Assembly: GCF_006716485.1 (NCBI RefSeq)
Contig: NZ_VFPD01000003.1
Coordinates: 1-64,000 of the forward strand
Direction: 5' to 3'
Length of the DNA: 64,000 nucleotides
From: Chryseobacterium aquifrigidense
Lineage (GTDB): Bacteria; Bacteroidota; Bacteroidia; Flavobacteriales; Weeksellaceae
Shown here: positions 1-64,000 of the stretch, one piece after another
How the letters are laid out: each line of letters begins with the position of its first letter
Position numbering within the stretch: position 1 is the first letter of the stretch
The notes under the pieces: generated by a model
Databases searched by the model: none
What the model saw: only the letters and a program-made list of their open reading frames with translations
What the model was told of the DNA's origin: nothing
Made by a program: the position numbers and the translations under genes

Positions 1-30
1 TGCTAACGCGGGAGAGTAGGCCGCCGCCAG
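1..30 (+). rRNA. 5S ribosomal RNA, 3' end only
   Basis: The first 30 bases match the conserved 3' end of bacterial 5S rRNA (AACGCGGGAGAGTAGG followed by CCGCCGCCAG). The rest of the gene, and presumably the 16S and 23S genes, lie before the window. It is followed directly by a T-run and an intrinsic terminator, as expected at the end of an rRNA operon. Confidence 0.85.
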
Positions 31-46
31 TTTTTATTTTATTTTT

Positions 47-83
47 AAAAATCCTTTATCATAACGATAAAGGATTTTTTTTT
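47..83 (+). terminator. rRNA operon terminator
   Basis: A perfect 10-bp stem (ATCCTTTATC / GATAAAGGAT) with a 5-base loop, extended by flanking A:T pairs and followed by a run of T. It sits immediately after the 5S rRNA end. Confidence 0.85.
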
Positions 84-107
84 GCTTTATACCCAACTCA
101 GGGTTAT

Positions 108-208
108 GAGTAATGAGTAATGGGTAATGAGTAATAGATAATAGATAATAGATAATAGATAATAGATGCGCGTAATAAGCAATCATCAATTATCACTTAT
201 CATTCATG
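108..208. repeat. heptamer tandem array next to the rRNA operon
   Basis: An array with a strict 7-bp period: three GAGTAAT and one GGGTAAT copies (108-135), then four AGATAAT copies plus a part copy (136-167). After a 13-base gap, AATCATC, AATTATC, ACTTATC and ATTCATG follow (181-208). The last block is roughly complementary to the first, so the array could fold. It is too short and spacer-less to be a CRISPR. Similar heptamer arrays recur at 5791-5842, 24353-24373, 34003-34030, 43645-43665, 45017-45098 and 53803-53879. Confidence 0.85.
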
Positions 209-213
209 TTTCT

Positions 214-325
214 CCCTAGCCCCGATAGCAATGGTTACCCCGCAGCAGTGGTGTAGAACCGCGGGCTTCGCGCATGGGAAAGCACTAGGCGCGAGGAGTA
301 TGAATGAATAGCGGGAAAAAGCTCC
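214..325. other. GC-rich structured noncoding element
   Basis: A G+C-rich block inside very A+T-rich DNA, beginning CTAGCCCCGATAGCA and ending AGCGGGAAAAAGCTCC. No reading frame fits it. From memory, elements that start TAGCCCCGAT and end AGCGGGAAAAAGCTCC recur in flavobacterial intergenic regions; this was not searched. It may be a dispersed repeat or a small RNA. Confidence 0.45.
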
Positions 326-622
326 TGATTACTATCTGTAATTCATTTGTTATCCCCATCATTCAAATTAAAATAAAACTATCATCCTCTAAGGATCCAA
401 GACCAAAAATAGTGAAGATTGTAAAGTATGGTACTTAGACCCTGAGGATGACATAAAGAAATTGTAAAGAAACTTCACTAATAGATAAATTTCTCTATGT
501 AAGTCACTTTCAATTAATTGAATTGTTGTGAAGGCTTTACACTGTACTTTTTCGTATTACAAAATAACAAGAGCATTATTATTGTTCAATTGTTTATCAC
601 AGAGTAGACTTTATTCGTGCGA
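326..622. other. intergenic, no gene seen
   Basis: A+T-rich DNA with no convincing coding frame. The only structure seen is an 8-bp inverted repeat (TCATCCTC at 382-389 and GAGGATGA at 444-451). No hairpin terminator for the SusD gene, which ends at 623, was recognised. Confidence 0.5.
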
Positions 623-2278
623 TTATTTCTTATCCCACCAAATTCGGCCTTGTATATCACTTTCACTGGTTCCAAAATCAGGATCCTGCTTCATTTGGTT
701 CAGTGCTTCATTTTGATTTTTATAATTCAGATTATCTTTTGAAGGAGTGGGAAGAACAATTCTTCTTGGCATAGTAAGCAGAACTCCAGCCCCATTAACT
801 GTATTCTCTAGCTTTAGAGAAGTTGAAATATTAGGCATTCCTGTTCTTTTAATCAATGCCCATACTTCATTGGGCTGTTTGAAATAGTTGAGATATTCCT
901 GAATTATGATTTGTTCCAGTGCCGATGATGGATTAAATTTGATCTGCGGTTCATTAAGATAAGCTGTAATATCGTTATCATTGGCTGCTGTATAGCTATC
1001 TACCAATGCTTCTTTGGCAATATAGTTATAGGTTTCAACAGACGCTCTGATTCCCTGTTCGTAAAGATCTTTTGCATTCGCAGGAATAATGTTTCTTGCT
1101 GCCAGTTCTGCCTTTAATAAAGAATAATCAGCGTACGTAAGAATGGGAAATACTGCATTTCCTGTTCCAATAATGCCATTAGAAGTATTTTCCGGTCTCC
1201 AGATTCTATATTGCAATCTGGAAATTGTATCATAATTCACTCCATCTAATAATCTTTTTGCAGAAGTGTAATAACGGCTCATGTTGGCTGGTACCATATT
1301 AGGACTGACAGGACCACCAACATAACGCTGACCTTCCGTAACGTGTTGCATTTTACCGGCAGCTGCGAGCTTATTTATATTTTGTTGGGAATAATCATTC
1401 TGCTGAAAAAATATTGATATTCTGGGATCTTTGTTTTCATTCATAAAATCAACCATAGGTTTTGTGGCAGACATTCCTGCAGGATTAAAATTACCATGCT
1501 CTGTAAATCTTCTGGCGCGTAACATGAAGCTTGACGCTGTACTGTTAATCTCATCCCTTGATAAAACCTGTGTAGCAATGGCCGTCACTTTGGATGGATT
1601 TCTTTTTATGAGCCTTGATGCAATTTTTAATCTTAGCGAATTGGCTACTCTTTTCCATTTGCTTATATCTCCTTTAAAAAATAAATCTTTATCTCCCGGA
1701 TTTACCTGTACGGATTGATCTGCACTTTGTATGGCCGTATAAACATCATTTAGCTGTGTGTCAAAAACATCATACAATTGTTCCTGCGTTTCAAAGCCGG
1801 GCGTCTGTGTACCTCCATATCGGGCCTGAAAAGCTTCTGTATAAGCCACACTTCCATTCACATCTGTTACATACCATGCATAATAAACTTTTAAAATTGC
1901 AGCGATGCTTTTAATGTTTACGTATTTTATTTGTTCTTCGGCCGGCATGTGGTCAATTTTGTAAATAATGTCTGTGAGTAAAGCGCCATGGTCTCCATAA
2001 AAAATATCTTTCCTTTGATTCATATTTGAACCATCATCCATGAACTGTGAAGAGTTACCGGTACTGGGCACCAGGGTCTGGGTCCAGGGCATAATTCTGC
2101 GGTAATAATCGTAATAATATTCAAAACTGCCATTATAACCTTTCATAATGGCTAAAGTCAGAAGTTCTTCAGGGGTAGCGTTTATTTGATCTACCGGATT
2201 TGTATTGATCTCAGCAAAATCGCGGGTACAGGATATAAAAAAGAGAGATGACAGAGTAACTATAAGTATTTTTTTCAT
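623..2278 (-). CDS. SusD/RagB-type outer-membrane lipoprotein
   Basis: A 551-aa surface lipoprotein that would cap the SusC-like channel encoded just upstream and capture substrate for import. The N-terminus is a lipoprotein signal (lipobox FISC, Cys at about residue 17). The early motif AEINTNP resembles the 'SusD-like 2' group (starch-binding associating with outer membrane), and the helical TPR-like scaffold composition fits. It starts 26 bases after the SusC stop, so the two are one operon. No glycoside hydrolase, anti-sigma factor or regulator accompanies the pair, so the substrate cannot be named and need not be a glycan; the SusD-like 2 group also occurs in systems of unknown substrate. 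Family call is firm, substrate unknown. Confidence 0.9.
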   Translation of the reverse strand: MKKILIVTLSSLFFISCTRDFAEINTNPVDQINATPEELLTLAIMKGYNGSFEYYYDYYRRIMPWTQTLVPSTGNSSQFMDDGSNMNQRKDIFYGDHGALLTDIIYKIDHMPAEEQIKYVNIKSIAAILKVYYAWYVTDVNGSVAYTEAFQARYGGTQTPGFETQEQLYDVFDTQLNDVYTAIQSADQSVQVNPGDKDLFFKGDISKWKRVANSLRLKIASRLIKRNPSKVTAIATQVLSRDEINSTASSFMLRARRFTEHGNFNPAGMSATKPMVDFMNENKDPRISIFFQQNDYSQQNINKLAAAGKMQHVTEGQRYVGGPVSPNMVPANMSRYYTSAKRLLDGVNYDTISRLQYRIWRPENTSNGIIGTGNAVFPILTYADYSLLKAELAARNIIPANAKDLYEQGIRASVETYNYIAKEALVDSYTAANDNDITAYLNEPQIKFNPSSALEQIIIQEYLNYFKQPNEVWALIKRTGMPNISTSLKLENTVNGAGVLLTMPRRIVLPTPSKDNLNYKNQNEALNQMKQDPDFGTSESDIQGRIWWDKK

Positions 2279-2304
2279 TTTTGATCATTTTTCGAGTTAC
2301 TATT

Positions 2305-5300
2305 TTAGAATGAGAAATCCAGATTGAATCCGAAATATCTGGACATGGGAGAACCTCCATATTCCGCAAAGCTGCCTGCGCTGTTGGAATATTTTCCTTC
2401 CGGGTTTATTCCATCCGGTAGTTTATTGTATATATAAAATAAGTTCCTGCCTATAAGGGAAAGGTTCAGAGTATTTACTCCAAGAGACTTGATCATTTCA
2501 GGTTTAAAAGAGTAGGTCAGACGTGCTTCACGGAGAGATATCCATGTATTTTCAAACACGGCCTGTTCCCGGATACCATTGCCCCATGAGGCTAGATTAT
2601 CATAATAGGAAGCCATATTTACAGGGTTGATCCATCCTTTTTCATAAGCTTCCTGATAAGTCATTCCACTTACATCTCTGGAGACTCCCTGTTTATCTTT
2701 TATAATGGAATTTTGGCCAAATACTCCATCGGGAATTACCCCATATTGAGTGTTGCCCTGGGAATCTGTATATTTGATTCCTCCTCTTTCCTCATCCCTA
2801 TACTTTAACGTGGATGACAGGTTGCCAAGCTGAACGCCATAATTGTAGGTGGCGGAAAGAATATCACCTCCTACTCTGGCATCTATCAACACACTTAAAG
2901 ATAAATTTTTATATCTGAAAGTGTTTCTGAAGCTGGCTAAAAAATCAGGAGTTAATTTCCCTACTGTAGTATATCCCTGATTTTGGTAAGAATCTGATCT
3001 CAGGTAAGAACCATCAGCTTTCAGAACTTTCATTCCGTTTCTGGGATCGTCAATTTTATTGCCATTCACATCCAGCGCCTGATATCTGGCATAGGCATAT
3101 TTGGTTTGGATCAAACCATATTGTTGGCCTGGTATTGCTATACTTTTGAAATCAGTCCCCATACCCCAGTTTAATACATATTCAGTAACGCCGGGATAAA
3201 GTTCAATCAGCTTATCTCTGTTTTGAGAGAATGTAACTGTGGTATTCCATTTGAAGTTAGGTTGTTTCACCGGAACTGCGTTGACAACTACCTCGATGCC
3301 TTGATTTTGCAGATTTCCGGCGTTGATCTGCTGTTGGCTGAGTCCCGATTCTTGCGGTAAGGAAAGTGTTAACAGCTGATTCGTCGTATTGGTTTTATAA
3401 AAAGAAACATCAAAATCCAGCCGGTTACTGAAGAAAGCCATATTTAATCCAAATTCTACAGATCTGCTCAATTCATTTTTTAAATTTAAATTCGCGAGTG
3501 AGTTACTATTGAAGCCGACTAGCGGAATGCGGGTTCCATCTGGGGAATTGTAAGCAGAGGGGTCGGGTTTGTAATAAAGGCCGGAGCTTGTGTTGTATGG
3601 TGAAGTATCTCTTCCTACCCATGCCAGGCTTCCTCTCAGGCTTCCGGAGTTTATCCAATCCGGAAGTTTAAAAGAATTGGAAAATATCCAGTTTCCAACA
3701 AATGAAGGATAGAAATAGCTTATACTTCCATGTCCATCAGGATATGCCAATGTGGAAGACCAGTCATTCCGGCCTGTAATATCGATGAATAGCTGATCTT
3801 TCCATGCGAAATTAGCAAAGGCATACAAACCCTGGATTCTTTTAGGGGACTGATTACCATCGGTATAATAGGTCTCGCTTCCTATCGGATCTATTGAGTT
3901 CTGGATTTGGAAAACACCAGGAGAATTAAGCCCTCCATTTGTCCATTGTCTTGTAGCTTTGTATTTTGATCTGAAATCTTCTCCTCCAACAGATGCATTG
4001 AGGGTGAGATTTTCTGTTAATTTGAAGTTGGCGTTTAATAAAAATTTAGTAGTATACTGTTCCTTTCTTCCTTCCAGAATGCTATACCCACCACCAGCGA
4101 ATCCTGCATTTTCTCCGAGTATTTTAGATTCATTAAGAAAATCATAATTGTTGAAATTGCCGGTTATCATCAAGTTAAGCCAGTCTGTTAGCTGGGATTT
4201 GAGCTCTAGCCTGCCTATATAATTGTTTTCCTTCTGGGTTCTTGTGTTCTGGAAAATATTAAAATAAGTAGACGTCATACCGTAAGGATCTGCACTGTCT
4301 TGTTTTCGTCCCCCATTTACAGGATCCAGATAATTGTTTTTCCAATATACAGCATCAAAACTTCTGGGAGTACCATAAATGAAACTAAAGAGTGGACTCT
4401 CATTTCCTCCCTGAGGTACGGGATTCTGACCGAAAGAGCGGTTATAATTGAAACTTGCATCTACCTGCAAATATTTATTGTACTGATGGGTTGCACGAAT
4501 AAAATAGGCATTTTTGATAAACTTATTACGGGGAAGAATACCATCAGCTTCCTGATTGGTATAACTCAATAAGATTGTAGATTTATCATTTCCTCCGGAG
4601 AGCTCGAATGAGTTTTTCCGATCAAATCCTACCTGATAAATATCTTTGTAATTATTTGGCTGAGGATTCCACAGAATGGTCCTGCCATCAATATCCTGTA
4701 CTGGTTTTCCGTCAAATTTTGGCCCGTAGCTGTAAAAAAAATTGTTTGGATCAATAAAACGGTCTCCGTTAGCATCCGTTGAAAAATTGGGTCCGATACC
4801 GGCACCGAATTCATTCTGAAACCTGGGACCGCTATAGACATGCTGTGTAGTAAGAGAAGAATTTATCCGGACACCCAATCCATTCGTACCTTTTCCTTTC
4901 TTCGTTGTAATGACAATAACCCCGTTAGCAGCCCGGGAACCATAAAGAGCCGATGCTGCAGCACCTCTTAGTATGGAAACGGATTCAAAAACATCTGAGT
5001 TCAGGTTTTTCATTTCATTACCGAAATCATAACCGGATCCCCAGGAATCAGCACCGGTTACTCCATTATCAATAATTACTCCATCAACTACTATCAACGG
5101 CTGGTTATTGTTACCTAATGATGTGTTTCCGCGGATCTGAATCCTGGCGCTGGACTGCGGACCTCCGGATCCTGCCGTAATTTCTACACCCGGAAGTTTT
5201 CCCTGAAGGGCTTCCATGGGATTAACAACACCAGCCTGGGTAATGTCTTTGGCCTCAACTTTGGTAATGGCATAGCCTAATTTTCTCTGATCTCTTTTGA

Positions 5301-5457
5301 TCCCAAGTGCAGTAACAACAACTTCATCGATTTGTTTATTCTTTATTGAATCTTTCTTTGCATTTTGACCACTTACGTGGTTTGTACTCAATAGAAAACA
5401 AAAAACACCAACAGCCAAGGGAAGTCTTGTACTTAATTGTTTCATTTTGTTCATCAT
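2305..5457 (-). CDS. SusC/RagA-type TonB-dependent transporter
   Basis: A 1050-aa outer-membrane channel that imports a ligand using TonB energy, paired with the downstream SusD-like lipoprotein. A signal peptide ends near residue 30. A TonB-box-like DEVVVTALG follows at about 43-52, then the plug domain (LQGKLPGVEI, IRGNTSLG, PLIVVDGV) to about residue 190, then a large beta-barrel ending in aromatic Phe (LDFSF). The N-terminal carboxypeptidase-like (CarboxypepD_reg) domain typical of SusC proteins is missing: the mature protein goes almost directly into the TonB box. The translated frame appears intact, so this looks like a short subtype rather than a truncation. No STN domain, so no direct sigma/anti-sigma signalling is expected. 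Confidence 0.93.
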   Translation of the reverse strand: MMNKMKQLSTRLPLAVGVFCFLLSTNHVSGQNAKKDSIKNKQIDEVVVTALGIKRDQRKLGYAITKVEAKDITQAGVVNPMEALQGKLPGVEITAGSGGPQSSARIQIRGNTSLGNNNQPLIVVDGVIIDNGVTGADSWGSGYDFGNEMKNLNSDVFESVSILRGAAASALYGSRAANGVIVITTKKGKGTNGLGVRINSSLTTQHVYSGPRFQNEFGAGIGPNFSTDANGDRFIDPNNFFYSYGPKFDGKPVQDIDGRTILWNPQPNNYKDIYQVGFDRKNSFELSGGNDKSTILLSYTNQEADGILPRNKFIKNAYFIRATHQYNKYLQVDASFNYNRSFGQNPVPQGGNESPLFSFIYGTPRSFDAVYWKNNYLDPVNGGRKQDSADPYGMTSTYFNIFQNTRTQKENNYIGRLELKSQLTDWLNLMITGNFNNYDFLNESKILGENAGFAGGGYSILEGRKEQYTTKFLLNANFKLTENLTLNASVGGEDFRSKYKATRQWTNGGLNSPGVFQIQNSIDPIGSETYYTDGNQSPKRIQGLYAFANFAWKDQLFIDITGRNDWSSTLAYPDGHGSISYFYPSFVGNWIFSNSFKLPDWINSGSLRGSLAWVGRDTSPYNTSSGLYYKPDPSAYNSPDGTRIPLVGFNSNSLANLNLKNELSRSVEFGLNMAFFSNRLDFDVSFYKTNTTNQLLTLSLPQESGLSQQQINAGNLQNQGIEVVVNAVPVKQPNFKWNTTVTFSQNRDKLIELYPGVTEYVLNWGMGTDFKSIAIPGQQYGLIQTKYAYARYQALDVNGNKIDDPRNGMKVLKADGSYLRSDSYQNQGYTTVGKLTPDFLASFRNTFRYKNLSLSVLIDARVGGDILSATYNYGVQLGNLSSTLKYRDEERGGIKYTDSQGNTQYGVIPDGVFGQNSIIKDKQGVSRDVSGMTYQEAYEKGWINPVNMASYYDNLASWGNGIREQAVFENTWISLREARLTYSFKPEMIKSLGVNTLNLSLIGRNLFYIYNKLPDGINPEGKYSNSAGSFAEYGGSPMSRYFGFNLDFSF

Positions 5458-6128
5458 TTGCTTATTGCAATATATAAAAAAAACTGATACAGCAAGATAA
5501 ATTTAAATATAACGTATTGGTTATCAGCGCTTGCAAGGTTGTTGTTTTCTTGTTAATGCTGATTTTAATGTATAATTTTCTTTAATTAACAATATTGAAA
5601 ATATAAAAAATGACTATCTATTATTATCTGTAAATTTTATTTTTTTACTTTTTATATGATATGAGGGTTTTGTTATTAAATAAAGGATTGTAAAGTATTT
5701 ATTGTTATTTTATATAATGTGTATGGGAAATCCCTTATCGTTATCACAATGGTTTTTTGCTTTATACCCAATAGGTACAGAATCAGATATAAGTAATGAG
5801 TAATGAGTAATGTAATGTAGTAATTATCATTAATCATTTATTCTTCAAAACCCAAATTACTCACCTTAACCGCCAATCCATTTCCAGCTGCTGTTTTACT
5901 ACAGTTTACCGGATTATATCTGTCACGTTGTAGGAGGCTAAGTAAATTAGATTAAATTGTATAAAGCATAATTCAATAGTCTCTATAACAATCATTTGTC
6001 TGATTTTTAGTAACTAAGGTAATAGAACTTTTAATTAAATTTCACCATGTTTGGAAAAAATAGTAATTTAGAAAAGCGTTATCCGAAAAGCTTAAATAGA
6101 GTAGGAAATATCAAAAACTAAAATAACT
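5458..6128. other. long intergenic region, SusC upstream
   Basis: About 670 bases without a supported gene. It holds the upstream region of the SusC gene, a degraded copy of the sequence that follows the 5S rRNA, and a start-less open frame on the minus strand (5838-5951). No complete TTG/TAnnTTTG promoter for SusC was found; the region next to the SusC start is extremely A+T-rich. Confidence 0.5.
5733..5842. repeat. degraded copy of the 5S-downstream region
   Basis: Shares with bases 50-208 the same succession of parts: AATCC(T/C)TTATC, then the 18-base string TTTTTGCTTTATACCCAA, then AGTAAT/GAGTAAT heptamers (5791-5811), then ATTATC-type heptamers (5822-5842). The two copies flank the SusC/SusD pair in the same orientation. 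Confidence 0.7.
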
Positions 6129-6326
6129 ATGAAAAATCTGGTAAAGGTTTCAAGAGAGAGTTTAAAATCATTAAAAGGAAGTGGAGGACCTGCATGTCCT
6201 GATGATCCTGCATTTGGAATGTGCTATCCTCCGGGCTGGCCAAATGGAATTTGTATGACTAAGTATCAATGCTGTATGAAACTTGGTGGGCCCATAGAAT
6301 TTTGTAAGGAAGAATATGGCAAGTAA
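6129..6326 (+). CDS. cysteine-rich bacteriocin-like precursor peptide
   Basis: A 65-aa peptide whose first part (MKNLVKVSRESLKSLKGSGG) looks like a double-glycine leader of the kind seen in Bacteroidota bacteriocin-like or RiPP precursors (K-x-L-S/R-E-x-L-K-x-I/L-K-G-G). The remainder is Pro/Gly-rich with six cysteines (PAC, GMC, GIC, QCC, FC), suggesting disulfides or thioether modification after export. A strong terminator follows within 30 bases, so the gene is a single unit. No peptidase-containing ABC transporter or modification enzyme lies within view, so maturation would depend on a distant locus. Function (antimicrobial, signal or other) is not shown by sequence; leader resemblance is the evidence. 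Confidence 0.75.
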   Translation: MKNLVKVSRESLKSLKGSGGPACPDDPAFGMCYPPGWPNGICMTKYQCCMKLGGPIEFCKEEYGK

Positions 6327-6354
6327 AATACTTCCTATTTTAAAGGATAAATAA

Positions 6355-6390
6355 AAAACGGCTATCTCAAAATCCTGAGATAGCCGTTTT
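6355..6390. terminator. bidirectional terminator
   Basis: A perfect 15-bp stem (AAAACGGCTATCTCA / TGAGATAGCCGTTTT) with a 6-base loop and A/T tracts on both sides. It lies between the convergent peptide gene and carboxyltransferase gene and can end both transcripts. Confidence 0.9.
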
Positions 6391-6407
6391 CTATTTATGA
6401 ATAATGA

Positions 6408-8036
6408 TCATACCTGTATTACTCCAAGGTTGAATTTCTCTGTAATAGGAGCATGATTTGCTGCTTCAATTCCCATAGAAATCCACTTTCTTGTATCGGC
6501 AGGATTGATGATAGCATCTGTCCATAATCTTGCTGCGGCATACGTAGATTCAGTTTGTTTCTGGTATTTCTTTGAGATCGTATCCAGAATTTCATTGTGC
6601 TCCTCTTCGGAAATTTCTTTTCCTTGTTTTTTCAATGTTGATTCCTGAATCTGAGCCAGTACTTTTGCAGCTTGCGCTCCACCCATTACTGCCAGATCTG
6701 CCCAGGGCCATGCAACAATTAATCTTGGATCATAAGCTTTTCCACACATTGCATAATTTCCTGCTCCATAAGAATTACCTGTAATAATAGTGAACTTAGG
6801 AACAACAGAATTGGAAACTGCATTTACCATTTTAGCTCCGTCTTTGATAATTCCGCCATGTTCTGATTTGGAACCTACCATAAACCCGGTAACATCCTGT
6901 AAGAAGATCAAAGGTATCTTTCTTTGATTACAGTTGGCAATAAATCGGGTAGCTTTATCAGCAGAATCAGAGTAGATTACCCCTCCGAACTGCATTTCTC
7001 CTTTTCCACTTTTTACCAGCTTCCTCTGATTGGCTACAATGCCTACAGACCAGCCATCCACTCTGGCAGTTGCGCAGATAATACTTTTACCATAGTCTGG
7101 TTTATATTCATCATACTCGGAGTTATCCACAATACACTTGATAATTTCATAGGTATCGTATTGCTCAGCTCTTGAAACCGGCATAATTCCGAAAATATTT
7201 TCAGGGTTTTCTTTTGGTGGAAAGCTTTCTATCCTGTCGAAGCCTGCTTTTTCAGTACTTCCGATAGATTTCATGATGGTTTTGATCCTATTTAGAGCGT
7301 CTTTATCATCTTTAGCTTTATAATCCGTTACTCCCGAAATAGAGCAGTGAGTGGTAGCTCCACCTAATGTTTCATTATCAATACTTTCCCCGATAGCAGC
7401 CTTTACAAGATAGCTTCCGGCAAGGAAAATAGAGCCCGTTTTATCCACAATCATAGCCTCATCACTCATAATGGGAAGATAAGCTCCTCCAGCTACACAA
7501 CTCCCCATAACAGCGGAGATCTGGATGATTCCCATAGAACTCATTTTAGCATTATTTCTGAAAATCCGCCCAAAATGTTCTTTATCCGGGAAAATTTCAT
7601 CCTGCATAGGAAGATAAACACCCGCAGAGTCTACCAGATAAATAATAGGCAGTTTGTTTTCCATAGCAATTTCCTGTGCTCTCAGGTTTTTCTTTCCTGT
7701 GATAGGAAACCATGCACCTGCTTTTACAGAAGCATCATTAGCCACTACAATACATTGTCTTCCGGAAACGTAGCCAATAACTACTACAACGCCCCCGCTA
7801 GGACATCCTCCGTGCTCCTGGTACATCTCATATCCTGCAAATGCTCCTACTTCTATGGAATCTGAATCTTTATCGAGAAGATAATCTATTCTTTCTCTTG
7901 CTGTCATTTTTCCTTCATCACGAAGCTTTTGAAGCCTTTTCTCACCACCTCCTTTTTTAATTTCAGTGAGTAAGCGATTTATTTCAGATAATTTTAATCT
8001 GTTCTGATCCTCTCGTTTATTGAATTCGATGTCCAT
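6408..8036 (-). CDS. acyl-CoA carboxylase carboxyltransferase (beta) subunit
   Basis: A 542-aa biotin-dependent carboxyltransferase that moves CO2 from carboxybiotin to an acyl-CoA. Two crotonase-like halves are visible. N-terminal landmarks are MTARERIDYLLD, VVANDASVKAGAW and VDSAGVYLPMQ; the middle carries GGATTHCSISGVTDY; the C-terminal half has IIKDGAKMVNAVS and GAGNYAMCGKAYDPR. The GGAxxHCxxSGVTD segment is most like methylcrotonyl-CoA or related carboxylases rather than AccD of fatty-acid synthesis. No biotin carboxylase or carrier subunit is adjacent, so the partner is encoded elsewhere. Role in branched-chain amino acid breakdown is inferred. Length is typical of the family. Confidence 0.9.
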   Translation of the reverse strand: MDIEFNKREDQNRLKLSEINRLLTEIKKGGGEKRLQKLRDEGKMTARERIDYLLDKDSDSIEVGAFAGYEMYQEHGGCPSGGVVVVIGYVSGRQCIVVANDASVKAGAWFPITGKKNLRAQEIAMENKLPIIYLVDSAGVYLPMQDEIFPDKEHFGRIFRNNAKMSSMGIIQISAVMGSCVAGGAYLPIMSDEAMIVDKTGSIFLAGSYLVKAAIGESIDNETLGGATTHCSISGVTDYKAKDDKDALNRIKTIMKSIGSTEKAGFDRIESFPPKENPENIFGIMPVSRAEQYDTYEIIKCIVDNSEYDEYKPDYGKSIICATARVDGWSVGIVANQRKLVKSGKGEMQFGGVIYSDSADKATRFIANCNQRKIPLIFLQDVTGFMVGSKSEHGGIIKDGAKMVNAVSNSVVPKFTIITGNSYGAGNYAMCGKAYDPRLIVAWPWADLAVMGGAQAAKVLAQIQESTLKKQGKEISEEEHNEILDTISKKYQKQTESTYAAARLWTDAIINPADTRKWISMGIEAANHAPITEKFNLGVIQV

Positions 8037-8187
8037 AAAATTTTCAATTTTTTACGCTTAAAGATACTATTTTTATGAGGAATACGAATTGGAAGTAAAA
8101 CAGATGTTTAATTATTTGGTTTTTAGTAATTTGTGAAATTTTTAACTAAAAAATATTTTCAAATAATTTATATTTTTTCTAACTTTA

Positions 8188-8301
8188 CATAAGAGTAATG
8201 GAGGGTGATAACCTCTGAAAATTACTCTGTTCCTAGTTTATTTTTTTAATAGTTTATTATTTGAAGGCCCTGAAAGTTTAACAAATTTTCAGGGTTTTTT
8301 T
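8188..8301 (+). ncRNA. candidate small noncoding RNA
   Basis: Between two minus-strand genes there is a plus-strand unit with no reading frame but RNA-like structure. A compound hairpin comes first: outer stem AGAGTAAT (8192-8199) with ATTACTCT (8221-8228), inner stem GAGG (8201-8204) with CCTC (8212-8215). A U-rich linker and an intrinsic terminator whose T-run reads only in the plus direction follow. A -7-like TAACTTTA lies at 8180-8187, one base from TAnnTTTG; no -33 box was found. A plus-strand terminator without a plus-strand gene is the main argument. No Rfam family is claimed. Confidence 0.4.
8268..8301 (+). terminator. intrinsic terminator on the plus strand
   Basis: CCCTGAAA (8268-8275) pairs with TTTCAGGG (8287-8294), followed by seven T on the plus strand only. 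The nearest upstream plus-strand CDS ends at 6326 and already has its own terminator, so this one serves an unannotated transcript, probably the small RNA candidate. Confidence 0.8.
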
Positions 8302-8317
8302 AGTAATGCGTGTGTTG

Positions 8318-8839
8318 TTAGTAATATTTTCTATATTCTATAATATTCAGATCGGTAAGATGATTCTTCTGTTTTTTATATTTTTTTGCAGGAATAAAGC
8401 CTAGCTTTTCCGGAATTTTTCTGCTGGCTCTATTGTCTTCATCTACAGGATATAAAATATAGTTTAAAGTAAAATTCTTTTCCAGAAATTCTATCAGGGC
8501 CGTTATGATTTCAGTCCCTAATCCTTTCCCCTGAGAACTCTTTTTTAGCCATAAGCCAAGTTCAACAGATTCTTCTGTTATGTTATGCATCCCGCAACAT
8601 CCTATAAAATCCCTATCAGAATCAATAGCAGCCATTACAAGATCTGTGTTTTGTAATAAAGTTCTTTTTGATTCATTCACAAAGGTGATTATATCCTGTC
8701 TATTCCCTTGCGGGTTAAAAGGCATATATCTGGTCACCTCATTGGTAAAATGTTCCAAAATATCATCGATGTGTAAGTCTTTAACAGGACTTAAGGTCAG
8801 ACGTTTTGTTTTGATTTCTATGCTCTGGCTTAATATCAT
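8318..8839 (-). CDS. GNAT-family N-acetyltransferase (RimJ/RimL type)
   Basis: A 173-aa acetyltransferase expected to transfer acetyl from acetyl-CoA to an amine. The opening IKTKRLTLSPV is typical of the RimJ/RimL branch. The acetyl-CoA pyrophosphate-binding motif A is SSQGKGLGTEI at about residues 107-117. The Asn-containing segment DEDNRASRKIPEKLGF near the C-terminus is the usual alpha4/beta5 region. Members modify ribosomal protein N-termini or small molecules; the substrate here cannot be told. It stands alone, with intergenic space on both sides. Confidence 0.85.
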   Translation of the reverse strand: MILSQSIEIKTKRLTLSPVKDLHIDDILEHFTNEVTRYMPFNPQGNRQDIITFVNESKRTLLQNTDLVMAAIDSDRDFIGCCGMHNITEESVELGLWLKKSSQGKGLGTEIITALIEFLEKNFTLNYILYPVDEDNRASRKIPEKLGFIPAKKYKKQKNHLTDLNIIEYRKYY

Positions 8840-8948
8840 AATTAAATAATTGATCCTTTTTATTAAATTAATAGAATGGTTCTGAATTAAGAGTAAAGCT
8901 GTTAAAAACTTTATTTATTATCTTTTTATTAATGTAAATTTATATTTT

Positions 8949-8983
8949 TTTGCAAGATTTATAAAAGCGTATTTGTAAATTTG
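8949..8983 (+). promoter_or_regulatory. flavobacterial promoter for the EamA transporter
   Basis: A -33 box TTTG (8949-8952), 23 bases, then a perfect -7 box TAAATTTG (8976-8983). The start codon of the transporter is 27 bases after the -7 box, giving a leader of about 20 bases. Confidence 0.7.
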
Positions 8984-9010
8984 CACGTTAAAATAAAAAG
9001 GGGATAGGGT

Positions 9011-9889
9011 ATGCATAAATTGGCACTTTTCAGATTGCATTTAATAGTATTTTTGTGGGGGTTCACTGCAATTTTAGGAAAACTGATTCAGGCCAATGCT
9101 CAGATTCTGGTGTTTTACAGAATGTTGTTTGCCTCTGTTTTTCTTTACTTATTTATCCGGATTTTTAAAAAGGAGAGCATAAAGGTCTCCAAAAAAATAT
9201 TTTTTCAACTGGCAGCCATAGGTTTTGCCATGGCACTTCATTGGTATTGCTTTTTTTATTCTATTAAAGTTTCCAATGTTTCTATTGCCTTAAGCTGTCT
9301 CTCATTATCTACGCTTTTTGCCTCCATTCTCGAGCCTATTATTTTTAAAAGGAAAATTGATGTATCTGAAGTGTTAATGGGAACTGTTATTGTCGCCTGT
9401 ATACTATTGATCTTTAAAACAGAATTTCATTTTAAGGAGGGTATTATGTATGGAATTCTGTGCGCTATATTCGGGACTGTTTTTTCTGTTTTTAATGGTA
9501 AGATGTTTGGGAAAACAAGTTCAGGAAATATCATTTTTTATGAAATATTCTGCGGTTGGTTCATTTTAATGATATTTTATTTGCTTTCAGGGCAAATTTT
9601 TCAGATGAATGAAATAAACTACAGAGATCTGGCGTTAATATGCTTGTTAGCCAGTGTTTTTACAGCTTTTCCAATGCTGGAATCTGTGAATTTAATGAAA
9701 TATATATCACCCTTCACTTTAATTTTAACAGTTAATTTAGAACCTGTCTACGGAATTATACTAGCTTTTTTTATCTTTGGGGAATCAGAACATATGAGCC
9801 CTATATTTTATATTGCTTCAGGTGTTATGATACTGGCAATCATTGCAAACGGATTAATAAAAGCCAGAAAAACTAAAAACTTAAACTAA
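9011..9889 (+). CDS. EamA/DMT-family inner-membrane exporter
   Basis: A 292-aa inner-membrane protein of the drug/metabolite transporter superfamily with about ten hydrophobic segments in two EamA repeats. Visible landmarks are an early Trp-Gly (VFLWGFTAILGKL), YRMLFASVF after helix 2, and in the second half EPVYGIILAFFIFGE, which is typical of the repeat end. Substrates of this family include amino acids and metabolites; none can be assigned. It begins an apparent cluster with the PorV-like gene (13-base gap), although the functional link is not obvious. Confidence 0.88.
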   Translation: MHKLALFRLHLIVFLWGFTAILGKLIQANAQILVFYRMLFASVFLYLFIRIFKKESIKVSKKIFFQLAAIGFAMALHWYCFFYSIKVSNVSIALSCLSLSTLFASILEPIIFKRKIDVSEVLMGTVIVACILLIFKTEFHFKEGIMYGILCAIFGTVFSVFNGKMFGKTSSGNIIFYEIFCGWFILMIFYLLSGQIFQMNEINYRDLALICLLASVFTAFPMLESVNLMKYISPFTLILTVNLEPVYGIILAFFIFGESEHMSPIFYIASGVMILAIIANGLIKARKTKNLN

Positions 9890-9902
9890 GCATCAAATTT
9901 AT

Positions 9903-10985
9903 ATGATGAAAAAATATTTTTTACTTGCATTTTCACTGCTGTTTGGGCTTTCTCAATCTCAGATTATCAGGAAATATTCCAATGAATTCTTAAATATCGG
10001 TGCCGGAGCAAGAGGTCTTGCAATGGGAGGAGCAGTAATTACGAACCAGGATGACGTATATTCTCCAATGTGGAACCCTGCCGGTTTAATGTCAATTGAA
10101 AGAGACTGGCAAGGGGCAGCAATGCATGCAGAATACTTCGAGTCCATTGCAAAATATGACTATCTGGCCTATGCAAAAGTACTTGAAGAAGGTGTTTTTG
10201 GGGTTTCGGTAGTAAGGCTTGGAGTAGATAATATTTTGAATACTACCCAAATGATTGATTCTGAAGGAAACATTGATTATGATAAAATTACCAAGTTTTC
10301 TCAGTCCGACTATGCTGCTATTCTTTCTTATGCTTTCCGACCGGGAGGAAATCCAAAATTGGATGTAGGGGTGAATGCTAAAATAGTTTATAGAAATGTA
10401 GGTAAATTTGCGAATGGTTATGGTTTTGGTTTCGATGTCGGAGCAATTTACAAGGCAGATAACGGATGGAAGTTCGGGGGAATGGTAAGAGATATTACAA
10501 CTACGGTAAACTTCTGGACGATTAATCAGAAAGAACTTTCTACTGTTGTAAACGGGGAAGAGTTTAACCCTGCACCTAAAGATAAGCTGGAACTTACGAT
10601 GCCTAAGCTGAATGTAGGTGCCAGCAAATTATTCGAAATTAATAGCAGTGTGTATGTATTACCGGAAGCAGGGATCAATGTTGATTTTGCTAAAACTGCA
10701 TCTTTAATTTCAACAGATTTTGCCAGTATCAGTCCATATGCCGGAGCTGAACTGGGATATCAGAAAATGATTTTTGTGAGATTGGGGATCAACAGATTCC
10801 AGTCTATTACAGATATAGAAGACCTTAAGAGAAAAGTTTCTTTCCAGCCGAGTGCAGGTCTTGGGATCAGATATAGAGGGCTTACACTGGATTATGCAAT
10901 TACGAATTCAGGGATTGGCGGATCTAATTTCTATTCCAATTTCTTCTCATTAAAACTGGATATGGGAGCATTTAGAAACGATTAA
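9903..10985 (+). CDS. PorV/PorQ-family outer-membrane protein, PorV2-like
   Basis: A 360-aa outer-membrane beta-barrel of the FadL-like PorV/PorQ family. A signal peptide ends near residue 19 (LSQSQ). The family hallmark is at about 31-47: NIGAGARGLAMGGA followed by YSPMWNPAGL. In the type IX system PorV shuttles cargo from the translocon to the attachment complex; a second paralogue (PorV2) is common in gliding and non-gliding flavobacteria. The following genes, a secreted protein and a T9SS cargo, fit a secretion role. Which paralogue this is cannot be decided without comparison with the genome's other PorV. A second ATG three bases downstream is equally possible as start. Confidence 0.82.
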   Translation: MMKKYFLLAFSLLFGLSQSQIIRKYSNEFLNIGAGARGLAMGGAVITNQDDVYSPMWNPAGLMSIERDWQGAAMHAEYFESIAKYDYLAYAKVLEEGVFGVSVVRLGVDNILNTTQMIDSEGNIDYDKITKFSQSDYAAILSYAFRPGGNPKLDVGVNAKIVYRNVGKFANGYGFGFDVGAIYKADNGWKFGGMVRDITTTVNFWTINQKELSTVVNGEEFNPAPKDKLELTMPKLNVGASKLFEINSSVYVLPEAGINVDFAKTASLISTDFASISPYAGAELGYQKMIFVRLGINRFQSITDIEDLKRKVSFQPSAGLGIRYRGLTLDYAITNSGIGGSNFYSNFFSLKLDMGAFRND

Positions 10986-10995
10986 AATTATAAAA

Positions 10996-11739
10996 ATGAA
11001 AAAGTTATCAATATTGGTGATGGCTGTTTGTTCAACAATGGCTTTCGCACAAAAGGTTTCAGATTATAAATATGTTGCAGTTCCCGAAAAATTTCAGACT
11101 TTCAACGGAGATTACGGATTAAAAAACTCTTTTGTTAAAGCTCTGACAGAAAGAAAATATATAATTCTTCCTATCATTAAAGATAACTGGCCGTCTGAAG
11201 CAAAAATCAATTATTGTAATGTGATTACAGCAGATGTTCTCAATGATAAAAGTATATTTAAAAATAAACTGATATTACAGTTTAAAGATTGTAATAACAA
11301 CCTGATACTGGAGTCTAAAGGGAGTTCAAATATTAAAGAATTTGAAGAAGGATTAGGTGAAGCATTGAAACTGGCTTTAATAAAAGTACCAGCTTCCAAT
11401 CCGGTTGCCCTACTTCCTGCATCCGGTAATACTGTTCAGAATTCATCTTCTGAGCCTGTAGTGGCTGTAGCATCTGCAACAACTCCGGAATCAAGTAATT
11501 ACTCGAATGGGAAACTGAATCTTCAGAAGATACAGATTGATCCTAGCCAGTTTATTTTGGCAAAGTCTGGCAGCTCTGTACCTTTTGCGGTTTTCAAAGC
11601 AACATCAAAGAACGCTGTCTTCCTTGTAAAAATGGCTGATGGAAATACTACCATCGGATATTTTGAAAACGGAAATATTGTGATAGATATTCCACAGACT
11701 GACGGAAGATACTCCAAAGAAGTTTTTGCTGCTAAATAA
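10996..11739 (+). CDS. secreted protein of unknown function
   Basis: A 247-aa protein with a signal peptide cleaved after about residue 18 (TMAFAQ). No known domain is recognised. The first half is a compact alpha/beta-looking region with two cysteines (INYC, FKDC); the middle is a Ser/Ala/Pro-rich linker (about residues 130-165); the C-terminal part ends in short beta-strand-like stretches. It lies 10 bases after the PorV-like gene and is followed by a terminator, so the two are probably cotranscribed and may act together at the outer membrane. This is inference from position only. Confidence 0.75.
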   Translation: MKKLSILVMAVCSTMAFAQKVSDYKYVAVPEKFQTFNGDYGLKNSFVKALTERKYIILPIIKDNWPSEAKINYCNVITADVLNDKSIFKNKLILQFKDCNNNLILESKGSSNIKEFEEGLGEALKLALIKVPASNPVALLPASGNTVQNSSSEPVVAVASATTPESSNYSNGKLNLQKIQIDPSQFILAKSGSSVPFAVFKATSKNAVFLVKMADGNTTIGYFENGNIVIDIPQTDGRYSKEVFAAK

Positions 11740-11765
11740 TTTACATCAATAATAAAAAACAGATC

Positions 11766-11806
11766 ATCCTTAATTCATAACTTTTTAGAATTAAGGATTT
11801 ATTTTA
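11766..11806 (+). terminator. terminator after the PorV-like operon
   Basis: An 11-bp perfect stem ATCCTTAATTC (11766-11776) / GAATTAAGGAT (11788-11798) followed by a T-rich tail. It separates the PorV-like pair from the cargo gene. Confidence 0.75.
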
Positions 11807-11816
11807 ACTAATAGCT

Positions 11817-14681
11817 ATGAAAAAAGTTTACATTTCTATACTGGCAATACTGTCAGTATTTTCGAGCGCACAAAGTGTATTTAATACCCAGTTAAACGAA
11901 ATTAATTTTGGGGCTTCCAGTGATCCTGATAGTTTTATAAAATACAATAATCATATTCTTTTCACAGCCACCAAGTCTACAGAGGAAGGAAGGGAACTGT
12001 GGAGCTTTGATCCGGGTACTCAAAAATCAATTCTGCTGAAGAATGTTTTTCCGGGATACAGCATTGGGATGGCTGGAGATCCGTCTTTTATGAGGCTCAA
12101 TAATAAAATTTACTTTATTGCTGTACAAAGCAATAGCTCGTCCAATAATCAGCTTTGGGTCACAGACGGAACCACGGTAGGAACATCCAAGGTAAAAGAT
12201 CTGAATTTTGAGTTTTCGGTGGCTGCAACTGCTGCGGTTGGAAATAATATCTTTTTCTACCACCACAATGAACTTTGGTCTTACAATACCGTTACAGATA
12301 GCCTGCAGCTATTAAAAACATTTCAATATTCCGGTGATGTAAAAATGTATACCATGAATAATACTTTGTTCCTGGCCGCAGATGACGGCACACATGGAAA
12401 AGAGATATGGAAATCAGATGGAACCGTTGCCGGAACATCTTTATTAAAGGATATTGTTCCCAATGCAGGTGGAAGTATTAATGGCGATTTTAAAGCACTG
12501 ATCTTTAAAAATAAACTATACTTCGTTGTTAATCTTGGAACAGGAACAGCGGGATATGAATTATATTCAACAGATGGAACGGAAGCGGGAACAGTATCCA
12601 TAAAATCTGTAGGTTATCCGCAGCTGGAAGGAGCTGCCGCTGATAATTATTTTGTTTTTACAGGATTTGATGCAGCAAATGGCTATGAACCATGGGTTTC
12701 TGATGGAACAACGGCAGGAACTTATCTGTTGAAAAATCTAATGCCTGGAGCTACAAGTTCTATGGCAATGAAGAAATTTGTAAAATATAATAACAAAATA
12801 TTCTTTGAAAGTAGTGCCAACGGTGTTAACTCTATGTATGGTAATTATATCTGGGAAACAGATGGTACAGAAGCCGGATCTGTTCTGTTCAATACGCACG
12901 CAGGAGCTTTGATTTATGGAAACAGCTCAGATAATAATCATTTGATTCTTACGATGGCTAATTATGGAAACAGATATTGGATAGTGAATGGAAATTCTTC
13001 ACAGAGTTTTGAGATTTCAGGACTTGGAATGCCAAATAATAATAGTTTTGTAGACCTGAATTCTAAAATTTATCTTACCGGAAATACCCCTAAATATGGC
13101 ACTGAACTATTTTCACTAAACCCGGTGACCCATCAGACTGCAATAGCTTCGGACATCAGTAGATTTGAAAGTTCTTTGCCTCATGCATTTCAGGTACTGA
13201 ATGATGATCTTATTTTCATTGCGACAGACAGACAGTATAACAGCCAGATTTATAAGAGAAATAAAATCACACAGCAGATTGAGAGAATATCCAGCTTTGG
13301 AGGAAATTCGTTTATAGGTATGGGCAGTGACTTTAATGACAATTTCATTAAAGTAGGAAACTATCTTTACACTCCGGAAGCAGCTTACAGAACAGATGGT
13401 ACAGAAGCCAATACTTTGTCAATATCATCCCCCAATATTACCAGCAGGGTACCGTATACCAGCTTGAACGATAATACATTGCTTTTTGCCGGATATAATA
13501 ATGTGGTAGGAACTGAACTTTGGAAGATTGACAATACTTCCAATACTGTTAGTATGGTCAAAGATATTTCCCAGGATAATATGGGAAGTCTTTATTCTGT
13601 AGATTCAAAAACTGCAATACTGAATGGTTTTGCTTATTTTGTGGCAAAAGATAATGGAAAACTGGGGATCTGGAAAACAGATGCTACTGAAGCCAATACC
13701 CAAAAGGTAATACAGTTCTCCTATCAGGATGGGACAGATGGAGATATTAAAGTACTGAACGCTTTTAATAATAAATTATTCTTTACAAAACAACAGGAAA
13801 ATACTCCTTCGAATTACAGCTCTGGGCAAAACGAACTTTGGATTTCAAACGGTAATCAGGCATCTGCTACATTACTGAAATCTTACGCTGCGCCTTATGG
13901 CTCTTCAAGTATTGCGAGAGAAACAATAATATTTAATAATAAACTTTTTTATGTCACTTCAGGTTATCCTTCTCCAGCGCTGCATTCTACAGATGGAACA
14001 GTGGCAGGGACAGAACAGATACTAGCGGGAAACTTTTTGGGTGATGTAAAATTTAAAAAATGTGGGAATCAGTTATTTTTTACCAATAACAATAGTACAC
14101 AGTTGTGGAAAACAGATGGAACAGCGAATGGCACATCTGATTTATCCCAAAATTTTTCTTCAGTGAAAGATATGACGTGTGCCAACAATTATCTTTACTT
14201 TCTTAATGGGGATTCCCAAAAGGTATGGAAAAGTGACGGTGTTTCAACTTCTCCGATGGATATTTTCGTGACAAACGATGATAATCAGCTGTTGGTTAAT
14301 GAAAATATTCAGAAAATGGGAACAGATGGCGGGAAATTATTTCTGACCATGAATACCAAAGAACATGGAAGTGAATTGTATGTAGTGACTGATCCACTGC
14401 CTGTTTATCTTGCAACCCATGAAATATCAGGCGCAGAAAGTAAAAGAGGAAATGCAGATCTGCAGATTTATCCTAATCCTGTTTCAGAATATTTTTCAAT
14501 AAAACTGAACGAAAATTCTAAAATAGAAAACGTGAAAATTTTTGATGCCTCCGGAAAACTTGTGAAGAATATTATCTACAATAATAAAAATATTGATGTA
14601 GCAGAACTTCCATCAGGAATATATTTTGTTAAGTTAAAAACAAATAAAGGGGAATATGTAGGTAAGATTATAAAAAAATAA
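11817..14681 (+). CDS. ELWxxDGT-repeat protein with T9SS C-terminal signal
   Basis: A 954-aa secreted protein. A signal peptide ends near residue 18 (FSSAQ). Most of the protein is a series of ELWxxDGT-type repeats (LWVTDGT, IWKSDGT, LYSTDGT, PWVSDGT, IWETDGT, LWKTDGT) with AGT and SILLKD-like strands between them, likely forming beta-propeller blades. The last 75 residues are a type A T9SS sorting domain (IYPNPVSEYFSIK, then IFDASGKLVK, LPSGIYFVKL and a final KIIKK), so it should cross the outer membrane through T9SS and be attached or released. The ligand or enzymatic role is unknown. Its position after the PorV-like gene supports coupled function. Confidence 0.93.
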   Translation: MKKVYISILAILSVFSSAQSVFNTQLNEINFGASSDPDSFIKYNNHILFTATKSTEEGRELWSFDPGTQKSILLKNVFPGYSIGMAGDPSFMRLNNKIYFIAVQSNSSSNNQLWVTDGTTVGTSKVKDLNFEFSVAATAAVGNNIFFYHHNELWSYNTVTDSLQLLKTFQYSGDVKMYTMNNTLFLAADDGTHGKEIWKSDGTVAGTSLLKDIVPNAGGSINGDFKALIFKNKLYFVVNLGTGTAGYELYSTDGTEAGTVSIKSVGYPQLEGAAADNYFVFTGFDAANGYEPWVSDGTTAGTYLLKNLMPGATSSMAMKKFVKYNNKIFFESSANGVNSMYGNYIWETDGTEAGSVLFNTHAGALIYGNSSDNNHLILTMANYGNRYWIVNGNSSQSFEISGLGMPNNNSFVDLNSKIYLTGNTPKYGTELFSLNPVTHQTAIASDISRFESSLPHAFQVLNDDLIFIATDRQYNSQIYKRNKITQQIERISSFGGNSFIGMGSDFNDNFIKVGNYLYTPEAAYRTDGTEANTLSISSPNITSRVPYTSLNDNTLLFAGYNNVVGTELWKIDNTSNTVSMVKDISQDNMGSLYSVDSKTAILNGFAYFVAKDNGKLGIWKTDATEANTQKVIQFSYQDGTDGDIKVLNAFNNKLFFTKQQENTPSNYSSGQNELWISNGNQASATLLKSYAAPYGSSSIARETIIFNNKLFYVTSGYPSPALHSTDGTVAGTEQILAGNFLGDVKFKKCGNQLFFTNNNSTQLWKTDGTANGTSDLSQNFSSVKDMTCANNYLYFLNGDSQKVWKSDGVSTSPMDIFVTNDDNQLLVNENIQKMGTDGGKLFLTMNTKEHGSELYVVTDPLPVYLATHEISGAESKRGNADLQIYPNPVSEYFSIKLNENSKIENVKIFDASGKLVKNIIYNNKNIDVAELPSGIYFVKLKTNKGEYVGKIIKK

Positions 14682-14688
14682 TACGTGT

Positions 14689-14713
14689 AAAAGGCTCTTA
14701 AAAAGAGCCTTTT
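14689..14713 (+). terminator. terminator after the ELWxxDGT cargo gene
   Basis: AAAAGGCTCTT / AAGAGCCTTTT, an 11-bp stem with a three-base loop, starting eight bases after the stop codon. Confidence 0.85.
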
Positions 14714-15071
14714 ATAATATATATGCTGATGTGTTTTTCATTTTTGAAACTTTAAACATTCCATCCTTTAGCTATGGAAAGTAATCTAACCATTGATGGA
14801 AAATGATACCGTTAAAATAGGTGTAAAAATGAGAAAAATTTTCACAGTATTATTGTTATTAGTTGATAACTCTAATTTATGAAAAAAATACATATAATAA
14901 TATTTTTAAGTAAAATATTTATTTATTTAGGTGTTTTGTTGCTGTGTTAGTGTTATATCAGGAGGAATTTTAGTTTTTGTCTCATTTTGATAAAATAGAA
15001 ATATCTTATGAAATCTTACGAATAAGCATCTTTTATTTGTGGTAACTTCACCACTGTAGTAAGCGGGATCA
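14714..15071. other. intergenic, no gene seen
   Basis: About 360 A+T-rich bases between the convergent cargo gene and uvrC. No stem, repeat or promoter pair was recognised. A 17-codon frame beginning like a signal peptide (14829-14882) is too short to call a gene. Confidence 0.5.
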
Positions 15072-16865
15072 TTAATTAGCATTAAAAAACGCCCAAACTA
15101 CCTTAGCTTTACTTTTACCCAGAATTTCTTCCAGGGTTTCCAGATTAGCTTCTTTGATTCGTTTTACAGATTTCAGTTTAGACAGAAGTAATTCAATAGT
15201 TTTTTCTCCCACACCAGGAATTTCCTCCAGCTCAGATTTTATAGTAGAATTTTTTCTTCTTGTTCTGTGATGTTTTACCCCAAATCGGTGGGCTTCATCA
15301 CGGACACGCTGAAGGATTTTCAACGTTTCAGATTTTTTATCAAGATATAAAGGAATAGGATCTTCCGGGAAGAAAATTTCTTCCAGTCTCTTGGCAATCC
15401 CTACAATGGTAATTTTTCCATAAAGTCCTAATAACCTCAGGCTTTTTACAGCAGAAGACAACTGCCCTTTTCCACCATCAATCAGAATCAGCTGAGGAAG
15501 GCTTTCCCCTTCATCCAGCATTCTTTTATAACGGCGGTAGATAACCTCTTCCATTGTTGCAAAGTCGTTTGGCCCTTCTACGGTTTTAGGGTGGAAAATT
15601 CGGTAATCTGCCTTACTTGGTTTCCCATCTTTAAAAACAACACATGCCGATACCGGATTCGTTCCCTGAATATTGGAGTTATCAAAACCTTCAATATGTC
15701 TTGGCTCTACAGGCATTCTCAACAGTTTCTGCATTTCGGCCATAATTCTGTTGGTATGTCTTTCAGGATCTACAATCTGAACCTGCTTCAGCTTTTCCAG
15801 ACGGTATTCTTTAGCATTCTTTTCAGAAAGCTCTACAATTCTTTTTTTATCTCCTACCTTGGGAACAATAAGTTTTACATTTGGAATTTCTACAGAAAGA
15901 TGAAACGGTAAAAGAACTTCCTTAGAATCTGAAGAAAACTTTTGACGGATCTCTATCAAAGCTTCCTCCATAATATCTTCATCGGTTTCCTCAAGAATCT
16001 TTTTAATTTCAGTAGTAAAACTCTGTATAATATTTCCGTTTCTGATTTTAAAGAAATTGACATATGCTGCTGTTTCATCACTGGTCATTCCGAAAACATC
16101 TACATCATCAATATTAGGGTTAACAACCGTGTTTTTAGCCTGATAATCTTCAAGAATATCCAGTCTTTCCTTAATGATCTGGGCCTCTTCAAACTTTAGG
16201 TTGGTCGCCAGTTTCATCATCTGATTCACCAGATAATCTTTTGCTTTACGGAAATCTCCTTTGATAATTCCGCGGATAGCATCTATTTTTTCGTCATAAT
16301 CTTCCTTGCTTTCAAGATCTTCACAGGGGCCTTCACAGTTTTTGATGTGATATTCCAGACAGACTTTATATTTTCCATCTGCGATCTTGGCCGGAGAAAG
16401 ATTCAGGTTGCACGTTCTAAGCTTATAGATGTGTTTTATGGTATCCAGCAATATCTTTGCAGGACGTACTTTTGCATACGGACCGTAATATTCTGATCCG
16501 TCTTTAATCATATTCCGGGTCAGAAAAATTCTGGGAAAATCTTCATTTTTGATACAAATCCATGGGTAGGTCTTGTCATCTTTCAACATGACATTATAAA
16601 ACGGCTGGTATTCTTTAATCAGATTATTTTCCAGTAAAAGTGCATCATACTCACTGTTTACAATCGTTGTTTCCAGTCGCTGGATTTTGCTGACCATTAT
16701 TTTGATCCTGTATCCTGAAAGGTTTTTGTTGAAATAGGAGAGTACCCTCTTTTTCAGATTTTTAGCTTTCCCAACATACAAAAGCTGTTCGTTTTTATCA
16801 TAATAACGATAAACGCCGGGTTCGGATGGTAAGGTTTTGAGCTGTAGTTCTAAAGAAGGATTCAT
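15072..16865 (-). CDS. uvrC: excinuclease ABC subunit C
   Basis: A 597-aa nuclease of nucleotide excision repair that makes both incisions around a lesion bound by UvrB. The GIY-YIG domain opens the protein (PGVYRYYDKNEQLLYVGKAKNL, residues 17-38). The UVR/UvrB-binding segment is near residue 220 (NLKFEEAQIIKERLDIL), the RNase H-like UvrC half contains DGGKGQLSSA at about 453, and a helix-hairpin-helix pair is at the C-terminus (LEEIPGVGEKTIELLLSK). Length matches the family. It is monocistronic in view, with a TAATTTTG -7 box on the minus strand (16870-16877) so close that the leader would be nearly absent. Confidence 0.97.
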   Translation of the reverse strand: MNPSLELQLKTLPSEPGVYRYYDKNEQLLYVGKAKNLKKRVLSYFNKNLSGYRIKIMVSKIQRLETTIVNSEYDALLLENNLIKEYQPFYNVMLKDDKTYPWICIKNEDFPRIFLTRNMIKDGSEYYGPYAKVRPAKILLDTIKHIYKLRTCNLNLSPAKIADGKYKVCLEYHIKNCEGPCEDLESKEDYDEKIDAIRGIIKGDFRKAKDYLVNQMMKLATNLKFEEAQIIKERLDILEDYQAKNTVVNPNIDDVDVFGMTSDETAAYVNFFKIRNGNIIQSFTTEIKKILEETDEDIMEEALIEIRQKFSSDSKEVLLPFHLSVEIPNVKLIVPKVGDKKRIVELSEKNAKEYRLEKLKQVQIVDPERHTNRIMAEMQKLLRMPVEPRHIEGFDNSNIQGTNPVSACVVFKDGKPSKADYRIFHPKTVEGPNDFATMEEVIYRRYKRMLDEGESLPQLILIDGGKGQLSSAVKSLRLLGLYGKITIVGIAKRLEEIFFPEDPIPLYLDKKSETLKILQRVRDEAHRFGVKHHRTRRKNSTIKSELEEIPGVGEKTIELLLSKLKSVKRIKEANLETLEEILGKSKAKVVWAFFNAN

Positions 16866-16892
16866 ATAACAAAATTAAGGAAACTTTCCCTA

Positions 16893-16931
16893 TTTAAAAA
16901 AGAAAAACCTGAAGATGACTCTACAGGTTTT
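16893..16931 (-). terminator. terminator for the 253-aa secreted-protein gene
   Basis: AAAACCTG (16904-16911) pairs with CAGGTTTT (16924-16931); on the minus strand it is followed by a T-rich run (16893-16903). It lies 20 bases past the stop codon of the minus-strand gene. Confidence 0.75.
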
Positions 16932-16951
16932 ATTTTATGGTTCAAAGTATT

Positions 16952-17713
16952 TTATCCGTTTGCCATTGCAGTATATTCACTTACAAGAAAACTGAAGTAA
17001 TCCCATTCCACAGAGTTCTTAGGATATTTTTTCATAAAATCCTGGTTATCTCCAAAAAGGAAATCGTAATTATCTTCAAAATCATCTTTATGCAGCCACA
17101 TCACTTTGTTGCCCTTTTTTACATAATAAGATTTGATAACCCCGCCTCCAAGCTGTGGAGAGCCCATTACAGAAAACCCTGTAGTTTCTTTAGCCCTCGG
17201 ATCGTGGTATACTGAAATAATATCATCAAAACCTGGGTTGATAACCTGCATCAGAAATTCCTTATCATCTTTTTTGTTCTTTAGAGAAACAGTCTGGTTG
17301 ACAAAATAAATTCTGTCATTATTGGTGTTTTTCGTCAATTTCTTAGTTCCGAAATTTCTGATATTCCCCATATATTTTGCCACTTTTGCAATCTTCTCCG
17401 CATTGCTTGGATACACATACATCTCATTGATCTGATCCGCATTGAAAGTTGCATTCTTTTTGGTAACACTGTCTTTAATAGCGACTTCGTAGATCTGTCC
17501 TTTTTTGGTTTCAATCTTATTACAGAAACCTTTGTAGGTAGTTCCGTCTTTTAGGATGATGGTAGATGTTTTCTTAGGAGATGGAGTATTAAAACCCTCA
17601 TTAAAAAGGTAAGTTTCCATTTTTTTGATATCCTCTTTAGAGTATTTTACTTTCTGCGCGAAAGCAGTTGTGCTTGCTACACATACAGCAAGAAGTAGAG
17701 TTTTCAGTCTCAT
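16952..17713 (-). CDS. secreted protein of unknown function
   Basis: A 253-aa protein with a clear signal peptide (TLLLAVCVASTTAFAQ, cut near residue 20). I do not recognise the family. It contains a short segment TIILKDGTTYKGFCNKIETKKGQIYEV and a basic middle region; one cysteine in the mature part. No lipobox, no membrane segment after the signal, and no T9SS C-terminal domain, so a periplasmic location is likely. It is divergent from hutH, upstream of uvrC on the same strand, and separated from uvrC by a terminator. Confidence 0.75.
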   Translation of the reverse strand: MRLKTLLLAVCVASTTAFAQKVKYSKEDIKKMETYLFNEGFNTPSPKKTSTIILKDGTTYKGFCNKIETKKGQIYEVAIKDSVTKKNATFNADQINEMYVYPSNAEKIAKVAKYMGNIRNFGTKKLTKNTNNDRIYFVNQTVSLKNKKDDKEFLMQVINPGFDDIISVYHDPRAKETTGFSVMGSPQLGGGVIKSYYVKKGNKVMWLHKDDFEDNYDFLFGDNQDFMKKYPKNSVEWDYFSFLVSEYTAMANG

Positions 17714-17843
17714 GTATTATTGTTTTTAATTTTCAGGGCTAAAAGTAGTAAATTATTTCGCTTGTTTTATAAAAATATAGAAGATTGAAATTTAGCTTTT
17801 CCAATTATTGTTAAATGCGTAATTTTAAGGAAATTTTTTAGAA

Positions 17844-19331
17844 ATGATATACGGAGTAGATGTTTTTACTTTCCATGATGTTCTGGAAATATGTAAAAAA
17901 CCTAATAAAGCCAAGCTAAACAAAGCAGCAAAAGAACAAATTTTAAAATCTCAGAAAAACGTACAGAAAATAGTAGAATCAGACAGATGTGTATATGGAA
18001 TCAATACAGGATTCGGGCCATTATGCGATACTAAAATTTCAGCGGACGAAACAGCTCAGTTACAATATAATCTGATCATTTCTCACGCCGTAGGAGTAGG
18101 AAAGCCTATTGATAAGGAGCTTTCCAAGATTATGATCATTGCCAAAGTGCATGCTCTTTCGAAAGGATTTTCAGGAGTTTCCCTGGAAGTTATTGAAAGA
18201 ATGATTCTGATGCTTGAAAAAGATATCATTCCGGTGGTTCCTGAACAAGGATCTGTAGGAGCTTCAGGAGATCTTGCTCCGTTAGCGCATCTTGTATTGC
18301 CCTTACTTGGTTTAGGACAGGTTTGGGAAGGAGATCAGGTATCTGATACCATGGAAGTTTTGAAAAAGCATGACCTTGAACCCCTGGCTCTAGGCCCAAA
18401 AGAAGGATTAGGCTTGATCAACGGTACGCAGTTTATCCTTGCTCATGCCATCAAAGGACTTGAGAAATTTGAATACTTATTAGATCTTGCAGATATGACA
18501 GCTGCTATGAGTATTGAAGCTTACAGAGGTTCTGAAAGCCCTTTCAAAAAAGAGCTTCATGAGATCAGACCTTTTGAAGGCAGTAAAAAAGTAGCTGCAA
18601 GAATGGTTAAATTCCTGAAAGGATCACAAAATATGAAAGCTCACGAAGACTGTGAGAGAGTTCAGGATCCTTATTCCATGAGATGTGTACCACAGGTTCA
18701 TGGAGCCAGCAGAAATGCCTTTGAGCACCTTAAAGGAATGGCAGAAACAGAATTGAACTCCGTTACCGATAATCCGATCGTACTAAGTGCTGAAGAATCT
18801 ATTTCAGGTGGAAACTTCCACGGACAGCTGATGGCGTTGCCTTTGGATTATGCTACATTAGCAGCAGCAGAATTGGGGAATATTTCGGACAGAAGAAGTT
18901 ATTTATTATTGGAAGGAAAATACGGACTTCCAAGATTATTAACGGAAAGCTCAGGGTTAAATTCCGGGTTTATGATTCCTCAGTATACTTCAGCAGCTTT
19001 GGTTACAGAGAATAAAACATTATGTTTCCCGGCATCAGCAGACTCTATTCCAACAAGTTTAGGTCAGGAAGATCATGTTTCTATGGGAAGTATTTCAGGA
19101 AGAAAATTCAATCAGGTTCTTGGAAATCTTGTCAATATTCTATCTGTTGAGTTGATGTTTGCAGCTCAGGGACTTGAGTTCAGAAGACCTGCGAAATGCT
19201 CTAAAGTAATTGAAGAAAACTTTGCGATTCTTCGTTCTAAAGTTGCCAAGCTGGAAGATGACAGGCTGATCGGTAAAGATATGCTGGCAATTGCTGAGTT
19301 AATTAACGAAAGAAAATTTATTGTCAACTAA
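17844..19331 (+). CDS. hutH: histidine ammonia-lyase
   Basis: A 495-aa enzyme that removes ammonia from histidine to give urocanate, the first step of histidine breakdown, in the cytoplasm. The cofactor-forming Ala-Ser-Gly triad is at residues 140-142 in GSVGASGDLAPLAHL. Other conserved parts are YGINTGFG near residue 52, NGTQF near 193 and the C-terminal SADSIPTSLGQEDHVSMG. Related aromatic lyases and mutases share the fold; the overall pattern favours HutH. No other hut genes are adjacent, so the pathway is not an operon here. A GNRA-like looped terminator follows. Confidence 0.93.
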   Translation: MIYGVDVFTFHDVLEICKKPNKAKLNKAAKEQILKSQKNVQKIVESDRCVYGINTGFGPLCDTKISADETAQLQYNLIISHAVGVGKPIDKELSKIMIIAKVHALSKGFSGVSLEVIERMILMLEKDIIPVVPEQGSVGASGDLAPLAHLVLPLLGLGQVWEGDQVSDTMEVLKKHDLEPLALGPKEGLGLINGTQFILAHAIKGLEKFEYLLDLADMTAAMSIEAYRGSESPFKKELHEIRPFEGSKKVAARMVKFLKGSQNMKAHEDCERVQDPYSMRCVPQVHGASRNAFEHLKGMAETELNSVTDNPIVLSAEESISGGNFHGQLMALPLDYATLAAAELGNISDRRSYLLLEGKYGLPRLLTESSGLNSGFMIPQYTSAALVTENKTLCFPASADSIPTSLGQEDHVSMGSISGRKFNQVLGNLVNILSVELMFAAQGLEFRRPAKCSKVIEENFAILRSKVAKLEDDRLIGKDMLAIAELINERKFIVN

Positions 19332-19344
19332 TATAAGATAAAAT

Positions 19345-19371
19345 AAAGGCTTCCGAAAGGGAGCTTTTGTG
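19345..19371 (+). terminator. hutH terminator
   Basis: AAAGGCTTCC (19345-19354) pairs with GGGAGCTTTT (19359-19368) using two G-U pairs, with a GAAA tetraloop. It begins 13 bases after the stop codon. Confidence 0.75.
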
Positions 19372-19394
19372 TTTTCTAATTAATGGCTGGGTTT

Positions 19395-19427
19395 AAACCT
19401 TATAGGTTTCAAAAACCTATAAGGTTT
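19395..19427. repeat. AAACCT palindromic repeat, copy 1
   Basis: Perfect 15-bp arms, AAACCTTATAGGTTT and AAACCTATAAGGTTT, with a 3-base loop. Each arm is itself near-palindromic. A second member of the same design is at 61184-61216. Confidence 0.85.
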
Positions 19428-19461
19428 GATTCTACCCACATTAATCTTTAAACCAAACAAA

Positions 19462-19908
19462 ATGTATATACTCAGAACAGATTCCACCCATAAAGATTTT
19501 CAAACACTGGTAAAATCCCTTGATGCTACTTTAGCCGAGCATAACGGCGAAAATGATGATTTTTTTGCTCAGTTCAATACAATTGATAGCATCAAAAATT
19601 GTGTCGTAGCTTATATAGATGATATTCCTGTTGCGTGTGGAGCATTCAAGCCCTTTTCAGAAGATACGGTAGAAATAAAAAGAATGTTTACCCATCCGGA
19701 ATTCAGAAAGAAGGGACTAGGTTCCACCATTGTAAAAGAACTTGAAAGCTGGGCTGCAGAATTGAACTTTACAAAAGCCGTATTGGAAACTTCCCGGGAT
19801 TTGAAAGGCGCCATCTCAGTGTATGAAAAAAGTGGTTTTTACAAAATACCGAATTATGGGCAATACGTTGGAATAGAGCAAAGTGTCTGCTACGGGAAAG
19901 TATTATAA
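19462..19908 (+). CDS. GNAT-family N-acetyltransferase
   Basis: A 148-aa cytoplasmic acetyltransferase. Beta4 and motif A are visible as EIKRMFTHPEFRKKGLGSTIVKELE (the acetyl-CoA-binding RKKGLG near residue 86), followed by AVLETSRDLKGAISVYEKSGF, the usual C-terminal part. The frame is open from 19426, but that would place the start inside the palindrome just upstream, so the ATG at 19462 (MYILRTDS) is preferred. Substrate unknown. It stands alone between the palindrome and the S8 protease. Confidence 0.85.
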   Translation: MYILRTDSTHKDFQTLVKSLDATLAEHNGENDDFFAQFNTIDSIKNCVVAYIDDIPVACGAFKPFSEDTVEIKRMFTHPEFRKKGLGSTIVKELESWAAELNFTKAVLETSRDLKGAISVYEKSGFYKIPNYGQYVGIEQSVCYGKVL

Positions 19909-19999
19909 TTTAATATTCGTGTAATGCTAAATTCATTTTTTTTCAATTTTTAATTCCTGTTAAAGTGTTATATTGTGGCTCCAACCAAAATTATAACAT

Positions 20000-21481
20000 A
20001 TGAAAAAAACTGTATTCCTACTGGCAATATTTTTTGCCTTAAACTCGTGTTCCAGAGAAGAACTTCAGAACGAAAATGTAAAAACTGAAATGTCCCAGAA
20101 AGATCCGCTGACTGCAAAACAGATCAACGAAAGGATCAATCAGGCAATTAAAACGGACGGTACTTTTAATTGGAAGAATGAATCCGACCATTTCGTTTGG
20201 AGTGCTATTTTCCGCGGAAATAAAATGGTATCTATCGGTTTTGGAGCTTCTAAAGATGATTTCGACAGAAGTAAATCTCCAAACAGCAATGATATCGAAA
20301 AAGAAGTTCTTTCTGTGATCAAAAAATATGAAGGAAAAGACGAAAGAAATTTCCTCCTTCTTTCAGATCAGTATCTTAATCAGATGGATGTTGTCATTGA
20401 AAATGAGGAAACTGTTTCCGCACTTCGCCAAATGAAAAATATCCGATATGTAGAACCTGCAGATTATCATTATTTTGAATTTGAAGCTCAATATAATGCA
20501 GCTGCAAAATCTTCAGGAAGTGGTTCGTCAGGATGTGGATTTTCATCATCTGTATTAAGTACTGCAGATTATACTTCAACGACACCAAGTGCAAAAATAC
20601 CGTGGGCTTTCACTAAACACAGCATTCCTGAAGCCTGGAGCTACAGTACCGGAGCAGGCGTAACTATTGGCCTTATTGATACAGGTGTTTCACCTGAACA
20701 GACTTTGTTGGGAGGAAGCTTTAATAATGGTGCTTCTTCAGGCAGAACAATCAGTAAATATGGAGTATATAATTCTGACGGATCAGGAGATCAGTGCGGA
20801 CACGGAACAAAAATGGCTTCCGTAATGGCGGCTCCGAGAAATAATGCAGGATTACCTGTAGGAGTAGCTTATAATGCCAATCTGATCGCCTACAGAGCTG
20901 CAGAAAATGTTGTTCTTGAAACTTCCAGCGAACAGACTGCTGTAAAAACGGCTTTCACAGAATTGGGTAACAATACCAATGTGAAGATCATTTCTATGTC
21001 GATGGGGCATATTTTCTCTGTCGGGAAAATTGAAGACGGTGTGAAATACGCTTATTCTAAAGGAAAACTGATCTTCTGTGCCGGTGGTACTTCTACCAGT
21101 TTCACTAGTTTTGTCGGAGTAATTTTCCCTGCATCCATGCCGGAAACTCAGGCGATAACAGGAGTGAAAGAAAATACTTCCAATCAGAAATGTGATGTGT
21201 GCCACTCGGGAAGTCAGATTGATTTTACCTTCCAGATGGAGAGACCTTCAGGAAATACTGTTCCTGTATTGAGCTATTACAACGGACAGGCAGATTATGT
21301 GGGAGGTTCTTCAGTAGCTACAGCAGCTACAGCAGGAATTGCAGCGTTGGTTTGGGCTAAAAATCCATCATGGACGAGAGATCAGGTTCTCAATAAAATG
21401 AGACAGGCAGCTACTTACTATCCAAACGTAAATTCAAGCTATGGCTACGGAAACATCAATGTTCTGAAAGCGGTACAATAA
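20000..21481 (+). CDS. subtilisin-like (S8) serine protease lipoprotein
   Basis: A 493-aa envelope protease. The N-terminus is a lipoprotein signal (ALNSC, Cys at about 17). Residues 30-160 look like an inhibitory propeptide region, and the S8 domain follows. The catalytic Asp is at 230 (GLIDTGV), His at 268 (CGHGTKMASVMAA) and Ser at 438 (GGSSVATAATAG). Two departures stand out: the oxyanion-hole segment reads FCAGGTST, so the usual Asn of AAGN is Gly at about residue 363, and the usual Pro of GTSMAxP is Ala. Cysteines in CDVCHSG may pair. No T9SS tail is visible. The family call is firm; full activity is not certain. Confidence 0.88.
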   Translation: MKKTVFLLAIFFALNSCSREELQNENVKTEMSQKDPLTAKQINERINQAIKTDGTFNWKNESDHFVWSAIFRGNKMVSIGFGASKDDFDRSKSPNSNDIEKEVLSVIKKYEGKDERNFLLLSDQYLNQMDVVIENEETVSALRQMKNIRYVEPADYHYFEFEAQYNAAAKSSGSGSSGCGFSSSVLSTADYTSTTPSAKIPWAFTKHSIPEAWSYSTGAGVTIGLIDTGVSPEQTLLGGSFNNGASSGRTISKYGVYNSDGSGDQCGHGTKMASVMAAPRNNAGLPVGVAYNANLIAYRAAENVVLETSSEQTAVKTAFTELGNNTNVKIISMSMGHIFSVGKIEDGVKYAYSKGKLIFCAGGTSTSFTSFVGVIFPASMPETQAITGVKENTSNQKCDVCHSGSQIDFTFQMERPSGNTVPVLSYYNGQADYVGGSSVATAATAGIAALVWAKNPSWTRDQVLNKMRQAATYYPNVNSSYGYGNINVLKAVQ

Positions 21482-21504
21482 ACAATATCCTTACAAATAA
21501 AAAG

Positions 21505-21539
21505 AAAAGGAAATATCTCGGCTGAGGTATTTCCTTTTT
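21505..21539. terminator. terminator between convergent genes
   Basis: AAAAGGAAATATCTC (21505-21519) / GAGGTATTTCCTTTT, about 14 bp with a wobble pair and a 4-base loop, with T-runs on the plus strand and A-runs upstream. It can serve the protease and the convergent gene. Confidence 0.85.
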
Positions 21540-21562
21540 AATATAATAATCGGTTCCTGAGA

Positions 21563-22726
21563 TTAATCTCCTAATTGATAATCAAGAGGGAGCATATTTT
21601 CAATTTTATTTTTTGAGAAATCGCCTTCATTAATGAGTTGATCAGGCATTGTAATATTACCTTCCTTTGAAACTTCGAATGATTCTCCATCAGAATGCAG
21701 AAATGATGATAATATACTTCTGTCTGTTCTTTTTACAAATTCTTTTCCTTTAAGTTCATAATAAAACTTAGGATAGTTGACCTGCAGGATATCTTTAAAT
21801 TCAAGAAACACATGCCCTTCCGGTCTTTTAACATAATCCGAATCAGGGATTTTAGTTTTTACAATAGCCAGCATGTATGGGCTCTGAGTATTTTTTCTAC
21901 GGGCAATTTCTCTGATATTTTCAGGAATCGTATGTAAATCAGGTTGGGTGACGAGGTCCAGATAATTTTTTAAAATATTTAATTCTTCCTCTGTGGGATA
22001 CTTTGGGTTAGGAACTCTTACTACCTGATTCACTATAAAACCTGCCTCAGCAATTTTATTCTCATAGATACTTCTGAAAAAATGAAGCTGACTGCCTTCG
22101 TAGGCATTCATCCGGTTTAATTTCACCTTATCCGTATTTTTTGTTTCTTTAAAAAAACTGGTTCCGGAATAATTAACCATTTTAGAATTGAAATCCGAAG
22201 AAAAGGCGATCAGATTATAATTGATTTCATAGCCCAGATTTTTATTTTCAATAATGAGTGTATTGGGGGCTTTTACTTTCAGAATCTTATTCTTTTTGTC
22301 GTAGGAAAACTTTAAAGATCTTTGATTTTTGATTTTCACATCATCACGATGATTACCTATAAATGTGTCCAGAAAATAATTGATATAGTTCTGATAAGCT
22401 TCGGAAGTGTAAGGAACGAGTCTTATTTCTTCGATAGCATTGGTTTTGGTCAATACCACTTTTAAAGTCTTGTTGATGATATCCGGTAATCCGATGGTAA
22501 TGGTTTCATAATCTTCCTTTTGAAAAACAAGATTTCCGTATTTCTGAGCAGAAACATGTAATGTGAAACTTCCGTCTTCTTCCGAAACGGCCCCTGTTTT
22601 CGTACCGTCAAGATAAATGTTAACACCAGAGATCCTGTGGCCGGTATCATCCACCACAGTTCCTTTTACCATTTGTGCGGAAAAAAGGGAAGTGGTGAGT
22701 AAAAAAAATAGTAATACTGTTTTCAT
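21563..22726 (-). CDS. secreted protein with carboxypeptidase-like regulatory domain
   Basis: A 387-aa exported protein. A signal peptide ends near residue 18 (TSLFSAQ). A CarboxypepD_reg-like beta-sandwich (about 20-105) follows, visible as VKGTVVDDTGHRISGVNIYLDGTKTGAVSEEDGSFTL, here split over the usual strands. The remaining 280 residues have no recognised domain but resemble the periplasmic or outer-membrane proteins that share this N-domain in Bacteroidota. The open frame extends 12 codons upstream, but the internal Met gives a clean signal peptide, so the start is placed there. Likely follows ygiD in one transcript (45-base gap). Confidence 0.8.
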   Translation of the reverse strand: MKTVLLFFLLTTSLFSAQMVKGTVVDDTGHRISGVNIYLDGTKTGAVSEEDGSFTLHVSAQKYGNLVFQKEDYETITIGLPDIINKTLKVVLTKTNAIEEIRLVPYTSEAYQNYINYFLDTFIGNHRDDVKIKNQRSLKFSYDKKNKILKVKAPNTLIIENKNLGYEINYNLIAFSSDFNSKMVNYSGTSFFKETKNTDKVKLNRMNAYEGSQLHFFRSIYENKIAEAGFIVNQVVRVPNPKYPTEEELNILKNYLDLVTQPDLHTIPENIREIARRKNTQSPYMLAIVKTKIPDSDYVKRPEGHVFLEFKDILQVNYPKFYYELKGKEFVKRTDRSILSSFLHSDGESFEVSKEGNITMPDQLINEGDFSKNKIENMLPLDYQLGD

Positions 22727-22771
22727 GGTAAACAATATTACTAAACTTTTAGTGATAAACAAAAGAAGAAT

Positions 22772-23599
22772 TTATCCGATTCTTACACTTGTCATACTCA
22801 ATGATCCTCCAATAAGATCGTCATTAAATAAACTAAGCTCTTCGGACTGATCTTTTAACCCCAAAGTATACAATAAAGGGAGATAATGATCAGGAGTAGG
22901 AACAGCATACTGTAAGAACGTTCCCTGCTTTTGGTAATCAATAATATTCTGAAAATTACCATCAAGTAGCCAATTGTTTGTTTTTTCACGGGCTTCCACT
23001 GCCCAATCCCATCCGGCTCCCACCGTATTTATATTTTTCCAGTCAATAAGACGGAGGTTATGAACAATATTTCCACTTCCGATAATAAGAATACCTTTTT
23101 CACGAAGTTTGTTCAGTCTTTTGGCAAGATCATAATGATACTGCGGAGGTTTTGTATGATCAATACTCAGCTGTATCACAGGAATATCAGCATCGGGATA
23201 CATATGTTTGATAACTGACCATGCACCATGATCAAGTCCCCAGCTGTGATCTTCTTCCACCTCTACAGGAAGAAGTAATTCTGCGGTTTCTCTGGCCAGT
23301 TCGGGACTTCCCGGAGCAGGATACTGCACATCAAATAGGGCTTTTGGAAAACCATAAAAATCATGAATGGTTTTCGGCATATCCATCGCAGTTACAAAAG
23401 TTCCGTCTGTATACCAGTGGGCAGAAATACAAAGAATTGCATTAGGTTTGGGAATTTCTAAAGCTGCTTTCCGGAAACCCTGTACAAACTGATTCTCTTC
23501 AATGGCATTCATTGGTGAACCGTGCCCGAGAAATAAAACAGGCATTCTCTGTGTACTTTTAAAACCGTCACTTATATTTTGGAGATCGTTGAGGTTCAT
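22772..23599 (-). CDS. ygiD: 4,5-DOPA-extradiol-dioxygenase-like protein
   Basis: A 275-aa protein of the LigB superfamily, class III extradiol dioxygenases. Likely metal ligands lie in GHGSPM (near residue 27), SAHWYTDG (near 60) and WGLDHGAWSV (near 122); a further His-containing segment IIGSGNIVHNLR is near 180. E. coli YgiD and plant DODA open the ring of L-DOPA between C4 and C5. The physiological substrate in flavobacteria is not known. Length and motif order fit the family well. Confidence 0.88.
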   Translation of the reverse strand: MNLNDLQNISDGFKSTQRMPVLFLGHGSPMNAIEENQFVQGFRKAALEIPKPNAILCISAHWYTDGTFVTAMDMPKTIHDFYGFPKALFDVQYPAPGSPELARETAELLLPVEVEEDHSWGLDHGAWSVIKHMYPDADIPVIQLSIDHTKPPQYHYDLAKRLNKLREKGILIIGSGNIVHNLRLIDWKNINTVGAGWDWAVEAREKTNNWLLDGNFQNIIDYQKQGTFLQYAVPTPDHYLPLLYTLGLKDQSEELSLFNDDLIGGSLSMTSVRIG

Positions 23600-23612
23600 A
23601 AATATTGAAGAT

Positions 23613-23662
23613 TATAAAAAAATAAAAGGTTCAAGGCTTTTAGAAAAATCCCTGAACCTTTT
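23613..23662 (-). terminator. terminator for the YceI-like gene
   Basis: AAAAGGTTCA (23624-23633) pairs with TGAACCTTTT (23653-23662); reading the minus strand it is followed by a T-run (complement of 23615-23623). It sits 18 bases beyond the stop codon. Confidence 0.8.
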
Positions 23663-23679
23663 AAAATATGTGTTATTGA

Positions 23680-24192
23680 CTATGCTTGTTTTACAAACTG
23701 TAATTCACCAGCTACTTTTACATCATCACTTACCATTACACCTCCTGCTTCAAGAGCCGCATTCCAGTTTAATCCAAAGTCTTTTCTGCTGATTTTTCCC
23801 TCAAAAGAGAAACCTGCTTTTGTATTTCCCCATGGGTCTACGTTAATTCCTCCGAAGTCTACATCAAGATTAACAGGTTTTGTAATTCCGTTGATGGTAA
23901 GGTTTCCAACGATAGAATTATTTAACGCCTGAGATTCAAAAGTGATGGTAGGATGTACTTCAGCATTGAAGAACTCTGCAGATTTTAAGTGATTGTCTCT
24001 GTCTGTATTGTTTGTGAATACAGAATCCGTCTGGATGGTAGCAGTCGTTTTAGCGTTTGCAAAGAATTCGTCCTCAGAGTCAATTTCAGCAGTGAAAGTT
24101 CTGAAGCTTCCTTTTACGTTAGAGATCATCATGTGTTTTACTTTAAAAGTAATTTCACTATGCGTAGGGTCTAAAATCCATTTTGTTGCCAT
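23680..24192 (-). CDS. YceI-family lipid-binding protein
   Basis: A 170-aa lipocalin-like protein of the YceI family, whose members bind polyisoprenoids or other amphiphiles. Typical strands are WILDPTHSEITFKVKHMMISNVKGSF at the N-terminus, FESQALNNSIVGNLTINGITKPVNLDVDF in the middle and GFSFEGKISRKDFGLNWN near the end. There is no signal peptide, so this copy is cytoplasmic, unlike E. coli YceI. Ligand unknown. It has its own promoter and terminator. Confidence 0.9.
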   Translation of the reverse strand: MATKWILDPTHSEITFKVKHMMISNVKGSFRTFTAEIDSEDEFFANAKTTATIQTDSVFTNNTDRDNHLKSAEFFNAEVHPTITFESQALNNSIVGNLTINGITKPVNLDVDFGGINVDPWGNTKAGFSFEGKISRKDFGLNWNAALEAGGVMVSDDVKVAGELQFVKQA

Positions 24193-24226
24193 TGTATTTC
24201 GTATTTTTTGTTTGTTATTAATGATG

Positions 24227-24253
24227 CAAATTTAGGACAGCGTACCTATACAA
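24227..24253 (-). promoter_or_regulatory. promoter of the YceI-like gene
   Basis: On the minus strand, TTG (24253-24251), 16 bases, then TAAATTTG (24234-24227). The start codon is 34 bases past the -7 box. The spacing is one base short of the usual range. Confidence 0.55.
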
Positions 24254-24344
24254 GTCATTGATATAGGATAAGAAATGAGTTTTTAACATTAATCATCACT
24301 TTTGCAAGTGAATGGTTAATTTATTTCAATATCAAATTGACAGG

Positions 24345-24373
24345 CGTAGCGGATTGACCATTGACCATTCACC
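24345..24373. repeat. ATTGACC heptamer repeat
   Basis: CGTAGCGG followed by ATTGACC, ATTGACC, ATTCACC, in 7-bp steps. The same string, CGCAGCGA then ATTGACC, ATTCACC, ATTGACT, occurs at 43637-43665. Apart from this and the two flanking promoters, nothing else was seen in the 320-base gap between the YceI-like and S9 peptidase genes. Confidence 0.7.
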
Positions 24374-24484
24374 TATCCCATTAAAAATTCTACTATTAAG
24401 TTAAGGAATAATTCCTTTGAATGCATGAATTCCATTTTATGAATGTTTTAATTTAACATTTCTTAACGAATGGTTTTTATTTCT

Positions 24485-24492
24485 TATTTTTG
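24485..24492 (+). promoter_or_regulatory. -7 box that decides the S9 peptidase start
   Basis: TATTTTTG matches TAnnTTTG. Transcription would begin near 24499, inside the longest open frame, so translation must start at the next ATG (24512). No clear -33 box was found. Confidence 0.5.
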
Positions 24493-24511
24493 GAGGATTC
24501 AATTTTATACA

Positions 24512-26650
24512 ATGAAATTACATAAATTTTCTTTATTGATGCTGGTTTTAGGCAGTTCAGCATTTGCCCAGACCCAGAAGTTTACCATGGCGGAGGCTGT
24601 AAATGGAATGAGAACCAACCTTGCTGTGAAAAATATCTCCCAGTTTTCATGGGCTGCAGATGGGAAATCCTATATTCAGGCCGTAAAAGGCGGTTATCTG
24701 ATTACAGATTTGAAGACCAACAAACAGGATACTTTGATCTCGTTGAGCCAACTGAACAGAAATCTTTCCAATGATAAGTTTAAAGCTGTTCCACCCATTA
24801 AATTTACAGGAAATTCCAGTGGGTATTTTACAACAGGTGGTAAAATGTCATGGATTGAAAAATCAGGAAACGATTGGAAAGTAAAAAGTACAGCCACAAT
24901 TGACGAGGATGCTGCAAACGTGAAAATGTTTGGGGACGGTCAGACTTTTGCCTTCACTGCAAAGAATAATTTATTTGTAAACAGAAATGGGAAAACCATT
25001 GCTGTAACCAGCGAAAGCAATGAAAATATCATTAGCGGACAGGCGGTTCACAGAAATGAATTCGGAATTGATACCGGAATTTTCCCGGCACCGAACTCTG
25101 AGAGCGTAGCTTTCTATAAAATGGATCAGAGTATGGTAGCAGATTATCCGATCATCGACTGGTCTGTAACTCCTGCTGTAAACCATAATATCAAATATCC
25201 AATGGCTGGACAGACTTCTCACCAGGTGACATTAGGGGTTTTCAATATTAAAACTCAGTCAACCACTTTCTTAAAAGTGGAAGGTGAAAAAGACCAATAT
25301 CTGACAGCCGTTACCTGGAGCCCCGATTCAAAGTATATCTTTGTAGCTATTCTGAACAGAGGTCAGAATCATATGAAAATGAATCAGTATGACGCTGCGA
25401 CAGGAGAATTGGTAAAAACGTTATTTGAGGAAACAGACAGCAAATATGTGGAGCCACAACACCCGCTTACTTTCTTCCCTAATTCTAATACAGACTTCAT
25501 CTGGCAGAGTCAGAGAACAGGATATAACCACTTGTTCCATTACAGCCTTGAGAAAGGTCTGGTAGCACAAATCACGAAAGGTGACTGGCTGGTAACAGAT
25601 ATTTTAGGATTCAACGAGAAGAAAAAAGAAATCTATTTCACTTCAACAAAAGAAACTCCTTTAGAAAGACATTTGTATAAAATTAACTGGACCAACTTTA
25701 AGATGCAAAGGCTGGACAGTGAAGAAGGAATGCACATCGGAACTTTGAGCAGTGACGGGAATTATCTTTATGATGCATACAGTAATGCCAATTCACCAAG
25801 AGTTGCCAACATTATCAATACAGCCAATTTAAAAACGACCAATATCCTTACTTCTGAGAATCCATTAAAGAATTATCAGAGACCGGAAATAAAAAATGTA
25901 GAATTAAAGGCTGATGACGGAACTCCTTTGTATGGAAAAATCATCCTTCCAACCAATTTTGACCCGAATAAAAAATATCCAACTATTGTTTATCTGTACA
26001 ACGGGCCACATTTACAGCTGATCACCAACAGCTTCCCGGCTTCAGGAAACCTTTGGTACGAATATATGGCTCAAAACGGTTACATCATTTTCACAATGGA
26101 CGGAAGAGGTTCTTCTAACCGTGGAATGAAGTTTGAGCAGGCTGTATTCAGAAATCTGGGAACTACAGAAATGAACGACCAGATGAAAGGAGTAGACTAC
26201 TTAAAATCTCTTCCGTATGTAGATGGAGACAAAATGGGAATCCACGGATGGAGTTTCGGAGGATTTATGACAACAAGCTTTATGCTTCGTAAACCGGATG
26301 TATTCAAAGTAGGAGTAGCAGGAGGACCAGTGATCGACTGGAGTATGTACGAGATTATGTACGGAGAAAGATATATGGACACGCCACAGGAAAATCCACA
26401 GGGATATGCAGCTGCTAATCTTTTGGATAAAGTTCAGAACCTGAAAGGAAAATTACTGATGATCCACGGAGCGCAGGATGATGTAGTAGTATGGCAGCAT
26501 TCTATTAAATTCATCAAATCTGCTGTGGATAACGGAGTTCAGCTGGATTACTTTACGTATCCGGGACATCCGCATAACGTGATCGGGAAAGACAGGGTTC
26601 ACCTGATGCAGAAGATTACAGATTATTTTGATTTATATCTGAAGAAATAA
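24512..26650 (+). CDS. S9 (DPP-IV type) serine peptidase
   Basis: A 712-aa exported prolyl-oligopeptidase-family enzyme expected to release N-terminal dipeptides in the periplasm. The signal peptide is MKLHKFSLLMLVLGSSAFAQ. Residues to about 470 form the DPPIV N-terminal beta-propeller; the alpha/beta-hydrolase domain follows. The catalytic residues are Ser581 (GWSFGGF), Asp656 (GAQDDVV) and His688 (PGHPHNV). The propeller contains RNEFGIDTG, close to the Glu-bearing loop of the family. The frame is open 14 codons further upstream, but a -7 box there rules out the earlier start. It has its own terminator. Confidence 0.93.
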   Translation: MKLHKFSLLMLVLGSSAFAQTQKFTMAEAVNGMRTNLAVKNISQFSWAADGKSYIQAVKGGYLITDLKTNKQDTLISLSQLNRNLSNDKFKAVPPIKFTGNSSGYFTTGGKMSWIEKSGNDWKVKSTATIDEDAANVKMFGDGQTFAFTAKNNLFVNRNGKTIAVTSESNENIISGQAVHRNEFGIDTGIFPAPNSESVAFYKMDQSMVADYPIIDWSVTPAVNHNIKYPMAGQTSHQVTLGVFNIKTQSTTFLKVEGEKDQYLTAVTWSPDSKYIFVAILNRGQNHMKMNQYDAATGELVKTLFEETDSKYVEPQHPLTFFPNSNTDFIWQSQRTGYNHLFHYSLEKGLVAQITKGDWLVTDILGFNEKKKEIYFTSTKETPLERHLYKINWTNFKMQRLDSEEGMHIGTLSSDGNYLYDAYSNANSPRVANIINTANLKTTNILTSENPLKNYQRPEIKNVELKADDGTPLYGKIILPTNFDPNKKYPTIVYLYNGPHLQLITNSFPASGNLWYEYMAQNGYIIFTMDGRGSSNRGMKFEQAVFRNLGTTEMNDQMKGVDYLKSLPYVDGDKMGIHGWSFGGFMTTSFMLRKPDVFKVGVAGGPVIDWSMYEIMYGERYMDTPQENPQGYAAANLLDKVQNLKGKLLMIHGAQDDVVVWQHSIKFIKSAVDNGVQLDYFTYPGHPHNVIGKDRVHLMQKITDYFDLYLKK

Positions 26651-26655
26651 TAAAG

Positions 26656-26690
26656 AAATCCAGCCTAAAACCAGGCTGGATTTTTTGTTT
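26656..26690 (+). terminator. S9 peptidase terminator
   Basis: AAATCCAGCCT (26656-26666) pairs with AGGCTGGATTT (26673-26683), followed by a run of T. Confidence 0.9.
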
Positions 26691-26704
26691 TTGCTAATCT
26701 TTTT

Positions 26705-26881
26705 GGAAAACGCAAAGGCGCAGGATTATTAAATGGATTATGTTGTAAGGCGCAAAGATTTTATCTGAGATAAAATTGTTCAACTCTAATACTATTTGCA
26801 CAAATCTTTGCTGAAAATCTTCGATTTTCTTGCGCCTTAAACAGATGAAGATAAAGATCCTTTTGCGCCTTTGCGCTTTCC
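26705..26881. repeat. long imperfect inverted repeat
   Basis: The outer arms GGAAAACGCAAAGGCGCAGGA (26705-26725, 21 bases, shown as its two halves GGAAAACGCAA and AGGCGCAGGA) and TCCTTTTGCGCC/TTTGCGCTTTCC (26858-26881) are complementary with a small indel. Inner arms are AAGGCGCAAAGATTTT (26747-26762), with AAATCTTTGC (26802-26811) and TTGCGCCTT (26830-26838). The design is like a miniature mobile element or a very long hairpin, and no target-site duplication is obvious. Frames inside are not believable genes. The rest of this 390-base gap holds only the flanking terminator and the promoter of the next gene. Confidence 0.8.
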
Positions 26882-27012
26882 AACAAAAGTACAATTTGCT
26901 TTGCTCGCAATGACACTCTCGTGTTATTAGTGATACATTAGTGTTATTTGTGTTTTAAAAAAGTAACTTTTCGATCTTAACAAACATCAATGTTTTTGAT
27001 TTTCCATAGTGG

Positions 27013-27020
27013 TAACTTTG
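27013..27020 (+). promoter_or_regulatory. -7 box for the LLM oxidoreductase
   Basis: TAACTTTG matches TAnnTTTG and lies 19 bases before the start codon. A TTTG at 26995-26998 is 14 bases upstream, shorter than the usual spacing. Confidence 0.45.
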
Positions 27021-27039
27021 TATCACTAAAATCAACAAT

Positions 27040-28065
27040 ATGGAATTAGGAATAGGAATGTTCGGGGATCTGGCTTTTGACCAGTCAACCGGAAAATATA
27101 GAGATGCAGGAATTAAGATCCGTGAAATACTGGATCAGGTAAAATTGATGGATGAGGTAGGAATTGATGTTTTCGCTATGGGAGAACATCACCGTCCGGA
27201 TTACGCTGTTTCCTCTCCGGAGATTGTTTTGGCAGCAGCAGCAAGTATTACAAAAAATATAAAACTGGCCAGTGGAGTGACTGTTTTGAGTTCTTCGGAG
27301 CCGGTAAAAGTATATGAAGATTTTTCAACGCTGGATTTAATTTCAGACGGAAGAGCAGAAATATTTGTAGGACGTGGAAGTTTCATAGAATCATTTCCTT
27401 TGTATGGCTATTCGTTGAATGACTATGAACAGCTATTTGACGAAAAATTAGAATTATTGCTGAAAATCAATACTGAGGAAAATGTAAGCTGGTCAGGAAA
27501 GCTTCGTGCTCCGATGCAGAATCAGACGGTATATCCAAGAGCAAAAAATGACGGAAAACTTTCCATCTGGAGAGCCGTTGGAGGAACTCCGCAATCTGTT
27601 TTAAGTGCTGCACAATTGGGAATGCCTTTAGTGGTGGCTATCATTGGAGGAATGCCAATTCAGTTCAGAAACCTGATCGAATTCTATAAGCAGGAATACC
27701 AAAAAGCGGGACATGATGTTTCTAAAATGCAGATCGCAATCCACTCCCATACTTTTGTGAGTGATGATCAAAAAGTAGTCGATGGATATTTCCATAATTA
27801 TAAATCGCAGATGGATAGGATAGGCGCTTCCCGAGGGTGGGCTCCATATACAAAAGCACAGTATGACGGAGGAAGAAGCAAAGATGGTGCACTATTTATC
27901 GGTAGTCCTGCTGAAGTAGCAGATAAGATTGCATATATGAAAGAGATTTTCGGAATTACAAGGTTTATCGGGCATATGGATGTAGGAGATCCTGCTCATG
28001 AGGTAATGATGAAATCTATTGAATTGTTTGGAAATGAGGTGAAGCCTGTTATAAAAGGACTGTAA
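27040..28065 (+). CDS. luciferase-like flavin-dependent oxidoreductase
   Basis: A 341-aa cytoplasmic enzyme of the luciferase-like monooxygenase (LLM) class, a TIM barrel using reduced FMN or F420-like flavin supplied by a reductase. Landmarks are GMFGDLAF at the start, DEVGIDVFAMGEHH near residue 48 (typical EHH motif), LASGVTVLSSSEPVKVYEDFSTLDLISDGRAEI in the middle, and GRGSFIESFPLYGY. Substrate unknown; members oxidise alkanesulfonates, aldehydes and other compounds. A single-gene unit, with terminator directly downstream. Confidence 0.9.
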   Translation: MELGIGMFGDLAFDQSTGKYRDAGIKIREILDQVKLMDEVGIDVFAMGEHHRPDYAVSSPEIVLAAAASITKNIKLASGVTVLSSSEPVKVYEDFSTLDLISDGRAEIFVGRGSFIESFPLYGYSLNDYEQLFDEKLELLLKINTEENVSWSGKLRAPMQNQTVYPRAKNDGKLSIWRAVGGTPQSVLSAAQLGMPLVVAIIGGMPIQFRNLIEFYKQEYQKAGHDVSKMQIAIHSHTFVSDDQKVVDGYFHNYKSQMDRIGASRGWAPYTKAQYDGGRSKDGALFIGSPAEVADKIAYMKEIFGITRFIGHMDVGDPAHEVMMKSIELFGNEVKPVIKGL

Positions 28066-28084
28066 CAGGGAAGTTTATTGATAG

Positions 28085-28125
28085 CAAAAGCCACAAAAGA
28101 TCTGTTATTTTGTGGCTTTTGTTAT
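28085..28125. terminator. terminator between the LLM gene and sbcC
   Basis: CAAAAGCCACAAAA (28085-28098) pairs with TTTTGTGGCTTTTG (28108-28121), a 14-bp perfect stem usable from both sides by the convergent genes. Confidence 0.9.
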
Positions 28126-28140
28126 TTTAAATATACCGGA

Positions 28141-31100
28141 CTAAATAATTTCAATGATACTTCCTCTTTCTTCATCTTTAATAATATTCAGAGCCGTCGG
28201 AATCTTTTCCTTTAGCTCTTCAACATGCGAAATAATACCTACAATCCTGTTTTCTTTCATCAGATTGGTAAGCGTTTCAAATACGATATTCACGGATTCT
28301 GTATCCTGCGTTCCGAAACCTTCATCAATAAAGAAGAAATTCTTGTCCGCCTGTGCATTGGCCTGAACACTTTCTGCCAGTGCCAGAGCAAGGCTTAACG
28401 ATACCTGAAAGGCCTGTCCTCCGGAAAGCGTTTTTACACTTCTGCTTCTTCCTTCGTTGAGGTAATCAATGATTTCAAAATCGTTATTTTCATTAAGCTG
28501 GATACTCAGCTGGTTTCTGGTCATCCGGTGGAAACGCACATTGGCATGATCACAAAGCTGTCTCAGATAAATAGACGAAACATATTGTACAAAACCAGCA
28601 CCTTTAAAAAGGTTCATCATGATTTTCAAATTCTCTGAGCGTTTTTGCAGTTTTACAAGTTCTTTCAGAAGTTCCTCTTTTTTCACAAACTCCTTTTCCA
28701 GTCGGTCTATTTCGGCAGTTTTTGTGACTACGGAATCACTTATTTTTTTCTGCTCACCCTGTGCTTCATTGAATTGCTGCTCAGCCAGAGAAAACTGTTC
28801 ATTATTAAATGAAAGGCCTTTCAGTTTTAGTTCCAGTTCTGTAATGAATTTCTTTAAAGCTTCGAATTCAACTTTGAAATGCTGAACTTTAGCTCTTACC
28901 AATTGAATATTAATCTCCTGAAGTAAAATATTCTCAACTTCTTTAACTTCTGTAAAATTCTGATCTGCCAAAGCTTTGAAAATAGCCTCCTCATTTCCTG
29001 AAATTTCCTTCTCAAGTGCTGCAATCTGCTTTTCAGATTGGTTGACAATAGTTTTCTGTTCAGCAAGTTTTGGAGAAAGAATTTTTTCCTGTTCTACGGT
29101 CTTCTGATAATTTTCTTCAATCTCTTTATTAGAAAGGGCAAGCTTTCGATAAGATTCTTCAATCTCTTTTATTTCCTTTTCAGCATACAGATTCCACTCC
29201 AGAATTTTAAGCGCAGAACGGCTGATATTGATTTGTTCCTGTTTTGAAACTTCTTCCAGACGGAAAGCTTCCAGAGCGCTCTTATACTTTTCCAGTGTTT
29301 TGGTTTCTCTGTCAATATTTTCCCTTTCAACAGCTAGAGTACGTTCCGTTTCTTCAATCTTCTTCTCCAGCGAAAACGAGTCTGAACGTTTTTTCTCAAA
29401 TTCCCCTTCCTTGTCAGGTGAAAATGATTTCCAGGTAAAATTAAACAGATGATTTTCAATGTCCTTCTGAATCTGAAGAGTCACTTTCTGCTCTGAAAGA
29501 AGCTGTTCCTCAAAGATTTTTCTACGGTCCAGAATCTTGTCAATTTCAGCTTCCTGCTTTTGAAGACCAATAGTTTCCTGTTCCAAAGAAGTTATTTTCT
29601 CTTGAATTTCCTTCAGCTCAGCATTCACATCATGAAATTCCACAATATGCGGATGTTCTTTGGAACCGCAAAGAGGGCAGTTTTCACCGTCATGAAGCTC
29701 ACTGGCAAAACGGGAAAGCTCTTTTTGTATTTTGAGATGATCCAATTTTTGGGAAAGTTCCTTTTTCCTGGTTTCTAAGGTTTCTTTTTTGATTCTGAAA
29801 TCTTCTTTATAATTTTCGGTATAAGCAAAAGGCTTTAATTCTTCTGCAATTTCTCCAATCAGTTTTTGATGTTTCTCAATTTTTTCCGCCTGTTCCTGAA
29901 GTGATTTTTTTAAATTTTTTTGTTGAATAAACCAGTTTCCGACTTCAGAAAGCAGGGCAGAATCAAGTTTCTGTTCTTTTAAATTTTTAATCTGTACAGA
30001 AAGTTCATCAATTGTCTTTTGAATTTTCTCTTTATGAGCATCCACTTCTTTTACCTTTTCGGAACCTTTCTGAGTTCTTTCATTCAGAACTTTGATCTCT
30101 TCCGAAAATTTCAGAATCTGAATGATGAGGTTCAGATCATTTTCCTGAATTCTGGATTGTTCTAATGCCTTAAATTGTGGTTCAAGAGCGGTGAGCTGTT
30201 CTTTTACAGTATTGAAAGCCTTTTCAGTTTCCTGCCAGGATTTAATCTGCTGTTCTTTTTCGTGTTGTTTCGCAGTAATCTCTTTTAAAAGTTTGTTTTT
30301 CTCAATAATCAATGGGTTGAAAATTCTGAAAACCCTGTCGTATAATTCTGCCTGTGTTTCCAGTGCATCTATTTGAGGCTTTTCTTCAGAGAGTTTACTG
30401 AACTTTCCTTTATTCTGCTGTAAACTTTCGAAATCACTTTTCAGGTTTTTCAGCTGTTGATAGATTTGGGAAACCTTCTCCAGTTTTTCATTGGATTCGG
30501 AGAGTTTTTTCTGCTCCTCTGAAAGCTGTTCTTTCTCAACCCGGATTTTTTCCTCATTGATTTCTTCGAAGCCTTTTAATTGTCCTTCCAGCTGATCCAG
30601 TTCAGATCTGTTTTTTACATTCAGTGCAGAAACATTGTTCTGAAGATCAAACTTCTGAAGATTAAAGATCTCCTTCATCATATTTGTTCTCTCTGCGGCA
30701 CCTAATTCAAGGAATTCTTTGAACTGTCCCTGCGGAATAATAATGGTTCTTTTGAAGTTGGAATAGCTTAGCCCAATGATGGATTCTGCATTTGAGTGAT
30801 CCAGTGGAATCCATTTGCCATTGATGTTTTCATAAAATGTAACCGCGTTAGGCTTTACTTCTTCAAACTTTTTTGAATTTCTCTTAAAATCACGGGCAGC
30901 GCGGAAAAGTTTATTTTCATAATTAATAAAATCAAATTCTATATAAGAACTGTTTGATTTTAAATTCATCATGTTATAAGCCCTTTTATCACGCATATTC
31001 AGACGTTCCGTTTCTCCGTATAAAGCAAAAGAAATGGCTTCCAGAACAGAAGATTTTCCGGAACCCACCGCTCCGAAAATCCCAAATAATCCTGCTTCGG

Positions 31101-31176
31101 TAAGATTTCTGAAATCAATAGTCTGGCGTTCCCGATACGAGTAAAGTCCTTCGATAGTTAGTTGAACAGGAATCAT
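28141..31176 (-). CDS. sbcC: SbcC exonuclease subunit (Rad50-like ATPase)
   Basis: A 1011-aa SMC-like ATPase that with SbcD cuts hairpins and processes double-strand ends. The Walker A motif GAVGSGKS is at residues 35-42. Long coiled coils run to both sides of a zinc hook (CPLCG in DGENCPLCGSKEH, near residue 500). The ABC signature TLSGGQAFQVSLSLALALAE and Walker B FFFIDEGFGTQD are near the C-terminus. It starts four bases after the end of sbcD. The long hairpin repeat at 26705-26881 is a plausible type of substrate, but that is only a thought. Confidence 0.96.
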   Translation of the reverse strand: MIPVQLTIEGLYSYRERQTIDFRNLTEAGLFGIFGAVGSGKSSVLEAISFALYGETERLNMRDKRAYNMMNLKSNSSYIEFDFINYENKLFRAARDFKRNSKKFEEVKPNAVTFYENINGKWIPLDHSNAESIIGLSYSNFKRTIIIPQGQFKEFLELGAAERTNMMKEIFNLQKFDLQNNVSALNVKNRSELDQLEGQLKGFEEINEEKIRVEKEQLSEEQKKLSESNEKLEKVSQIYQQLKNLKSDFESLQQNKGKFSKLSEEKPQIDALETQAELYDRVFRIFNPLIIEKNKLLKEITAKQHEKEQQIKSWQETEKAFNTVKEQLTALEPQFKALEQSRIQENDLNLIIQILKFSEEIKVLNERTQKGSEKVKEVDAHKEKIQKTIDELSVQIKNLKEQKLDSALLSEVGNWFIQQKNLKKSLQEQAEKIEKHQKLIGEIAEELKPFAYTENYKEDFRIKKETLETRKKELSQKLDHLKIQKELSRFASELHDGENCPLCGSKEHPHIVEFHDVNAELKEIQEKITSLEQETIGLQKQEAEIDKILDRRKIFEEQLLSEQKVTLQIQKDIENHLFNFTWKSFSPDKEGEFEKKRSDSFSLEKKIEETERTLAVERENIDRETKTLEKYKSALEAFRLEEVSKQEQINISRSALKILEWNLYAEKEIKEIEESYRKLALSNKEIEENYQKTVEQEKILSPKLAEQKTIVNQSEKQIAALEKEISGNEEAIFKALADQNFTEVKEVENILLQEINIQLVRAKVQHFKVEFEALKKFITELELKLKGLSFNNEQFSLAEQQFNEAQGEQKKISDSVVTKTAEIDRLEKEFVKKEELLKELVKLQKRSENLKIMMNLFKGAGFVQYVSSIYLRQLCDHANVRFHRMTRNQLSIQLNENNDFEIIDYLNEGRSRSVKTLSGGQAFQVSLSLALALAESVQANAQADKNFFFIDEGFGTQDTESVNIVFETLTNLMKENRIVGIISHVEELKEKIPTALNIIKDEERGSIIEII

Positions 31177-31179
31177 GGC

Positions 31180-32385
31180 TTATGCATTTAAAATTTCGTT
31201 AAACAAATTCATCAGTTCTTCATTGGCTTCCTGCCCGCCGTTTTTAGATTTAAAATAATCTTTGAATAAAATATCAATATCCTGGCTCAAATTGATCACG
31301 TGGTTTTGATCTTCTGACAATTCCAGATTCCTGACTTTTGGAATAAGGTGTACAATTCCGTTGTGAGACTGATAAATCAATCTTCTTTCATCAGCCGTTA
31401 AAAAAGTTTCACTTTCCAGTGTGAGCTCTATAAATGTATTGGGATGATCACTAAGCCATTGAACGGCATCTTCGATAGAATTAAATGTTTTTCTCACCAG
31501 AGTTCTGCCATTTTCCAATATCTTCTTCTCGTAAGAAACTGCTTTCCCGGGTTCTACATCTATAATGGAAACATACTTCTTTTGTCCGGCTTCACTGAAA
31601 CTGTAGCACAGAGGAGAAGATGAATAAACAACAGGTTTTTCCTTCGTTCCGATATTCTGAAAACCATGAAGGTGGCCCAATGCCGTATATTGAATCTGCT
31701 CAGGAATGCTGTCCGAAAAAATCAAATCTGCATTTCCTATTTTAATCGGTTTTTCTCCTTCGGGTTCTTCCAGAATTTCTGCCCCTCTTTTATTCATGTA
31801 TAAATGAGCAGTCAGAAGATTCACTCCGGTATCATCGCAGAACTGATCCGCAAGATTTTTCCATTCCTGTGCAAGTACTTTGTTGATTTCTTCTTCTTTA
31901 TTTTCACCAAAATATTCCTTTAAACGAATCTCATTCGCAAAAGGAGTGTGAAGAATTCTTACCGGAAAATTTATACCATCAATTTTCAGCTCTATAAAAC
32001 CTTCTTTCGAGTTGGTAATGTTGAAATATCCTGTACCGAAGGGCACGATCTCAGCTTTAGGATGACCAATTAAAATAATTCCGCATTCCCTTGCCAGAGG
32101 ATCGGGAGCATTGATTAAGCTTGGAGAATCATGATTACCGGAAATAGCAATCACAGGGCGTTTACCATTCAGTGATAAACGTTTTAAGGTTTTATAAAAA
32201 AGTTCAGCAGCCTCTACACCTGGATTGAAATTATCAAAGAGATCACCGGCAATTAATACCAGATCAACATTTTGTTCGTCAGCAATCTGAACAATTTCAT
32301 TCATCACCAAAACCTGTTCTTCCAGTCTTGAAAAACGGTCGAGGCGTTTACCCAAATGCCAGTCGGCAGTGTGGAGGATTTTCAT
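31180..32385 (-). CDS. sbcD: SbcD nuclease subunit (Mre11-like)
   Basis: A 401-aa metallophosphoesterase-type nuclease partner of SbcC. Phosphoesterase motifs are visible: DWHLGK near residue 8, GDLFD near 48, GNHDSP near 84, and later AHLYMN and GHLHGFQ near 200-235. The C-terminal part carries the capping region. The gene is first in a two-gene operon with sbcC, separated by three bases. Length is typical. Confidence 0.96.
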   Translation of the reverse strand: MKILHTADWHLGKRLDRFSRLEEQVLVMNEIVQIADEQNVDLVLIAGDLFDNFNPGVEAAELFYKTLKRLSLNGKRPVIAISGNHDSPSLINAPDPLARECGIILIGHPKAEIVPFGTGYFNITNSKEGFIELKIDGINFPVRILHTPFANEIRLKEYFGENKEEEINKVLAQEWKNLADQFCDDTGVNLLTAHLYMNKRGAEILEEPEGEKPIKIGNADLIFSDSIPEQIQYTALGHLHGFQNIGTKEKPVVYSSSPLCYSFSEAGQKKYVSIIDVEPGKAVSYEKKILENGRTLVRKTFNSIEDAVQWLSDHPNTFIELTLESETFLTADERRLIYQSHNGIVHLIPKVRNLELSEDQNHVINLSQDIDILFKDYFKSKNGGQEANEELMNLFNEILNA

Positions 32386-32529
32386 AACTTAAATTTGAGA
32401 ATTAAAAAGAGTATGTGCAACGTAATTCTCAACTTGTTGGGTAGAAAATTATTTGCAGGTATTACCATGTAAAGATAGAGAATACTTCATTTAAAAAAAT
32501 AAGGTTTCCCTTAATCAGATAAAAACAAT

Positions 32530-32682
32530 TTACAGCTTATGGTCAGCTTCTCTGGCTTTGAAATCTTCCCGGATCTGTTTTAATTTTGCTTTCCTTTCCG
32601 CTTCAGCATTTTGTATTTTACGTTTTTTCTGATCAATTTTCTTTTTATTTTTCTTCCTGTTTGCTTCGTTATTTTTGCTCAT
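32530..32682 (-). CDS. 50-aa lysine-rich small protein
   Basis: A short frame of 50 codons with ATG start and TAA stop, beginning MSKNNEANRKKNKKK and ending DFKAREADHKL. It is extremely basic and looks like a single charged alpha-helix (heptad-like EAERKAKLKQIRE), suggesting nucleic-acid or ribosome binding. It lies in the gap upstream of sbcD, on the same strand, and divergent from the 286-aa secreted protein. The coding sense is supported by its amino-acid pattern and lack of stop codons. I believe similar short Lys-rich proteins occur in relatives, but this was not searched. Confidence 0.6.
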   Translation of the reverse strand: MSKNNEANRKKNKKKIDQKKRKIQNAEAERKAKLKQIREDFKAREADHKL

Positions 32683-32816
32683 GTTTTTTTATAGCAGATA
32701 ATTTTTATTGGTAAGAAATAGCTTCTTCAAAAATAAGAAACAAAATATAAAAATATAGATTGATGATTAAATTTAAACCCTATACAAATCTTTTTCGGGC
32801 AGATTTATTTTATTAG

Positions 32817-32824
32817 TATTTTTG
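32817..32824 (+). promoter_or_regulatory. -7 box for the JAMM-like secreted protein
   Basis: TATTTTTG matches TAnnTTTG and lies 16 bases before the start codon; no clear -33 box. Confidence 0.45.
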
Positions 32825-32840
32825 ATGAAAATTAATATTC

Positions 32841-33701
32841 ATGAAGTTTTGTTTAACAATATTATTGGCTTTATTAGGGATGTCTATTAATGCTCAAGAC
32901 CTTGAGAAAATATCAAAGGAGGTAACAGAAGAAGGGATAGCATTATATCGTAGTGAAATGGCAAGTTGGTATGGTACAGATATCGTAAAAGAGAATTACA
33001 GAAATATGGAAAATATAGGAGGATATTTTTCTTATTTAGATGATGTCCCTAAATGTATTTTCTTCTCCAAGCAGAATAAAGTGGTGGCTACAGTTTCTTT
33101 TCCTACCAATTATAACCCTGCTAATGCAAAAATTGATTTGTCTGAAAGGGATTTCACTTCTGTTGAGCAGGATTATTTTACCATCAGACAGAAAGCTCTT
33201 GCCAGAATAAGCAATGACACCATTTTTAAGCAGTATAATAATACAAACTTTAATCTGGTTCCTATCATTAAGCAGGATTCTAAGAAAGTGTATGTTTTAA
33301 CCGGACCTTCTGTCAATAATGTTGTTGTTTTCGGAAATGATTATCTGCTGACTTTCAATAATAATAATGAAATAAAAAATGTTGAAAAACTACATAAAGG
33401 AATAATTGTTCATGATATAACCAATATCAACAAAGATAGTGATGCAAGTGGAGTTCATTCTCATGTTTTGGATAACTGGCAGCAGATTACTCCTACAGAT
33501 ATTTGTACCCTTATGCTATATCAAAATCTTACAGGATGGGAAACCTATACAACAGTTTCCAAAAAGTATGCTAGTATATGGAATCATAAATCGAACAGGG
33601 CATTTGTAATGAAAACTGAAAACTTTAAAAAGATAGCCAATTATCAACGGGAGAAAAATAAGAAGGCAGAAAATAAAGATACTCAAGATTCAAAAAAATA
33701 A
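32841..33701 (+). CDS. secreted protein with a JAMM-like HxH-TxxD motif
   Basis: A 286-aa protein with a signal peptide cleaved near residue 18 (MSINAQ). I do not recognise a named family. Near residue 200 it has GVHSHVLDNWQQITPTDICTL broken as HSH, then eight residues, then TPTD. This resembles the metal-binding H-x-H...S-x-x-D of JAB/JAMM peptidases and of RadC (HNHPSGDPTPS..AD), though spacing is one residue longer. A catalytic Glu upstream would be needed; none was confirmed. The C-terminal tail is Lys-rich (KKAENKDTQDSKK). It is followed after 7 bases by the VF530-like gene, so the two are cotranscribed. Confidence 0.7.
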   Translation: MKFCLTILLALLGMSINAQDLEKISKEVTEEGIALYRSEMASWYGTDIVKENYRNMENIGGYFSYLDDVPKCIFFSKQNKVVATVSFPTNYNPANAKIDLSERDFTSVEQDYFTIRQKALARISNDTIFKQYNNTNFNLVPIIKQDSKKVYVLTGPSVNNVVVFGNDYLLTFNNNNEIKNVEKLHKGIIVHDITNINKDSDASGVHSHVLDNWQQITPTDICTLMLYQNLTGWETYTTVSKKYASIWNHKSNRAFVMKTENFKKIANYQREKNKKAENKDTQDSKK

Positions 33702-33708
33702 AAAAAAG

Positions 33709-33957
33709 ATGGAGCAACAATCCAAAGATCCTCTACACGGAAAAAGACTGGATGCTATCCTTGAAGAACTGGTAGAATATTATCAAGGTTTTGAAAGGCT
33801 TGGCGAACAGATCAATATAAAATGTTTTACAGATAACCCAAGTATAAATTCTTCCCTGAAATTTCTACGGAAAACACCATGGGCAAGAACAAAAGTGGAG
33901 AGCCTGTATCTTTTTGTCCTGAGGCAGAAAAAAAGAGAGGAGAATAGAAAAAAATAA
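33709..33957 (+). CDS. VF530-family DNA-binding protein (DUF2132)
   Basis: An 82-aa protein matching the VF530 fold: KDPLHGKRLDAILEELVEYY, then ERLGEQINIKCF and NPSINSSLKFLRKTPWARTKVE, followed by a basic tail RQKKREENRKK. A solved Vibrio member led to the proposed DNA-binding role; the cellular function is not established. Full family length. Probably shares a transcript with the preceding secreted protein, an odd pairing of a cytoplasmic and an exported product. Confidence 0.88.
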   Translation: MEQQSKDPLHGKRLDAILEELVEYYQGFERLGEQINIKCFTDNPSINSSLKFLRKTPWARTKVESLYLFVLRQKKREENRKK

Positions 33958-34002
33958 TGGCTGTAACAGGGAAATTTATTTTTCTTTATGCCTCTCATAG
34001 CT

Positions 34003-34030
34003 TCCATCTTCCATCTCCCATCTTCCAGGC
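34003..34030. repeat. TCCATCT heptamer repeat
   Basis: TCCATCT, TCCATCT, CCCATCT, TCCAGGC in exact 7-bp steps, between the VF530 gene and the slyD promoter. Confidence 0.75.
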
Positions 34031-34033
34031 TCA

Positions 34034-34061
34034 TTGAATCATTTCAAAAAGAGTATATTTG
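34034..34061 (+). promoter_or_regulatory. slyD promoter
   Basis: TTG (34034-34036), 17 bases, TATATTTG (34054-34061). The start codon lies 42 bases beyond the -7 box. Confidence 0.65.
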
Positions 34062-34103
34062 TATGATTAATCGTGAAACAAAATCACGAAAAAAAGAAAA
34101 AAT

Positions 34104-34604
34104 ATGACAATCGAAAACAATCACGTTGTAGCTGTAAAGTATATACTTCACACTATCGAACCAGATGGAAGTAAGATTCTTGTAGAAGAAACAACAACAG
34201 AAAATCCGCTTACATTTTTGTATGGTGTGGGAATGATGATTCCAAAATTTGAACAAAATATCCTTGGCTTACAAGCAGGTGATAAAGCTGCATTTGTGAT
34301 TCAGCCTGAAGAAGCTTACGGTGAAAGACAGCCGGATGCTATTGCACAGTTACCAGTGGAAATGTTCAAAGAATCAGGACTTCCACCTGTAGGAGCTATT
34401 TTACCTTTATCAGACAATCAGGGAAATAACTTTCAGGCTTTTGTAGTAGAAATTACTCCGGAAGTTGTAGTAGCAGACCTTAACCACCCGATGGCGGGTA
34501 AAGTTTTAGATTTCGACGTGGAAGTTTTAAGTACTCGTCCGGCCACTGAAGAGGAGCTGGCACATGGTCACGCTCACGGAATTGACGGTACTGAAGGTCA
34601 CTAA
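34104..34604 (+). CDS. slyD: SlyD-type FKBP peptidyl-prolyl isomerase
   Basis: A 166-aa cytoplasmic chaperone that isomerises prolyl bonds. The FKBP domain (LTFLYGVGMMIPKFEQNILGL, then AYGERQPDAI) is split by an IF chaperone flap, visible as LPPVGAILPLSDNQGNNFQAFVVEIT, and returns with DLNHPMAGKVLDFDVEVL. The tail has several His residues (HGHAHGIDGTEGH), a shortened form of the metal-binding tail of SlyD used in nickel handling. No hydrogenase genes are near. It has its own promoter and terminator. Confidence 0.93.
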   Translation: MTIENNHVVAVKYILHTIEPDGSKILVEETTTENPLTFLYGVGMMIPKFEQNILGLQAGDKAAFVIQPEEAYGERQPDAIAQLPVEMFKESGLPPVGAILPLSDNQGNNFQAFVVEITPEVVVADLNHPMAGKVLDFDVEVLSTRPATEEELAHGHAHGIDGTEGH

Positions 34605-34610
34605 AAAAAT

Positions 34611-34642
34611 AATATAATATCCGAAAAGTCGGATATTATATT
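34611..34642. other. 13-bp hairpin after slyD
   Basis: AATATAATATCCG (34611-34623) pairs with CGGATATTATATT (34630-34642), six-base loop. No T-run follows, so it may protect the mRNA end rather than terminate. Confidence 0.6.
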
Positions 34643-34661
34643 AGATAAATGATACAAAATA

Positions 34662-34690
34662 AGCCAAGGATAATTCTTTGGCTATTTTTA
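34662..34690 (+). terminator. slyD terminator
   Basis: AGCCAAGGA (34662-34670) pairs with TCTTTGGCT (34675-34683) with one wobble, followed by ATTTTTATTT. Confidence 0.7.
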
Positions 34691-34723
34691 TTTATAAGGT
34701 ACACCAGCTATCGAATGCTTGGC

Positions 34724-34778
34724 GTTCCCCTCTACCGGAGGGGCGGCGAAAATTCAAAGAATTTTTGACGGGGGGGTT
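34724..34778. repeat. CCCCTC...GACGGGG dispersed element, copy 1
   Basis: Contains CCCCTCTACCGGAGGGG (a small hairpin), GGCGAAAATTCAAAGAATTTTT and GACGGGGGGGTT. The reverse complement aligns with 57929-57979, so this is a dispersed repeat present in both orientations. Confidence 0.75.
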
Positions 34779-34806
34779 CTACACACAAAGCATCACTCTA
34801 TACTTA

Positions 34807-35184
34807 CTAATCCAAAAACTCTCCGGAAACATAATACCAGCGTTCATGCATCTTCTGAAAAACAGAAAACTCATGATGAACTTGCGGATGACCGTCCTGA
34901 TCCGTATAATAAGCCTTAAATTCTACATGGTTTAAAGCAGGGGTTCTGATGATTTCCAGTTTCGTCCACCGGTTGATTTCTCCCCATTCCTGAAGATCTT
35001 TTTTATTGTGGTATTTTCTTTTTCCCGGAAGAGTAGTCTCCATCAGATATTGACCATTCGGAATGGCAAAAGCAGAAAATCTTGAGCGCATCAGAGCTTC
35101 AGCTGTGGGAGCATGTTTTTCTCCGGTATGATAAGGTTTACAGCATTCCTCGTAGGATTTCCCTGAACAGCATGGACAGTCCAT
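34807..35184 (-). CDS. ychJ: YchJ-family protein with SEC-C zinc motif
   Basis: A 125-aa cytoplasmic protein of the YchJ/UPF0225 family. The N-terminal SEC-C-type zinc site is CPCCSGKSYEECCKPYH, followed by TAEALMRSRFSAFAI, characteristic of YchJ, and an NTF2-like domain to the end (VEFKAYYTDQDG, VHHEFSVFQK). E. coli YchJ has a second SEC-C motif at the C-terminus, absent here. Biochemical role is unknown. Convergent with slyD. Confidence 0.88.
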   Translation of the reverse strand: MDCPCCSGKSYEECCKPYHTGEKHAPTAEALMRSRFSAFAIPNGQYLMETTLPGKRKYHNKKDLQEWGEINRWTKLEIIRTPALNHVEFKAYYTDQDGHPQVHHEFSVFQKMHERWYYVSGEFLD

Positions 35185-35231
35185 ATATTGTATTTAAAAT
35201 TTGAGATGCAAAAATAATCAATATCAATAGA

Positions 35232-35290
35232 AACGGGCTTTAGCCCGTTAAAAAATAAAGAAATAAAAATCCATTGGCTTTAGCCGAAAC
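35232..35290. repeat. GGCTTTAGCC palindromic repeat pair
   Basis: AACGGGCTTTAGCCCGTT (35232-35249), a perfect 18-base palindrome, then 26 bases later GGCTTTAGCC (35276-35285). The two share the core GGCTTTAGCC. Confidence 0.75.
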
Positions 35291-35291
35291 A

Positions 35292-35324
35292 TAAAAAAGA
35301 AGCACTCTAATTAAAGAATGCTTC
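35292..35324 (-). terminator. M3 peptidase terminator
   Basis: GAAGCACTC (35299-35307) pairs with GAATGCTTC (35316-35324) with one wobble; on the minus strand a T-run follows (complement of 35292-35298). Confidence 0.8.
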
Positions 35325-35332
35325 CTGTTAAT

Positions 35333-37474
35333 TTATTTAATAAACCCTCTGTTTCTCAATAAAGGTTTGATATCCGGATCGTGTCCTGTAAAATCTCTGA
35401 ATGCCTGGTTCAGGTCTACAGAATTTCCTACAGAAAGAATATATTTTCTGAAACGGTCACCATTTTCTCTGGTTAACCCTCCATTCTTACTGATCCATTC
35501 CCATGCATCGTTATCCAAAGTTTCAGACCATAAATAAGCATAGTATCCTGCAGAATATCCGCCTCCCCAGATATGGGCAAAATAAGGAGTGTGATATCTC
35601 GGCGGAACCGTTGCCAAATTGAATCCATGGCTTGCCAAAGACTGTTTTTCAAAATCTAAAACAGGAATAAACTGACTTTCATTGCTTACTGTATGCCAAT
35701 CCATATCAAGTTCAGCTGCAGAAACCAATTCAGTAGTCATATAACCCTGGTTGAAAGTAGATGCTTTTTTAATCTTGTCTACCAAAGCCTGCGGAATAGG
35801 CTGTTTTGTTTCATAATGTACTGCATAATTCTTCAGAACAACAGGATCTAAAGCCCAGTGCTCATTGATCTGAGATGGAAATTCCACAAAGTCTCTCGGT
35901 ACATTTGTCCCCGAAAGTGAAGGGTATTTCTGGCTGGCAAACATTCCGTGAATAGAGTGACCAAATTCATGGAAGATGGTTGACACATCATCATAGCTTA
36001 TTAATGAAGGTTTTCCCGGAGCCGGCTTCTGATAATTGTAACAGTTAACGATTACAGGCTTTGTTCCCAGTAAATAAGACTGTTCTACAAAATTACTCAT
36101 CCATGCACCACCATTTTTAGAATCTCTTGTATAGAAATCCAGGTAGTAAATGGCAATAGATTTCCCATCATGATCGAAAACCTCATACGTTACTACATCA
36201 GGATGGTAAACAGGAAGATCTGTTCTCTTTTTGAAAGTCAGTCCGTAGAATTTTTCAGCGGCAAAGAAAACTCCTTTTTCAAGAACGGTTGTAATTTCAA
36301 AATAAGGTTTTATTTCACTTTCATCAAGATCAAACTTAGCTTTTCTTACCTGTTCAGCATAGAAATTCCAGTCCCATGGTTCTACCTTGAAACCTCCTTT
36401 CTGCTGGTCGATAAGATCCTGGATATCTTTTGCTTCACGTCTTGCAGTTTCCACTGCCGGAGTAGCAATCTGGTTCATCAGTTTCGTGGCAGCTTCAGGT
36501 GTTTTTGCCATCTGATCCTGAAGTTTCCATTCAGCGAAGTTTTTCTTTCCTAAGATCTGAGCTTTCTTCAATCTCAGTTTGGCAAGTTGTTCTATCGTTG
36601 ATCTTGTATCATTAGCATCACCTTTTTCAGCTCTTGTCCACGAAGCTTTGAATAGCTTTTCTCTGGTAGCTCTGTTTTTTAAATTTTGTAAAAGAGGCTG
36701 CTGTGTGGTATTTTGTAAAGCCAGAAGATATTTTCCCGGTTGACCTGCTGTTTTGGCATCAGCTGCTGCTGCAGCAATTTCATCAGCAGAAAGTCCATCC
36801 AGTTCTTTTGCATCGGAAAAGAAAACTCCACCCTGCTTTCTTGCTTCCAGTAATTTATTGGAATATTGGGTAGAAAGAGAAGCCAGTTCCTGGTTGAGCT
36901 GCTTTAATTTTTCTTTATCCGCTGCAGAAAGATTAGCACCTGCAATTTCAAAGTTCTGCTTATAATATTGTACCAGTCTTTTGCTTTCGGAATCAAGACC
37001 ATCTTCTTTGATGGATTGTATTCTTTTATAAAGATTTTCATTCAGGTACAGTTTGTCAGAATGTGCGGCAAAAATAGGAGCATATTCTTCATCTAAAGTC
37101 TGTAATGTAGGATTCGTATTAGCACTGGTAAGATTTGAAAATACAATTTGTGCTCTTCTCAGTACTTCACCGCTTTTTTCCAATGCCACGATGGTATTTT
37201 CAAAAGTAGGGGCAGCCGGATTATTGGCAATTTTTATAATTTCAGCTTCATGCTGCTTTAAACCGTAGTTAAAAGCAGGTTTGAAGTGCTCATTTTTAAT
37301 TTTGTCAAACTCTGGAGCTTCGTACTGAAGCTTGCTCTTCTTCATAAAAGGATTTGAAGATAAAGAGGGATCAGGTGCTGGAAGCTCCTGTTGAATATCG
37401 GTCTGTTTCATTGTAGTACAAGATTGATTGAACGCCAAGGCAGAAATTAATAATACCGATGAAATATTCTTCAT
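35333..37474 (-). CDS. dcp: M3-family metallopeptidase (peptidyl-dipeptidase type) lipoprotein
   Basis: A 713-aa thimet-oligopeptidase-like zinc peptidase. The lipoprotein signal ends at NQSC (Cys near 19), so it is envelope-anchored rather than cytoplasmic like E. coli Dcp. The zinc site is FHEFGHSIHGMFA near residue 497, with the third ligand Glu in the following NEHWALD region. LPVYHPDVVTYEVFDHDG and the C-terminal AHIWGGGYSAGYYAYLWSE are typical of the Dcp branch. It would trim short peptides; dipeptide release is inferred from family. Confidence 0.93.
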   Translation of the reverse strand: MKNISSVLLISALAFNQSCTTMKQTDIQQELPAPDPSLSSNPFMKKSKLQYEAPEFDKIKNEHFKPAFNYGLKQHEAEIIKIANNPAAPTFENTIVALEKSGEVLRRAQIVFSNLTSANTNPTLQTLDEEYAPIFAAHSDKLYLNENLYKRIQSIKEDGLDSESKRLVQYYKQNFEIAGANLSAADKEKLKQLNQELASLSTQYSNKLLEARKQGGVFFSDAKELDGLSADEIAAAAADAKTAGQPGKYLLALQNTTQQPLLQNLKNRATREKLFKASWTRAEKGDANDTRSTIEQLAKLRLKKAQILGKKNFAEWKLQDQMAKTPEAATKLMNQIATPAVETARREAKDIQDLIDQQKGGFKVEPWDWNFYAEQVRKAKFDLDESEIKPYFEITTVLEKGVFFAAEKFYGLTFKKRTDLPVYHPDVVTYEVFDHDGKSIAIYYLDFYTRDSKNGGAWMSNFVEQSYLLGTKPVIVNCYNYQKPAPGKPSLISYDDVSTIFHEFGHSIHGMFASQKYPSLSGTNVPRDFVEFPSQINEHWALDPVVLKNYAVHYETKQPIPQALVDKIKKASTFNQGYMTTELVSAAELDMDWHTVSNESQFIPVLDFEKQSLASHGFNLATVPPRYHTPYFAHIWGGGYSAGYYAYLWSETLDNDAWEWISKNGGLTRENGDRFRKYILSVGNSVDLNQAFRDFTGHDPDIKPLLRNRGFIK

Positions 37475-37728
37475 AAATATAGTTGTTATTAAACCATAAA
37501 GATATTAAAAACTTGTATCATAGAATATATTTTGGCAAATGTATTTCTTTAAGCCATTTTGCGGGTATTCTACAATGAATCAGTTAAGTAGCTGAAGACC
37601 TGAAAAGTCTTTCCAAATAATCTCTCTTGCAGACTATTACAGTATTTTCAAATGTAATGTAATATTTTTTATAAATTAGTTGTTATTTAAATAAAGAAAT
37701 CAACAAAAAATTAACAAAAGGAATAAGC

Positions 37729-38556
37729 ATGAAAACAAGGACTTTATTTATTTTTTCAGCCTTAGTGGCTTTAGCCTCATGTAATGATAAACATGAGAAC
37801 AGAAACAGAGACAGAGAAGAAGACAGGGGTAATTGGGTAGAGAAGGTAGTGAGCAAGGAAAGCGGCCCGATACAGCATAAAGAATTTAATGGAGATTTTG
37901 ATGAAATTCAGGTTTCACAGGCTATTGAAGCAGAGGTTATAAAATCTGAAACAGAAAGAGTAGAAATCTCAGCACCTCAAAGTATCATTGATGAAATTCT
38001 TGTAGATAATGATGGTGGAAAATTACATATTCATTATAAGCCGGGGATCAGAGTGATGAATATCAGCAAAGTAACAGCGAAGATCTATGCAAAAGACTTT
38101 AAGAAACTCCTTGCCGATTCAGCAGCGAGAATTGTTGTAAAAGATAAATTTACTCAGGAGAAAGCAGAGATCGAAGCATCAAGTGCAGGAAGTATTTCCG
38201 GAGATCTCGAAGCTAATGATATGGATATCAATGTAAGCAGCAGCAGTAGTTTTGATGGAAAAATATGGGCGGTAAACCTTGATGTTGAATCTTCATCAGG
38301 ATCAACCCTGGATCTTTCAGGAAAAGCAAAAAAAGTAGAGATAAGTGCTTCTTCGGGAAGCAGTGTTTCAGCTAAAAATGTTATTGCTGAGGATGTAGAA
38401 GCAGATGCTTCCAGTGGAGCAAGTGTTCACATAAGTGCTGTTTCCAGTGTGAAAGCAGGTGCTTCATCCGGTGGAAGTGTGGATATCTCGAAAAAAGGTG
38501 AGCTTAAGAATGTGATAAAAGAAGAAAGCAGCGGAGGAAGCGTAAACATCCAGTAA
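37729..38556 (+). CDS. DUF2807 (head-GIN domain) lipoprotein
   Basis: A 275-aa lipoprotein with lipobox LASC (Cys at about 19), then a charged linker (NRDREEDRG) and a DUF2807 region. This region begins FDEIQVSQAIEAEVIKSETERVEISAP and continues as a repeating Ser/Gly-rich beta-helix (ASSGSSVSA, ASSGASVHIS, ASSGGSVDI). The family is found on Bacteroidota envelopes and was once proposed to be an adhesin head; function is unproven. Its stop is one base from the stop of the convergent antiporter gene. Confidence 0.88.
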   Translation: MKTRTLFIFSALVALASCNDKHENRNRDREEDRGNWVEKVVSKESGPIQHKEFNGDFDEIQVSQAIEAEVIKSETERVEISAPQSIIDEILVDNDGGKLHIHYKPGIRVMNISKVTAKIYAKDFKKLLADSAARIVVKDKFTQEKAEIEASSAGSISGDLEANDMDINVSSSSSFDGKIWAVNLDVESSSGSTLDLSGKAKKVEISASSGSSVSAKNVIAEDVEADASSGASVHISAVSSVKAGASSGGSVDISKKGELKNVIKEESSGGSVNIQ

Positions 38557-38557
38557 A

Positions 38558-40447
38558 TTAATCCTGAGATTCTTCCTCATCTTCTTCATCAACTGATGAG
38601 GATCCTTCCCAGTTTTTATTATCAAAATTAAGATTATCATAAGCCAATAAATCCTCCTCTCGCTGGAGGATTTCTTTTGTGGTAAACAGAGTAATATCTT
38701 CATCATTTTCCTTCATTTTTGCCAGCTTCCTGATTGATGCTTTATCAATAGCCATAAATCTTTGGCCAAGACGTCTTGCGGCATATTTTCTCATTCCGGT
38801 TTCATGAAGTACATCTACAGCCATATCTACTGCTGTTCCCAGTGTTTCACGGTAGATGTGATTGACCCCGCTGTTCAGATAATCATAAGCATCAATTCTG
38901 TTTTTTGCTCTTACAAAAATTTTCACATTGGGATAATGTTCACGGACAAGTTCTGCAATAAATTTATTATCATCCGGATCATCCAGGCATAAAACCAGAA
39001 TTTCAGCATCTTCAATTCCTGCAGCTCTTAAAATAGGAATCCTGGTAGCGTCCCCATAATATACTTTAAAACCATAGCTTCTGAGCAGTTTCACACGGTC
39101 GGAATCCCGGTCCAAAACCGTAGCGGATATTTTATTGGCTTTTAAAAGACGTCCTACAGTACTTCCAAAATGCCCAAAACCTACAATAATAATTTTCTTT
39201 TGAGCAACATCGCTATCGAGAATATTATAATCATGATCTGTCTCGGGAATTTCTTTAATGAATTTTGGAGTAATCAGTCTGTCATTGATGATAAGCAGGA
39301 TAGGAGTAATACACATCGTAATTGCTGTTACCGCCATCATTTGGGCATTCATCTCCGGGCCTAAAAGATAAAGATCCGAGGCATAATTAAGCAGTACAAA
39401 TGCAAATTCCCCGACCTGAGAAAGAGCAAATGCATAAAAAAGACTTTGGGGAGTATCTATCCTGAAAAATTTTCCAATGGCATATAAAACCACAAACTTT
39501 ACGGCCAGCACGGCAAAAACAGTACTGAAGATAAATAAGGGATCTTTCTGAATAATATTAAAATTAATGGTTGATCCTACGCTGACGAAAAAGACAGCCA
39601 GTAAAAGCCCTTTGAACGGATCAATCTGCGCTTCCAGCTCATGGCGGAATTCACTGTTGGCAAGCATTACTCCTGCCAGGAAAGCACCCAAAGCAGGTGA
39701 AAGGCCAATCACCACCATTAGCTCTGATACACCAATAACAAGAAATAGCGAAGAAGCAGTCAGGAGTTCTGTCATTCCCGATTTTGAAACATAACGCAGG
39801 AAAGGAACAAAGACATATCTACCCAGCAGAATAAGCAATGCAACTCCAAAAATTACAGTTCCGGCCTGAAGCCATTCCGGAAGTTTTTGAATCAGAATCT
39901 GGATTTCATTGTCATGATGTTTGGCTTTATAATTGGCTAGAATAGGCAATATTGCTAAAATGGGAATCACTGAAATATCCTGAAACAGAAGGGTAGAAAA
40001 TGAAGCTTCTCCGGCGGTAGTTTTGAGATTGTTTTTTTCCTGTAAAGTCTGCAGAACAATGGCAGTAGAAGATAATGCAAAACACATGGCAATGGCAATC
40101 GCTTTGTCTACTCTCCAGCCTACGCTTGTGAATACCAGGAAAAGCAGAAGAATGGTAAGAGCCATCTGAGATAGTCCAAGGCCCATTATTTTCTTTCTCA
40201 TTTCCCAGAACTTACGGGGCTCCAGTTCTAATCCTACCAAAAATAAAAGCATGATAACGCCAAATTCGCTGGCATGCATAATATCATTGACATTGTTTCC
40301 TGTAAGTTTAAGGACATAAGGCCCTATAAGGATTCCTCCCAGAATATAACCGATTACAGAACTCAACCCTAATTTCCTTGCCAATGGAACCATGATAATG
40401 GCTACACCGAGGAAAATTAATGTGTTCATCGCTAAGCTGGATTCCAT
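38558..40447 (-). CDS. CPA2 monovalent cation:proton antiporter, Kef type
   Basis: A 629-aa inner-membrane protein with about 12 membrane helices (residues 5-390) and a cytosolic RCK/TrkA-N domain beginning KKIIIVGFGHFGSTVGRLL (GxGxxG nucleotide motif). GYILGGILIGPYVL near residue 35 and the AFALSQVGEFAFVLL helix are typical of KefB/KefC. These channels export K+ in exchange for H+ under electrophile stress, gated by glutathione adducts in E. coli. The flavodoxin-like gene three bases upstream corresponds to the KefF/KefG ancillary subunit. The tail is very acidic (SSVDEEDEEESQD). Glutathione gating in this organism is not established. Confidence 0.92.
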   Translation of the reverse strand: MESSLAMNTLIFLGVAIIMVPLARKLGLSSVIGYILGGILIGPYVLKLTGNNVNDIMHASEFGVIMLLFLVGLELEPRKFWEMRKKIMGLGLSQMALTILLLFLVFTSVGWRVDKAIAIAMCFALSSTAIVLQTLQEKNNLKTTAGEASFSTLLFQDISVIPILAILPILANYKAKHHDNEIQILIQKLPEWLQAGTVIFGVALLILLGRYVFVPFLRYVSKSGMTELLTASSLFLVIGVSELMVVIGLSPALGAFLAGVMLANSEFRHELEAQIDPFKGLLLAVFFVSVGSTINFNIIQKDPLFIFSTVFAVLAVKFVVLYAIGKFFRIDTPQSLFYAFALSQVGEFAFVLLNYASDLYLLGPEMNAQMMAVTAITMCITPILLIINDRLITPKFIKEIPETDHDYNILDSDVAQKKIIIVGFGHFGSTVGRLLKANKISATVLDRDSDRVKLLRSYGFKVYYGDATRIPILRAAGIEDAEILVLCLDDPDDNKFIAELVREHYPNVKIFVRAKNRIDAYDYLNSGVNHIYRETLGTAVDMAVDVLHETGMRKYAARRLGQRFMAIDKASIRKLAKMKENDEDITLFTTKEILQREEDLLAYDNLNFDNKNWEGSSSVDEEDEEESQD

Positions 40448-40450
40448 ATG

Positions 40451-40972
40451 CTATTGATTGAGTAGTTCTGTGAATTCTTTTTTATGTAAAATAATTTCTT
40501 TTTTAGAGAGCTTGTTAGCTTCGTATACGATTTTAATATGCTTAATATCTGCTTTGAAAACCCTTAATGAAACAATAAGCCCGCTGATCAGTTCATCTAT
40601 GGTATATTGATAGGTTCCTGTTTTACTGAAAGATCTTTCTTTTCCTCCAGTCGTTATCAGGATATAGACTTCTTTGCCTTCCAGGGGATTAAGTTCACCT
40701 TCTTTCAGCCAGTCTCTGTCGAAAACTTCATCAATCCATAATCTGAGGAGTGGCGGCATGCCGAACCATATCAGGGGAAACTGGAAGATAAAACGCTCAT
40801 AGTTTTTAAGGCGTTTTCTTTCCCGGAAAGCAGCGATATGAAAGTCGGGGTATTCTTCGTAAAGATCTCTCAGGGTATAATGCTGGTGTCGAACGTAGAA
40901 ATTGATGAGCTCTACATTCGAATTGGAGTGCTCCAGATAAGGGTGTGCAAATACTACCAGCGTCTTCTTCAT
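40451..40972 (-). CDS. Kef ancillary NAD(P)H oxidoreductase (KefF/KefG-like)
   Basis: A 173-aa flavodoxin-2-fold protein. VVFAHPYLEHSNSN is the FMN phosphate-loop region, and FIFQFPLIWFGMPPLLRLWIDEVFDRDW is the hallmark segment of KefF/KefG/MdaB-type quinone reductases. TTGGKERSFSKTG follows. In E. coli these subunits bind and activate the Kef channel and have quinone reductase activity. The three-base gap to the antiporter makes a shared transcript certain in practice. Confidence 0.9.
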   Translation of the reverse strand: MKKTLVVFAHPYLEHSNSNVELINFYVRHQHYTLRDLYEEYPDFHIAAFRERKRLKNYERFIFQFPLIWFGMPPLLRLWIDEVFDRDWLKEGELNPLEGKEVYILITTGGKERSFSKTGTYQYTIDELISGLIVSLRVFKADIKHIKIVYEANKLSKKEIILHKKEFTELLNQ

Positions 40973-41104
40973 AATCCTGTTTTCCGTAAATATAGTGAAA
41001 AAATATTGAATAAAAGGTGGTTTTTATGAGGTTTTATTAACTTTTTAACACCTAAATGTCAATTTAATATTAATAAAAGGTAAAGAATCGATGTTATTTT
41101 AGAT

Positions 41105-41142
41105 TTTTAAATAAAAAAATCAGATCATAATGATCTGATTTT
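41105..41142 (-). terminator. terminator of the lemA-TPM operon
   Basis: AAAATCAGATCA (41116-41127) pairs with TGATCTGATTTT (41131-41142), three-base loop; on the minus strand it is followed by a T-rich run. Confidence 0.85.
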
Positions 41143-41166
41143 ATATCAATTTTGAAATGTTAATTT

Positions 41167-41982
41167 TTACCAACCTCCGGATGCACCGCCTCCTCCAAAA
41201 CTTCCACCGCCGCCGAAACCTCCAAAGCCGCCGCCACCGCCGCCAGAACTTCCTCCGCCAAAGCCGCCTCCTCCGAAGCTGCCAGGGAATGGGAAGAAAC
41301 CACCGGGATAATTTCTGCGTCCTCTTCTGGTGATGATCACATCATCATCGTCGTCATTATTTCCACCACTCCCGCCGCCTCTGTTACCAAATAAGATAGC
41401 AATGATGATGAAAATAATAAAAGCTATGATAAGAACTTTAAAGGCACTTCCATTGCCGGAAGGAGCCGTGGTAGCTACAGGTTTGAATTTCCCCTCAACA
41501 GCTTCCATAATCGCTGAGGTTCCACCGTTGATCCCTTCATACCAAAGTCCCTTCTTAAAATTTGGGGTAACAATATAATCTAAGATCTGTCCGGCTACTG
41601 AAGCGGTAAGGTATTGTTCTACAGCACGTCCCTGCTGTATAGACATCGTTCTGTCTTCCGTTGCAATAAGAAAGACAACTCCGTTATCAACTCCTTTTTT
41701 TCCGATTTTCCATTTCTCGCCAAACATGGTTGCCAGAAAGTTGACATCTTCTCCTTTGGTGGATCGGATAATTACTACTTCGATTTCTGTTGAGGTAGAA
41801 TCTGCAAACTTGATCAGTTTATGATTAAGTGCATCTTTTTCCTGCTGAGAAAGCAATCCGGCTTCATCAAAAACAGGATACAGCACTGCAGGTTTTTCGG
41901 GAATGGTGTATTGTGCTGATACAAAAGTGTAAAAGCAGAGTAGTAAAAATGAAAATACTATTTTAAGAGAACGTAATTTCAT
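41167..41982 (-). CDS. TPM-domain membrane protein (YgcG type)
   Basis: A 271-aa protein with a signal peptide (VSAQ near 24), a TPM (Psb32/MOLO-1) domain at about 38-160 (YPVFDEAGLLSQQEKDAL, IEVVIIRSTKG, DNGVVFLIATEDRTMSIQQG), one membrane helix (VLIIAFIIFIIIAILFG, about 182-198), and a cytosolic-looking tail of arginines then glycine-serine repeats (GGGGFGGFGGGG). The layout is that of YgcG-type proteins, often next to LemA. Function is unknown; TPM domains elsewhere act in photosystem repair and channel assembly. It overlaps the preceding gene by 20 bases in another frame. Confidence 0.88.
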   Translation of the reverse strand: MKLRSLKIVFSFLLLCFYTFVSAQYTIPEKPAVLYPVFDEAGLLSQQEKDALNHKLIKFADSTSTEIEVVIIRSTKGEDVNFLATMFGEKWKIGKKGVDNGVVFLIATEDRTMSIQQGRAVEQYLTASVAGQILDYIVTPNFKKGLWYEGINGGTSAIMEAVEGKFKPVATTAPSGNGSAFKVLIIAFIIFIIIAILFGNRGGGSGGNNDDDDDVIITRRGRRNYPGGFFPFPGSFGGGGFGGGSSGGGGGGFGGFGGGGSFGGGGASGGW

Positions 41983-42391
41983 TTGGGAGTTGGTTTGGGT
42001 TTTCTCCTTCTACAGGAAAATGTTTTTTGAGTTCAAGTCCTGTTTCCAGGATGGCACTTTTCAGGGCCTGATGATAATTTCCTTTGGCAAATTCGGCGGT
42101 GATATAATCGTGAAGATGATCCCAGTAAGATTGTTTTACTTTTTCATGAATGCCGATATCTCCAATGATGGTAAGATATTTCTGTTCAAAGTTGACATGG
42201 AAAAGCACGGCATTTCTGTCTGCAGTTTTATCCATAGCCAGTTTTTTGAAAACTTCAAATGCTGTCTTGGCATCCCGGTTTTCAGTATTGGAATCAATAT
42301 GCACTCTGATCTCTCCTGTAGAATGATCTTCCGCAGACTGAATCGCTTCCACAAGGGAAGCGATCTGTTGATTTGTTAGGAAATTACCCAT
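41963..42391 (-). CDS. small TPM-domain protein
   Basis: A 142-aa protein that is almost only a TPM domain: LTNQQIASLVEAIQSAEDHSTGEIRVHID at the start, NAVLFHVNFEQKYLTIIGDIGIHEKV in the middle. There is no signal peptide or membrane helix, so it should be cytosolic, perhaps binding the LemA or YgcG-type partner at the membrane. It starts two bases after lemA stops and overlaps the next gene by 20 bases. Function unknown. Confidence 0.87.
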   Translation of the reverse strand: MGNFLTNQQIASLVEAIQSAEDHSTGEIRVHIDSNTENRDAKTAFEVFKKLAMDKTADRNAVLFHVNFEQKYLTIIGDIGIHEKVKQSYWDHLHDYITAEFAKGNYHQALKSAILETGLELKKHFPVEGENPNQLPNEITFS

Positions 42392-42393
42392 TA

Positions 42394-42999
42394 TTATTTG
42401 AATACTTCAGGGGCTTTCTGAGCACCTGCATCAGCTTTGAAATAAGGTTTTTCTTTGAAATTGGTGAAATTCGCCAGAATATTATTCGGGAAAGTCTTGA
42501 TGGAAGTATTATAATCCTTTGCAGCATCATTATAATAAACAGTTTCAGTTCTGATACTGTTTTCGATCGCAGTGTATTCTCTTTGGAAATTGATATACTG
42601 CTGGTCAGCTTTTAAGTTAGGATAAGACTCTACCACGGCCATCAATCTGCTTAATGCACCGGATAATTCTCCCTGTGCTGCCTGGAATTTAGCCAGATCA
42701 GCTTCGGTCATATTCGTAGGATCAATATTGATAGAAGTCGCTTTGGAACGGGCTTCCACAACCTGAGTTAAAGTTTCCTGCTCAAATTTTGAATACGATT
42801 TTACAGTTCTTTCCAGGTTAGGAATGAGGTTCGCTCTTTTCTGATATACAGTCTCTACATTAGACCATTTTGCATTCACAGTCTGTTCTTTGTTCACAAA
42901 ATTGTTATAGCCGCTTTTTCCCCAGAAGAATAAAACAGCAACAATAATAAGGAGGGCGATACCAATGGTTCCTGCACCCAGACATCCTTTATTTTTCAT
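42394..42999 (-). CDS. lemA: LemA-family membrane protein
   Basis: A 201-aa protein with one N-terminal membrane helix (GTIGIALLIIVAVLFFWG) and a helical-bundle domain with the family signature YNNFVNKEQTVNAKWSNVETVYQKRANLIPNLERTV, here listed by its ends YNNFV and PNLERTV, then LKADQQYINFQREYTAIE. LemA proteins are widespread, their role unclear. The gene is first in a lemA-TPM-TPM operon that recurs across bacteria. A minus-strand -7 box (TATATTTG, 43037-43030) sits just upstream. Confidence 0.93.
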   Translation of the reverse strand: MKNKGCLGAGTIGIALLIIVAVLFFWGKSGYNNFVNKEQTVNAKWSNVETVYQKRANLIPNLERTVKSYSKFEQETLTQVVEARSKATSINIDPTNMTEADLAKFQAAQGELSGALSRLMAVVESYPNLKADQQYINFQREYTAIENSIRTETVYYNDAAKDYNTSIKTFPNNILANFTNFKEKPYFKADAGAQKAPEVFK

Positions 43000-43018
43000 A
43001 GTTTATTTTTTTAAATTT

Positions 43019-43057
43019 TTTGTGCTAACCAAATATACAAATTATGTGCTAATTTTG
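43019..43057. promoter_or_regulatory. divergent -7 boxes between lemA and folA
   Basis: The 73-base gap carries TATATTTG on the minus strand (43037-43030) for lemA and TAATTTTG on the plus strand (43050-43057) for folA, 12 bases apart. TTTG at 43019-43022 could be the folA -33 box, with a long 27-base spacer. Confidence 0.5.
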
Positions 43058-43072
43058 TAAAAAATTATTTGA

Positions 43073-43570
43073 ATGACAACAATAGTGGTGGCAATGGGAG
43101 AGAAAAATGAAATTGGTTTTGAAAACCAGTTGCTTTGGCATCTTCCCAAAGATTTGAAACATTTTAAAGATATTACTTCCGGGCATCCTGTAATCATGGG
43201 TAGAAAAACCTATGAAAGTATTGGGAAAGCCCTTCCGAACCGTACCAACATTGTTGTGTCAAGAAAGAAAGACTGGTTCGAAGAAGGAATTCTTATCGTA
43301 GGAAGCATTAAAGAAGCATTGAAATTTGCTAAAAAAATTGATGAAGAAGTTTTTGTAATTGGTGGTGGAAACATCTACGAGCAGACTATGGATGTTGTGG
43401 ACAGGCTTGAAGTGACTTTGGTGAAAGCAGATCTTCAGGCTGATACATTCTTTCCTAAAATAGATCCGAAAATCTGGAGAATGACCAACGAAATCTGCCA
43501 TGAGAAAGATGAAAAGAATGGCTATGATTTCTGTTTCCAGACGTTTGAAAAAATCAAAAACGAAGCGTAG
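43073..43570 (+). CDS. folA: dihydrofolate reductase
   Basis: A 165-aa cytoplasmic enzyme reducing dihydrofolate to tetrahydrofolate with NADPH. IVVAMGEKNEIGFENQLLWHLPKDLKHFK shows the substrate-binding start (with NxLxWHLPxDLxxF); MGRKTYESIGKALPNRTNIVVSR and FVIGGGNIYEQ are the NADPH-binding segments. The acidic residue at the active site is Asp in PKDLKHF. Length is normal for chromosomal DHFR. Leader is about nine bases from the predicted start site. Confidence 0.95.
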   Translation: MTTIVVAMGEKNEIGFENQLLWHLPKDLKHFKDITSGHPVIMGRKTYESIGKALPNRTNIVVSRKKDWFEEGILIVGSIKEALKFAKKIDEEVFVIGGGNIYEQTMDVVDRLEVTLVKADLQADTFFPKIDPKIWRMTNEICHEKDEKNGYDFCFQTFEKIKNEA

Positions 43571-43636
43571 AACCAATAGTCAGTTTTTGTTTCGCAAAGT
43601 AAATCGTGAATTTCTTGCAGTTCCAAAGTTAATAAA

Positions 43637-43665
43637 CGCAGCGAATTGACCATTCACCATTGACT
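43637..43665. repeat. ATTGACC heptamer repeat, second site
   Basis: CGCAGCGA followed by ATTGACC, ATTCACC, ATTGACT in 7-bp steps; matches the site at 24345-24373. Confidence 0.7.
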
Positions 43666-43666
43666 T

Positions 43667-43699
43667 TTTGAACTTTAAGCCCTAAATTTATTATCTTTG
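43667..43699 (+). promoter_or_regulatory. strong flavobacterial promoter
   Basis: TTTG (43667-43670), 21 bases, TATCTTTG (43692-43699). Both boxes match the consensus at optimal spacing. The following gene starts 18 bases after the -7 box. Confidence 0.75.
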
Positions 43700-43717
43700 C
43701 ACTTCTAAAATTTAATA

Positions 43718-44287
43718 ATGAATAAATACATAAAAATTGCAGTAGCAGCAGTCCTTATTTTACTGGGACTTTATATGATGTTCTTCACGAGAAATCTTGG
43801 GTGGGGTATTGTTGTTTTCCTATTGGCTGCATTTCCGATCTTACTATTCTTTAAAAACGAATATATCTTGTTGGCATTCTGGCAATTGAGAAAACAAAAT
43901 ATGGAGAAAGCCGGAGAATGGTTATCCAAAATAACAGATTATAAAGGACAGCTTCATAAGACTCAATACGGATATTTCCATTATTTATCAGGATTGACAC
44001 AAGCTCAGGATCATCCTGCAAAAGTAGAACCTTTCATGAAAAAAGCATTGGAATATGGTTTGAATATGAAACACGACAGAGCAATGGCTACTTTAAATCT
44101 TGCAGCAGCCGCTATTTCTAAAGGAAGAAAACAGGAAGGGCAGAAATTGCTGGAAGAAGCAAAAAGACTGGACAGTGCAGGAATGATGACCGATCAGATC
44201 AAAATGATGAAAGATCAGTTGAAAATGCCAACCATGCAGAAGCATATGCATAACCCGAATATGAGAAACAGAGGAAAATTCTTCTAG
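43718..44287 (+). CDS. membrane protein with TPR-like cytosolic region
   Basis: A 189-aa protein with two N-terminal membrane helices (IAVAAVLILLGLYMMFF and WGIVVFLLAAFPILLFF), then a helical region with repeat character: LLAFWQLRKQNMEKAGEWLSKI, KAGEWLSKITDYKGQLHKTQYGYFHYLSGL and AMATLNLAAAAISKGRKQEGQKLLEEAKRLD resemble tetratricopeptide helices. The tail is Met/Lys-rich. No name is known to me. It has a strong promoter and a terminator of its own. Confidence 0.8.
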   Translation: MNKYIKIAVAAVLILLGLYMMFFTRNLGWGIVVFLLAAFPILLFFKNEYILLAFWQLRKQNMEKAGEWLSKITDYKGQLHKTQYGYFHYLSGLTQAQDHPAKVEPFMKKALEYGLNMKHDRAMATLNLAAAAISKGRKQEGQKLLEEAKRLDSAGMMTDQIKMMKDQLKMPTMQKHMHNPNMRNRGKFF

Positions 44288-44306
44288 TCAACCTAACATA
44301 TACTAT

Positions 44307-44336
44307 AAAAGTCCTGAATTTTCAGGACTTTTTTGT
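44307..44336. terminator. terminator
   Basis: AAAAGTCCTGAA (44307-44318) pairs with TTCAGGACTTTT (44321-44332); T-run follows. Located between convergent genes. Confidence 0.9.
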
Positions 44337-44366
44337 TTTTTAATATTGGATTTAAATGGGTTTAAA

Positions 44367-45002
44367 TTACATTTCCGAATTATTATGGTCGTAGCCATAA
44401 AATTTAGGCATCTGCCAGTGGTATTTTACAGCAAGTGTCCGTATGGCAACAATAAGGAGAATGGTGAGAATCTGTACAAAAGTATAGGAAAGTACAGAAT
44501 ATTTGGTCATTAACAGAAATACTGCTCCTCCCACAATACAGGCTGTAGCATAAATTTCCTTTCTGAAAATCAAAGGAATCCTGTTGAGTAATATATCTCT
44601 GATAATACCACCGAAACAACCCGTAATCGTTCCCAATGCAATACAGATCATGGGATGGATTCCTGCATTCAAACCTTTTTGTACACCAATTATGGTAAAT
44701 AATCCGAGCCCGAAGCTGTCGAAGATAAATAAAGTTACTTTAAAGTTTTTTTCAAGAGATTTGAAAATCATTGAAAAAATACTGGTCACCAGAATCAGGG
44801 TACACATCAGAATATCATGCATCCAGAAAACAGGGATGTCAAGCAGCAGGTCTCTTACAGTTCCTCCTCCTACAGAAGTTACAAATGCAATAATAAGCAC
44901 CCCGAACGGATCAAGCCGTTTCTGCATCGCTGCAAAACTTCCCGACATGGAAAAGGCAATGGTCCCAAGGACTTCTATTGCAAAATTGAACTGTTCGTGC
45001 AT
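44367..45002 (-). CDS. TRIC-type cation channel (UPF0126) protein
   Basis: A 211-aa inner-membrane protein with about seven helices in two repeats, each with a glycine-rich re-entrant segment followed by RD: SVGGGTVRDLLLD and CFGGIIRDILLNR. The start VLGTIAFSMSGSFAAMQKRLDPFGV is typical. Bacterial members form trimeric K+-selective channels related to intracellular TRIC channels of animals; the role in the cell is little known. It lies alone, with a heptamer-repeat region upstream. Confidence 0.92.
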   Translation of the reverse strand: MHEQFNFAIEVLGTIAFSMSGSFAAMQKRLDPFGVLIIAFVTSVGGGTVRDLLLDIPVFWMHDILMCTLILVTSIFSMIFKSLEKNFKVTLFIFDSFGLGLFTIIGVQKGLNAGIHPMICIALGTITGCFGGIIRDILLNRIPLIFRKEIYATACIVGGAVFLLMTKYSVLSYTFVQILTILLIVAIRTLAVKYHWQMPKFYGYDHNNSEM

Positions 45003-45016
45003 ATATAATTATAAAT

Positions 45017-45098
45017 GATTGTTGATAAATGATAATTGATGAATGATTTCTGCTTAAGCAAATTCTTGGCCATTATATCAATTATCATTTATCGCTCA
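45017..45098. repeat. heptamer array forming a 17-bp inverted repeat
   Basis: GATTGTT, GATAAAT, GATAATT, GATGAAT, GATTTCT (45017-45051) in 7-bp steps, then on the other side AATTATC, ATTTATC, GCTCATC (45080-45100). GATAAATGATAATTGAT (45024-45040) and ATCAATTATCATTTATC (45077-45093) are perfectly complementary over 17 bases with a 36-base spacer. No T-run suits a terminator for coaD or TRIC. Confidence 0.85.
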
Positions 45099-45112
45099 TC
45101 AATTATATTTTT

Positions 45113-45577
45113 TTACCGCTCCACTCTCACGGATTCAGGAACCAGTAGTTCGTATTCACCTCCATGGTTAAGGATTTCTCTTACAATACTGCTGCTGATG
45201 AAAGATTTTCCGGAAGAAGTCAGTAAGAATACTGTTTCCAGTTTTTTGTGGGCTAAAGTTCTGTTGGTATGGGCAATTGCTTTTTCAAACTCGAAATCAG
45301 CCGGATTCCTCAGTCCTCTGATGATGTATTGTGCGTTTTTTTCAAAACAGTAATCAACGGTTAGCCCTTCAAAATAATCTACTTCCACATTGGGGAATTC
45401 TGCAACAGAATTCTGGATAAATTCCATTCTTTTTTCAAGAGGGAACATATATTTTTTCTGAGAGTTTTGCCCGATAGCGATAATTAATTTATCAAATAGC
45501 GGTGCCGCTCTTTCTATAATATCGTAATGTCCTAGTGTAATCGGATCAAAAGACCCTGGGAAAACAGCAATTTTCAT
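45113..45577 (-). CDS. coaD: pantetheine-phosphate adenylyltransferase
   Basis: A 154-aa enzyme making dephospho-CoA from 4'-phosphopantetheine and ATP, the fourth step of CoA synthesis. The nucleotidyltransferase motif FPGSFDPITLGHYDII (TxGH) is at residues 6-21; YIIRGLRNPADFEFE and the C-terminal FISSSIVREILNHGGE complete the active site. It follows ddl by 87 bases on the same strand. Confidence 0.96.
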   Translation of the reverse strand: MKIAVFPGSFDPITLGHYDIIERAAPLFDKLIIAIGQNSQKKYMFPLEKRMEFIQNSVAEFPNVEVDYFEGLTVDYCFEKNAQYIIRGLRNPADFEFEKAIAHTNRTLAHKKLETVFLLTSSGKSFISSSIVREILNHGGEYELLVPESVRVER

Positions 45578-45663
45578 GTTGTACGAGTTATGATTTTGAG
45601 TCGTGAATAACAGGTGAAGTTTTAAGTTGATTTTACTTCTGACCTGTCATTTCTAACCTTTGA

Positions 45664-46647
45664 TTATTTATTAAGTGCTTTTTCTACTTCATTTCCACAC
45701 AGATCCATAATGGAAATTCCATAATGTTTTGCCTGTTGAGGAAGAATACTTGCAGGAGAGAATCCAGGGTTCGTATTCATTTCCAACATATAAGGAATTC
45801 CGTTCATCAGAATGTATTCACTTCTTGAAAAACCACTCATTCCTAAAGAATTATAAGCTCTTTTCGCAATTTCTTCCACTCTTTTTGTGGTTTCTTCATC
45901 AATTCTTGCAGGTGTAATTTCTTCTGAAGCTCCTTCGTATTTTGCTTCATAATCGAAAAACTCATTGGTAGGAACAATTTCTGTAATTCCTAATACAATT
46001 GTTTCGCCTTTAAAATCAATAACTCCTACGGAAACTTCCATACCGTCAAGGAAGCTCTCTATCAGGATTTCATTATCTTCTTTGAATGCAATTTCAGTAG
46101 CTGCAATCAGTTCAGATTTTTCTTTTACTTTAGAAATTCCCAGTGAAGATCCGGATTGGTTAGGTTTTACAAATAATGGAAGGTTGAGTTCTGATACAAT
46201 TTCGTCCACATTGATGTCTTCACCTTTTCTTAAATAAATACTTTTAGCAGATGGAATTCCGTATTTTGACAATACGGCAAGAGTGTCTTTTTTATTGAAA
46301 GTAAGGGCACTCTGGTAAAAATCACAACCTGTATATTTTTGACCGATGGCATCCCAGTATGCCTGAAGGATTCCGTTCTCTCCGGGAGTTCCGTGGATGA
46401 TATTGAAACAAACATCAAATTTTAAAGTTTCTCCATTATCTAAAGTCACAGAAAAATCTCCTCTGTTGATGGCATATTTTGTATCATTTTCACCTAAAAA
46501 ATACCATTCATCTTTAAGGACTACTACTTTATATACGTCATAGAGATTTCTGTCTAAAGAATCATAAATCAATTGTCCGCTTTTTAAAGAAACAACATAT
46601 TCATCAGAATAGCCTCCCATTACTACGGCAACACTTTTTTTATTCAT
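45664..46647 (-). CDS. ddl: D-alanine--D-alanine ligase
   Basis: A 327-aa ATP-grasp enzyme that joins two D-Ala for peptidoglycan. The N-terminal VAVVMGGYSDEYVVSLKSG, the central KPNQSGSSLGISKV (phosphate loop), ILIESFLDGMEVSVGVID and the C-terminal YMLEMNTNPGFSPASILP carry the substrate and Mg sites. Two Met codons are possible starts (46653 and 46647); the second gives MNKKSVAVV, closer to relatives. The upstream -7 box precedes both. It is divergent from the PASTA-protein gene. Confidence 0.95.
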   Translation of the reverse strand: MNKKSVAVVMGGYSDEYVVSLKSGQLIYDSLDRNLYDVYKVVVLKDEWYFLGENDTKYAINRGDFSVTLDNGETLKFDVCFNIIHGTPGENGILQAYWDAIGQKYTGCDFYQSALTFNKKDTLAVLSKYGIPSAKSIYLRKGEDINVDEIVSELNLPLFVKPNQSGSSLGISKVKEKSELIAATEIAFKEDNEILIESFLDGMEVSVGVIDFKGETIVLGITEIVPTNEFFDYEAKYEGASEEITPARIDEETTKRVEEIAKRAYNSLGMSGFSRSEYILMNGIPYMLEMNTNPGFSPASILPQQAKHYGISIMDLCGNEVEKALNK

Positions 46648-46669
46648 AACCATATAGTATCAATTAAGG

Positions 46670-46696
46670 CAAATTTAATCATTTTATGTAATGCAA
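46670..46696 (-). promoter_or_regulatory. ddl promoter
   Basis: On the minus strand, TTG (46696-46694), 16 bases, TAAATTTG (46677-46670). Leader about 10-16 bases depending on the start chosen. Confidence 0.55.
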
Positions 46697-46769
46697 TACG
46701 GGAAATCGGCAAATTTTAAAATCAAAAATGAATTGTGTTAAATAAAAAGTCCATTCTAAAATTATTAGC

Positions 46770-46777
46770 TATATTTG
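46770..46777 (+). promoter_or_regulatory. -7 box that decides the PASTA-gene start
   Basis: TATATTTG matches TAnnTTTG. It lies inside the longest open frame, which begins with GTG at 46735; transcription starting near 46784 leaves the ATG at 46804 as the real start. Confidence 0.55.
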
Positions 46778-46803
46778 CGGTTATAATTAAAGTATTTTTA
46801 AGT

Positions 46804-47895
46804 ATGCTTAAATCACTTTTCAATTGGAAAGTTTTACTGAATTTAGTAGTAGCCATCGGTGTTTTCGTTGGGCTGGTATGGCTCACATTTCGCTGGTTGG
46901 AGTACCATACTAACCACGGTCAGGAAATTCCTGTTCCCAATATTGTAAATAAATCGGTACATGATGCCGTTAAAATATTAGATGATACAGGGCTGGAATA
47001 TGAAGTAGACAGTGCCAATTACGACCCGAAATACAGACCATTCCAGGTATTGCAGGTATATCCTGCACCAGGTTCCCGTGTAAAAGACGGAAGAACCGTA
47101 ACGCTTAAAGTAAATCCGAGAACATGGGCTCCTATTGCGGTGCCGAATGTAATTAATAAATATTCCGGACTGGCATTCCAGAGATTGGATCAGGTAGGAC
47201 TTAAAATCGGTGATACAATTTATGAGCCTAGTATTCAGAAAGATGCTCTTTTAAGAATATTATATAAAGGTAATGCTGTGAACCCAGGTACCCGTTTACC
47301 AAGATTCTCTACGATTGATGTTGTGGTAGGTTCCGGGCCGATGAGAAATATCTCTATTCCGAATGTTGTGGGACTTACAGTAAAAGAAGCAAGAGCAGTA
47401 ATTACCAAGAGTATGTTTGAGGTAGGGCTGGTAGAGCACGAAGATGGAAGTAAAGATGAATCTGATATTATTTATTATCAGGACCCTGCTTCCGGAGATG
47501 TTCGTGATCAGGGAATGCAGATTGACCTTTGGGCGAGTAAGAAAACTCCCGCAGAATTAAGAGCAAAAGTAGAGCAGTTGAATTCTATCTATCGTATGAA
47601 AGTGGATACTTCACTTCCTCCGGTACGATATGAAGAAGTGCACAATGAGCCAAGTTATGAAGCTCCCGTAGTACCAACTCCGGCTCCAAGAAGGGAGACA
47701 CCAAAACCTGAAGTACCGAAAACTGAGACTCCAAAGCCTCAGACAACAACTTCTAAACCTGCAGGTCAAAGTACAGAGAAGCCTAAAACTTCTACCACTA
47801 CTCCTGCGACAGGAAGTACAGCTAAACCAGCTGCTTCAACAACAACACAGCAGCCTGCCCAAAAGCCGAAAGCTAAGAAGGTTGTCGTAGAATAA
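46804..47895 (+). CDS. PASTA-domain membrane protein
   Basis: A 363-aa single-pass protein: short cytosolic start (MLKSLFNWK), one membrane helix (VLLNLVVAIGVFVGLVWLTF), then three PASTA domains in the periplasm. These begin PVPNIVNKSVHDAV, AVPNVINKYSGLAF and SIPNVVGLTVKEAR. A Pro/Thr/Lys-rich tail follows (ETPKPEVPKTETPKPQ and so on). PASTA domains bind uncross-linked peptidoglycan in Ser/Thr kinases and penicillin-binding proteins, but here there is no kinase or transpeptidase. Being divergent from ddl, it may sense or tether cell wall; that is inference. Confidence 0.92.
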   Translation: MLKSLFNWKVLLNLVVAIGVFVGLVWLTFRWLEYHTNHGQEIPVPNIVNKSVHDAVKILDDTGLEYEVDSANYDPKYRPFQVLQVYPAPGSRVKDGRTVTLKVNPRTWAPIAVPNVINKYSGLAFQRLDQVGLKIGDTIYEPSIQKDALLRILYKGNAVNPGTRLPRFSTIDVVVGSGPMRNISIPNVVGLTVKEARAVITKSMFEVGLVEHEDGSKDESDIIYYQDPASGDVRDQGMQIDLWASKKTPAELRAKVEQLNSIYRMKVDTSLPPVRYEEVHNEPSYEAPVVPTPAPRRETPKPEVPKTETPKPQTTTSKPAGQSTEKPKTSTTTPATGSTAKPAASTTTQQPAQKPKAKKVVVE

Positions 47896-47918
47896 GATCA
47901 GATTAATATCAAAAATAC

Positions 47919-47949
47919 AGGCTTCAACTGCAAAATGTTGAAGCCTTTT
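47919..47949 (+). terminator. terminator between PASTA gene and rluD
   Basis: AGGCTTCAAC (47919-47928) pairs with GTTGAAGCCT (47937-47946), then TTT. It shows that the frame extension of rluD back to 47948 is not translated. Confidence 0.85.
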
Positions 47950-47968
47950 GTGTAAAAAAAATAAAACA

Positions 47969-49042
47969 ATGTCAGAAGATAACGAAGATTTTTTAGATGA
48001 AGAATTATTAGATTCCAACAGTATTGAAAATATCGATATTGACGAGGAAAATAAGGGTTTGTATGAACATCTTAATATCACTGTTGACAGTAAGCAGGAA
48101 CCCTTAAGAATAGATAAGTTCCTATTAATATACAGACAGAATTCTTCAAGAAATAAAATTTCACAGACCTGCAGAGCCGGAAATGTGATAGTGAATGGAA
48201 CTGCAGTAAAGCAGAATTACCGTGTAAAACCGGGAGATCAGATTTCAGTGTTGCTTACCCATCCTCCAAGAGAGAATGTTATTATTCCACAAGATATTCC
48301 TGTGAAAATCGTTTATGAAGATGATGATCTTGTAGTAGTGGATAAGGAAGCGGGAATGGTGGTACATCCAGGGTTTGGAAACTGGGATGGAACATTGGTA
48401 AATGCTCTGGCTTTTCATTTTGAAAAGAACGGTGAAAAATCTGATCTTGACAGAGTAGGGCTTGTCCACAGAATTGATAAAGATACATCAGGGCTATTGG
48501 TGATTGCCAAGAATGAATATGCATTGAGTTTCCTGGCAAAGCAATTCTTTAACCGAACTACAAAGAGACTCTACTGGGCTTTTGTGTGGGGCAATATGCA
48601 GGACGAAGAAGGTACCATCAGAGGGCATATCGGAAGGCATCCTAAGAATAGAATGCAGATGTCTGTTTATGAAGATGGCAGCCAGGGTAAACATGCAGTA
48701 ACCCATTATAAAGTTCTTGAAAGATTCAAATATATGACGTGGGTGGAATGTAAACTGGAGACGGGAAGAACCCATCAGATTAGAGCGCATTTCAGACATA
48801 TCGGTCATACTTTGTTTAATGATGAAAGATATGAAGGACATACGCCTTTAAGAGGGGTAAATCTTCCAAAATACAAGCAGTTTATTAAAAATGTTTTTGA
48901 AATTTTGCCAAGACATGCCCTTCATGCACATACCCTAGGATTTATGCACCCAACAACAAAAAAGGAATTATATTTTGAGAGCCCAATGCCCAAAGATATG
49001 GCGGATGCTGTAAAAAAATGGAGAAATTATTTAGAAAACTAA
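47969..49042 (+). CDS. rluD: RluD-family 23S rRNA pseudouridine synthase
   Basis: A 357-aa RNA-modifying enzyme. The N-terminus is acidic (SEDNEDFLDEELLD), then an S4 RNA-binding domain (LRIDKFLLIYRQNSSRNKI, NVIVNGTAVKQNYRVKPGD) and the RluA-type catalytic domain with GLVHRIDKDTSGLLVIAK, where Asp of RID is the nucleophile. It ends in the standard HALHAHTLGF region. RluD modifies helix 69 of 23S rRNA (positions 1911, 1915, 1917). An upstream TTG frame start is inside the terminator T-run and is rejected. Confidence 0.92.
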   Translation: MSEDNEDFLDEELLDSNSIENIDIDEENKGLYEHLNITVDSKQEPLRIDKFLLIYRQNSSRNKISQTCRAGNVIVNGTAVKQNYRVKPGDQISVLLTHPPRENVIIPQDIPVKIVYEDDDLVVVDKEAGMVVHPGFGNWDGTLVNALAFHFEKNGEKSDLDRVGLVHRIDKDTSGLLVIAKNEYALSFLAKQFFNRTTKRLYWAFVWGNMQDEEGTIRGHIGRHPKNRMQMSVYEDGSQGKHAVTHYKVLERFKYMTWVECKLETGRTHQIRAHFRHIGHTLFNDERYEGHTPLRGVNLPKYKQFIKNVFEILPRHALHAHTLGFMHPTTKKELYFESPMPKDMADAVKKWRNYLEN

Positions 49043-49062
49043 AAATATATTGAGATTTTTTT

Positions 49063-49070
49063 TATATTTG
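49063..49070 (+). promoter_or_regulatory. -7 box for the PorP/SprF gene
   Basis: TATATTTG matches TAnnTTTG and lies 23 bases before the ATG at 49094. It makes an earlier TTG start at 49076 unlikely. Confidence 0.5.
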
Positions 49071-49093
49071 TTGAATTGAAATCAAGATTTGTT

Positions 49094-50044
49094 ATGAGAA
49101 AACTATATGCTATCGTATGTTTAGCTCTTTTGTCAAATGCATACAAAGCACAAGAATCACTACCATACTATCAGCAATATCTTTTGGATGGTGAGTTCCT
49201 GTTCAACCCAGCTCAATACGGAAAAACAGATTACGTACAGCTCAACGCCAATTATCAACAACAATTTTCAAAATTCAGTAATTCTCCGAATGTTCAGTCA
49301 ATCGGGATTAATGCGAATATCTTTGATAGAGTAGGTGCTGGTATTTCCGTGTTCAGAGACAGTAACGGACCGATCTCTGCGGGTGGTATCACGGCTGGTG
49401 CTTCATATTTTATTCCGCTAAGTAGTGAAGGAGACAGAAAAGACCAGTTCTCTTTCGGTACAAGTGTTAACTTCTATAACATGAATTTTGATTATTCAAA
49501 AATCAATACTGAAGAAGGTGGTGACCCATTATTGAGAGGTGAAGAAAGTAATATCTTTATGGTGTATGCAAACTTCGGTTTGGCAGCTACCTACAGAGGT
49601 TTATTCGGGGGTGTTTCCGTAAATGATATCGCATTAAGTAATGATGCTTCTATCGTAAACAACTACGAGCCTTCTCCAATTAAATTCTTCTTAAACTTAG
49701 GATACAACTGGAACATTGCTGATAATATTACATTGGCACCTTCAGCATTAATCAATCTTAATACAAATTCAACGAGAATGATAGACTGGAACCTAATGGC
49801 TACATTCTCTAATGATATTAACGCATTCTCTTTCGGGGTAAGCTACAGAACGGTTCAGAACAGATTTGATAATCAGAACCTGAGTATCTCTCCAATTGTA
49901 AAAGTAAGATTCAACAAATTCATGATTGGAGCTACTTATAACCTTGGATTATCTGATATCCAGAGCTATGGTGGAAACAGCTTCATGATTGGTCTGGGGT
50001 ATAACTTCGACAACTTTATTAATGCTAGAGGATTTAGATATTAA
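49094..50044 (+). CDS. PorP/SprF-family T9SS outer-membrane protein
   Basis: A 316-aa beta-barrel with a signal peptide ending near residue 20 (AYKAQ). The family signature is near the mature N-terminus: PYYQQYLLDGEFLFNPAQYG, listed by its parts QQYLLD and FNPAQYG. The barrel ends GGNSFMIGLGYNFDN. PorP/SprF proteins associate with the T9SS or with the secretion and anchoring of specific adhesins (SprB-SprF pairs in gliding bacteria). No large adhesin gene is adjacent, so the partner is elsewhere. It may be one of several paralogues. Confidence 0.9.
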   Translation: MRKLYAIVCLALLSNAYKAQESLPYYQQYLLDGEFLFNPAQYGKTDYVQLNANYQQQFSKFSNSPNVQSIGINANIFDRVGAGISVFRDSNGPISAGGITAGASYFIPLSSEGDRKDQFSFGTSVNFYNMNFDYSKINTEEGGDPLLRGEESNIFMVYANFGLAATYRGLFGGVSVNDIALSNDASIVNNYEPSPIKFFLNLGYNWNIADNITLAPSALINLNTNSTRMIDWNLMATFSNDINAFSFGVSYRTVQNRFDNQNLSISPIVKVRFNKFMIGATYNLGLSDIQSYGGNSFMIGLGYNFDNFINARGFRY

Positions 50045-50067
50045 TTAATTTAATTTAAATAAATTTG

Positions 50068-50095
50068 AGCTCTGAAATTTTTCAGAGCTTTTTTT
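50068..50095 (+). terminator. terminator touching the hemW start codon
   Basis: AGCTCTGAA (50068-50076) pairs with TTCAGAGCT (50081-50089), then a T-run to 50095. The hemW ATG begins at the next base. Confidence 0.85.
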
Positions 50096-51220
50096 ATGAT
50101 TTATATTCACATTCCGTTCTGTAAACAAAAATGCAGTTATTGTAACTTTCATTTTTCAACATCCCTGAATTTCAAGGATGAAATGCTTCGCGCCATGAAA
50201 ACTGAAATACTATTGAGAAAAGATGAGTTACAGAATAAAAATCTCAAATCTCTGTATTTTGGAGGCGGAACTCCTTCTATTCTTTCGGTAGATGAGATCA
50301 GTTCTTTAATAGATGAAATTTTGCAGCATTTCAGTTTTGAAAATGATATTGAAGTCACTTTGGAAGCCAATCCTGATGATCTGGACAAAAATTTCCTGAA
50401 ACAGCTGGCAGGAACACCAGTGAACAGACTGTCCATTGGTACTCAAAGTTTTTTTGAAGAAGATCTGAAGTTGATGAACAGAGCTCACAGTGCCTCCGAG
50501 GCCGAAAGTTCCATCAAACGAGCACAGGACTTCGGTTTTGAAAATCTAAGTATTGATCTGATCTATGGTTCACCCACTTCCAATCTTGAGATCTGGAAAG
50601 AAAATCTGAATAAAACCATCGCTCTGGAAGTTCCACATATTTCATCTTATGCATTGACAGTAGAACCCAAAACGGCTTTGGAAAACTGGATCTCAAAAGG
50701 AAAAGTAAAAAGTCCTAAAGAAGAAGAACAAAACAAAGAATTCTATTATTTATCTGACTTTTTAAAAGATAACGGTTTTGAGCATTATGAAGTTTCCAAT
50801 TTTGCTAAATCTGGCTTTTACTCCCGCCACAATTCTGCCTATTGGAAGTATCAGGAATATCTTGGGATAGGGCCATCAGCACATTCGTATAACGGATTCG
50901 ATGTCCGAAGCTGGAATATAGCTAATAATCAGCAATACATTAAAAAACTAAATGGTAAATTGCTGGCCAAAGAGGAAGAAATCCTTTCCAAGGAAGATCA
51001 GTTTAATGAAATGATTATGATCGGCTTGCGTACCATCTGGGGAGTAGATCTGCAGAGTTTGCAAAACAAATTTTCAGAGAGAATGCTGGAACATTTTCGG
51101 GTAGAAATAAAACCGAAAATAGAAGAAGGTATTTTAATTATTGAAAATGATCATTTAAAAATTCCTGAAAAGCATTGGTTTATGGCAGACGGAATTGCTT
51201 CGGATTTATTTATTGTATAG
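50096..51220 (+). CDS. hemW: radical SAM heme chaperone HemW
   Basis: A 374-aa radical SAM protein. The cluster motif CKQKCSYCNF (CxxxCxxCxF) is at residues 9-18, followed by LYFGGGTPSIL. IGTQSFFEEDLKLMNRAHS and ISSYALTVEPKTAL are HemN/HemW landmarks. HemW inserts heme into respiratory enzymes; unlike HemN it is not a coproporphyrinogen dehydrogenase. The fourth cysteine spacing fits HemW. It starts directly after a terminator T-run, so its own promoter is not apparent; it may be translated from readthrough. Confidence 0.93.
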   Translation: MIYIHIPFCKQKCSYCNFHFSTSLNFKDEMLRAMKTEILLRKDELQNKNLKSLYFGGGTPSILSVDEISSLIDEILQHFSFENDIEVTLEANPDDLDKNFLKQLAGTPVNRLSIGTQSFFEEDLKLMNRAHSASEAESSIKRAQDFGFENLSIDLIYGSPTSNLEIWKENLNKTIALEVPHISSYALTVEPKTALENWISKGKVKSPKEEEQNKEFYYLSDFLKDNGFEHYEVSNFAKSGFYSRHNSAYWKYQEYLGIGPSAHSYNGFDVRSWNIANNQQYIKKLNGKLLAKEEEILSKEDQFNEMIMIGLRTIWGVDLQSLQNKFSERMLEHFRVEIKPKIEEGILIIENDHLKIPEKHWFMADGIASDLFIV

Positions 51221-51253
51221 CATTTTGATGTATATGATATACCATAAATTCAC

Positions 51254-51261
51254 TATTTTTG
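51254..51261 (+). promoter_or_regulatory. -7 box upstream of murI
   Basis: TATTTTTG matches TAnnTTTG; a TTTG lies 26 bases upstream (51224-51227), slightly long. Predicted transcription start is near 51268, which excludes the TTG at 51259 as a start codon. Confidence 0.5.
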
Positions 51262-51279
51262 TATAAAATTTCAGCTCAT

Positions 51280-52110
51280 TTGAAAACTAAAAAACAAGAT
51301 TATTCACATCTTTCACCAGCCCAGCCTATCGGAATTTTTGATAGTGGAGTAGGAGGTCTTACCGTTGCCAAAGAAATTAAAAGACTTCTGCCTCATGAAG
51401 ACCTTATTTACTTTGGAGATACAAAGCACCTTCCTTACGGAGAAAAATCCAAGGAAGCGATTATTGAATATTCTACAAAGATCACCAATTTTCTGCTGGA
51501 GCAGAATTGTAAAGCTATTGTAATTGCCTGTAATACGGCAACAGCTAATGCTTTGAATGAAGTGATGCAGTCTGTTGCGGGAAAAGTACCTGTCATAGAC
51601 GTTATTAATCCTGTTGCTGAAAAAGTATCTTATGAAATTCACAATAATGTAGGCGTTATTGCTACCAAAGCAACTGTGAATTCCGGGTTGTATAAAAAGA
51701 GCATCAGAAAGCACAATAAGTGGATCAAAGTGGATGAACTGGCAACACCATTACTGGTTCCTGCCATTGAAGAAGGATTTAAAAACCATCCGATTACCCA
51801 TGCTATTATTTATAATTATTTAAGTAACAGTAAATTAAAAAATATTGAAACTTTGATTCTGGGCTGTACCCATTATCCTCTTTTAATAGATGAAATCAAG
51901 CAGTATTATGGAAACAGAGTCCGTGTAATAGACTCTCCGAATATTGTGGCCAATCATTTAAAAATCATTCTGGATAAGTACAACCTTTTAAATGATAACA
52001 ATCACCAGCCGAATTATCATTTCTACCTTTCAGATCTTACCAAGAATTTTGAAAAGATCTCCAAGAAGTTCTTCGGAAAAACAATTGATTTAGAATTGAA
52101 AGTATTATAA
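51280..52110 (+). CDS. murI: glutamate racemase (TTG start)
   Basis: A 276-aa enzyme making D-glutamate for peptidoglycan. The two catalytic cysteines are in VIACNTATAN (near residue 86) and LGCTHYPLL (near 197); IGIFDSGVGGLTVAKEI opens the fold. No ATG precedes the conserved region; the frame from 51259 also begins TTG but overlaps the -7 box. The TTG at 51280 gives MKTKKQDYSHL, the preferred N-terminus. Use of TTG should reduce expression. Confidence 0.92.
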   Translation: MKTKKQDYSHLSPAQPIGIFDSGVGGLTVAKEIKRLLPHEDLIYFGDTKHLPYGEKSKEAIIEYSTKITNFLLEQNCKAIVIACNTATANALNEVMQSVAGKVPVIDVINPVAEKVSYEIHNNVGVIATKATVNSGLYKKSIRKHNKWIKVDELATPLLVPAIEEGFKNHPITHAIIYNYLSNSKLKNIETLILGCTHYPLLIDEIKQYYGNRVRVIDSPNIVANHLKIILDKYNLLNDNNHQPNYHFYLSDLTKNFEKISKKFFGKTIDLELKVL

Positions 52111-52116
52111 ATAAAG

Positions 52117-52146
52117 AGTCTGCCTCATATTGAAGCAGACTTTTTT
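52117..52146 (+). terminator. murI terminator
   Basis: AGTCTGC (52117-52123) pairs with GCAGACT (52135-52141), then a T-run. Confidence 0.85.
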
Positions 52147-52189
52147 ATTAGTGTCCTTTGTGAAAGAGATTGTGAAATTTTTGTTTATG

Positions 52190-52789
52190 TTACGCCTCCA
52201 CAATTACTTTTTCAGCATTCAGCCTTTTCTTCGGATTGAATTTCGGCTGATTAGCATCCGTTTCATCTCTTTGCCCGATAGCTACGGCAAATAGGGTTTC
52301 ATAGTTTTCATTATTCAGAACAGCATCATAGCCTTCCGGTTCAATTCCTTCCATTGGAGTGGAATCTATTCCCATCGCTGCACAGGCAGACAAAAGTACG
52401 CCTAGAGATAAATATACCTGATGCCCGAGCCATGATTTTATAGCATCTTCTCCCTTTGGTTTTACCATAGTACGGTAATAATTAACAGAGCCTTCCGGTA
52501 GATTTTCTTCAATTTGTTTTTCAAAGTTTTCAATGTTTTTGATCACCTGAAAAACAATAATATGACTACTATCCAGTACTTTTTCTTTATTAAAATAAGA
52601 TTTTTCACCCAATTGCTTTTTTATTTCAGTATCATTTACGAAAATAAAATTCCATGGCTGGCTGTTAATAGATGACGGGCTTAAATTTAAAATCTCCTGA
52701 AGCGCTGCAATTTGTTCTTCACTGATTTTTCCCTGTGGATTATACTTTTTTACAGTATATCTGTTTTTCATTTTGTCTAAAAAGTTCAT
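52190..52789 (-). CDS. NAD(P)H nitroreductase-family oxidoreductase
   Basis: A 199-aa FMN-dependent enzyme of the NfsB/nitroreductase fold. It opens with MKNRYTVKKYNPQGKISEEQ, and LSPSSINSQPWNFIFV is the FMN-binding Arg/Ser/Asn region. Later, LGVLLSACAAMGIDSTPMEGI and the tail with YETLFAVAIGQRDE are typical. It reduces nitro compounds or quinones in the cytoplasm; the natural substrate is unknown. It is divergent from an HxlR regulator with a shared operator, so it is probably induced by electrophiles such as quinones. Confidence 0.92.
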   Translation of the reverse strand: MNFLDKMKNRYTVKKYNPQGKISEEQIAALQEILNLSPSSINSQPWNFIFVNDTEIKKQLGEKSYFNKEKVLDSSHIIVFQVIKNIENFEKQIEENLPEGSVNYYRTMVKPKGEDAIKSWLGHQVYLSLGVLLSACAAMGIDSTPMEGIEPEGYDAVLNNENYETLFAVAIGQRDETDANQPKFNPKKRLNAEKVIVEA

Positions 52790-52790
52790 A

Positions 52791-52874
52791 ATTTTATACT
52801 ATCATTTTTATAGTTACAAAAGTAATTTAAGTTTATTAACTTTGCAATAACGGTAAAAAATGATAGTATAAAAT
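52791..52874. promoter_or_regulatory. divergent promoter-operator with 19-bp inverted repeat
   Basis: The whole intergenic region. The arms ATTTTATACTATCATTTTT (52791-52809) and AAAAATGATAGTATAAAAT (52856-52874) are perfect 19-bp complements. Inside are the nitroreductase promoter (minus strand TTG 52847-52845, 20 bases, TACTTTTG 52824-52817) and the hxlR -7 box (TAACTTTG 52837-52844). Each arm starts about 7-11 bases past a -7 box and touches a start codon, so a bound HxlR dimer could block both. The left side also contains TACTAT-N7-ATAGTT, a dyad like those bound by YodB-type HxlR proteins. Confidence 0.75.
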
Positions 52875-53220
52875 GTATACAATAGATAATAAATCCTATC
52901 CCTGCTGTACCAGCGTTACGATGAAATTTATCGGAGGGAAATGGAAAGCAGTAATTTTACACCACCTCATTGGAGGAGCTAAGCGTTATAATGAAATAAG
53001 AAAATCCATTCCTACCATCACGGAAAGAACATTGAGTTTACAGCTAAAGCAATTGGAGGAAGACGGAATTGTTGACAGAAAAGTTTTTACAGAAAAACCT
53101 CCTTTAGTGGTAGAATATGAATTAACGGACTTTGGAAAGACGCTTTTACCTGTTTTAGAAGCTATAACAAAATGGGGTGAAGAATCTCCAGTCATATCAA
53201 AAAAAATAATCAGGAATTAA
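52873..53220 (+). CDS. HxlR-family transcription regulator
   Basis: A 115-aa winged-helix regulator. MKFIGGKWKAVILHHLIGGAKRYNEIRKSIPTITERTLSLQLKQLEEDGIV, listed by the parts GGKWKAVIL and LSLQLKQLE, is the characteristic HxlR DNA-binding region. Two adjacent cysteines near the N-terminus (YPCC, residues 10-11) match the redox-sensing Cys of YodB/HypR-type members that respond to quinones or disulfide stress. The gene is divergent from the nitroreductase and its start lies in one arm of the inverted repeat, so autorepression is likely. It overlaps rsmD by four bases at the 3' end. Confidence 0.92.
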   Translation: MYTIDNKSYPCCTSVTMKFIGGKWKAVILHHLIGGAKRYNEIRKSIPTITERTLSLQLKQLEEDGIVDRKVFTEKPPLVVEYELTDFGKTLLPVLEAITKWGEESPVISKKIIRN

Positions 53221-53789
53221 AGTTCCTGATTATCTTCTTTATTGGGTTCAAAAAAACTGAAACTTACGTTTCCGTATTTTCTGGTATCTATTAAATTGGG
53301 ATGGTCGAGCTTCATACGGCTTTGGTGCTCTACAATCAGAACGCCGTTTTCCTTCAGGTATTTATTGTTTAAAACCAGAGAAATCAGCTCATAATATTTT
53401 TTCTCTTCCATTTCAAAGGGAGCATCAGAGAAAACAATTTCAAAAGATTTATTATTTCTGAATTTTTTAAGCCAGTCAAAGACATCCCCTCTCTGTACAT
53501 TGATCTGAAGTGCCATATCTAGCTCAGAAGCAGTGGAGTTGATAAATGCGGTGTGTTTTGGATTCAGCTCTACCGAAGTAACATTCTGACAGCCTCGTGA
53601 AGCAAATTCAAAGGTAATAGAACCAATTCCTGCAAAAAGATCAAGCACAGAAATCGACTGCATATCGTATTTGTTTTCCAGAATGCTGAATAAAGCCTCT
53701 TTCGCAAAATCGGTGGTAGGTCTTACTTCAAAGTTTTTTGGAGCGGCAATTTTCTTGGCTTTCCATTTGCCTGATATTATTCTGAACAT
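53217..53789 (-). CDS. rsmD: 16S rRNA (guanine-966 N2) methyltransferase
   Basis: A 190-aa Rossmann-fold methyltransferase acting on 16S rRNA G966. RIISGKWKAKKI with FEVRPTTDFAKEALFSIL is the RsmD N-terminus; VLDLFAGIGSITFEFASRG is the SAM-binding motif I. The catalytic motif IV, normally DPPY/DPPF, reads SDAPFEM, with Ala for the first Pro. The gene converges on hxlR with a four-base overlap and is followed upstream by DUF3822 on the same strand, a common arrangement in the phylum. Confidence 0.92.
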   Translation of the reverse strand: MFRIISGKWKAKKIAAPKNFEVRPTTDFAKEALFSILENKYDMQSISVLDLFAGIGSITFEFASRGCQNVTSVELNPKHTAFINSTASELDMALQINVQRGDVFDWLKKFRNNKSFEIVFSDAPFEMEEKKYYELISLVLNNKYLKENGVLIVEHQSRMKLDHPNLIDTRKYGNVSFSFFEPNKEDNQEL

Positions 53790-53802
53790 ATTTTTTTTAG
53801 GG

Positions 53803-53879
53803 TTTAGGTAATAGATTATAGGTGGCTGGTAATTATGTCCGGGAACTGATCCCTAATACCTGCGGCCTGTAACCTAGTT
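53803..53879. repeat. heptamer repeat region between rsmD and DUF3822
   Basis: TTTAGGT, AATAGAT, TATAGGT, GGCTGGT, AATTATG (53803-53837) and CCTAATA, CCTGCGG, CCTGTAA, CCTAGTT (53852-53879 with one base offset) in 7-bp steps. The two halves are roughly complementary (AGGT versus ACCT), and the second half runs into the DUF3822 stop codon. Confidence 0.65.
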
Positions 53880-54590
53880 GAGTATAAAATTCTTATTGGG
53901 AATATTGTCAAAGACAATTTTCAGATTTTTAACAAATTTCTGAAGTTCGGAAATAAACGTTTCATTTTCCGTAGTTTCTCCGTAAGCATAAAAGCTGGTT
54001 TCATTGATTCCGAAACCTATTTTGCTTAATGTAAACATAATAAAGTAAAGGAAATCAACTTCGGAGTTGACATCCAGGTTATTATAAAGAATGATTTTCT
54101 TATTATCAATTGCAAAAAACTCACATTGGTTGTGATATAGATTGATGTGAATTTCCTTATTGGTTTTATTATTGATCGCACTTAGAAACTTTTCTCCGGA
54201 GAAATTAAAATGAACTGGTACTGCAAGCTCTTTTATTTTCTTATAATAGTTTTTTGGGAAAGTATAATAAAACTGAATATTGAATTTTTTATTGATAGAA
54301 AGCATCAGCTCTTCCTTTTCTCTGTCAGTTGGAGCGTTGAAAGCGATCAGATCAAAACCTGCATCATGCTCAGAAAAACCTTCCGGCATCAGGGTAAAGT
54401 GGTTAAATGCTGAAATCACATGGATTTCGTCATAGCGCTGCTTTAAAAGAACTTCATCCAGCTTTTGATCAATAAGATTGGCTGGTGTCTCTTCAGTAAC
54501 GAAATAAGACTTTTCCTCCAGAATGTTTTTGTTTTTAACAATCTGGCAGATCAATCCGTCTTTGGTAAAAAGTAAATTAAGTACGTTCAT
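53874..54590 (-). CDS. DUF3822-family protein
   Basis: A 238-aa cytoplasmic protein of the DUF3822 family, found in Bacteroidota beside rsmD. VLNLLFTKDGLICQIVKNKNIL opens an actin/RNase-H-like fold in sequence pattern (two similar halves, with FYAYGETTENETFISELQKF near the end). Function unknown; the position suggests ribosome or coenzyme-A-linked metabolism, but nothing in the sequence shows it. A -7 box (TAAATTTG, minus strand 54611-54604) precedes it. Confidence 0.87.
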   Translation of the reverse strand: MNVLNLLFTKDGLICQIVKNKNILEEKSYFVTEETPANLIDQKLDEVLLKQRYDEIHVISAFNHFTLMPEGFSEHDAGFDLIAFNAPTDREKEELMLSINKKFNIQFYYTFPKNYYKKIKELAVPVHFNFSGEKFLSAINNKTNKEIHINLYHNQCEFFAIDNKKIILYNNLDVNSEVDFLYFIMFTLSKIGFGINETSFYAYGETTENETFISELQKFVKNLKIVFDNIPNKNFILN

Positions 54591-54608
54591 ATTTCAATTC
54601 CTGCAAAT

Positions 54609-55103
54609 TTAGTGAAATTCTACCATTACCGCACCCGATTGATGGTGAAGTATTTCCTTATTATAAAAATCAATATTAACCTGGCTTTCCAGCACATCCC
54701 GAACCATCCTCTGTAAAGTCCCATCACCAATGCCATGAACAATTTCCAGTCTCTTCAGGTTGTTCTTCCTGCAAAACTCAATCACTTCAATCAGTTTTTC
54801 CTTCTGTATAAACAATCTTTCAAAGCTGTCATAGTCATTGGGATTCTTTACCAAATTATGAAAATGCAGATCTAAAACCAAATGATTTTTCTGGTGTTTC
54901 TTAGAAATAATTTTTTTAGGCTCCGCTTTTCTGACGATTCTGATATTTTCATAGAGATCCGAATCTTTAGGAACCAGTTTTTCTTTAGGATATTGATGGG
55001 TAAAGCCATATTCATCTTTAAAAACGACAATATTTCCCTTCACGGATGTAATTACTCCGCTTAAATCTTCATCTACTACCGAAACCTTATCGCCGATCTT
55101 CAT
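54609..55103 (-). CDS. Smr-domain protein with DUF2027-like N-terminus
   Basis: A 164-aa protein. The first 60 residues form an SH3-like region (MKIGDKVSVVDEDLSGVITSV, YGFTHQYPKEKLVPK). The Smr (small MutS-related) domain follows: LVLDLHFHNLV, LKRLEIVHGIGDGTLQRMVRDVL, and a Phe/Val-rich end. The domain cuts or binds DNA/RNA in MutS2 and related proteins; target unknown here. The frame extends to 55139 (TTG), but a consensus promoter overlaps that point, so the ATG at 55103 is used. Confidence 0.88.
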   Translation of the reverse strand: MKIGDKVSVVDEDLSGVITSVKGNIVVFKDEYGFTHQYPKEKLVPKDSDLYENIRIVRKAEPKKIISKKHQKNHLVLDLHFHNLVKNPNDYDSFERLFIQKEKLIEVIEFCRKNNLKRLEIVHGIGDGTLQRMVRDVLESQVNIDFYNKEILHHQSGAVMVEFH

Positions 55104-55136
55104 AATTTCTAAGACTTGTCTAATCCAATATTTCTG

Positions 55137-55169
55137 CAAAGGTAAAAACTAAAACGGATAGAAGACAAA
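55137..55169 (-). promoter_or_regulatory. promoter of the Smr gene
   Basis: On the minus strand, TTTG (55169-55166), 21 bases, TACCTTTG (55144-55137). Predicted start of transcription about 27 bases before the ATG. Confidence 0.7.
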
Positions 55170-55213
55170 CTCCTTTACCCTCAAACACTCATACTCCCTA
55201 GCACTCTCACTCA

Positions 55214-55711
55214 TCATACTCTCGGTCCCAGTTCAATCACTTCCAGATCTTTGATTTCCTCACCGTCCACCACAAAGCGCATCATCGTTCTCACTTTATG
55301 CCAGCCCTGTTTTCCGCAGGCGCCGGGATTCAGATGAAGCAGACTTTTTTTCTCGTCATACATGGCTTTCAAAATATGAGAGTGCCCTGAAATAAATAAT
55401 TTCGGAGCCTTTTCTGCAATTTCTTTTTTAGTAAGTGGAGTATATTTTCCCGGATATCCTCCAATGTGAATCATCAGAACTTCCAGTTTTTCACAAAAAA
55501 ATCGGTTCACCTCCGGAAATTCAGCCTGAATTTTGGCATTATCAATGTTTCCGTAAACGCCCTTGAGAGGTTTTACTTTTTCAAGCTGTTCAATAACATC
55601 CAGGCTTCCGAAATCTCCGCAATGCCATACTTCATCGGCCTGAGAAGCATATTCCAGAATTCTGTCATCAATATAAGAATGAGAGTCGGAAAGGAGAAGA
55701 ACTTTTGTCAT
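55214..55711 (-). CDS. YfcE/MJ0936-type metallophosphoesterase
   Basis: A 165-aa cytoplasmic phosphodiesterase of the YfcE/MJ0936 family. Metal-binding motifs: LLSDSHSYID (near residue 7), WHCGDFGS (near 29), GNIDNAK (near 54) and GHSHILK (near 109), plus NPGACGKQGWHK near 132. Such enzymes hydrolyse model phosphodiesters; the natural substrate is unknown. A -7 box (TATATTTG, 55740-55733) precedes it. It follows the next upstream gene at a distance, so single-gene transcription is likely. Confidence 0.92.
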   Translation of the reverse strand: MTKVLLLSDSHSYIDDRILEYASQADEVWHCGDFGSLDVIEQLEKVKPLKGVYGNIDNAKIQAEFPEVNRFFCEKLEVLMIHIGGYPGKYTPLTKKEIAEKAPKLFISGHSHILKAMYDEKKSLLHLNPGACGKQGWHKVRTMMRFVVDGEEIKDLEVIELGPRV

Positions 55712-55769
55712 GTACTGCCATTTTTAAGAGTGCAAATATAAAGAAGCTTTTATCAATTCATAAGAGATC

Positions 55770-56237
55770 CTACTCAGTAATATTTTTTGTTTTTCTGATT
55801 GAATCCAGTTTCTTTTCAATATCCGCACTGAAAACCTTTTTTAATTTCAGCTGATTTTCCGTAAGCTTTGAAATAACAAAAGTGCCGGTCATATTGGTAT
55901 TGGAAGGAAAAATTAGAGTAACTGTAGAGTCTGAAGCTTTTTTCCAGCTCCCGATATAGCGGTCTGGTTTTTCATTTTTCTTAGTAACAGGTTCTTCCAG
56001 GGTATCATATCTTAAGGTAGATTTAATCAGATTTCCGGTGATTTTTCCGTTTTTCTGAAATCTGATTCCTTCTCTCCTTGCCTCAAAGCCATCCTGTTTT
56101 TCATAGGTATAAATATAAGTATCCATTTTATTGAGATTCCAGGTTTGTAAAAGCAGAGGATTGGCAGTTCTGTCCTGGGCTTTGGTACCACTGATAGCGA
56201 AAAGAGAAAATATACAGATACAAATAGACTTGTTCAT
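55770..56237 (-). CDS. secreted lipocalin-like protein of unknown function
   Basis: A 155-aa protein with signal peptide (MNKSICICIFSLFAISGTKAQ). The mature part has a pattern of beta-strands starting with LLQTWNLNKMDTYIYT and containing IRFQKNGKITGN and IGSWKKASDSTVTLIFPSN. This resembles small lipocalin-like or 'LipL-type' beta proteins of Bacteroidota, but no firm family is assigned. The open frame continues 16 codons upstream; the internal Met is preferred because it gives a standard signal peptide. Divergent from the hydrolase gene. Confidence 0.75.
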   Translation of the reverse strand: MNKSICICIFSLFAISGTKAQDRTANPLLLQTWNLNKMDTYIYTYEKQDGFEARREGIRFQKNGKITGNLIKSTLRYDTLEEPVTKKNEKPDRYIGSWKKASDSTVTLIFPSNTNMTGTFVISKLTENQLKLKKVFSADIEKKLDSIRKTKNITE

Positions 56238-56299
56238 AAATACAATTGATTTATAGTAAAGTTTTAGCACTGCTAAAATTAGCATCGCTTAATATTTAG

Positions 56300-56307
56300 T
56301 AAATTTG
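56300..56307 (+). promoter_or_regulatory. -7 box for the beta-lactamase-family gene
   Basis: TAAATTTG matches TAnnTTTG, 18 bases before the start codon; no -33 box recognised. Confidence 0.45.
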
Positions 56308-56325
56308 GGAAAATTAAAATAAACA

Positions 56326-57870
56326 ATGAAACAGAAACTTTCTTTTTTCATTTTTCTTTTGACCGTAGGATTGGCCAATGCGCAGGTTGAAGAAAAAAAG
56401 CTGGATGAACTGATCCAAAATACCCTGAAAACCTTTGATGTACCAGGAATGTCAGTGGGAATTGTAAAAGATGGTAAAGTAACCTATTCTAAAGGCTTTG
56501 GAGTACGTTCTCTTACTACGAAGCAGCCTATGGATGATAATACACTAGTGGGAATTGCTTCCAACTCAAAAGGTTTTACTTGTGTGGCATTAGCCATCTT
56601 AGCAGATGAGGGAAAACTGAACTGGGATGATAAAGTTTCAAAATATATTCCTGAGTTTCAAATGTACGATCCTTACGTTTCTCAAAATGTTACCATTAAA
56701 GATCTTATTACGCACAGAGCAGGATTAGGACTTGGGCAGGGTGATCTTATGTTTTTTCCTGAAGGAGGCAGTATGACTGTGAACGATATTGTTCGTAACG
56801 TAAGATATTTAAAGCCAGAAAATCCTTTCAGAACAAAACTGGATTATAACAATATTATGTTTATTGTGGCCGGAGAAGTGATTCACAGAATTTCCGGATT
56901 AAGCTGGGCAGAATTTATTGAGCAAAGAATCATGAAGCCGGTAGGAATGACTTCAAGTTTCGGAAGCTACAACAGAGCAAAAGCTACAGCTAATAAAATT
57001 GATGCACATGCTCCTGTGGATGGAAAAGCGATTGCTGTTCCTCACGATTGGAATGAAACAGCCAATGCCGCTGGTGGAATTATGAGTAATATTAAGGATA
57101 TGACAACCTGGGCAGAATGTCTCCTGAATAACTTCACAACAAAAGACGGAAAAAAACTGGTGTCTGATAAGAATGCCCAACAGCTGTGGAGCTTACAGAT
57201 CCCTGACAGAGTAGCCGCAAAAAATCCTTATGATACAAGTTTCTACGGATACGGTTTAGGGTGGTTCCTGAGTGATGTTAAAGGACATAAACAGGTACAG
57301 CATACCGGAGGATTGATCGGGACGGTTACACAGTTTACGTTAATTCCGGATATGAAACTGGGAATTGTTGTATTGACGAACCAACAATCTGGAGCAGCTT
57401 TCAATACCATTACCAATACGGTGAAGGATTCTTATCTTGGCGTTGCAGACAGAAACTGGCTAAAAACCTATGGGGACAGAATGTCTAAAATGGAAGCTGA
57501 ATTCAATAAACAGAAGAAAGACGCTTTTGCAAAATCAGAAGCATTTAAAAAAGAAAAATCACTTCAGCCAAAAGCAGAACAGTTCACAGGAACTTACAAT
57601 GATGTTTGGTTTGGTGATGTAGAAATTGCTCAGCAGGGAAATACTTATAGAATTTCATGTAAAAACTCTCCAAGATTAAAAGGCGAATTACTTCCATACT
57701 CTAATAATTCTTTTATTATCAAATGGGACGACAGAAGCTATGATGCGGATGCTTATATTATTTTCAGCTACGACGAAAACGGAAAGGCAGAATCTGCAAA
57801 ATTGAAGGCGATTTCTGATGTAACGGATTTCAGTTTTGATTTTGATGATCTGGATTTGAAGAAGAAATAA
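56326..57870 (+). CDS. beta-lactamase-family (S12) serine hydrolase
   Basis: A 514-aa exported hydrolase. The signal peptide ends near residue 20 (LANAQ). The class C beta-lactamase/DD-peptidase domain has SxxK as ASNSKGFT (near residue 84), the Tyr motif LDYNNIMF (near 173) and the KTG-like HTGG (near 325). A C-terminal DUF3471-like lipocalin domain (about 420-505) begins FTGTYNDVWFGDVEI. This layout is common in Bacteroidota serine hydrolases and peptidases of unknown substrate; resistance to beta-lactams is not implied. A terminator follows. Confidence 0.93.
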   Translation: MKQKLSFFIFLLTVGLANAQVEEKKLDELIQNTLKTFDVPGMSVGIVKDGKVTYSKGFGVRSLTTKQPMDDNTLVGIASNSKGFTCVALAILADEGKLNWDDKVSKYIPEFQMYDPYVSQNVTIKDLITHRAGLGLGQGDLMFFPEGGSMTVNDIVRNVRYLKPENPFRTKLDYNNIMFIVAGEVIHRISGLSWAEFIEQRIMKPVGMTSSFGSYNRAKATANKIDAHAPVDGKAIAVPHDWNETANAAGGIMSNIKDMTTWAECLLNNFTTKDGKKLVSDKNAQQLWSLQIPDRVAAKNPYDTSFYGYGLGWFLSDVKGHKQVQHTGGLIGTVTQFTLIPDMKLGIVVLTNQQSGAAFNTITNTVKDSYLGVADRNWLKTYGDRMSKMEAEFNKQKKDAFAKSEAFKKEKSLQPKAEQFTGTYNDVWFGDVEIAQQGNTYRISCKNSPRLKGELLPYSNNSFIIKWDDRSYDADAYIIFSYDENGKAESAKLKAISDVTDFSFDFDDLDLKKK

Positions 57871-57897
57871 AAGCGGAATCACGTAAGATATTTCATA

Positions 57898-57926
57898 GAG
57901 AACGGGCTTGGGTCCGTTCTTTTTTG
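57898..57926 (+). terminator. terminator of the serine hydrolase
   Basis: AGAACGG (57899-57905) pairs with CCGTTCT (57914-57920), then a T-run. Confidence 0.75.
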
Positions 57927-57928
57927 TT

Positions 57929-57979
57929 AACCACCCCGTCAAAAAATAAATTTTTTGCCACCCCTCCGATGGAGGGGAA
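57929..57979. repeat. CCACCCCGTC dispersed element, copy 2
   Basis: AACCACCCCGTC, AAAAAATAAATTTTTTGCC and ACCCCTCCGATGGAGGGG form the same element as at 34724-34778 but inverted. It keeps the terminal hairpin CCCCTCC/GGAGGGG. Confidence 0.75.
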
Positions 57980-58005
57980 TATGCAGTTGGTAAAGGAATG
58001 TTGGT

Positions 58006-58896
58006 TTATTGTACAAGATTCAGGTCTTGCTGTGACAGGGAAAGTTCTGTGTTAAGATGTTGCTTTTCAAAGAAATTTTTCAATTCAAGAAGTCTTTTCT
58101 CAGGATCATAATGGATACTTGAATTCAGTTTTCTCTGACAGAGTGAACATGCTCTTGCGAGGTGATAATCTGTTTCAGTAAGCGTATTGGTTCCATTCAT
58201 CACACAGTTGGCATTCAGACAATGGCTTATTCCAAACATATGCCCGATCTCATGAGAACTGATCTTTATTAATCTCAGAAAACTCTCATTAAAGTTGGAA
58301 TCACTTAAATGACCGTTTGCAAATCTATACATTGACGTGACCCCTACACCTTCTTCATAAGAAGCCAGCCCGAAAACATAGTTCCATTCCGGCAGTGGAA
58401 AAAGATCTTTCTCTGTAATTCCCATCAGTACTACAGCATCTTTAGGCTTTCTTTTGATCAGAATGCTGTCCAGGACATAACTTGCCAGAATTTGTTCCTG
58501 TCCTTCCTTTGAAATTCTTTTGATCTTTTCAGGAAATATGGTGTTGGATAAGGGGGGAAGAATCTTTGTTTCCAGCTGGAAATATATTTTTAAATATTCA
58601 CTGGTAAGGGCTATTTCTCTTTTCTGAAGTTCATCAAATTTTCCGATTGGCTGCAGATAGATGGTATTCTGTCCAGACTCTGGTTTTATCTTTTTTGATT
58701 TCTGAAAATCTTCATAGGTCTGGAAATGTTCATCATGATTAGAGCGCCAGCTTCCGGGCTTGGGGGAAGAAAGCTTTATATCATTCAGTGCAATAGATTC
58801 ATAGTAGGTTTTCTTCTGTTTCTGACATGAGAAAAGAAGGATTAATAAGGATACATAAAAAAGTACAGAAGTAAAGTTATATTTTCCCCGGCTCAT
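58006..58896 (-). CDS. archaemetzincin-type zinc metallopeptidase lipoprotein
   Basis: A 296-aa lipoprotein (lipobox LFSC, Cys near 24) with an archaemetzincin core: HEIGHMFGISHC, then CVM, then a CSLC after 17 residues, matching the HExxHxxGxxHCx4CxMx17CxxC pattern for two zincs. The preceding segment VVLMGITEKDLFPLPEWNYVFG is the usual lead-in. Protease activity in bacterial members is little studied. The frame continues to 58947, inside sixA; the Met at 58896 starts a proper signal peptide. It overlaps sixA by 20 bases and is likely cotranscribed with it. Confidence 0.92.
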   Translation of the reverse strand: MSRGKYNFTSVLFYVSLLILLFSCQKQKKTYYESIALNDIKLSSPKPGSWRSNHDEHFQTYEDFQKSKKIKPESGQNTIYLQPIGKFDELQKREIALTSEYLKIYFQLETKILPPLSNTIFPEKIKRISKEGQEQILASYVLDSILIKRKPKDAVVLMGITEKDLFPLPEWNYVFGLASYEEGVGVTSMYRFANGHLSDSNFNESFLRLIKISSHEIGHMFGISHCLNANCVMNGTNTLTETDYHLARACSLCQRKLNSSIHYDPEKRLLELKNFFEKQHLNTELSLSQQDLNLVQ

Positions 58897-59353
58897 AAAA
58901 GAATAACAGTTTCTTTTTAGCACCGTCGAATTCTGACCAGGATTCACAGTCTACTTCAAAACCTGCAACTCCGCAAGTCGGAAAATGGAAAATATCCTCA
59001 GAAATAGAGTTGGCAAAATTGGAAATTCCATTATTGTGAGAAAAGAATGCAACAGAATTAAGATTGTCATCCAGATCATAAATTACAGATTCAAAGCTTC
59101 TTTCCGATGGATTATAAAGTTTTTCATCAGTAGCACAGTTCAGCTGATAGGCCTGATTGAAAATTTTACAGGTATTCAGTGCACGCACCGCGGGGCTGGA
59201 CACAAAATGATCAATGGAAATATTATTACTTTTCAGGAACCTGGACATGTGCATAGCATCCTCCAAACCTTTGTCTGCCAATGGTCTGTCAAAGTCCTCC
59301 GTTTCCTCCGGCCAGTCGCTTTTTGCATGTCTAACGAGGATGAGTTTCTTCAT
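58877..59353 (-). CDS. sixA: SixA-type histidine phosphatase
   Basis: A 158-aa phosphatase of the histidine-acid (RHG-type) family. LILVRHAKSDWPEE near residue 4 carries the catalytic His; DRPLADKGLEDA and SSPAVRALNTCKIF are typical; the second His is in VAFFSHNNGISNFAN. SixA of E. coli removes phosphate from histidine in phosphorelay proteins (ArcB, PTSNtr). The target here is unknown. Its last codons overlap the archaemetzincin start. Confidence 0.92.
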   Translation of the reverse strand: MKKLILVRHAKSDWPEETEDFDRPLADKGLEDAMHMSRFLKSNNISIDHFVSSPAVRALNTCKIFNQAYQLNCATDEKLYNPSERSFESVIYDLDDNLNSVAFFSHNNGISNFANSISEDIFHFPTCGVAGFEVDCESWSEFDGAKKKLLFFYEPGKI

Positions 59354-59453
59354 ATAATTGTTTTTTGGAAGATTAAAATTATAAAAAAAATAATGGAATA
59401 AAACATGATTTATATAAAAAAACTGCGTTATGAATAAAATCAGTAAATTTTAC

Positions 59454-59461
59454 TAAATTTG
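59454..59461 (+). promoter_or_regulatory. -7 box for ruvX, nearly leaderless
   Basis: TAAATTTG matches TAnnTTTG only 7 bases before the ruvX ATG, so transcription would start at or one base before the start codon. No -33 TTG at normal spacing. Confidence 0.5.
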
Positions 59462-59468
59462 CAAACTT

Positions 59469-59885
59469 ATGGGACAAATCCTTGCAATAGACTACGGAAA
59501 GGCTCGTTGTGGTATCGCTGCAACCGATGATATGCAGATTATAGCCAGTGGACTGGAGACTGTAGAGAACCGTCTTTTAATGGAATTTTTGAAAAAATAT
59601 TTCAGTGAAAATAAGGTGGATGAAGTAGTGATTGGGCTTCCCATAGATTTGAGAGGAAATATTTCAGAAGTGGAAACCGATATTTTAAAATTCATAGAAG
59701 AATTTAAAAAAGAATTTTCGGATATTGCAGTTCACCGTTTTGATGAAAGATTTACTTCCAAAATGGCTTCGTTTTTTATTTCCCAAAGTGGAAAAAACAA
59801 GAAAAAGAGGCAGGAAAAAGGACTAATAGATAAAGTAAGTGCAACAATTATATTGCAGAATTTTTTAGAACAAAGATTAAGATGA
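59469..59885 (+). CDS. ruvX: RuvX/YqgF Holliday-junction resolvase family protein
   Basis: A 138-aa RNase-H-fold protein. ILAIDYGKARCGIAATDD (residues 4-21) carries the first catalytic Asp; VIGLPIDLRGNISEVE is the middle motif; HRFDERFTSKMA and the final IDKVSATIILQNFLE hold the others. YqgF/RuvX proteins are pre-16S rRNA nucleases in E. coli and resolvases in other bacteria. It leads a ruvX-def-DUF5606 operon and overlaps def by four bases (ATGA). Confidence 0.94.
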   Translation: MGQILAIDYGKARCGIAATDDMQIIASGLETVENRLLMEFLKKYFSENKVDEVVIGLPIDLRGNISEVETDILKFIEEFKKEFSDIAVHRFDERFTSKMASFFISQSGKNKKKRQEKGLIDKVSATIILQNFLEQRLR

Positions 59886-60454
59886 TATTACCGATAAGAG
59901 CTTTTGGGGATCCTGTTTTGAGAAAAGTAGGGAAAGATATAGACAAAGACTATCCCGAATTACAGGAACTGATAGATAACATGTTCGAAACCATGTACAG
60001 CGCAAATGGCATAGGTCTTGCAGCGCCACAGATTGGTTTGGACATCCGTCTGTTCGTAATAGATGTAACGCCTCTTGCAGAAGATGAGGATTATGAAGAT
60101 ATTAAAGATGAGCTGGCAGAGTTTAAAAAAGTATTCATCAACGCTCAGATTCTCGAAGAATCCGGGGAAGAATGGAAGTTCAATGAGGGCTGTCTTTCTA
60201 TTCCTGATGTAAGAGAAGATGTAAAAAGAAAAGGAACAATCGTTATTGAATATTATGACGAAAATTTTGTGAAACATACAGAAACTTTTTCCGATATTAG
60301 AGCCCGCGTAATTCAGCATGAATATGACCATATTGAAGGAGTTCTTTTTACCGATCACCTTAGTGCTCTGAAGAAGAAACTGGTAAAAGGTAAGCTGACT
60401 AAAATATCTCAGGGTGATGTGAACATCGGTTACAAAATGAGATTTCCAAAGTAA
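59882..60454 (+). CDS. def: peptide deformylase
   Basis: A 190-aa metalloenzyme removing the formyl group from new proteins. GIGLAAPQIG (near residue 41), EGCLSIPDVR (near 101, Cys metal ligand) and QHEYDHIEGVLFTD (near 141, two His ligands and catalytic Glu) are the three motifs. It begins within the ruvX stop region, so the pair is translationally coupled. Confidence 0.97.
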   Translation: MILPIRAFGDPVLRKVGKDIDKDYPELQELIDNMFETMYSANGIGLAAPQIGLDIRLFVIDVTPLAEDEDYEDIKDELAEFKKVFINAQILEESGEEWKFNEGCLSIPDVREDVKRKGTIVIEYYDENFVKHTETFSDIRARVIQHEYDHIEGVLFTDHLSALKKKLVKGKLTKISQGDVNIGYKMRFPK

Positions 60455-60527
60455 TTTAAAATAAGGATTAAAAATAATAAAAAGCAAAAAGCTAGTGCTG
60501 ATTGCAGAATTTACAAAAAATAAAATT

Positions 60528-61088
60528 ATGCTGTTAGAAAAAATAATTTCAATTTCTGGAAAACCAGGACTTTTCAAATTAGTTTCTCAATTAAGAAACG
60601 GATTCATCATTGAAGATGTTACCAACAAGAAAAAAGTAAGCATTGGAAACTCAAGCCAGGTAAGTTTATTGGACAATATTGCGATGTTTACATTCGAGAA
60701 AGAAGTTCCTTTGTTTGAAGTATTTGAAAATATTGCTAAAAACAACGATTATAAAGAAACGATTTCTCACAAATCGTCTGATGCAGATTTAAAAGAATTC
60801 ATGTTAACATCTCTTCCTAATTATGATACAGAAAGAGTATATGCTTCTGATATCAAGAAATTAGCTCAGTGGTACAACATCCTTCAAAAAGCAGGATATA
60901 TTACTCCTGAAAGCTTTGTGAAAGCTGAGCCTGAAACTTTAGAAGGAGAGCCTGCAACAGAAGAAGTAAGCATTGAAAAAGAAGCTAAAAAAGCGGCTCC
61001 AAAAGCAGAAAAGCCAGCTGCTCCAAAAGTAAAAGCTACTTCAGCTGCAAAATCAGCTCCTAAGAGTACGCACAGAAAACAAGGATAA
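60528..61088 (+). CDS. DUF5606-family protein with Ala/Lys/Pro tail
   Basis: A 186-aa protein conserved next to def and ruvX in the phylum. The folded N-terminal part (LLEKIISISGKPGLFKLVSQ, IIEDVTNKKKVSIG) is beta-rich and followed by a helical part; the last 50 residues are low-complexity (KAAPKAEKPAAPKVKATSAA...HRKQG), very basic, suggesting nucleic-acid contact. The open frame reaches 60495 with GTG; the ATG at 60528 is preferred. Function unknown. A terminator ends the operon. Confidence 0.87.
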   Translation: MLLEKIISISGKPGLFKLVSQLRNGFIIEDVTNKKKVSIGNSSQVSLLDNIAMFTFEKEVPLFEVFENIAKNNDYKETISHKSSDADLKEFMLTSLPNYDTERVYASDIKKLAQWYNILQKAGYITPESFVKAEPETLEGEPATEEVSIEKEAKKAAPKAEKPAAPKVKATSAAKSAPKSTHRKQG

Positions 61089-61110
61089 TTCAGTTCTGAA
61101 TTAAAAATAT

Positions 61111-61148
61111 AAAGCCTTGTCTGGAATGTCCGGACAAGGCTTTTTGTT
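61111..61148 (+). terminator. terminator of the ruvX-def-DUF5606 operon
   Basis: AAAGCCTTGTC (61111-61121) pairs with GACAAGGCTTT (61133-61143), then a T-run. Confidence 0.9.
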
Positions 61149-61183
61149 TTTTGAGACAAAAGATAATTGCACGCTAATATTCC

Positions 61184-61216
61184 AAACCTAACAGGTTTCG
61201 AAAACCTGTTAGGTTT
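61184..61216. repeat. AAACCT palindromic repeat, copy 2
   Basis: Perfect arms AAACCTAACAGGTTT and AAACCTGTTAGGTTT with a 3-base loop. Same layout as the copy at 19395-19427; the middle of each arm differs (AAC/GTT versus TAT/ATA) while complementarity is kept. Confidence 0.85.
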
Positions 61217-61267
61217 AGACCTCTCATCTGTCCTGAATTCTGCACTTCGCAACTTTTACTTCCAACG

Positions 61268-61300
61268 TTTGTAATGATGCCTGAATAACCCTTACATTTG
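61268..61300 (+). promoter_or_regulatory. mazG promoter
   Basis: TTTG (61268-61271), 21 bases, TACATTTG (61293-61300). Transcription would begin near 61307, which excludes the TTG at 61308 as a start and leaves the ATG at 61326. Confidence 0.75.
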
Positions 61301-61325
61301 TATAAGATTGAATTTCCCCTTATTT

Positions 61326-62093
61326 ATGAATACGAAACAAGAGAAACTGGAAGCCTTCGGAAGATTATTGGATATTATGGATGATTTGCGTGAAAAATGT
61401 CCATGGGATCAGAAGCAGACGTTGGAATCCCTTCGTCATCTTACCCTTGAGGAAACCTATGAACTTTCAGATGCTATTTTGCAGAATGATTTACAGGAAA
61501 TAAAAAAAGAACTGGGCGACGTCCTGCTTCATCTTGTTTTTTATGCTAAAATAGGTTCCGAAAAAGAAAGCTTTGACATTGCTGATGTTATCAATTCCTT
61601 GAATGAAAAATTAATTTTCCGCCATCCTCACATCTATGGAGATGTAGAAGTGAAAGATGAAGAAGAAGTGAAGCAGAACTGGGAAAAATTAAAACTAAAA
61701 GAAGGAAACAAATCTATTTTGGGAGGAGTTCCTAAAAGCCTGCCGAGTCTGGTAAAAGCCTACCGAATTCAGGATAAAGTGAAGGGAATAGGTTTTGAGT
61801 TTCATGATGCAGAAGATGCATGGAAAAAGGTAGATGAAGAGATTCAGGAGTTCCATGCTGAGACTGATCTGGATAAAAAAGAACAGGAGTTGGGTGATGT
61901 TTTTTTCTCTTTGATTAACTATGCAAGAATTTCAGGTATTAACCCGGATTCTGCGTTGGAAAGAACCAATCTTAAGTTTATTTCAAGATTTCAAAAGATG
62001 GAAGGACTTGCCGAGGAACAGGAGTTGAAACTGGCAGATATGTCTCTGGAAGAAATGGATGTTCTTTGGGAAAAGGCAAAAAAGCTTTCATAA
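61326..62093 (+). CDS. mazG: nucleoside triphosphate pyrophosphohydrolase MazG
   Basis: A 255-aa enzyme that removes pyrophosphate from nucleoside triphosphates. Both MazG helical repeats are present: LREKCPWDQKQTLESLRHLTLEETYEL and EIKKELGDVLLHLVFYAKI in the first; VDEEIQEFHAETDLDKKEQELGDVFFSLINYARISG in the second, each with the EExxE/ExxD magnesium motif. It cleans up dNTPs, and in E. coli lowers ppGpp under starvation. It follows the ruvX operon but has its own promoter. Confidence 0.95.
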   Translation: MNTKQEKLEAFGRLLDIMDDLREKCPWDQKQTLESLRHLTLEETYELSDAILQNDLQEIKKELGDVLLHLVFYAKIGSEKESFDIADVINSLNEKLIFRHPHIYGDVEVKDEEEVKQNWEKLKLKEGNKSILGGVPKSLPSLVKAYRIQDKVKGIGFEFHDAEDAWKKVDEEIQEFHAETDLDKKEQELGDVFFSLINYARISGINPDSALERTNLKFISRFQKMEGLAEEQELKLADMSLEEMDVLWEKAKKLS

Positions 62094-62152
62094 TTTCTGA
62101 TTGGAACAATTAATGCTTCTTACATTCAATTAAAAAAAAATAAAAGATAAAT

Positions 62153-63028
62153 ATGTTACGTTTTCTTATTTTACCCGCTTTGCTTTTATTGAGCTGTAAT
62201 CCAAAAGCTCAGAATTCCCCAACTCAAGAAGATGAATTAAAAGTTCAGTTTTCCTTACCTAAAAAATTGAAGGAAGTTTCCGGAATTGCTTTGTCACAGG
62301 ATAAGAAAACAATCTGGGCGATTGAGGACAGGGGAAATAAAAATGCGATATACGGGCTGAGTGATAAAGGTGACATGCTGGCAAAAATACCGGTAGAAAA
62401 CGCTGAAAATACAGACTGGGAAGATATTATATCTGATCCTCAGGGAAATATTTATATTGGAGATTTTGGGAATAATGATAATAACAGGCAGGATCTGGCG
62501 ATCTTAAAAACAGATCTGAAAGACAGCAAACAAATTGTTACCAAAGTTGTACAGACTACAAAATTCCATTATCAGGGGCAGACGGAGTTTCCACCTAAAA
62601 AATCAAACCTGTTGTACGATTGTGAGGCTTTTGTAGAAATGGACGGAAATTTTTATTTATTCACTAAAAACAGAAGCAAAGGTTTTGACGGAACTTTCCT
62701 TGTATTCCAGGTACCTAATAAAGAAGGTGATTTTGAAGCTAAATTAATAGGAACACTGAAACTTCAGGGTGGGTATAATGATGCTGCCATTACTTCAGCC
62801 ACCATCAACAGTACGAAGGATAAGATTGTACTGCTGACTCATAAAAATGTTCACGTTCTTACCGGATTTACCGCTAATGACTTTAATTCTGCTAAAATTC
62901 AGAAAATTCCACTGAATCATAATTCACAAAAAGAAGCTATTGTTTTTCTTGATGATAAAACAGTAATGATTGCCGATGAGAAAGGAAAAAATGAAGGTGG
63001 AAATATGTATACTTTTTCTTTAAAGTAA
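62153..63028 (+). CDS. propeller-like lipoprotein of unknown function
   Basis: A 291-aa lipoprotein (LLSC, Cys near 15). The mature part has blade-like strands: LKEVSGIALSQDKKTIWAIEDRGN, TDWEDIISDPQGNIYIGDFGNN, YDCEAFVEMDGNFYLFTKNRS and KIVLLTHKNVHVLTG, which resemble esterase-like or SdiA-regulated beta-propellers (SdiA-regulated proteins also begin with LxEVSGIA). The D-N-Y/F and WED motifs may bind metal or sugar. Function unknown. It follows mazG by 59 bases. Confidence 0.8.
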   Translation: MLRFLILPALLLLSCNPKAQNSPTQEDELKVQFSLPKKLKEVSGIALSQDKKTIWAIEDRGNKNAIYGLSDKGDMLAKIPVENAENTDWEDIISDPQGNIYIGDFGNNDNNRQDLAILKTDLKDSKQIVTKVVQTTKFHYQGQTEFPPKKSNLLYDCEAFVEMDGNFYLFTKNRSKGFDGTFLVFQVPNKEGDFEAKLIGTLKLQGGYNDAAITSATINSTKDKIVLLTHKNVHVLTGFTANDFNSAKIQKIPLNHNSQKEAIVFLDDKTVMIADEKGKNEGGNMYTFSLK

Positions 63029-63110
63029 ACCTTAAAATAAAAAGAAGAGGTATCACAACTAAATGACGTATAGTAAAAATCATCTATGAGTGTACAATAA
63101 AACTTTATAA

Positions 63111-63146
63111 AAAGGCCGTTTTCACAATTTGTGAAACGGCCTCTTT
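63111..63146. terminator. terminator between convergent genes
   Basis: AGGCCGTTTTCAC (63113-63125) pairs with GTGAAACGGCCT (63131-63142) with one bulge, T-run on the plus strand and A-run before it. Confidence 0.8.
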
Positions 63147-63193
63147 TGAATATATGAATGTTATTGAAAGGATTGATGTTTTTTTTGTATTGT

Positions 63194-63907
63194 TTACTGA
63201 GTAAGATAAGAGATACTGATATTCCCTTTTGATAATCTGAAGTCCTGGGTGTATCCACATCTTAGCCTGAATGTCTCTCCGGCAGCAAAGGGCTGGATAC
63301 CCGTTAACTGATGATATACATATGTTGTTCTTTCTCCGTGTCCTGTTGATACTGCTGAAACTAAGTTTTGAGTATCAGCCTCTTTCTGAAGTTGTGACGT
63401 TGCTGTTCCAGCTGTTTCATTAGTTCCGTTAAGGTTTAAGTCATAGGTGAAATAGGTTGCTATATTATAGAATCCGGTCCTGTTTACTGTAAATATCCCG
63501 GTGTTTGCATCATAGGAAATAAAATTATTATCTATTTTGTTAACCATATTATAAATGAAATTTTGAGCCAGGTTTTCAAAAGTTCCGGTTACGTGAGTTC
63601 CTGTATAGCTGCCGGTAGCTGGTGATATATTACCCTTGTTGCCCACAAAGACTACTTTGAAAAAATTTTGAGATTCTATAGTTCTCCAGGTAGGAGCTGT
63701 ACCTGGCCCATTGGAACTTAAAAATTCACCGTCTTTACCTGCAGTACCCTGTACATTTTCAGAACCTCCTACGTTCAGTTCTTTTACCACCTGCAGTGAG
63801 CCGTTGACGTGCAGTGTTCTCTGTGGAGTAGATGTCTGGACTCCGATTTGTGCATAAGCAAATATTGACATAGCAAATAATGCTACACTTAATAGTTTTC
63901 TTTTCAT
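63194..63907 (-). CDS. secreted protein with C1q/TNF-like jelly-roll domain
   Basis: A 237-aa protein with signal peptide (MKRKLLSVALFAMSIFAYAQ). The first mature part, GVQTSTPQRTLHVNGSLQV, recurs in Chryseobacterium surface proteins and phage-tail-like fibres; a GTAGKDGEFLSSNGPG linker follows, then about 130 residues like C1q/TNF strands (GNKGNISPATGSYTG, YDANTGIFTVNRTGFYNIATYFTYDLNL, FAAGETFRLRCGY). Possibly an adhesin or structural surface protein. The frame extends 21 codons upstream, but the -7 box there rules that out. Confidence 0.85.
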   Translation of the reverse strand: MKRKLLSVALFAMSIFAYAQIGVQTSTPQRTLHVNGSLQVVKELNVGGSENVQGTAGKDGEFLSSNGPGTAPTWRTIESQNFFKVVFVGNKGNISPATGSYTGTHVTGTFENLAQNFIYNMVNKIDNNFISYDANTGIFTVNRTGFYNIATYFTYDLNLNGTNETAGTATSQLQKEADTQNLVSAVSTGHGERTTYVYHQLTGIQPFAAGETFRLRCGYTQDFRLSKGNISISYLTQ

Positions 63908-63930
63908 CTTAAAAATGTGTTTTGTTGGGA

Positions 63931-63938
63931 CAAATGTA
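63931..63938 (-). promoter_or_regulatory. -7 box for the C1q-like gene
   Basis: TACATTTG on the minus strand matches TAnnTTTG, 24 bases before the ATG at 63907. A TTG sits 26 bases upstream, a long spacer. Confidence 0.5.
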
Positions 63939-64000
63939 TGGATTATTATAAAACGAAAAAAAATCAACAATAGATGATTAATTTTATTATTGTGGTTTAT

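Follow-up and report, generated by a model that had tools for sequence, protein, structure and literature searches.

The intergenic region between a nitroreductase-family gene and a divergently transcribed hxlR gene of Chryseobacterium aquifrigidense (contig NZ_VFPD01000003.1, positions 1-64,000 of the forward strand; this 64,000-nt stretch is the window) very probably carries, to judge from its sequence, a conserved two-sided operator that lies between two divergent promoters and serves the adjacent HxlR protein. The operator forms part of a rigid cassette of about 70 bases composed, in order, of a dyad (O1), a -7 box, a middle half-site, an opposed -7 box, and a second dyad (O2) (Table 1).

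Table 1. Features of the cassette and its flanking genes, in window coordinates
Feature	Position	Strand	Remark
Nitroreductase-family enzyme, target gene	52190..52789	-	PF00881, E 1.7e-15
Left arm of perfect 19-bp inverted repeat	52791..52809		repeat search and shuffles
Dyad O1, ACTATC-N5-TATAGT	52798..52814		~-2 to +15 of predicted nitroreductase start
Predicted nitroreductase transcription start	52812	-	5' UTR ~23 nt; -7 box taken as -12 to -5
Nitroreductase -7 box TACTTTTG	52817..52824	-	fixed offset from O1 in 105/109 segments
Middle half-site remnant, TTAAGT	52827..52832	+	alignment columns 29-34
hxlR -7 box TAACTTTG	52837..52844	+	at canonical place in 141/171 contexts
TTG at -33 of nitroreductase promoter, beside opposing -7 box	52845..52847	-	read from sequence
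Predicted hxlR transcription start	52849	+	5' UTR 24 nt; -7 box taken as -12 to -5
Dyad O2, ACGGTA-N6-GATAGT	52850..52867		~+2 to +19 of predicted hxlR start
Right arm of perfect 19-bp inverted repeat	52856..52874		repeat search
HxlR-family regulator, 115 aa	52873..53220	+	PF01638, E 1.8e-30

Both promoters carry the Bacteroidota -7 box TAnnTTTG, located between O1 and O2, and the two opposed boxes reported by the first-pass annotation (CAAAAGTA, which is the nitroreductase box read on the plus strand, and the hxlR box) were confirmed. The predicted starts follow the placement of this box at -12 to -5 of the start in Bacteroidota (PMC9723704, PMC6847099), and a median 5' leader of 24 nt is given for F. 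psychrophilum in a passage of PMC9723704. The centre of O1 falls near -43 of the predicted hxlR start and that of O2 at about -46 of the predicted nitroreductase start, and the two centres are 52.5 bp apart, equal to five turns at 10.5 bp per turn. Sequence conservation was assessed with 50 representatives that are less than 75% identical to each other over 115 columns and that were collected with a pattern of 22 fixed positions, which took in ACTAT and ATAG from O1 plus the opening two bases of O2. Their majority sequence at the middle half-site is TATAGT, against TTAAGT in the window. The CAA that corresponds to the minus-strand TTG is invariant in 50/50 representatives, though CAA belonged to the selecting pattern; in the part of PMC6847099 that deals with F. 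johnsoniae promoters, a -33 TTG motif is much less evident.

The locus had been singled out for a perfect 19-bp inverted repeat, which we confirmed: the two 19-nt arms are 100% complementary with 46 nt between them, no other perfect inverted repeat in the 64-kb window reaches 18 bp at loops of up to 100, and the longest inverted repeat in 3000 dinucleotide shuffles of the 106-bp region was 14 bp (0/3000 above this length). The second longest perfect inverted repeat in the window (same loop limit) is one of 17 bp at 45024-45040 / 45077-45093, GATAAATGATAATTGAT. The arms had been described as touching both start codons: the right arm shares 2 nt with the hxlR ATG (52873-52875), and a single nucleotide separates the left arm from the minus-strand ATG of the nitroreductase gene (52789-52787). 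The element TACTAT-N7-ATAGTT (52797-52815), placed by the annotation within the left arm, begins inside that arm and extends 6 bp beyond it. Each arm consists of one half-site plus spacer, and both dyads run past the arm. Of the 109 unique segments between hxlR and nitroreductase genes, 9 keep the perfect 19-bp repeat and 26 a repeat of 18 bp or more, and on the first of these counts the 19-bp arms were ruled out as the operator. Failure of the arms to be conserved in relatives, named in advance as an outcome that would count against the proposal, is thus what we found for the perfect arms (9/109) and the opposite of what we found for the dyads (108/109). By sequence comparison the perfect arms are a local trait of some Chryseobacterium, and the conserved object is the two-dyad cassette.

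The regulator matches the HxlR/MarR-DUF24 family model PF01638 over residues 20-104 at 105.1 bits, compared with a cut-off of 20.8 bits, and the nitroreductase scores 136 bits against NCBIfam PRK11053, under the 227-bit cut-off of that model. The stops of hxlR and of a facing methyltransferase gene overlap within a small inverted repeat at 53210-53233 (AATCAGGAA / TTCCTGATT), possibly a terminator shared by both genes. On the other side, a hairpin-like element, AGTCTGC...GCAGACTTTTTT, at 52117-52148, between the end of a plus-strand ORF (51259-52110) and the nitroreductase gene, is likely a terminator.

For conservation, we examined 203 sequences, some of which represent one genome from two sources, in the region of their best HxlR match. 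A divergent nitroreductase was present in 140 of them, and these gave the 109 unique intergenic segments, found by protein similarity. O1 lies at a distance of exactly 47 from the CAATAACGG block in 105/109 segments in a best-match scan, and this spacing is kept in 108/109 when every O1 candidate is allowed, the one exception being a planctomycete (L097); O1 is present without mismatch in 101/109. In the 50 representatives, O1 has on average 5.28 complementary pairs of 6 and O2 has 4.14, compared with 0.78-2.70 and 0.56-1.70, respectively, after sliding the dyads by 1-3 bp, the O1 score being partly built in because ACTAT and ATAG stand in the selecting pattern. In the nitroreductase class O2 is a poor dyad (3.29/6 pairs) with a constant ACGGT half, a constancy for which a simple operator offers no explanation. 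Columns outside the selecting pattern are strong, with ATAG of the right O2 half at 98-100% and AGT of the middle half-site at 94-96%. Mean information content, some columns of which are raised by the pattern that gathered the rows, is 1.54 bits for O1, 1.31 for O2, 1.48 for the middle half-site, 1.89 for columns 47-51, 0.93 for the hxlR -7 box, 0.32 for columns 35-38, and 0.43 and 0.44 for the flanks.

The cassette was then sought across the Bacteroidota with a pattern allowing up to 2 mismatches, the reversed pattern serving as control. It was found in 27/395 genomes of the phylum (the C. aquifrigidense genome included) and 12/170 genera, with 2 matches to the reversed pattern, and in 28/199 genomes of one Flavobacteriaceae genus, with 3 reversed matches. 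Three of the phylum matches (L245, L246, L259) and one from the single genus (L285) lack both O2 and an HxlR, carry 2 mismatches, and appear to be chance matches; without them the counts are 24/395 and 27/199. These searches yielded 54 places with a locus and one further place without. An hxlR gene lies downstream within ~1.5 kb in 48/54, and ATAG of the right O2 half, which is outside the pattern, is also present in 48/54; the six places without it are the four chance matches together with L263 and L268, which have GACAG and GGCAG. Pooling of all loci, most of them fetched by HxlR similarity at the outset, gave 171 unique contexts, 165 with an HxlR downstream. Cassette-bearing genera include Chryseobacterium, Chishuiella, Flavobacterium, Aquimarina, Sphingobacterium, Siphonobacter, Emticicia, and Fulvivirga, and the families are the Weeksellaceae, Flavobacteriaceae, Sphingobacteriaceae, Cytophagaceae, Leadbetterellaceae, and Fulvivirgaceae.

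A wider regulon in the C. aquifrigidense genome was considered and rejected. ACTAT-N7-ATAGT occurs at 5 places compared with 31 for the reversed pattern, ACTAT-N6-ATAGT occurs at 4 compared with 9, and O1 plus -7 box with up to 3 mismatches gives 76 + 73 matches compared with 145 + 149. Without mismatch, O1 plus -7 box is found only as the window copy, and the right half-pattern with up to 2 mismatches only there and at C2:63065 (2 mismatches, no GATAG), with no reversed match.

The gene on the left side of the cassette is exchanged among the 171 contexts, the genes concerned being mostly redox genes. By clustering, nitroreductases account for 132 contexts, flavodoxin-fold enzymes for 17, alcohol-dehydrogenase-like enzymes for 5, proteins of ~340-365 aa for 5, NmrA-like proteins for 3, and singletons for five (two of them chance matches), and no left ORF was found in 4, again including two chance matches. 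Pfam searches of eight left-side proteins, mostly truncated, gave ADH_N (L077), Flavodoxin_2 (L086, L128), NmrA (L209), Beta_elim_lyase (L087), and PBP (L264), and no match for those of L083 and L278. We built an HxlR tree of 71 cassette rows and 9 outgroup rows, after selecting 98 representatives among the 165 HxlRs and thinning to every fifth a part of the nitroreductase rows, which are mostly Chryseobacterium. On this tree, for which the program flagged a low number of columns as well as long outgroup branches, O2 type (ACGGT or ACTAT half) changes 5 times and target type 16 times, the latter number being somewhat too high because L080 was mislabelled (SGL, where the gene is a divergent nitroreductase) and L181 was labelled unknown. 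At L181, hxlR and the cassette are present and no nitroreductase open frame of at least 110 aa starts near the cassette; the nitroreductase gene there may be disrupted.

The linked HxlR is the likely binder of the cassette, as judged by sequence correlations. Only the window copy among 13 HxlR-like matches in the C. aquifrigidense genome fits both half-patterns without mismatch. Three of the other HxlR-like genes of this genome (L002, L003, L005) have upstream motifs such as GTACTTAC or GTAAGTA, unlike the ACTAT cassette. Among the earlier loci, residue 53 of the recognition helix is Thr in 159/160 cassette HxlRs (the exception is L133) compared with 1/42 others. Residue 52 is Arg in 136/136 ACGGT-type rows, and the 25 ACTAT-type rows have Met (15), Arg (9), or Thr (1). 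Common descent, together with the physical linkage of O2 to hxlR, confounds both Thr53 and O2 type. In L263 and L268, K52/M53 accompanies ACAGT in O1 and ACTGTC in O2. At least one CTGTC/GACAG is present in the ~160 bp upstream of 16/36 non-cassette M53 loci compared with 3/159 cassette T53 loci, groups that differ in GC content and phylogeny, and the comparison is only suggestive of M53 regulators reading CTGTC. A simple M53-CTGTC code is opposed by L133, a cassette with M53 and unchanged half-sites. The regulator, the cassette, and its conservation are well supported, and the HxlR protein would bind the cassette directly.

The first-pass annotation had noted a Cys-Cys pair in the HxlR protein and a DNA element similar to sites of quinone-sensing YodB-type regulators; the pair is not a conserved feature. 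C11 of the window HxlR aligns with Cys14 of HypR, the N-terminal position of thiol-sensing HxlR proteins, and is Cys in 164/165 cassette HxlRs, the remaining row being a gap, whereas C12 is Cys in 99/165 and otherwise mostly Ser or Thr. The best match among solved structures is HypR/YybR of B. subtilis (4a5m, E 6.2e-29) and not YodB. A 2-Cys disulfide switch of the HypR kind was set aside, the position of HypR Cys49 being Ile46 in the window HxlR and Cys in 10/165 cassette HxlRs. On these alignments a one-Cys switch, through alkylation or a mixed disulfide, would be the simpler expectation, and a C11-C12 disulfide may form where both residues are present. Cys14 of HypR is S-thioallylated in B. 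subtilis (PMC6943732), and in other members of the HxlR family the equivalent Cys serves to sense thiol stress (PMC6943732, PMC8063818).

The reading we favour, at a probability of about 0.58, is a self-contained redox switch in which two HxlR dimers would together repress initiation and would be relieved by modification of Cys11. A dimer would bind each of O1 and O2, which flank the interlocked divergent promoters, such that each dyad lies over the start of one promoter and in the -43/-46 region of the other. With the dyads on the same DNA face at a distance of five turns, the two dimers could cooperate on whichever promoter holds RNA polymerase. With the switch at rest, the enzyme gene (here the nitroreductase) and hxlR would both be kept low through blocked initiation, and an electrophile or oxidant would modify the single conserved Cys11, alter binding, and allow both genes to be expressed. 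Direct binding, resting repression, and cooperativity are what we infer, and the class of inducer is taken from the family. Of the coordinate roadblock repression proposed initially, the two-sided operator is supported; the dyads, at ~-2 to +15 and +2 to +19 relative to the predicted starts, suit a block of initiation better than a roadblock to elongation.

Loci in which the hxlR promoter is degraded or moved bear on how the dyads are used. The hxlR box TAnnTTTG is off its canonical place in 30/171 contexts, four of them chance matches. The other 26 span everything from a box with one base changed (e.g., L121, L122) to its full loss, and O2 is still present in them, the left edge and spacing of O2 having belonged to the search pattern and its right half not. 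In five of the 26, hxlR lies 152-378 bp away from the CAATAAC block. Four loci (L129, L131, L134, L282) have a second half-cassette before hxlR, with an O1-like dyad exactly 39 bp ahead of the -7 box, the same offset as in the intact cassette, a degraded opposite -7 box, and no clear O2 in the slot downstream of the separate hxlR promoter; a second copy looked for before hxlR in L130 was not found. One half of these split cassettes keeps only the enzyme promoter and the other only the hxlR promoter, two half-functional copies such as a tandem duplication might leave. The retention of O2 where the hxlR box is lost, together with the 39-bp offset in the split loci, implies that each dyad probably acts on both promoters. 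The upstream dyad thus seems, on this comparative evidence, to be part of each promoter's control, which would not be expected of two roadblocks working independently. At L260, O1 and O2 stand beside a target-side gene, and the 1.5 kb downstream contain no HxlR match. A second cassette at L261 (G269:C2:132766-132819), ~13 kb from the first, adjoins another nitroreductase; it was dropped as a target without regulator, the sequence past its second half-cassette resembling a lost hxlR start, and L260 is for this reason the only clean regulator-less case.

A tentative alternative would have one regulator use the two dyads in opposite roles, blocking the promoter whose start is covered and aiding the opposite promoter, positively or cooperatively, from -43/-46; the interlocked promoters would share DNA so that one fires at a time, and the cassette with hxlR would have been placed repeatedly before unrelated detoxifying enzymes. 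The main rival, which we regard as doubtful, is a HypR-like activator, in which thiol-modified HxlR would recruit polymerase to the enzyme promoter from O2 and to the hxlR promoter from O1, the downstream dyad only tuning the level. The split loci, whose hxlR promoter keeps its upstream O1-like dyad and not a clear O2, speak for an activator, as does the right O2 half outliving degradation or loss of the canonical hxlR -7 box. Activation would also suit the closest solved relative, HypR, for which one passage of PMC6943732 has thiol modification activate the protein instead of inactivating it, although a further passage there groups HypR with repressors that modification inactivates. However, O1, which covers the predicted start of the target, is the more symmetrical dyad and the one so often free of mismatch, and its retention in L260 without a nearby regulator points to repression there.

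Binding of the cassette by a transcription factor other than the linked HxlR is improbable: the constant CAATAACGGT block is not fully accounted for by HxlR dyads, but the operator type tracks the HxlR group, and an HxlR follows all but six of the 54 pattern-found places, four of those six being the 2-mismatch matches without O2. There is very little to be said for the arms being alike merely as A-rich translation-initiation leaders, although both lie within the predicted 23-24-nt 5' UTRs and an adenine at -3 helps initiation in F. johnsoniae (PMC6847099), since the O1-O2 spacing is constant while the distance to the start codons varies, and the gene-side flanks are far less informative than the dyads even with some columns raised by the pattern. 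An invertible, phase-variable promoter segment, suggested by the inverted repeats that bracket promoters in this Bacteroidota genome and documented in Bacteroidales (PMC8748976, PMC4747536), is hardly credible for a cassette whose orientation relative to both genes is identical in 108/109 unique segments, whose arms are perfect in only 9, and which would present promoters in either orientation anyway.

The control cassette probably puts a single thiol-sensing regulator of HxlR type in charge of its own gene and of an adjoining detoxifying enzyme. Over several Bacteroidota families the promoter-operator layout and the regulator stay constant while the enzyme is swapped, and this provides a computable operator for one HxlR group, a hypothesis on specificity residues (R52/T53 versus ACTAT/ACTGT), and a clean system in which to ask if a single dyad can serve two promoters in different roles. 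We found no description of such an HxlR operator in Bacteroidota in the open-access literature searched. In Bacillota, redox enzymes paired with an HxlR regulator are known.

HxlR of B. subtilis, of the same Pfam family (solved homologue 7bze, E 4.4e-25), is an activator of formaldehyde genes acting from paired upstream sites, and we know of no divergent redox enzyme associated with it. The QsrR site, GTATA-N5-TATAC, has the same N5 and the same TATA core as the O1 consensus. YodB and QsrR are more distant in sequence (5hs7, E 1.9e-15; 4hqm, E 5.9e-10), the half-site ACTAT is not theirs, and Cys101 of YodB has no equivalent in the window HxlR, whose only Cys residues are C11 and C12. Both are HxlR/DUF24 repressors of quinone and nitro reductases, YodB (azoR1, yodC) in B. 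subtilis and QsrR in S. aureus (PMC6798810), and YodB prefers TACT[7]AGTA (PMC8063818). The YodB operator TACT-N7-AGTA is not reproduced in the cassette, O1 being related with a different half-site frame. HypR differs from the window HxlR in having Cys49, its disulfide partner, where the latter has Ile46; its target HypO is a nitroreductase in nature, and to our knowledge no two-dyad interlocked cassette has been described for it. HypR also differs in the positive action that one passage attributes to it, and it resembles the cassette regulator in that its target, the flavin oxidoreductase HypO, is a flavoenzyme (PMC6943732).
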